IMG/VR virus record: IMGVR_UViG_3300047552_001451
Coordinates: 1-20,191 of that record
Length of the DNA: 20,191 bases
DNA from: a virus
Direction: 5' to 3' (one strand)
The notes under the pieces are model-generated. The model was not told where the DNA came from. It searched no databases and was given only the letters and a program-made list of their open reading frames with translations. The translations under genes and the position numbers were made by a program. The stretch's first letter is position 1. Each line of letters opens with the position of its first letter. Positions 1 to 20,191 of this stretch are shown in pieces.

Positions 1-53
1 AGATTGTTAAGGCACTCAGAGAGCGGTTAGCTGAAAAGCTTGGCGACGTTTAG
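1..53 (+). CDS. 3' end of an upstream gene (partial)
   Basis: An open frame enters the window and stops at the TAG at 51-53. The visible tail reads IVKALRERLAEKLGDV, a charged amphipathic helix. The next gene starts 9 bases later on the same strand, so this is probably another structural gene of the same operon. Too little is visible to name it. Confidence 0.5.
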   Translation, partial: IVKALRERLAEKLGDV

Positions 54-62
54 TTAGCTCTG

Positions 63-3000
63 ATGGCACGACGCGTCAACATTTTTGGGCAACCACTGTC
101 TTATGACGTTGGTGTGGAGTACGTCGATCGCAAACCAGTTGATCGTTCACGACCAATCAATCCAGATGGCGATGATATTAGTACTGCAACTAAAGAGACA
201 GTTCTCAAATATGTTGAGGATCTTACCCATGGGGTTGAGGGCAATCGTGGAAATGAAAACGCATTTCCTGTTTCAGGAAATTCAAGCTTGGTTACATTTC
301 AATCTAGTGACGGTACAACACCCCCACTTTCTATTGCTTCAAACCAGGCTGGACAATATGTCGAACCATTCACGAAGACTAGTCAAATACTAGAGTCTTA
401 CTCAAATTCGTCACAAACCGCTCTGACCGATGGTGAACCCGCGCTCCAGACTCCTGGTGACGCAAGCTTCATCAAAAAAGGCAAGTCAAAGAGTGGTCAA
501 GTTGATGGTCATAAGCTGCTATCAGACAATAACGCGAACCTTAGTCCTGAAATTGAGAAGCGATACGTCTCACCAATTCTTACGAACAATCGATTTAGTC
601 CATCAAAAATAATGACGTCGATTGTCGGTCGCGATAAGAAATTTAACCCTGAACATCCATCACAAGGTTTCGGGAGTTATAAGCGTTACTCAAAACTTGG
701 AACAGATATGACTGATGGGCAGTTGGCTAACGTTGGCCCAATGCTCACTTTAAGAGCTACAAAAGAGCTTGACTCTATCTCATCAACTGGTTATGGACAA
801 GATGGGCCCGATGGTGCAGGCGCAAAAGCAGCATCACTGCTACCTGGCCTATCACAGATTGGCGTTGCCAAGGTGTCTACTGACGATCTACAGGTTGAAT
901 CCGTGCTTCGAGCTCTCATCGAAGGTGAGACCGAAGCGGTTAATGTTGCCGAAAACGAGAATGGGCCCCGCAAAGTTATCTCAATGACCACCTCATATGG
1001 TCAGATGAACAACGTGCTTGAGCAATTTTCGGGGCTTCTACCGCTTGGCATGGTTGCTGCCGGAGCTGCACTCGCAATCGCACTCAACGTTGCGATTCGT
1101 GCTGTGCTTGCCGTGTTTCTGCTTATTACTAACGCAAGTAATTCAACGTCGCAAAAGCGCGACGAAATTGGACGGTATTTGCCGGGCGACTCTCGTTTCA
1201 ATCCAGCTTTTCAGAAGACGACTTTTCCACCTGTACCTCTGCCTGCTAAGTTATTTGGCCTTGTTGAGACCGTCAATCCATACGGAGACGCAGTCAATGA
1301 AGGTATCAAAGTCTTTTTTGGTGGCAACATCGGCGGCAGTTTACAGCGCGTCATCGAGTCACCAGGTTTTTATGTTGCCCTCAGTCGCAACATTGTGCGC
1401 TCTGCTGCCGATTTGGCTCGTATTCTTGAGGATGTTGGACGTGGCAATCCCATTCAGATTGCTGAGAATATCATTAGCTTTGTTGAAGCCATCAAGTCCT
1501 CAAAGGTTGTGGCTGTGATGAACATGTTTGCGCAAATTGGTGACGTTGCATTATCACAAGCTGCACGCTTGCAAAAATACGAAGCCCAAGAAAACCGTGA
1601 TGGTGATTCTGAGATTGACAATATTGAGGGCTTGAATGCGATGCGCAATCGTAAACCAAGTAGTCTTGCACTGGCTTGGGGAGCTGCTACTACTAAGTCG
1701 ATTCTTTTGCTTCCAACATCGACAGGCAAGGCTATGCTGGCTGGGCGACCTAACACTTTCACGTCGATGTTATCCAATACGTCTGACACGCAAATGCAGC
1801 TCACTGATAGCAATCGCTTATCGGCAGAAGTAGTCGCAAGCATTGAGAGTGAGTTGAATGCGGAGTACATGCCATTTTATTTCCACGACTTGCGCACAAA
1901 CGAAATTGTCTCATTTCAAGCATTCTTGGTCAATCTTGGTGAGAGCTACTCACCCAACTGGGATAGTGTTGATGGCTATGGGCGCATTGATGCCATCAAG
2001 ATGTATCGCAGCACAGCACGAAAACTTGAACTAGCATTTTTCGTTGCAGCAACAAATCACGATGATTTCAATGCTATGTGGGTAAAGATCAACAAGTTGG
2101 TTACCTTGGTCTATCCACAGTGGTCGAAAGGTACCTTGTTGCGCGATGGTGACGGCAACCACTTCACACAGCCATTCTCACAAATCCCCACTGCTTCGCC
2201 TCTCATGCGCGTGCGCGTCGGTGATCTTTGGAAGAGCAATTATAGCAAATTCAACCTGGCACGCATCTTTGGCCTAGGTAGTGATGATACTTTCAAGTTA
2301 AAGGAATTCACGCACACTAGTGATGTGCCGAAGATCGAAGACAGTATTCAAGGTGCATTGTTCAAGATTAAGAACAATAACATGGAGTTGCCTCTTGATA
2401 CTGTGTGGCTACTAGAGCCAGGTGATTATGATGCTACCATCAATGATCAAGGTGCACTTGGTGCTGCTGGTGCTGCTCTTGCTTCTGTAGTCAACTCTGT
2501 TGGTGTCAAGACACCTTCAAATGCGCGCGTCACAGCTCGTATTCGCGTCTATGCTCGAGTAGTCATTATGAAGGCAATCAGCAAGTACGCATACGCGGTT
2601 AAGTTACTTGATGATGATGACATGCCTGATGTATACAAAAACGCAACGTTCATCGTATCACGTTCGCATCTCTCTATTACTGACGAGACATTGGTGACAA
2701 TGGGTGTCAAGGAAAAAGCGCTTATCGACGATCCGATCAATCAAAATCAACGCGCCGAGAAGATCGTTAACTTGTCACAGTTTTTTACAGCAGACAACAA
2801 TGCGCTCGTCAAGGCTTTTGAGTCGGCAAAAGGTCGTGGTTTGGCGTGTGTTGTTGAGAGTCTAAACTTTGATTGGATGGATGGTGGAAACATTCAATGG
2901 GAAACTGGTGAGGTAGGCTCTCGAGCTCCTAAAATGTGCAAAGTGAGTATGAGTCTATCCGTTGTTCACGACATTGCCCCTGGTCTTGATGCCAATGGCT

Positions 3001-3122
3001 TCAACCGTGCTCCTGTATATACAGTCGGAGCTGCAAGCAACGCCATGGCTGGTAATACGCCTGCCGATGAAGGCGAAGACATTAACACGGTCTTGAAAAA
3101 AGTTCGTAAGTCTCTCTTATAA
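63..3122 (+). CDS. large virion structural protein, probably baseplate/tail-tube region
   Basis: A 1019-residue protein starting at ATG 63, with no convincing Shine-Dalgarno. Residues 1-320 are polar and low in complexity. A long hydrophobic stretch lies at about residues 329-357 (MVAAGAALAIALNVAIRAVL and onward). The second half looks globular. Around residue 628 it has YSPNWDSVDGYGR followed by an alternating strand/helix block ending LVTLVYPQWS, a pattern I associate with phage tail-tube/baseplate junction proteins of the T4 gp48/gp54 kind. The C-terminus carries VHDIAPGLDANGFNRAP, which I recall from tail proteins of large phages. The LysM/gp53-like gene and another large structural gene directly downstream support a baseplate role. 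The exact homologue is inferred; an internal membrane segment is odd for a purely structural role and may be a buried hydrophobic helix or part of a DNA-ejection component. Confidence 0.6.
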   Translation: MARRVNIFGQPLSYDVGVEYVDRKPVDRSRPINPDGDDISTATKETVLKYVEDLTHGVEGNRGNENAFPVSGNSSLVTFQSSDGTTPPLSIASNQAGQYVEPFTKTSQILESYSNSSQTALTDGEPALQTPGDASFIKKGKSKSGQVDGHKLLSDNNANLSPEIEKRYVSPILTNNRFSPSKIMTSIVGRDKKFNPEHPSQGFGSYKRYSKLGTDMTDGQLANVGPMLTLRATKELDSISSTGYGQDGPDGAGAKAASLLPGLSQIGVAKVSTDDLQVESVLRALIEGETEAVNVAENENGPRKVISMTTSYGQMNNVLEQFSGLLPLGMVAAGAALAIALNVAIRAVLAVFLLITNASNSTSQKRDEIGRYLPGDSRFNPAFQKTTFPPVPLPAKLFGLVETVNPYGDAVNEGIKVFFGGNIGGSLQRVIESPGFYVALSRNIVRSAADLARILEDVGRGNPIQIAENIISFVEAIKSSKVVAVMNMFAQIGDVALSQAARLQKYEAQENRDGDSEIDNIEGLNAMRNRKPSSLALAWGAATTKSILLLPTSTGKAMLAGRPNTFTSMLSNTSDTQMQLTDSNRLSAEVVASIESELNAEYMPFYFHDLRTNEIVSFQAFLVNLGESYSPNWDSVDGYGRIDAIKMYRSTARKLELAFFVAATNHDDFNAMWVKINKLVTLVYPQWSKGTLLRDGDGNHFTQPFSQIPTASPLMRVRVGDLWKSNYSKFNLARIFGLGSDDTFKLKEFTHTSDVPKIEDSIQGALFKIKNNNMELPLDTVWLLEPGDYDATINDQGALGAAGAALASVVNSVGVKTPSNARVTARIRVYARVVIMKAISKYAYAVKLLDDDDMPDVYKNATFIVSRSHLSITDETLVTMGVKEKALIDDPINQNQRAEKIVNLSQFFTADNNALVKAFESAKGRGLACVVESLNFDWMDGGNIQWETGEVGSRAPKMCKVSMSLSVVHDIAPGLDANGFNRAPVYTVGAASNAMAGNTPADEGEDINTVLKKVRKSLL

Positions 3123-3143
3123 GATCTTGAAAGGAATCGAGTA

Positions 3144-3437
3144 ATGGCTATTTCTAGATATCGTCGAAGTGACGTGCTCGATTATGGTCGCCAATATGGC
3201 ACGGGCCGCGCTCACGAGGTCATTCGTGACGCGATCAAAAATGGTACCTTATCATTTAAAGCTATAACACTCACTGAAGCTCAAAGACTTGATCATCTTG
3301 CAGGCATCTATTATGGCAACGGTCGTTACGCGTGGATTATTGCTGCTGCAAGTGAAATTGGTTGGATGCTACAGGTCCCACCTGGCACCTATATTCGTAT
3401 TCCTGATTTTGACCAGATTCAACGATTGGTGGGCTAA
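3144..3437 (+). CDS. small baseplate protein, LysM / T4 gp53-like
   Basis: A 97-residue protein with a good ribosome site (AAAGGAA at 3130-3135, 8 bases before ATG 3144). Residues about 50-90 contain RLDHLAGIYYGNGRYAWII and then VPPGTYIRIP. This is the LysM-like arrangement of phage tail protein X and T4 baseplate wedge gp53: the helix L-D-x-L-A-x-x-Y-Y-G-x-x-R-Y, a W-x-I strand and a closing P-x-G-x-x-I-x-I-P strand. In T4 such a protein helps assemble baseplate wedges. Its stop overlaps the next start by one base (TAATG at 3435-3439), so the two are translationally coupled. Family assignment is by eye; the baseplate role follows from both motif and neighbours. Confidence 0.65.
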   Translation: MAISRYRRSDVLDYGRQYGTGRAHEVIRDAIKNGTLSFKAITLTEAQRLDHLAGIYYGNGRYAWIIAAASEIGWMLQVPPGTYIRIPDFDQIQRLVG

Positions 3438-6217
3438 TGGCTACTAAGCCTGGTGAGAATATTAATCAGCTGCAAAAGCTATATCGTATTGTCACACCTA
3501 GTGATCTTATTGGTCGTTATAAACTTGAGAAGATTGGTGCAAAGGATGCTGACGAGGACGCTATGGGCAAGCTGCTCAACGTTTTCATTAACACAGCCGA
3601 CGATACAGGTGTATCGGGGTTGCTAAAGTACTCAGAGATCAAGGAGCAACTCGAAAGTCTACAACTCAAGAGCCAACAAAAAGAAGAGCTAAAGAAGTAC
3701 GTTAATCTACACGAGAAAGACTCGATAGAGAGTGTACTTGGCAGTAATGCCAACAAAGCATCTTCTACAGAGTTGCGCGTCATTAGTCTCAAAACGCCAA
3801 TGCTCGGACTTTCGTTGCGAGATGTGAATAAGGTCGGCACCTTTTTAAACGCAGTGCCGTCCATTGAGTTATCCAGATGTGTGCCGCGGCTCGAAATTCA
3901 GTTCGAAACTGCTTTCACTAACGCTGCTGAACGTACAGCAGCCGAATTATCGTCCCAGGCCCCAACGTTGCTAAAATATCTCAATGGTGACGCAAAACAA
4001 TATGGCGCGGCTGACAGAGCAATGGCTGATGCATCAACGCGTGGCTCAACCACAGAGGTCTCGCGCATGGTATCTGGTATGGAGTTGTTTACAACCCCAC
4101 AAACACTTGTATCTCCTGATTCAACACTGCTTGCGCGGCAAACACCAGTACTTGATAGATTCTCAAGTTTGATGAGTATTGATTCGTTGGAGATTACTGC
4201 TGTGCCTGCAGGAGGTACTTTCTCTAACAAGACAGCTCGCCTTAATCTTATTCTTCATGACCGTTCACGACTACACGAGGTGGCCAGTCTCATCAAGCCG
4301 GATGCTTACAGTCAGACAACTGTTTCACTTACGTATGGCTGGTCACATCCTGATACTACAGGCGAGAATCCGGTTGCTGATCTCATTAACAGTATCGGTG
4401 TCTCGAATGAAAAGTATAACATCTATAATTCGTCATTTAGTTTTGGACAAGGGGGAGGCGTTCGTATCACATTACAACTCTCAATGAAGGGGACGAACGA
4501 ACTCCGTGTAGTGCGAATCGCTGACAGTGAGAAGTTCTTCAATCTCAATGTACAGTTAGAAGCTCTCTCACGGGCAATTCGTGATGCGCAACAAAAGTTT
4601 TCAGGTTTGACTAAACCTGATTATGTGCAGGAGGACGTTCGCGTTTATCAAATTATCGATGCTGCAGCTAACAATGGAGAACTTGTCGAAAACTACACAA
4701 TAAAAGACAAGGATAAGCTACGAAAACTAATCAAACAATTGCAAGATAGCCCTGCTAACAAGGGCAACACAGCAGTTCTTCAGGATTTGAAGACCTTCAT
4801 GACCAATATGGAGAGTTTTCTAGACGGCGCGCAAGCACGTAATGAGCTTCTGGATCGTGATGCCAAAAAGAACAACAAGATGGCTCGTGTTGATGACGTA
4901 CTTGGCAAACGTTTTGCAAACATGATTGGCCATCAAGAAGATGGTACTTTCTCTGCAGCGAAAGATCCATATCTTGATGAGACCGCTGAATACTGGTCAC
5001 AGGGATTCATGGCGCGCGAAAAATCACAAATAGAAAACGAGATCAGTGGCAAGTCAAAAGAGCCTCGCAAGTTTGTCTCACTTGCAAAACTGCTACTGAC
5101 ATACGTTGGTATCCCCTTGCAAGCAATGGGTACTGTTGATGAAGTGCAGTTTGTTTACTATCCTTTCAACTCCGAGGCCGGTTATGCTCGCAACACATCA
5201 CTTGCATCATTTCCTGTAGAGACACAGTACTTCCGAGACGTAATGGCTGACTATGCCAAACGTAAACGCAACGCAAACATCACCATTGCTGAGTTTATAC
5301 AGCTTCTTGCTACAACTGTGCTTTCTGATGTGCGTCATCCAGCGTATGGCATGCGTGAGATCTACGCAAATCGTGATCCAAGTAAGCCAAACCAAGCCCC
5401 GGCGCTTCTGCCTGGGAAGAATGTGGAGAATGTCAGTAACGAGATCGCAAAGAAATTTGGTGGTGTCTTTCGAAAGCCTGTTGTTGAAATTCAGATTGAG
5501 TGTCGGGGTGGTCGTCCACTGAAGCAAGGTGAATTGCCGTCAGATAAAGAAGGTGATCGCATCATACGCATTCATATTTATGATAAATTGAGCAGCGCAT
5601 ATGAGCCAACTCTTAAAGTACTTGAAGCTCAACAAGGACTCGAGAAACTAAAAACAGAAAGGGACACTGTTGCCTTTAATAATCTAAAGGAGATTGCTAA
5701 CCAGATTGGTCTTAATCTTAATGATAAGAAGTTCCGTTCGTATGAAGATTTAAAGCGATTCATCTCGCAAGTCACACCGGTACTCAATTATGGTGCTAAT
5801 AGCGGCGGTATTATTGCTGCAACTGTGCAATCTATGCAAAACTCTGACCTTGCTACCGTCAATATGCAAAGAGCAATGGGTCAACCTTATAATTCCGAGC
5901 CGAACAGTTCGTCAGTATCAGCCATTCCACTTCGTATACAGCCTTCCCAACTTGATATAACACTCTTTGGGTGTCCATTACTCAACCTTGCACAGCAGTT
6001 TTTTGTTGACTTTTCGACTGGTACAACAGTCGATGATCTCTACACACTTACGCATCTTTCTCATACTATTGCTGCTGGTAAGTTCGAGTCAACGGCAAAA
6101 CTTACGCCAATGAACGCCTACGGCGCATATGAATCTGTCTCTAGTAAAATTACCAGCCTAAAAGAGACAATTGATGAATTGCTCAAGAAAACAAATCCTA
6201 TGAAAACATGGGGCTGA
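3437..6217 (+). CDS. large virion structural protein, probably baseplate
   Basis: A 926-residue protein coupled to the gene before it (TAATG). A charged, probably coiled-coil stretch lies at about residues 65-98. A beta-rich domain around residues 250-340 includes LILHDRSRLHEVASLI and VSLTYGWSHPD, a tyrosine-glycine-tryptophan block I associate with large-phage baseplate proteins. A long helical, lysine-rich middle (about 370-530) follows. The C-terminal part (about 832-890) reads like a hub or tail-spike scaffold domain, with PSQLDITLFGCPLL and LTHLSHTIAAGKFESTAKL; strands of the form HTI-x-x-G-x-F-x-T are common at the ends of hub proteins of contractile tails. No enzymatic motif is seen. 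Position after the gp53-like gene supports a baseplate part; the exact subunit is unknown. Confidence 0.6.
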   Translation: MATKPGENINQLQKLYRIVTPSDLIGRYKLEKIGAKDADEDAMGKLLNVFINTADDTGVSGLLKYSEIKEQLESLQLKSQQKEELKKYVNLHEKDSIESVLGSNANKASSTELRVISLKTPMLGLSLRDVNKVGTFLNAVPSIELSRCVPRLEIQFETAFTNAAERTAAELSSQAPTLLKYLNGDAKQYGAADRAMADASTRGSTTEVSRMVSGMELFTTPQTLVSPDSTLLARQTPVLDRFSSLMSIDSLEITAVPAGGTFSNKTARLNLILHDRSRLHEVASLIKPDAYSQTTVSLTYGWSHPDTTGENPVADLINSIGVSNEKYNIYNSSFSFGQGGGVRITLQLSMKGTNELRVVRIADSEKFFNLNVQLEALSRAIRDAQQKFSGLTKPDYVQEDVRVYQIIDAAANNGELVENYTIKDKDKLRKLIKQLQDSPANKGNTAVLQDLKTFMTNMESFLDGAQARNELLDRDAKKNNKMARVDDVLGKRFANMIGHQEDGTFSAAKDPYLDETAEYWSQGFMAREKSQIENEISGKSKEPRKFVSLAKLLLTYVGIPLQAMGTVDEVQFVYYPFNSEAGYARNTSLASFPVETQYFRDVMADYAKRKRNANITIAEFIQLLATTVLSDVRHPAYGMREIYANRDPSKPNQAPALLPGKNVENVSNEIAKKFGGVFRKPVVEIQIECRGGRPLKQGELPSDKEGDRIIRIHIYDKLSSAYEPTLKVLEAQQGLEKLKTERDTVAFNNLKEIANQIGLNLNDKKFRSYEDLKRFISQVTPVLNYGANSGGIIAATVQSMQNSDLATVNMQRAMGQPYNSEPNSSSVSAIPLRIQPSQLDITLFGCPLLNLAQQFFVDFSTGTTVDDLYTLTHLSHTIAAGKFESTAKLTPMNAYGAYESVSSKITSLKETIDELLKKTNPMKTWG

Positions 6218-6236
6218 AGTGACCTAACCTGCGGTT

Positions 6237-7382
6237 GTGATCTGTGTTGACCGTGCTCTTTGCTCTTTTGAAAAACACATTGTCGTGAATGGCAAGGTCT
6301 CTCTTGTTAAGAAGCGTCCTGTCTGTGACTGGATTGGAAATTCCGTCAGTCATGTTGATCCATATTGTCTTCGAACGCTTTTTAATCTTGAAAATAAGAC
6401 TTTTGATGTGACTCCCCCGGTACGATATGTCGAAATGACTCGTTTCTTTGGTCGCAAAGATACTTGGGAATTTGTTCACCCAACGCATCGCTTATGGTGG
6501 GCTGTTGATTTGGCAAAGGCAGCAGAAGATCTCGCAATGAAATGTCAGCGAGTTTACCATTGTGAAATCTTTGTTCCAACTAGTCAGATCTTTGAACAAC
6601 TGAAGCCTTGGCGCATTGATCCTTCTATCGCTAACTCTGACGATGTCAACGCACTTACCTGTATGCCTGACGCCGACGGTTGGGTATATCCACCAACATA
6701 TAACCGCTTTGGCACCAGAACAGGTCGCTTGACCATCACACATGGTCCGCGTGTGCTCACTGTCAAACAAGATACACGTGCTCTCTTTAGACCGATCGAT
6801 GAGAATCATGAGTTGGTGCAGTTTGATTTCTCTTCGCTTGAAGCGCGCGTTGCCTTAGCACTCGCCGGTCGTGAGGTGAGCGTTGATGCCGATCCGTATC
6901 ATATCATTGCTAAGCTGATGAATGTCAAGGAGCGCGACGATGCAAAGAGCGCTACATTTGCTGCTCTTTACTCTGACCCCACTGCAACTACACAAAAGGA
7001 TCCTCGTGTATCAAGGGTGCGTCGCATTTTTAAGTTGGGTGAGACATTTGCCTCTTTAAAACAGAATTGGCAGCGCGAAGGCGCGGTTCGCAATCTGTAC
7101 GGAAGACTTATTTCTGAGCCAGAAGAGGCAACACTCTACAACAATTACGTTCAGTCAACGGGAGCAGATGTAGTGCTTCTTGGTTTTAAACAGTTGATCA
7201 CTGTATTACTCGAACTTGAGTGTGTACCGCATTTTTTACTTCACGATGCTCTTTTTGTGTCAGTTCCCAAAAGAAGACTTCAAGAAGCTTCACAGGTCGC
7301 TATCGAGGGCGTTACGGTTAAGAATTTTGCGCTTTCATTCCCAATTAAGACGTCGATCGTAGAAAAGAGACCTACGGTTTGA
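6237..7382 (+). CDS. short family A DNA polymerase (polymerase domain only)
   Basis: A 381-residue protein with the polymerase core of the Pol I family. Motif A is FDFSSLEARVALALAG (metal-binding D197, E202). Upstream is the TGRL block (about 162-165). D219-x-x-H222 corresponds to the D-x-H before the O helix. Motif B/O-helix has R233, K237, F241 and Y245 at the canonical four-residue steps. Motif C is LLHDALFVSV, with H336-D337 followed by Ala where most family members have Glu. Residues 287-315 (NLYGR, QSTGADVVLLGF) match the region leading to motif C. There is no 3'-5' exonuclease domain, and the 5'-3' nuclease is a separate gene at 12913-13899. Start is GTG 6237, 19 bases after the structural gene, with no clear ribosome site. 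An ATG near 6435 is an alternative but would discard about 66 residues. It presumably makes phage DNA with the helicase and SSB encoded nearby. Confidence 0.85.
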   Translation: MICVDRALCSFEKHIVVNGKVSLVKKRPVCDWIGNSVSHVDPYCLRTLFNLENKTFDVTPPVRYVEMTRFFGRKDTWEFVHPTHRLWWAVDLAKAAEDLAMKCQRVYHCEIFVPTSQIFEQLKPWRIDPSIANSDDVNALTCMPDADGWVYPPTYNRFGTRTGRLTITHGPRVLTVKQDTRALFRPIDENHELVQFDFSSLEARVALALAGREVSVDADPYHIIAKLMNVKERDDAKSATFAALYSDPTATTQKDPRVSRVRRIFKLGETFASLKQNWQREGAVRNLYGRLISEPEEATLYNNYVQSTGADVVLLGFKQLITVLLELECVPHFLLHDALFVSVPKRRLQEASQVAIEGVTVKNFALSFPIKTSIVEKRPTV

Positions 7383-7385
7383 CGT

Positions 7386-7616
7386 ATGTCAAACACCTAC
7401 GTGCGCTTTATCGACGTTGTTACTGGTAATATCCATCACGGGGTTTGGTTGCCAATCGAACATGTTTTTGGTTTTCGATCGGGCGATATATTGAATTTTT
7501 CTGGCGATCGTTATGAACTTCTCAAAAAAGAGTTTGAGATCGATACAAAAGAAGCTGTTTCACACGAAGGCGGTGAAATTGATGTCAAACTTTATGTGAA
7601 GAGGACTGAATGCTGA
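7386..7616 (+). CDS. hypothetical protein, 76 residues
   Basis: A small, beta-rich soluble protein starting at ATG 7386, three bases after the polymerase stop and overlapping the next gene by 7 bases. The sequence has WLPIEHVFGF and later DVKLYVKR. No known motif, signal peptide or membrane segment is visible. The tight packing between polymerase and HD-domain genes supports a real gene in the replication operon. Function unknown. Confidence 0.7.
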   Translation: MSNTYVRFIDVVTGNIHHGVWLPIEHVFGFRSGDILNFSGDRYELLKKEFEIDTKEAVSHEGGEIDVKLYVKRTEC

Positions 7617-8206
7617 GCGAAGAACAAATTGTTAAAAATTGGGAGAAATATAGTACTCTGCTTGCGCAAACCGGAGCTCATCGAACCGAACAGATTCAAG
7701 CATTATTAGATCATCTTGGTGATCGTTTAGTAATGTGCCCCGCTTCATCGAAGAAGAATTACCACAACTGTTTTGTTGGTGGTCTTGTTGATCATTCATT
7801 ACGCGTCTTGAAGAACTGTACACGACTTATTAGAGTGTCACCGGAAGTATTCGGTAGTATTCCAGAGGAATCGGTTGTTTTCGCAGCATTGTTTCATGAT
7901 TTAGGCAAGGTTGGAGACCTCGATAATGACCGTTATTTGCCCCAAACAAGTGATTATTACAAGTCACGTGGTAATCTGTTTGAACATAACAAGGCCGTAG
8001 TGGCAAAAAATGTACACTCGAGTCTATTCTTGCTTCAACATTTTGGTATAAAAATGACCTATGACGAATTTGAAGCTGTGCTTCTTAACGATGGAATGAT
8101 CGTTGAAGAGAACAAACATTATTGTATGAGTGAAACACCTTTAGCACTTCTTGTAATGACCGCAGATAGACTTGCTTGCGAACAAGAGAAGCAACTGACA
8201 ATGTAA
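7610..8206 (+). CDS. HD-domain phosphohydrolase
   Basis: A 198-residue protein with the metal ligands of the HD superfamily: H62 in GGLVDHSLRVL, the H96-D97 pair in FAALFHDLGKVGD, and D186 in VMTADRLA. H52 and H126 lie nearby and may add to the metal site. HD proteins cleave phosphate esters, often of nucleotides or cyclic nucleotides. A typical HD layout (H...HD...D) fills most of this short protein, so no second domain is likely. ATG 7610 is preceded by AAGAGGA at 7599-7605 and lies within the end of the preceding gene. Its place between polymerase and SSB suggests a nucleotide-pool or signalling role, but the substrate cannot be read from sequence. Confidence 0.85.
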   Translation: MLSEEQIVKNWEKYSTLLAQTGAHRTEQIQALLDHLGDRLVMCPASSKKNYHNCFVGGLVDHSLRVLKNCTRLIRVSPEVFGSIPEESVVFAALFHDLGKVGDLDNDRYLPQTSDYYKSRGNLFEHNKAVVAKNVHSSLFLLQHFGIKMTYDEFEAVLLNDGMIVEENKHYCMSETPLALLVMTADRLACEQEKQLTM

Positions 8207-8304
8207 AACCAAGAAATGCTTGAAGTGATCTATATTTAGATGTGATCGGGACAGATGATCTCGATTTTCTAAACACGTAATAAACACAAGAAAGTAACAT
8301 TAAA
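8207..8304 (+). promoter_or_regulatory. AT-rich leader of the SSB gene, candidate promoter/operator
   Basis: A 98-base gap in an otherwise tightly packed block. It has a perfect inverted repeat ATCTA-TATT-TAGAT at 8228-8241 and three copies of TGATC at 8226, 8243 and 8256. The SSB is normally a highly expressed protein, so its own promoter or an autoregulatory site would make sense here. No clear -35/-10 pair was identified; the ribosome site before ATG 8305 is weak (AAGAAAG). Assignment is inference. Confidence 0.3.
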
Positions 8305-9237
8305 ATGGCAATTGACATTAATGCAATTCGTAAACGTATGGAAGCCATCTCTGGCGGCGGAAATAAAAATAATAACAAGTTCAAGCGTTGGACTTATGAA
8401 GCACCAGGCACCTATCGACTTCGTGTGCTTCCTTTCAAAAATACTGATCCGGGTATGCCGTTTCCTGAACGAATTGTGTATTTTGGCATTAGTGCTGACG
8501 GTAAGGGTATGATTGTTTCACCTGAGAATGCCGGTCAACAAGATCCTATTAAGAATCTTCGCATAAGTCTTTTCAATGATGCCAAGAACGCTGCTACGCC
8601 TGCTGAAGCTGACGAACTGCAGGAAATGGCTAAAAAGCTCAAGTCGAAGACAGTAAACTGTGTTGCCGTAATCGATCGTGCTCACGAAGAAGAAGGCCCT
8701 CAAATGTGGGGTCCCAATTGGACTGATGTGCAGCAGTTACTTGCGCTTTTCCTTACTGAGGTGGGTGATTACACAGACGTTGGACCCGATGGTTGCGATC
8801 TTGAACTTGTTGTCACACCTGGTAAAAAAATAGTACAGAGCGGAAAACGAAAAGGACAGCCAGTCTTAGAAGCAAAGATTAACGCTTGTCGAAAGAATAG
8901 TCCGGCCGCAAAGGATGATGCTCAACTTCAAGCTTGGCTTGATACTATGCCAATTGTTGATGAGTATTATCCTGTTACTTCAACTGAAGAGACAGCTAGA
9001 AAACTACAAGAGTGGCTTGATGCTGGCGTTACAAATGTTCATGGCGATGACACTGAGCGTGGCGGAACTTCTAAAGAAGTAAAACAAGAAGAAAAGGTTG
9101 TTAAAACTGAAACCGTCAAAACTATTGACAAGAAAACCGCGCCAAAGCCACCTGTGACGAAGAAACCACTTCTTCAATCTGTTGAAGATGATCTCGATTC
9201 AGCGTTAGATGACCTTAACAGTAATGATGACTCCTGA
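8305..9237 (+). CDS. single-stranded DNA-binding protein, T4 gp32-like
   Basis: A 310-residue protein with the layout of phage gp32-type SSBs. A basic, glycine/asparagine-rich N-terminal segment (about 8-28) would serve self-association. A core OB-like domain follows, with RWTYEAPGTYRLRVLPF (28-44), the MPFPERIVYF strand, CVAVIDRAHEEEGPQMWGPN (119-138) and a strand pair about 165-195. A linker rich in Lys and Pro follows, and the last residues are strongly acidic (EDDLDSALDDLNSNDDS), the usual docking tail for replication partners. The cysteine/histidine set of the T4 gp32 zinc site is not apparent. It would coat ssDNA during replication and recombination, working with the RecA encoded downstream. 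A strong terminator follows the gene. Confidence 0.8.
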   Translation: MAIDINAIRKRMEAISGGGNKNNNKFKRWTYEAPGTYRLRVLPFKNTDPGMPFPERIVYFGISADGKGMIVSPENAGQQDPIKNLRISLFNDAKNAATPAEADELQEMAKKLKSKTVNCVAVIDRAHEEEGPQMWGPNWTDVQQLLALFLTEVGDYTDVGPDGCDLELVVTPGKKIVQSGKRKGQPVLEAKINACRKNSPAAKDDAQLQAWLDTMPIVDEYYPVTSTEETARKLQEWLDAGVTNVHGDDTERGGTSKEVKQEEKVVKTETVKTIDKKTAPKPPVTKKPLLQSVEDDLDSALDDLNSNDDS

Positions 9238-9267
9238 GTTAATTTAGATAATTAACGCGTGAAGACT

Positions 9268-9300
9268 AAGGGCCCTGTGGGCCCTTTGTCATTTCTTTTC
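9268..9300 (+). terminator. rho-independent terminator after SSB gene
   Basis: A perfect 8-bp GC-rich stem AAGGGCCC / GGGCCCTT (9268-9275 and 9279-9286) with a TGT loop is followed by the T-rich run TGTCATTTCTTTTC. It lies 30 bases after the SSB stop and before the endonuclease gene, so it would close the polymerase-SSB transcript. The stem is a near-palindrome, so it could also work from the other side, though no gene there needs it. Confidence 0.85.
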
Positions 9301-9354
9301 ATTCTTGAGTCGTCTACTCGTACAAGAAATGTTTATCGCCTGAAGATTGATAGT

Positions 9355-9381
9355 ACTGGGTTCGAGAATCCGGAGACCAGT
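9355..9381 (+). promoter_or_regulatory. hairpin enclosing the endonuclease ribosome site
   Basis: ACTGG (9355-9359) and CCAGT (9377-9381) can pair, enclosing the GGAGA ribosome site (9372-9376) of the endonuclease gene that starts at 9384. A competing inner stem GGGTT-CGAG-AATCC spans 9358-9371. Some phage homing-endonuclease genes are known to be translationally silenced by such hairpins. Here the idea rests on base pairing seen by eye only. Confidence 0.3.
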
Positions 9382-9383
9382 TT

Positions 9384-10319
9384 ATGTTTTTGAGAATTGA
9401 TACTAGTGAAGGACCCCGAGGTGGACGACGTCTGATTGTTATTGCTTGTGATGTGTGCGGAAAAGAACGAAGCGTAGCCTACTGTGTTACCACACTCAAC
9501 CGTTATCAACAAAGAACATCATTTTGTAGTTCAACGTGTCAAAATGAATCGCAAAAAAATGGCAAATTACGTGATCAGCTTAATGTTTACTTTGTTGAGA
9601 AATACGGTGTTAAAACACCACTTCTAACAGAAAAAGCAATACAAGCGAAAAATTTAGTCATAAAGAACACATATCAAAAATCTAGACAAACGTTGTTGGA
9701 ACGTTACGGTGTGGATAATCCCATGCGCATTAACGACGTTGCTCAAAAACAACAAGATGCTATCCGTTCTAGTAGAAACGGTCTTCATCATTTTGAGACT
9801 GATGAGTCTCTAGAAAAGAGAAGACGTACTTGCATTGAGCGTTACGGTCACGATCATCCAATGAAGGTACCAAGCATAGTAACGAGCTTTCCTTTTAAGG
9901 AAGTCTGGAGAAAAAGTCACCTCAAGAAAAAGGAAAATGGGACGTACATCCAATCAGCATCAGAGAGAACATTTGGTGCTTGGCTGATTATGCTCTTTGG
10001 AAAGAAAAACGTTTCTAAAGGTGTGAACGTGAATGATTGGAGTATTGATTTTGAATGCGAGGTAGAAGGGTTCAAGTTTTGGATTCAATATGATGGTGTG
10101 TATTGGCATGGACTTGATGCACCTAGTGAGGTCATTCAAGCAAGACAAGGACCTAGAGCTCATAGGATAGCAAATGTCGTCAGACGCGATGAACAACAAA
10201 ACCAATGGTTCGTCAAACAAGGATTGTTGCTTTTGAGAGTTACAGACAAGGAATTTGAGAGGTTTATAAAATGTCAAAGAAGAAAGAAACGAATGAACAA
10301 GCAAGTAAGCTCGAAGTAG
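9384..10319 (+). CDS. free-standing homing endonuclease, EDxHD/Vsr-like
   Basis: A 311-residue protein with a modular layout. An N-terminal treble-clef-type zinc finger has C22-x2-C25 and C48-x3-C52. Three spaced copies of a Y-G-x-x-x-P module follow (YGVKTP at 74, YGVDNP at 108, YGHDHP at 154), DNA-contact repeats typical of phage homing endonucleases. The C-terminal nuclease domain (about 190-290) holds E194 in SASERTFGAWL, D222 in WSIDF, and D237-x4-H242-x2-D245 in IQYDGVYWHGLD, close to the EDxHD family exemplified by I-Bth0305I (my recall, not searched). GGAGA at 9372-9376 supports ATG 9384. The last 49 bases overlap recA in another frame. It probably cuts a nearby site, recA being the obvious candidate, to spread itself or the neighbouring intein. 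Confidence 0.85.
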   Translation: MFLRIDTSEGPRGGRRLIVIACDVCGKERSVAYCVTTLNRYQQRTSFCSSTCQNESQKNGKLRDQLNVYFVEKYGVKTPLLTEKAIQAKNLVIKNTYQKSRQTLLERYGVDNPMRINDVAQKQQDAIRSSRNGLHHFETDESLEKRRRTCIERYGHDHPMKVPSIVTSFPFKEVWRKSHLKKKENGTYIQSASERTFGAWLIMLFGKKNVSKGVNVNDWSIDFECEVEGFKFWIQYDGVYWHGLDAPSEVIQARQGPRAHRIANVVRRDEQQNQWFVKQGLLLLRVTDKEFERFIKCQRRKKRMNKQVSSK

Positions 10320-11029
10320 CATCTGACAACACTGATAAAATGGTGCAAGACCTCATCAAGGATCTGAACCGAGAACACCAGACGCGAGTCGCTTGGAACC
10401 TTGGTACAGATTTATCACCTACACATGTCAAGCGATGGGTGTCTACCGGATGTCTACAGCTTGATTATGCTGTTTCAAATTGCCGCGATGGCGGTCTACC
10501 CGAGGGTCGAATCATTGAGATATATGGACCTCCCAGTATCGGAAAGTCACACATCGCAGCTCAAATATGTAGATCCTGTCAAAAACTTGGTGGAATCGCT
10601 GTTTACATTGATACAGAAAATGCAGTGAATCCTGAAAACCTAACAGTTCTTGGTGTTGACGTTACTAAACGATTTATTTACGTTGAAACTGGCTGTGTTG
10701 AGGACACTTTTCAAGTGATGGAATCCATCATCACAAAGGTGAAGGCTTCAAACAAAGATGTTCCTGTTGTGATTATTTGGGACTCAGTAGCAGCGACACC
10801 TGCAAAAGCAGAGCTCGAGGCCGATTATGACAAGGATAGCATTGGTCTCCAAGCTCGACAACTTAGCAAGGGTTTTCGTAAAGTTACACAGCTCATCGGT
10901 AATCAAAACGTCACACTTGTCTGTCTAAACCAGATCAGGACGAAGATTGGTGTGATGTATGGTGATCCAATGTGTGTAGATCCATACACGACGAAAGTGA
11001 AGGTTCGAAAGCGGAGGACCTCCTCATGA
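10271..11029 (+). CDS. recA: RecA recombinase, N-terminal half fused to N-terminal split intein
   Basis: A 252-residue protein: RecA residues 1-234 plus an 18-residue N-intein. Walker A is GPPSIGKS (86-93), followed by YIDTENAVNPE (112-122), the Walker B strand VVIIWDSVAATP (166-177) and loop residues NQIRTKIGVMYGDPM (220-234). The RecA part then stops where E. coli RecA continues into its T-T-G-G DNA-binding loop 2. From C235 the sequence is CVDPYTTKVKVRKRRTSS, a block A intein start, ending at TGA 11027-11029. The rest of RecA is encoded by the gene at 11130 after a C-intein, so two proteins must trans-splice to give a 410-residue RecA. ATG 10271 has GAGAGG 8 bases upstream. RecA would drive strand exchange in phage recombination and replication restart. 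It is closer to bacterial RecA than to T4 UvsX in the loop 2 region. Confidence 0.88.
   Translation: MSKKKETNEQASKLEVASDNTDKMVQDLIKDLNREHQTRVAWNLGTDLSPTHVKRWVSTGCLQLDYAVSNCRDGGLPEGRIIEIYGPPSIGKSHIAAQICRSCQKLGGIAVYIDTENAVNPENLTVLGVDVTKRFIYVETGCVEDTFQVMESIITKVKASNKDVPVVIIWDSVAATPAKAELEADYDKDSIGLQARQLSKGFRKVTQLIGNQNVTLVCLNQIRTKIGVMYGDPMCVDPYTTKVKVRKRRTSS
10973..11026 (+). mobile_element. N-terminal half of split intein in RecA (18 residues)
   Basis: Starts at Cys codon 10973-10975, directly after the GDPM of RecA, and ends at the stop at 11027. It holds only block A and the following basic strand. Blocks B, F and G are all on the other protein (11130-11507). Most natural split inteins break about 100 residues in; a break this near the N-terminus is the rare 'atypical' kind known from a few phage-derived proteins such as AceL-TerL and the Lake Vida phage inteins. 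Confidence 0.85.
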
Positions 11030-11146
11030 GTATTACACGATACATGGAACCTCAATGTTGTTGTCGTATGGGAAAATGATTTGATGAACAATACAGCTGT
11101 CGTATTTGAACATTTGATAAAGGAGTTACATGTTGATCGAAAATAA
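11030..11146 (+). pseudogene. relic of a Vsr-like homing endonuclease between the split-intein halves
   Basis: Immediately after the TGA that ends the N-intein, and in the same frame, 38 codons stay open to TAA 11144-11146. They read VLHDTWNLNVVVVWENDL and then a helix-like run ending HLIKELHVDRK. The W-x-x-x-V-V-V-V-W-E core matches the final strand of Vsr-type nucleases (typically G-W-x-V-x-V-V-W-E), followed by the usual C-terminal helix. It has no suitable start and no catalytic part, so it is read as the leftover C-terminus of an endonuclease gene that once sat between the intein halves. Its last 17 bases overlap the C-intein gene. The endonuclease at 9384 has a different C-terminus, so this is not simply a copy of it. 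A chance ORF cannot be excluded. Confidence 0.55.
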
Positions 11147-11507
11147 TGATTTTGAGTATGAAGAGCTATCGTTGGCTGAGCTTGCAACACGATTTAACAT
11201 CGTTGATTTCACATCTCCTGATGAACTTAATGTTGAAGATCATGGATATGAGATACTGAGCGTTGATGAGCAAGGAAACGAAGTTTATCAACCTTTAACT
11301 CATTTTATTGTCAAACCGAGTGTGTTATCTCACTATGAGCTTGGAACGTTGAGAGGAACTGGCGCTCATCGTGTGCTTCACGGCAAAGAGTGGGTTGCAC
11401 TGAAGGATCATCCACATGCTAAACGTGTTGACAAAAGCATGGAGGTTGTTGATGTTTCTGTGGCAAACACACAATGTTACATTGCCAACGGACAGATAAA
11501 TCACAAT
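11130..11507 (+). mobile_element. C-terminal half of split intein in RecA (126 residues)
   Basis: Residues 1-126 carry nearly all the splicing domain: the post-block A helix EELSLAELATRF (11-22), block B with G-T-G-A-H80-R-V-L, block F VVDVSVANTQCYIANG (106-121), and block G Q-I-N-H125-N126. The following extein residue is Thr127, one of the three permitted +1 nucleophiles. There is no endonuclease domain. The usual block F histidine appears replaced by Gln115 or Cys116. Confidence 0.85.
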
Positions 11508-12038
11508 ACCACCTCCGGCGGTCTTGCACTCCCATTTCATGCTTCTACACGTATCTCGCTTACCGGTGGAAAGCGTCTTGAAGACCCGAAGACTAAAGAG
11601 TTTTATGGTATCGAAGTTAACGCTTATGTCACAAAGAATAAGGTTGCGGCTCCATTTCGGAAAATCTCATTCGAGATCCATTTTGGTAAAGGTATTGCAG
11701 AAAGTGAGACTTTATTTGACGTCTTACGACAGTACTGTGACGATCACAAAATAATCAAAAATGGAAAAGAAATGAAGATTTCAGGCACTAGTGCTTGGAA
11801 AGAATTGCTTGTTAATGACGTGAAAACTGGTGAAGTTCTCGTTGAGAAAAAATTTTACAAAAGCGATTTTGCAGCAATGATGCGAGATTCACAGTACCGT
11901 TCGTACATTCTTGATATCGCCGAAGTTGCTTTAGTTCGTACTGTCGAACAGCAAAAAGCTGACCAGTATGCAGCTGGTGAAATAGATGAAGACGGTTATG
12001 AAAACCTAACGAAGATATCAGAGACAACTAAAAAGTAA
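11130..12038 (+). CDS. recA: C-terminal split intein fused to RecA C-terminal half
   Basis: A 302-residue protein, separately translated from ATG 11130 with a strong AAAGGAG site at 11119-11125. Residues 1-126 are the C-intein, ending YIANGQINHN at H125-N126. Residues 127-302 are RecA, beginning TTSGGLALPFHASTRISL, which lines up with the T-T-G-G-x-A-L-x-F-Y-A-S of bacterial RecA just after the break in the upstream gene. Then come FRKISFEIHFGKGI and a C-terminal helical region ending in a mixed-charge tail. Alone it lacks the ATP-binding site and would be inactive, so splicing to the 10271 product is presumably needed. It shares the transcript with the upstream half. Confidence 0.88.
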   Translation: MLIENNDFEYEELSLAELATRFNIVDFTSPDELNVEDHGYEILSVDEQGNEVYQPLTHFIVKPSVLSHYELGTLRGTGAHRVLHGKEWVALKDHPHAKRVDKSMEVVDVSVANTQCYIANGQINHNTTSGGLALPFHASTRISLTGGKRLEDPKTKEFYGIEVNAYVTKNKVAAPFRKISFEIHFGKGIAESETLFDVLRQYCDDHKIIKNGKEMKISGTSAWKELLVNDVKTGEVLVEKKFYKSDFAAMMRDSQYRSYILDIAEVALVRTVEQQKADQYAAGEIDEDGYENLTKISETTKK

Positions 12039-12040
12039 AC

Positions 12041-12160
12041 ATGAATACAGCTTACAAATTGATAGATGAATACGAAGACTCTCAAATAAACAATTACATG
12101 AAAGAAGCACTTCGTGCAGAAATCACACACCGTAATCTGAAGAACAGAGGAACTCTATGA
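12041..12160 (+). CDS. small hypothetical protein, 39 residues
   Basis: ATG 12041 to TGA 12158-12160, fitted exactly between RecA-C and dUTPase and overlapping the dUTPase start by four bases (ATGA). The product is helical and charged, beginning MNTAYKLIDEYEDSQINNYM. No motif is recognised. Exact packing favours a real gene or a coupling leader for dUTPase. No strong ribosome site is visible, so it remains tentative. Confidence 0.5.
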   Translation: MNTAYKLIDEYEDSQINNYMKEALRAEITHRNLKNRGTL

Positions 12161-12615
12161 GTATCACGCGTCTTTATTTTAAGAAAATTGATGATCGAGC
12201 CATCATTCCAACCCAACGAAAAGGAGATGTTGGTCTTGATGTTCGATGTATTGAAGACATCATTATTCCACCTGGTAAGATGCTCAAGCTTCGTACAGGC
12301 CTCCAACTTGCACGTTCGCCAGAATCATCTTTTGGTCCGGTATTCCTCAAAGTCGAGGACCGCTCAAGCATGGCACTGAAAGGCATCACAACTCATGGTG
12401 GTGTCATCGATCCAAACTATCGTGGTGAATTTCATGTCATCCTCTTTAATTCGACAGATCAGTCTTATGAGGTAAAATCGGGTGACAAGGTTGCACAACT
12501 CATTGTGTATCCCGCTGCTTTTAACTTCCAGATGTCTTACCTCACATGTGAGGAAGTAGATGAGGTTGAAGAATCTAACCGAGGCTCTGGTGGCTTTGGG
12601 AGTACGGGACGATAA
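12157..12615 (+). CDS. dut: dUTP diphosphatase (trimeric dUTPase)
   Basis: A 152-residue protein with all five motifs of homotrimeric dUTPases. Motif I is GDVGLDVR (23-30), motif II EDRSSMALKGI (67-77), motif III GGVIDPNYRGEF (81-92) with the uracil-site Asp-x-x-Tyr, motif IV GDKVAQLIVYP (109-119) and motif V NRGSGGFGSTGR (141-152). It hydrolyses dUTP to dUMP and pyrophosphate, keeping uracil out of phage DNA and supplying dUMP for dTMP. Length matches the family. Start overlaps the previous small ORF, so expression is probably coupled to the recA transcript. Its stop directly abuts the end of the opposite-strand gene. Confidence 0.95.
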   Translation: MSITRLYFKKIDDRAIIPTQRKGDVGLDVRCIEDIIIPPGKMLKLRTGLQLARSPESSFGPVFLKVEDRSSMALKGITTHGGVIDPNYRGEFHVILFNSTDQSYEVKSGDKVAQLIVYPAAFNFQMSYLTCEEVDEVEESNRGSGGFGSTGR

Positions 12616-12852
12616 TCACTCTTTTTCCATTTTTGCTAGCTTGTCGTAATAACGTGGATCTTCTGTAAGATGATCCATCGCTATTTCTTTAGCAAGAGCA
12701 TGATCGTCAGTATGTTCTAACTCAAATTTAATTCCAAGTTTGAGTGCGTTTTTGTCAAAGTCTGATGGTTTCTTTTCATCAGCTAGCCCACCTGGTAATT
12801 GGTCTACATATTCCAATACGATGTGTCGCACAATACGACGAATAATGCTCAC
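12616..12852 (-). CDS. DUF5661-like small protein
   Basis: A 78-residue protein and the only minus-strand gene in the window, running tail-to-tail into dUTPase with no gap. It starts at GTG (12850-12852 complement) with AGGT upstream. Its core reads DFDKNALKLGIKFELEHT, then a helix and AMDHLTEDPRYYDKLAKME. The signature G-x-x-x-E-x-E-H-T ... A-x-E-I-A-x-D-H-L-x-E-x-P-x-Y-Y is what I recall of DUF5661, seen in phages and environmental bacteria. Function is unknown; conserved Glu/His residues could bind metal. An opposite-strand small gene inside a replication operon suggests a separately acquired or separately timed gene. Confidence 0.75.
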   Translation of the reverse strand: MSIIRRIVRHIVLEYVDQLPGGLADEKKPSDFDKNALKLGIKFELEHTDDHALAKEIAMDHLTEDPRYYDKLAKMEKE

Positions 12853-12912
12853 ATTCTTACCTATGTTTTGTTGTGCGAATGAAGACTACGATCACAGACA
12901 AGAAGGACGTCA
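12853..12912. promoter_or_regulatory. divergent spacer between DUF5661-like and exonuclease genes
   Basis: This 60-base stretch separates two genes reading away from each other, so it should hold at least the promoter for the minus-strand gene and probably one for the exonuclease-helicase-NrdJ run. It contains the exonuclease ribosome site AAGGA (12903-12907). No convincing promoter boxes were identified; the call is from gene orientation. Confidence 0.3.
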
Positions 12913-13899
12913 TTGTCGAACGTAATGATAACAATGCTTGAAAACACGCTACCTGTTGTTTTAATTGATATGCGTAATCTCTTCATACGACATTACTGTA
13001 CTCATCCTGATATGACGAAAAACGGTGAACAATGTGGTGGTATTGTTGGTTCTCTCAAGGCAATCAGAAAAATTGTTTACGAGCAATCACCAGCGCAAGT
13101 AGTCATCGTCTGGGAAGGTGGTGGCTCATCTAAACGAAGGGCCATTTACTCTGAATACAAAGCAAATCGCAAGGCAGCGCGTTTGAATCGCTTTTATGAG
13201 GATGATATCCCTGACTCTGAAGATAACAAAGTTTGGCAGATGGCCACACTAGCAAAGATTCTCAAACGATTTCCAGTGTGCCAGGTGTATGTAGATGATT
13301 GCGAAGGCGACGATGTGATTGCGTATCTCGCCAAAACTCAGTACCGCGACCGCAAGAAAATTATCGTTTCAAATGACCGCGATTTTTACCAACTGCTTGA
13401 TGACAAAACAAGCATTTATTCACCGCAATCAAAACGTATTCACACTCAAGAAGATGTGAAAAAAGAGTTCTTCGGTATTCAATCGCAAAATTTTGCTCTT
13501 GCCAAAGCTCTTTGCGGCGATAAATCGGATAACGTTCCTGGTGTCAAGGGACTAGGGTTCAAAACACTTGTTAGTCGTATCCCTTTGTTCATCGCAGACA
13601 CAGAACTCACCATTGATGAGGTGATCAATTACTGTAACGTGCGCCGTAACGATGCAAAGGTAATGAAAACTGTTACTGAAAGTGAAAATTTAATCCGCAT
13701 GAATTGGCGACTTGTTTATCTTGGCGGACAGACTTTAACATTTGATCAAGCGGCGAAAGTTGATGCGATTCTTGCAGAGCATACACCACGGATGGACATG
13801 CTATCATTTATGCGCGACCTTGTTGAGATTGGTGTGCGAACCGTGGAGAATCCACATGATTTTGTTAGTACTTTTTTGCCACTGACTCGACGAGCTTGA
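12913..13899 (+). CDS. 5'-3' exonuclease / flap endonuclease
   Basis: A 328-residue protein of the Pol I N-terminal/T4 RNase H/FEN family. Metal-site acidic residues are D19 (LIDMRN), the cluster D128-D129-x-E131-x-D133-D134 (VDDCEGDDVIAYLA), D155 and D157 (SNDRDFYQLL), and D203/D206 in the helix-hairpin-helix block GDKSDNVPGVKGLGFKT. It would remove RNA primers and 5' flaps during lagging-strand synthesis, supplying the activity missing from the short polymerase at 6237. TTG 12913 is chosen because AAGGA lies five bases upstream; ATG 12925 or 12934 are alternatives. It is followed at a short distance by the helicase. Confidence 0.92.
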   Translation: MSNVMITMLENTLPVVLIDMRNLFIRHYCTHPDMTKNGEQCGGIVGSLKAIRKIVYEQSPAQVVIVWEGGGSSKRRAIYSEYKANRKAARLNRFYEDDIPDSEDNKVWQMATLAKILKRFPVCQVYVDDCEGDDVIAYLAKTQYRDRKKIIVSNDRDFYQLLDDKTSIYSPQSKRIHTQEDVKKEFFGIQSQNFALAKALCGDKSDNVPGVKGLGFKTLVSRIPLFIADTELTIDEVINYCNVRRNDAKVMKTVTESENLIRMNWRLVYLGGQTLTFDQAAKVDAILAEHTPRMDMLSFMRDLVEIGVRTVENPHDFVSTFLPLTRRA

Positions 13900-13912
13900 A
13901 GGAGATAATATT

Positions 13913-15322
13913 TTGAGCGAAGTGATGACCGAGAGCGGGTCTAGTGGACCGACGTTCGGACAATATGGACAACACTTTCAAAAGAAAGTTGTGCAAGCTC
14001 TTCTTTCCGACCCTTCATGGGCCGAGCAAATGTCTGAAGTGCTTGAACCGGCTTATTTTGATCTTAAATACCTAAATTACTTGGCCGATCGATATCTTTC
14101 GTATTCTAAAAAATACAAAGCATATCCATCACTTCCGATGCTTGTTACTATTGTCAAAGATGAATTGAAACAAGGTAACGATCTTGCTTTAAAAGAACAG
14201 GTTGTTCAATATCTGAAGACACTTCGAGCAGCGCCAGACATGGGCGATTTACCACTTGTCAAGGATAAAGCGCTTGATTTTTGCCGTCGTCAATCATTAA
14301 AACGAGGTCTTGAGAAGGTTGTCGATCTCATTGAAACTGAGAAATACGAAGCCATCGTCGACACTATCAAGAAAGCCGTTTCTGCTGGTACAACTACAGG
14401 TCTTGGTCATGATCTTACCGAAGATGTTGAAGCACGTTACGTCGCTGATCGTCGTCTTGTTATTCCAACTTGTCTCTCTGAGTTAGATGCACCAAAGATT
14501 CTCAATGGTGGATCGGGCCGCGGCGAGCTTCATGTTGTCATTGCACCAACAGGTGTTGGTAAGAGTCACTTGATGACATACATTGGTGCAAATGCGATGC
14601 GACAGGGCTACAACGTTCTGTACTTTACGATGGAGCTCTCAGAGGCCAAAGTTGGTCTTAGATTTGATTCCAACTTTACCGGTATCGATACTAACGAGAT
14701 CATTGACCGTAAAGACGAAGTTCTTAAGTTTTATGCTGAGAACAAGCTTGGCAAATTGAAGATCAAATATTTTCCTACTAATGAGCCAACGGTCAATACA
14801 TTGAGAGCACACTTGGAAAAGTTAGCGTTAAAGGGGTTTATCCCCGATGTTGTTCTTGTTGATTATGCCGATATTGTCCGTTCAAGTCGAATGTATGAGC
14901 AACCGCGTCTTGAAATGAAGCTTGTATACGAGGAGCTTCGTGCCCTTGCTGTTGAACGTAACATCGCTCTTTGGACGGCTTCTCAGAGTAACAGAGAAGG
15001 TTCTAATGTTGAGGTTGTTGACATGAATAATATGAGCGAAGCTTACGCCAAAGCGTTCATTTGTGACCTTATTGTTACGCTTTCACGACGTCCCGGTGAG
15101 AAAGCAAGTGGTCTTGGACGTCTCTACATTGCTAAAAACCGAAATGGTATTGACGGACTAGTTTTCCCGATCAAAATTGATACTGCACGTAGTCTTTTTG
15201 AGATCGTTGGCGAAACGACAACGCCAGATGAAGTACAAGCGACAGCCGAGCAAGATGTACGACAAAAACTTCGAGACCGCTTTGCTAAATTCAATGACAT
15301 GAACCTTAAGAAGGTTAGTTGA
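13913..15322 (+). CDS. replicative DNA helicase, DnaB/T4 gp41-type
   Basis: A 469-residue RecA-fold hexameric helicase. An N-terminal helical domain (1-165) joins a C-terminal motor with Walker A APTGVGKSH (about 210-218), the helix NVLYFTMELSE, Walker B VVLVDYADIV (about 313-322), the SQSNREG sensor (near 360) and a final arginine-bearing strand LYIAKNRNGIDG (near 403). It unwinds DNA ahead of the fork and would load with a primase, which is not in this window. TTG 13913 has AAGGAGAT at 13899-13906, overlapping the exonuclease stop. No intein is seen here, although phage DnaB genes often carry one. Confidence 0.92.
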   Translation: MSEVMTESGSSGPTFGQYGQHFQKKVVQALLSDPSWAEQMSEVLEPAYFDLKYLNYLADRYLSYSKKYKAYPSLPMLVTIVKDELKQGNDLALKEQVVQYLKTLRAAPDMGDLPLVKDKALDFCRRQSLKRGLEKVVDLIETEKYEAIVDTIKKAVSAGTTTGLGHDLTEDVEARYVADRRLVIPTCLSELDAPKILNGGSGRGELHVVIAPTGVGKSHLMTYIGANAMRQGYNVLYFTMELSEAKVGLRFDSNFTGIDTNEIIDRKDEVLKFYAENKLGKLKIKYFPTNEPTVNTLRAHLEKLALKGFIPDVVLVDYADIVRSSRMYEQPRLEMKLVYEELRALAVERNIALWTASQSNREGSNVEVVDMNNMSEAYAKAFICDLIVTLSRRPGEKASGLGRLYIAKNRNGIDGLVFPIKIDTARSLFEIVGETTTPDEVQATAEQDVRQKLRDRFAKFNDMNLKKVS

Positions 15323-15363
15323 CCGTGAATAGCTTACCATCTGACACACGCTCTCAAGGACAC

Positions 15364-18300
15364 ATGAACGATCAAAAAGCTAAAGTTTTCACACATGAAG
15401 AAGCGTTGACCGCTTCAACTGCGTATTTCAAGGGCGATGAGCTCGCAGCAAACGTTTTCATCACCAAATACGCGCTGCGAAATGAAGAAGGAGAGCTTCT
15501 TGAGCAAACCCCTGAGGACATGCATCGTCGATTGGCACGCGAGTTTGCTCGTATCGAGCTGAAATATCCGCATTCCATGAGTGAGGAGACCATCTTTAAC
15601 CTCCTTGATCGTTTTCGTTACATCGTTCCACAAGGTTCGCCAATGAGTGCCATTGGGAACCCAACACAGGTCCAGTCACTGTCAAATTGTTTTGTCATTG
15701 CTTCGCCTTTTGATTCATACGGATCAATTGCACGTGCTGACGAGGAGATTCTCCAAATCCAAAAGAGACGAGGCGGTGTTGGTGTTGATCTAAGTGGCAT
15801 TCGTCCGCGAACATTGTCTGTTAAGAATGCCGCTGGAACCAGTGATGGTCTTGGCATCTTCATGGAACGGTATTCGAACACAACTCGGGAAGTTGCGCAA
15901 GGTGGGCGTCGTGGAGCCTTGATGGAAACAGTTAATGTTTGTCATCCAGATATTGAGACTTTTATCGACATCAAGAACATCAAGGACAAGAACGGCGAAC
16001 GCACAAAAGTTACGGGCGCAAATGTATCAGTGCGTGTTACTGATGACTTCATGCGTGCTGTCGAGGCCGAGAAAGACTTCACGTTACGTTGGCCTGTAGA
16101 GGCTGACTCGGCTAGTGCAAAATTCACGCGTGTTGTACCTGCATTGCACATCTGGAAAAAGATGATGCACGCAGCCTGGGACTCCGCTGAACCCGGCATT
16201 CTTTATTGGGACACTGTTAAACGCCACTCGATGGCGGACGAGTTTGCTGATAAGGGGTTCGAGACGATCTGCACGAACCCGTGTTTTGCTGGCGATACGT
16301 TGATCGCAGTAGCGGATGGACGACACGCTGTCAGCATCAAGCAACTAGCCGAAGAGGGTAAAGATGTTGATGTGTATAGTGTTGACACACGAACCGGGAT
16401 GATCTCAATTAAACGTGGCGTCAACCCTCGCGTCACACGTGAGAATGCCAAGCTTGTCCGCGTTCATCTTGACGATGGGACGTGGTTGGACACGACATCC
16501 GATCACAATTTCCTCACGATTGATGGCGAAAAGGTCGAGGCGAAGGATTTGAAGATCGGGCAGAGCTTGCCGCGTTTCTTGAAGCGTCTTGAGCCCGTAA
16601 AGCAGGGTGGGAACGATTACGTTCGAGTAAGCACGAATACTCGCGATTCGTCTAAGGGAAAAATCTTTGAACATCGTCTCGTCGCCGAACGCGCTTACCC
16701 CGAACGATGGGCGGAGCTGTACGATACTCAAAAGCAATGCGGCTGGGTCCAAGGCGGGCTTGTCGTCCATCACAAGGATCGCGATCCGCAGAACAACACT
16801 CCTGGTAACCTCGAGGTTATGACCTGGTCCGACCACACCAAGCTTCACGCCGAACAGGACAACCAGGGCGAGAACAACCCACGATATATCGACGTGTCCA
16901 ACGAGGAGGTCGAGCAGCACGCGATCGAGCTGACAACGATGCTCGGTCGAAGGTTCTCGCGCAAGGAATGGATCGCCTACGCACTTGACAAACAGTTGCC
17001 GGTTCACTTCGACGACGGTCCCAAGCGCGGCAACGCGGTGATCTCCGAGATGGCGACCAGGGTCGCGACGTCGCTCGGTTACCACCATGTTGATGTTGAT
17101 CCGCGGTTGGTGCGAACGCTCCACGAGATGGAGAAGCAAGGTTATGATGCACGCATCGATGGTCATCGTGTGTTAGTCAGCAAGACTTGCGAACACTGCT
17201 CAGCGAGCTACGAGGTCGAGCACATCAAGCGGCAATTTTGGTACTGCTCGCAGCCATGTGCGCTCGCGAAGGTCAACTCCGACAAGGAGTTCCACGCCAG
17301 GCGAACGGCGAGTACGGTCGCGACTTACGCAAACCGCGCGCCGGAATTGCGTCGCAACCAAGCCAAAGTATGGTCAGAGCTCAAGTTCAAGCTCGAACGC
17401 ATGCCGATGCTCAAAGAGTGGGAAGCGGAATGTCAAGCTCAAGGCATCACTCGACGCTTAAAGACGAAGTTTGGCTTTCAATCGTGGAAGGAGCTCTCGC
17501 AAGCTGGCCAGGATTACAACCATAAGGTCACGCGAGTTGAAGAGCTTGAGGGTGAACACATCGTGTACAACCTCACCGTTGAGGACAACCACACAGTGGC
17601 GATTGTCACTAAAATGGGCGATCCAACGACGAAAACCCTCTGTGACGGTGTGATTGTTGCGCAATGCTCCGAGCTCCCCCTCTCGGCATATGACTCTTGT
17701 AGGTTGCTGCTGCTGAACCTGCTCTCCTACGTCAAGGACCCATATTCCGCGAACGCGCGCTTCGACTTCGCATTGTTTATCAAACATGCGTGGCTAGCCC
17801 AACGTCTAATGGACGACCTTGTTGATCTTGAGCTTGAAGCTATTGATCGTATTATCACAAAGATTCAATCCGATCCCGAGCCAGAAAGCGAGAAGATACG
17901 TGAGTTGTTGGTGTGGAAGCGCATCCGCTCGGCATGTGCAAATGGACGTCGCACTGGCACTGGCATCACAGCTCTGGGTGACACATTAGCGGCACTTGGA
18001 CTCATCTATGGTTCAAATGATTCGATTGCTGTAACCGAAAACATCTATAAAGCTCTTGCTGTTGCGACACATGAGTCGAGCGTACAGATGGCCAAGGAGC
18101 GTGGCCCGTTTCCGGCGTGGGAACCGGGTCGTTATCAGAACAACGAGTTCGCCAATCGACTCATAAAAGAATGCGAACAAGAGACTAACGAAAACTTTTT
18201 GAATTTCGGGCGTCGCAATATTGCGCTCACCACAACTGCGCCGGCCGGCAGCGTGTCTACACTCACTCAAACAACTAGCGGTATTGAGCCAGCATATCTG

Positions 18301-19290
18301 CTCCATTATAAACGTCGCAAGAAGCTGCGCGAGACTGAGCTTGCGACTGGGGCCAGGGTTGATTTTGTTGACGCTCTTGGTGATAAGTGGCAGGAATACG
18401 ATGTTTATCACCACGGACTCAAAATGTGGATGGATATAACTGGTGAGTCCGATATTACAAAGTCACCGTATCACAAAGCAACAAGCAATGACATCGATTG
18501 GATTGCTTCCGTTGACTTACTTGCTGCTGCACAAAAGTGGACTGAGCACTCTATTTCAAAAACTATTAATCTACCGAAACACGTCACCGAGGAACTTGTT
18601 TCTGAAGTATACATGCGAGCTTGGAAGCTTGGCATCAAGGGTGTGACTGTCTATCGTGATGGTTCACGCTCTGGTGTACTTGTAGCGACGGACGAGAAGA
18701 AAGAAAAAGAAGAAACACCTAAACAGCCGGACGGGTTATTCGATCGACATGCTCCGAAGCGACCTAAGTCTCTTGTGTGTGATATCAATCGTGCTACTGT
18801 AAAAGGCGAGAAATACGTCGTGCTTGTCGGCTTACTTGATGATCGGCCCTATGAAGTATTTTGCGGCCTTAGTAACAAACTTGAGGTACCAAAGAAGTTT
18901 GAGAAGGGCAAGCTTATCAAAAACGGTAAAAACAAGGATAGCTTATCAACATATAACTTACACATTGACCTTGGTGATAATGACGAACTTGTTGTGAAAG
19001 ATGTAGCAACTATGTTTGATAATGCAACATACAGCTCTTTCACTCGTATGGTGTCACTGTCTCTGCGACATGGGGTGCCAATTCAATTCGTATGTGAGCA
19101 GATGAGCAAGTCAATCGATGAGGATATGTCTTCTTTCGCAAAGGTATTGTCGCGGGTTTTGAAAAAATATATTCCTGACGGAACTGCACCAGCAAGCGAG
19201 AAAAAGTGCCTTAACTGCAGTTCGACGTCTGTGGCCTACCAAGCTGGATGTGTCACATGTTTATCATGTGGCTCGAGCAAGTGTGGTTAG
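15364..19290 (+). CDS. nrdJ: class II (B12-dependent) ribonucleotide reductase with in-frame intein
   Basis: A 1308-residue precursor that would give an 847-residue enzyme after losing its 461-residue intein. It reduces ribonucleotides to deoxyribonucleotides for phage DNA synthesis. N-terminal part: YFKGDELAANVFITKYAL, the redox cysteine in SLSNCFVIASP, GGVGVDLSGIRP and QGGRRGALMETV. The active-site N-P-C-S-E is assembled only after splicing: TNP before the intein, CSELPLSAYDSC after it. Then come TTTAPAGSVS and SGIEPAYLLHYKRRKK. The C-terminus has the CLNC and CVTCLSCGSSKCG zinc/thiol-transfer cysteines that mark adenosylcobalamin-dependent NrdJ; no separate small subunit is needed. ATG 15364 has AAGGA three bases upstream and gives a natural N-terminus; TTG 15319, overlapping the helicase stop and preceded by AAGAAGG, is an alternative. 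Confidence 0.92.
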   Translation: MNDQKAKVFTHEEALTASTAYFKGDELAANVFITKYALRNEEGELLEQTPEDMHRRLAREFARIELKYPHSMSEETIFNLLDRFRYIVPQGSPMSAIGNPTQVQSLSNCFVIASPFDSYGSIARADEEILQIQKRRGGVGVDLSGIRPRTLSVKNAAGTSDGLGIFMERYSNTTREVAQGGRRGALMETVNVCHPDIETFIDIKNIKDKNGERTKVTGANVSVRVTDDFMRAVEAEKDFTLRWPVEADSASAKFTRVVPALHIWKKMMHAAWDSAEPGILYWDTVKRHSMADEFADKGFETICTNPCFAGDTLIAVADGRHAVSIKQLAEEGKDVDVYSVDTRTGMISIKRGVNPRVTRENAKLVRVHLDDGTWLDTTSDHNFLTIDGEKVEAKDLKIGQSLPRFLKRLEPVKQGGNDYVRVSTNTRDSSKGKIFEHRLVAERAYPERWAELYDTQKQCGWVQGGLVVHHKDRDPQNNTPGNLEVMTWSDHTKLHAEQDNQGENNPRYIDVSNEEVEQHAIELTTMLGRRFSRKEWIAYALDKQLPVHFDDGPKRGNAVISEMATRVATSLGYHHVDVDPRLVRTLHEMEKQGYDARIDGHRVLVSKTCEHCSASYEVEHIKRQFWYCSQPCALAKVNSDKEFHARRTASTVATYANRAPELRRNQAKVWSELKFKLERMPMLKEWEAECQAQGITRRLKTKFGFQSWKELSQAGQDYNHKVTRVEELEGEHIVYNLTVEDNHTVAIVTKMGDPTTKTLCDGVIVAQCSELPLSAYDSCRLLLLNLLSYVKDPYSANARFDFALFIKHAWLAQRLMDDLVDLELEAIDRIITKIQSDPEPESEKIRELLVWKRIRSACANGRRTGTGITALGDTLAALGLIYGSNDSIAVTENIYKALAVATHESSVQMAKERGPFPAWEPGRYQNNEFANRLIKECEQETNENFLNFGRRNIALTTTAPAGSVSTLTQTTSGIEPAYLLHYKRRKKLRETELATGARVDFVDALGDKWQEYDVYHHGLKMWMDITGESDITKSPYHKATSNDIDWIASVDLLAAAQKWTEHSISKTINLPKHVTEELVSEVYMRAWKLGIKGVTVYRDGSRSGVLVATDEKKEKEETPKQPDGLFDRHAPKRPKSLVCDINRATVKGEKYVVLVGLLDDRPYEVFCGLSNKLEVPKKFEKGKLIKNGKNKDSLSTYNLHIDLGDNDELVVKDVATMFDNATYSSFTRMVSLSLRHGVPIQFVCEQMSKSIDEDMSSFAKVLSRVLKKYIPDGTAPASEKKCLNCSSTSVAYQAGCVTCLSCGSSKCG
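16282..17664 (+). mobile_element. intein with HNH homing endonuclease inside NrdJ
   Basis: 461 residues from Cys1 (codon 16282) to Gln461 (codon 17662), inserted before the radical-forming cysteine (TGC 17665). Block A is CFAGDTLIAVADGR, block B TTSDHNFLTIDG, block F HIVYNLTVEDNHTVAIVT and block G CDGVIVAQ followed by Cys. The last two residues are Ala-Gln instead of the usual His-Asn. An HNH nuclease lies at about intein residues 161-195 (VVHHKDRDPQNNTPGNLEVM, then paired histidines). A CEHC...YCSQPC zinc-finger and helical DNA-contact region follow to about residue 400. GC is clearly higher than in the surrounding gene (57-65% in three hand-counted 60-base rows against 33-40% in flanking rows), suggesting recent arrival. 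Confidence 0.9.
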
Positions 19291-19337
19291 TCATATTTGC
19301 GAATAACCTGCTAGCAGACAACTAGACTTTGGTTTGA

Positions 19338-19937
19338 ATGTTTATCGATGGTAAGGAACGCAGTTATGAAGAAATTGTTTCTGCGATTAGATTAAAAGAT
19401 CGATGTACTAACCGCGGTTCACCACATATTGTGGAAGCCGACGACAAAGGTCTTATTTCTGGACGTGCTTGGGGCATGATGGCTGAGCCAAGTGCTCATT
19501 TGGAAAATACTGAGCTTGCTAGGTTGGCCAATTGTGCTTATGAACAAATTTTTAATCAAAAGGTCGATGGTCGTTTTTATTGCCCTCTGACCGGATTTAC
19601 TTTGCTCACTCTGCAGATTAAACATTCAGCAAAGGGTAATTTCTTAACATCTGCTGATGAAGGCACCAAAGGTGGAAAGTCACCATATAACGTAACCGAT
19701 GTTGAGTTTTTCCAATTTCGCCAATCTTGTCCACCGTGTCATTCAGTCTTTGCTCCTTTGCGCGACTTCCCAGTTGATGAGAACGGTAATCTGCTTCAAA
19801 AGTCAAGTTTAGTTGATCATGAGCATGCGAAATTTAGTGTTCAAAGATGCAAAAAGGATGCAACAACACCTGAACAACTTGTTGAACTTCTTAAGACGCG
19901 TCTTTATTTCATGCACTATTCTCTGAATAAAATCTAA
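19338..19937 (+). CDS. hypothetical protein with possible zinc-binding cysteines
   Basis: A 199-residue soluble protein starting at ATG 19338 with no strong ribosome site, 47 bases after nrdJ. It contains FYCPLTGFTLL in the middle and a C-x2-C pair in SCPPCHSVFAPL, plus scattered histidines (HSAK, VDHEHAK). These could form a zinc site of the kind seen in small phage nucleases and HNH-like proteins, but the order does not match an HNH motif I can defend. The C-terminal 40 residues are helical. Homologue and function are not recognised. Confidence 0.7.
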   Translation: MFIDGKERSYEEIVSAIRLKDRCTNRGSPHIVEADDKGLISGRAWGMMAEPSAHLENTELARLANCAYEQIFNQKVDGRFYCPLTGFTLLTLQIKHSAKGNFLTSADEGTKGGKSPYNVTDVEFFQFRQSCPPCHSVFAPLRDFPVDENGNLLQKSSLVDHEHAKFSVQRCKKDATTPEQLVELLKTRLYFMHYSLNKI

Positions 19938-19943
19938 TAATGA

Positions 19944-19965
19944 TTGACGATACCTGAAGCGTCAA
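19944..19965 (+). repeat. inverted repeat TTGACG/CGTCAA
   Basis: A perfect 6-bp inverted repeat (19944-19949 and 19960-19965) with a 10-base loop starts seven bases after the stop of the preceding gene. The following bases are T-rich (GTCTTCTGTCTATTTCCTTG) without a clean T-run. It could be a weak terminator or an operator for the next gene. Confidence 0.35.
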
Positions 19966-20005
19966 GAGTTAGTCTTCTGTCTATTTCCTTGTTTAATAGA
20001 GAAGC

Positions 20006-20191
20006 ATGGCGCATATTCAACATCTTATCGAAGATCGTGATATCACAATCGGCACAATCAAGAGCATTGCACGGGCGATTGCTGTTGGAAATCTTCCTAA
20101 TGCCACCGAAAAAATTGACGGTGTTAACATCATGTTTACGCGCACATCGAAGTTTGAGACGAGATTTGCAAGAAGCGAGACTGACATCAAA
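20006..20191 (+). CDS. 5' part of a ligase/nucleotidyltransferase-like gene (partial)
   Basis: 62 codons from ATG 20006 to the window edge. The sequence starts MAHIQHLIEDRDITIGTI and has TEKIDGVNIMFT at about residues 36-47. K-x-D-G is motif I of ATP-dependent DNA/RNA ligases and capping enzymes, where the lysine carries AMP. I recall that large phages carry proteins with a leading 'H-x-x-x-E-D' segment and then K-x-D-G. The end RFARSETDIK fits the next strand. The rest lies outside the window, so whether other ligase motifs exist cannot be seen. Ribosome site AGAGAAG at 19998-20004 is close to the start. Confidence 0.55.
   Translation, partial: MAHIQHLIEDRDITIGTIKSIARAIAVGNLPNATEKIDGVNIMFTRTSKFETRFARSETDIK

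What the first reader, a model, noticed from the sequence alone, without database searches (positions are those of the whole stretch)
10271..12038. recA fractured by a split intein with an extremely early break
RecA is encoded as two separate genes, each with its own ribosome site. The first ends with 18 intein residues (block A only), the second begins with 126 intein residues holding blocks B, F and G. The extein junction GDPM|TTSGG restores a continuous RecA loop 2, the DNA-contacting region, so the recombinase should be inactive until trans-splicing. Natural split inteins broken this close to the N-terminus are rare; those described are from phage-derived genes. A short N-piece with Cys1 and a Thr +1 residue would be a useful new member.
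Basis: partly seen in the sequence, partly recalled or inferred. Interest (0 to 1): 0.85.

Follow-up and report, generated by a model that had tools for sequence, protein, structure and literature searches.

The report
Split-intein phage recombinase with nuclease fossil
A phage DNA-recombination gene is broken into two genes whose protein halves are probably stitched together by a split intein, and the gap between them holds the worn-down tail of the selfish endonuclease gene that most likely caused the break.

Summary
A UvsX/RecA gene is encoded as two ORFs (10271-11029 and 11130-12038). They end and begin in an 18-residue Int-N and a 126-residue Int-C, with Cys1, block-B His, block-F Asp, C-terminal His-Asn and Thr+1 all present. 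The break lies in the turn after the second beta strand, the known atypical "S1" split position (VidaL, PolB16 OarG).

(1) The 100-nt gap encodes the C-terminal relic of a Vsr/EDxHD homing endonuclease: it ranks first of 14,713 translated segments, and intact endonuclease genes sit at the same place in nine related loci. (2) The break is not rare here: of 23 representative loci carrying this intein at the same uvsX site, 20 are split and 3 contiguous; many close relatives have an empty site. (3) The intein moves: a contiguous copy and a copy split by a 1-kb endonuclease gene are about 99% identical in DNA, with flanks only 73-80% identical.

Best explanation: an endonuclease gene inserted into the S1 turn of a small uvsX intein, fractured the gene, and later decayed, leaving a trans-splicing split intein. 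Splicing is untested. New member of a known kind; the allele series makes the origin of atypical split inteins testable.

The parts
10271..10972 (+). N-extein: first 234 residues of the phage UvsX/RecA recombinase, ending ...GVMYGDPM
   Evidence: Pfam RecA and phrog_97 matches; 82-88% identical to L003-L006
10973..11029 (+). Int-N, 18 residues CVDPYTTKVKVRKRRTSS plus TGA stop; the conserved core is the first 12 residues (10973-11008)
   Evidence: 10 of 12 core residues identical to the contiguous intein L083; related core in 22 other loci
11030..11146 (+). Relic of the C-terminus of a Vsr/EDxHD homing endonuclease ORF (VLHDTWNLNVVVVWENDLMNNTAVVFEHLIKELHVDRK*); the recognisable part is 11054-11119; it overlaps the Int-C start by 17 nt
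   Evidence: Top of 14,713 six-frame segments with a profile of ten endonuclease C-termini, E 0.0019, 17.6 bits against 9.5 for the next; intact ORFs at the same place in nine loci overlap the Int-C start by 4-25 nt
11119..11125 (+). Shine-Dalgarno-like AAAGGAG of the second gene
   Evidence: Sequence
11130..11507 (+). Int-C, 126 residues; block B His80 (11367-11369), block F Asp108 (11451-11453), C-terminal His125-Asn126 (11502-11507)
   Evidence: These residues are invariant in 16 aligned family members; HINT fold by AlphaFold2, pLDDT 90 and Foldseek
11508..12038 (+). C-extein: last 176 residues of UvsX, beginning Thr+1 (TTSGG), and stop
   Evidence: Pfam RecA model position 197 onward, E 2e-10; continuous with the N-extein in the intein-less relatives L004-L006

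Best explanation
This is a naturally split, class-1-type intein in phage uvsX, broken at the S1 turn (after the second beta strand). The UvsX N-half carrying Int-N and the C-half carrying Int-C are translated separately and associate. Int-N supplies the first strands and Cys1 of one HINT domain. Cys1 attacks the Met-Cys bond, the ester moves to Thr+1, Asn126 cyclises with help from His125, and a 410-residue UvsX with an intact loop 2 is released. The break arose when an EDxHD (Vsr-fold) homing endonuclease gene inserted into the S1 turn of a small contiguous uvsX intein, bringing a stop codon and, at its 3' end, the start region of Int-C. The endonuclease was later deleted down to its last ~38 codons, probably kept because they overlap the ribosome site and start of Int-C. 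Shown by computation: the anatomy, the homologues in each state, the relic and the mobility of relatives. Inferred: splicing chemistry, the order of events in this lineage, and why the relic persists.
For: (a) Homologous contiguous intein of 133 aa at the same site in the sister lineage L083, Int-C 61% identical. (b) Catalytic residues invariant in 16 members. (c) Window Int-C alone models as a HINT fold; the contiguous relative models at pLDDT 94 with strands 8-13 and 16-21, and Z 14.8 to VidaL 6VGV; the break follows residue 12 of the homologous core. (d) The halves are under constraint: codon positions 1+2 are 72% identical against 38% at position 3 for Int-C versus L083 (N-extein 92/36, C-extein 76/32). 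(e) Nine distinct split loci carry an intact endonuclease ORF between the halves (L085, L087, L091, L129, L130, L132-L135), and L143 a diverged one; the family profile hits Vsr structures (1cw0 E 4e-4) and I-Bth0305I (3r3p, E 0.04). (f) L089 keeps both ends of an internally deleted endonuclease gene in a ~300-nt gap, an intermediate between the intact and window states. (g) The window gap is the best of 14,713 segments for the endonuclease C-terminus. (h) L085 (split) and L088 (contiguous): intein ~99% identical in DNA, bounded at the intein ends, flanks 73-80%.
Against: No splicing experiment exists. The relic match is short (22 aligned residues) and moderate in score. Its frame relative to Int-C is phase 2, whereas 8 of 9 intact loci checked are phase 1 (L134 is also phase 2), so an indel or a separate insertion must be assumed. 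Eight of the 20 split loci show adjoining or overlapping ORFs with no endonuclease and longer Int-N (28-41 aa), so a split need not imply a recent endonuclease. Three contiguous tips on a mostly split tree fit re-fusion as well as primary splitting.
Confidence: 0.86

Rival explanations
1. Same split intein, but the 100-nt gap is unrelated to any endonuclease; the break came from a plain insertion or frameshift in a contiguous intein.
For: The relic is short; splits without any endonuclease exist at the same turn in related loci (L093, L096, L099, L101, L115, L119, L121, L123).
Against: The gap segment scores 17.6 bits against 9.5 for the next of 14,713 segments, lies exactly where intact endonuclease C-termini lie in nine relatives, and overlaps the Int-C start as theirs do.
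Confidence: 0.1
2. Broken intein: the two halves no longer splice and uvsX is a pseudogene or works as two separate pieces.
For: Int-C diverges faster than the UvsX N-extein from the sister locus (62% against 87%); no activity data.
Against: All catalytic residues kept; first/second codon positions conserved far above third in both exteins and the intein; strong ribosome site on the second gene; the break cuts RecA loop 2, so separate pieces are unlikely to work (knowledge of RecA).
Confidence: 0.08
3. Assembly or sequencing artefact: a contiguous intein broken by errors in a metagenomic contig.
For: Single metagenomic contig; reads not available; near-identical records may be left out by the tools.
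Against: Frames differ and the Int-C frame has stops in the gap; the gap contains a homologous endonuclease tail; the same arrangement recurs in 19 other representative loci.
Confidence: 0.03

Closest known systems
VidaL split intein (PDB 6VGV; Neugebauer 2017, Burton 2020, cited in PMC13014065)
   Same: Cysteine-dependent, natural S1 break after beta strand 2, Int-N of 16 aa; model of the contiguous relative aligns at Z 14.8 over 114 residues
   Different: Only 17% sequence identity; characterised in vitro, whereas this one is not
PolB16 OarG split intein (PDB 8CPN; PMC10189870)
   Same: Natural S1 break, Int-N 15 aa; same HINT fold (Z 12.2)
   Different: Cysteine-less (Ser1, Ser+1), in a PolB gene, slow; the window intein has Cys1 and Thr+1 in uvsX
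Fractured genes of Dassa et al. 2009 (split intein halves with a free-standing Vsr-like endonuclease gene between them; content from memory, paper not held)
   Same: Same gene arrangement in the relatives L085, L087, L091, L129-L135; the endonuclease is Vsr-like
   Different: Window keeps only an endonuclease relic; here the insertion point is the S1 turn, and contiguous, split and empty alleles of one site are seen together
I-Bth0305I, EDxHD homing endonuclease (PDB 3R3P; described in PMC3943268; its location in a phage recA intron is from memory)
   Same: Family profile matches 3r3p (E 0.04) and Vsr (E 4e-4)
   Different: Intron-encoded and intact; here intein-splitting in relatives and a relic in the window
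AceL-TerL and GOS-TerL split inteins
   Same: Natural breaks near the N-terminus
   Different: Break at S2, after the first helix (PMC13014065); the window breaks one element earlier

Membership tests
Intein (class-1 splicing domain) | Cys1 or Ser1 at the N-splice junction | tested here: met
   Cys1 at 10973; CVDP conserved in 23 loci except the L119/L121 pair, which read CVDL
Intein (class-1 splicing domain) | Block B TxxH histidine, block F Asp, C-terminal His-Asn and Cys/Ser/Thr+1 | tested here: met
   His80, Asp108, His125-Asn126 invariant over 16 sequences; Thr+1 at 11508
Intein (class-1 splicing domain) | HINT fold | tested here: met
   Models at pLDDT 90 and 94; Foldseek and VIA-align matches are inteins at the top
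Intein (class-1 splicing domain) | Protein splicing activity | not testable with these tools
   Needs expression and mass spectrometry
Atypical S1 split intein | Natural break between beta strands 2 and 3, Int-N about 15-20 aa | tested here: met
   Int-N 18 aa; homologous core ends at residue 12 and the L083 model has strands 8-13 and 16-21; S1 definition from PMC13014065
Fractured gene (split intein plus free-standing endonuclease between the halves) | Intact endonuclease gene between the halves | tested here: not met
   Only a ~38-codon C-terminal relic in the window; intact gene in nine relatives
EDxHD / Vsr-fold homing endonuclease (for the gap relic) | Catalytic FGDxWH motif region | tested here: not met
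   The relic starts after the catalytic region; only the terminal VVVVWEND strand-helix remains. It is filed as a remnant, not as an endonuclease
VidaL intein lineage | Clear sequence relationship to VidaL | tested here: inconclusive
   17% identity in the structural alignment; a profile search of PDB sequences did not list it; same fold and split position only

The most novel reading that the evidence does not exclude
Splitting is reversible: in this mobile uvsX intein family the endonuclease gene both fractures the intein and is later lost, sometimes restoring a contiguous intein. L088 would be a healed copy of an L085-like split intein: ~99% identical intein DNA, a linker several residues longer than in other contiguous members, and a derived Gly where nearly all close relatives have Glu (TEGL against TEEL). 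The window would be the alternative end state, in which the endonuclease decays but the halves stay separate.
Probability: 0.35. Interest if true: 0.72.

Novelty: new member of a known kind. Interest (0 to 1): 0.58.

Why it matters
Atypical split inteins with very short Int-N pieces are valuable for attaching synthetic peptides to proteins, and few natural ones have been characterised. This site gives a family of them, with Int-N of 15-24 residues in the endonuclease and relic groups, and none was found in the sequenced phage genomes searched. For evolution, one uvsX site shows empty, contiguous, split-with-endonuclease and split-with-relic states. One pair of contiguous and split copies is almost identical, so how an early break arises, and whether it can revert, can be tested directly with natural alleles.

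Tried and rejected
Close-relative scan with the C half found nothing; using the N half and then an alignment of Int-C worked. tblastn of the Int-C half in GenBank phages gave matches that lay mainly in the C-extein, and three relatives' Int-C gave no match. The same Int-C alignment found no relative in the bacterial and archaeal genome collection. The full-length endonuclease profile gave only a weak score to the gap (4.7 bits), and a C-terminal profile from five sequences was ambiguous (E 1.3); adding the endonucleases found later made it clear.

The idea that the upstream endonuclease ORF (9384-10319) belongs to the same family was not supported (hhalign probability 0.3%). An RNA hairpin before the endonuclease gene is present in L085 and L091 (z about -3) but not supported in L089 or the window. 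Tracing the L088 linker to the endonuclease gene of L085 gave only a chance-level match (33 of 300 shuffles). Stop-codon read-through was rejected: it would enter the relic frame and end at 11144, out of frame with Int-C. The Dassa 2009 and Burton 2020 papers are not held.

Full report
Observation. The window is a 20,191-base virus record. Two ORFs, 10271-11029 and 11130-12038, encode the two parts of a RecA/UvsX recombinase. The first ends with CVDPYTTKVKVRKRRTSS, the second starts with 126 non-RecA residues ending NGQINHN before TTSGG. Removing these gives 410 residues with a continuous GDPM-TTSGG loop, as in the intein-less relatives L004-L006, whose uvsX is 82-88% identical in the N part.

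It is an intein. The closest intein-bearing relative, L003/L083 (87% identical UvsX N part), has a contiguous 133-residue intein at exactly this point; its C-terminal 119 residues are 61% identical to the window Int-C and its first 12 residues are 83% identical to the window Int-N core. His80, Asp108, His125 and Asn126 are invariant in an alignment of 16 family members. The window Int-C alone is modelled as an intein fold (pLDDT 90; best Foldseek match Mtu RecA intein, E 4e-4). The contiguous L083 intein is modelled at pLDDT 94 and aligns with many inteins, including VidaL (Z 14.8, 17% identity) and PolB16 OarG (Z 12.2). In that model strands run 8-13 and 16-21; the window's homologous Int-N core ends at residue 12. 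So the break is in the turn after the second strand, the position called S1 in PMC13014065, where VidaL and PolB16 OarG are split.

Family and states. An Int-C alignment scan and an endonuclease alignment scan of IMG/VR gave 23 representative loci (window included) carrying this intein at the same GDPx|[T/S][T/S]xGG site, with small variants such as GDQ (L130, L133), GDA (L101) and GNPE (L084) before Cys1. Three are contiguous (L083, L084, L088). Ten carry an endonuclease ORF between the halves (L085, L087, L091, L129, L130, L132, L133, L134, L135 and the diverged L143). Two carry short remnants (window and L089). Eight have directly adjoining or overlapping halves without an endonuclease and with Int-N of 28-41 residues. 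Int-N is 15-24 residues in the endonuclease and relic groups. Most other uvsX relatives found have an empty site. No member was found in 50,697 GenBank phage records with three different Int-C queries.

The endonuclease. A profile of four of these ORFs matches Vsr endonuclease structures (1cw0, E 4e-4) and the EDxHD homing endonuclease I-Bth0305I (3r3p, E 0.04) over its C-terminal domain, and all carry an E[C/L]FGD[F/Y]WH motif. In the nine close members the endonuclease stop codon lies 4-25 nt inside the start of Int-C, so the 3' end of the endonuclease gene supplies the ribosome-binding region of Int-C.

The gap in the window. In the frame of the N half, after the TGA, the gap reads VLHDTWNLNVVVVWENDLMNNTAVVFEHLIKELHVDRK and stops 17 nt inside Int-C. 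With a profile of ten endonuclease C-termini this segment is first of 14,713 six-frame segments from the window and intein-less loci, at 17.6 bits and E 0.0019; the next has 9.5 bits. A good single match is L130: VVFWEDDLRNNLELIKQQL against VVVWENDLMNNTAVVFEHL, reached by none of 1,000 shuffles. L089 shows the intermediate stage: its ~300-nt gap holds both the N-terminal and C-terminal ends of the endonuclease with the middle deleted and stops inside. The phase of the relic relative to Int-C differs from eight of the nine intact genes, so an indel or a separate insertion is needed.

Mobility. L085 (split with endonuclease) and L088 (contiguous) have Int-C DNA 99% identical, while their flanking exteins are 80% and 73% identical. 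The near-identical block begins about at the Cys1 codon, with one mismatch at the base before it and 20 matching bases before that, and ends 5 bases after the last intein codon. That is the expected trace of recent homing. Trees disagree in the same sense: inteins of L084, L085, L088 and L089, whose RecA is only 27-32% identical to the window N part, group with those of L087 and L091, whose UvsX is 62-64% identical. In the window's own clade (97/90 support) one of five uvsX genes has a contiguous intein, one a split intein and three none.

Direction of change. On the Int-C tree contiguous against split needs at least three changes. Either contiguous inteins were split several times, or split ones were re-fused. 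L084 (RYEHITEEIT) looks like a precise contiguous form of the split sequences RYE...ITEEL. L088 has a longer linker and a Gly in place of the common Glu at TEEL, which fits an imprecise re-fusion, but its linker could not be traced to the endonuclease gene. This is left as the novel case.

Constraint. Against L083, codon positions 1+2 are 72% identical in Int-C, 92% in the N-extein and 76% in the C-extein, with third positions at 38%, 36% and 32%. dS is saturated, so no branch-specific test was possible, but both halves look like maintained coding sequence.

Literature. PMC13014065 and PMC10189870 were read for atypical split inteins, PMC3943268 for EDxHD endonucleases. The fractured-gene paper of Dassa and colleagues (2009) is cited in held papers but could not be read; its content is from memory. 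The window fits that scheme with the endonuclease worn away.

Verdict. Trans-splicing is likely but not shown.

Noticed in passing
window 9384-10319: A second, unrelated homing-endonuclease-like ORF (phrog_3339 E 3e-11; DUF7487) sits between the gene upstream of uvsX (8305-9237) and uvsX and overlaps the uvsX start by 49 nt; in the close relatives L003-L006 the two genes are only about 230-250 nt apart, so it was probably inserted in the window's lineage.
   Followed up: partly
window 15319-19290: Class II ribonucleotide reductase (NrdJ type) with a contiguous intein of roughly 450 residues that carries an HNH endonuclease domain: a second intein in the same 20 kb.
   Followed up: no
L093 4360-4776, L123 3639-4054, L101 4385-4596, L099 1939-2173: Group I introns (Rfam RF00028; L101 and L099 score below the gathering cut-off) interrupt uvsX a few codons after the split intein, so an intein and an intron occupy the same loop-2 hot spot in tandem.
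   Followed up: partly
L085 and L088, intein region: Near-identical intein DNA in two divergent phages, contiguous in one and split by a 1-kb endonuclease gene in the other; the identity block ends at the intein borders.
   Followed up: yes
L093 2521-2742 and 3478-3906: The uvsX N-extein is itself interrupted by about 0.7 kb around residues 86-91, near the Walker A motif, in addition to the split intein and the intron downstream.
   Followed up: no
L103 3623-4957 (also L143): Int-C is preceded in its ORF by about 120 extra residues of unknown kind, unlike all other members.
   Followed up: no
L085 345-410 and L091 2925-3000: Stable hairpins (z about -3) cover the ribosome site of the inserted endonuclease gene, suggesting translational control brought in with it.
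   Followed up: partly
window 6237-7382: Family A DNA polymerase-like ORF of only 381 residues matching the polymerase domain in two stretches; unusually short.
   Followed up: no
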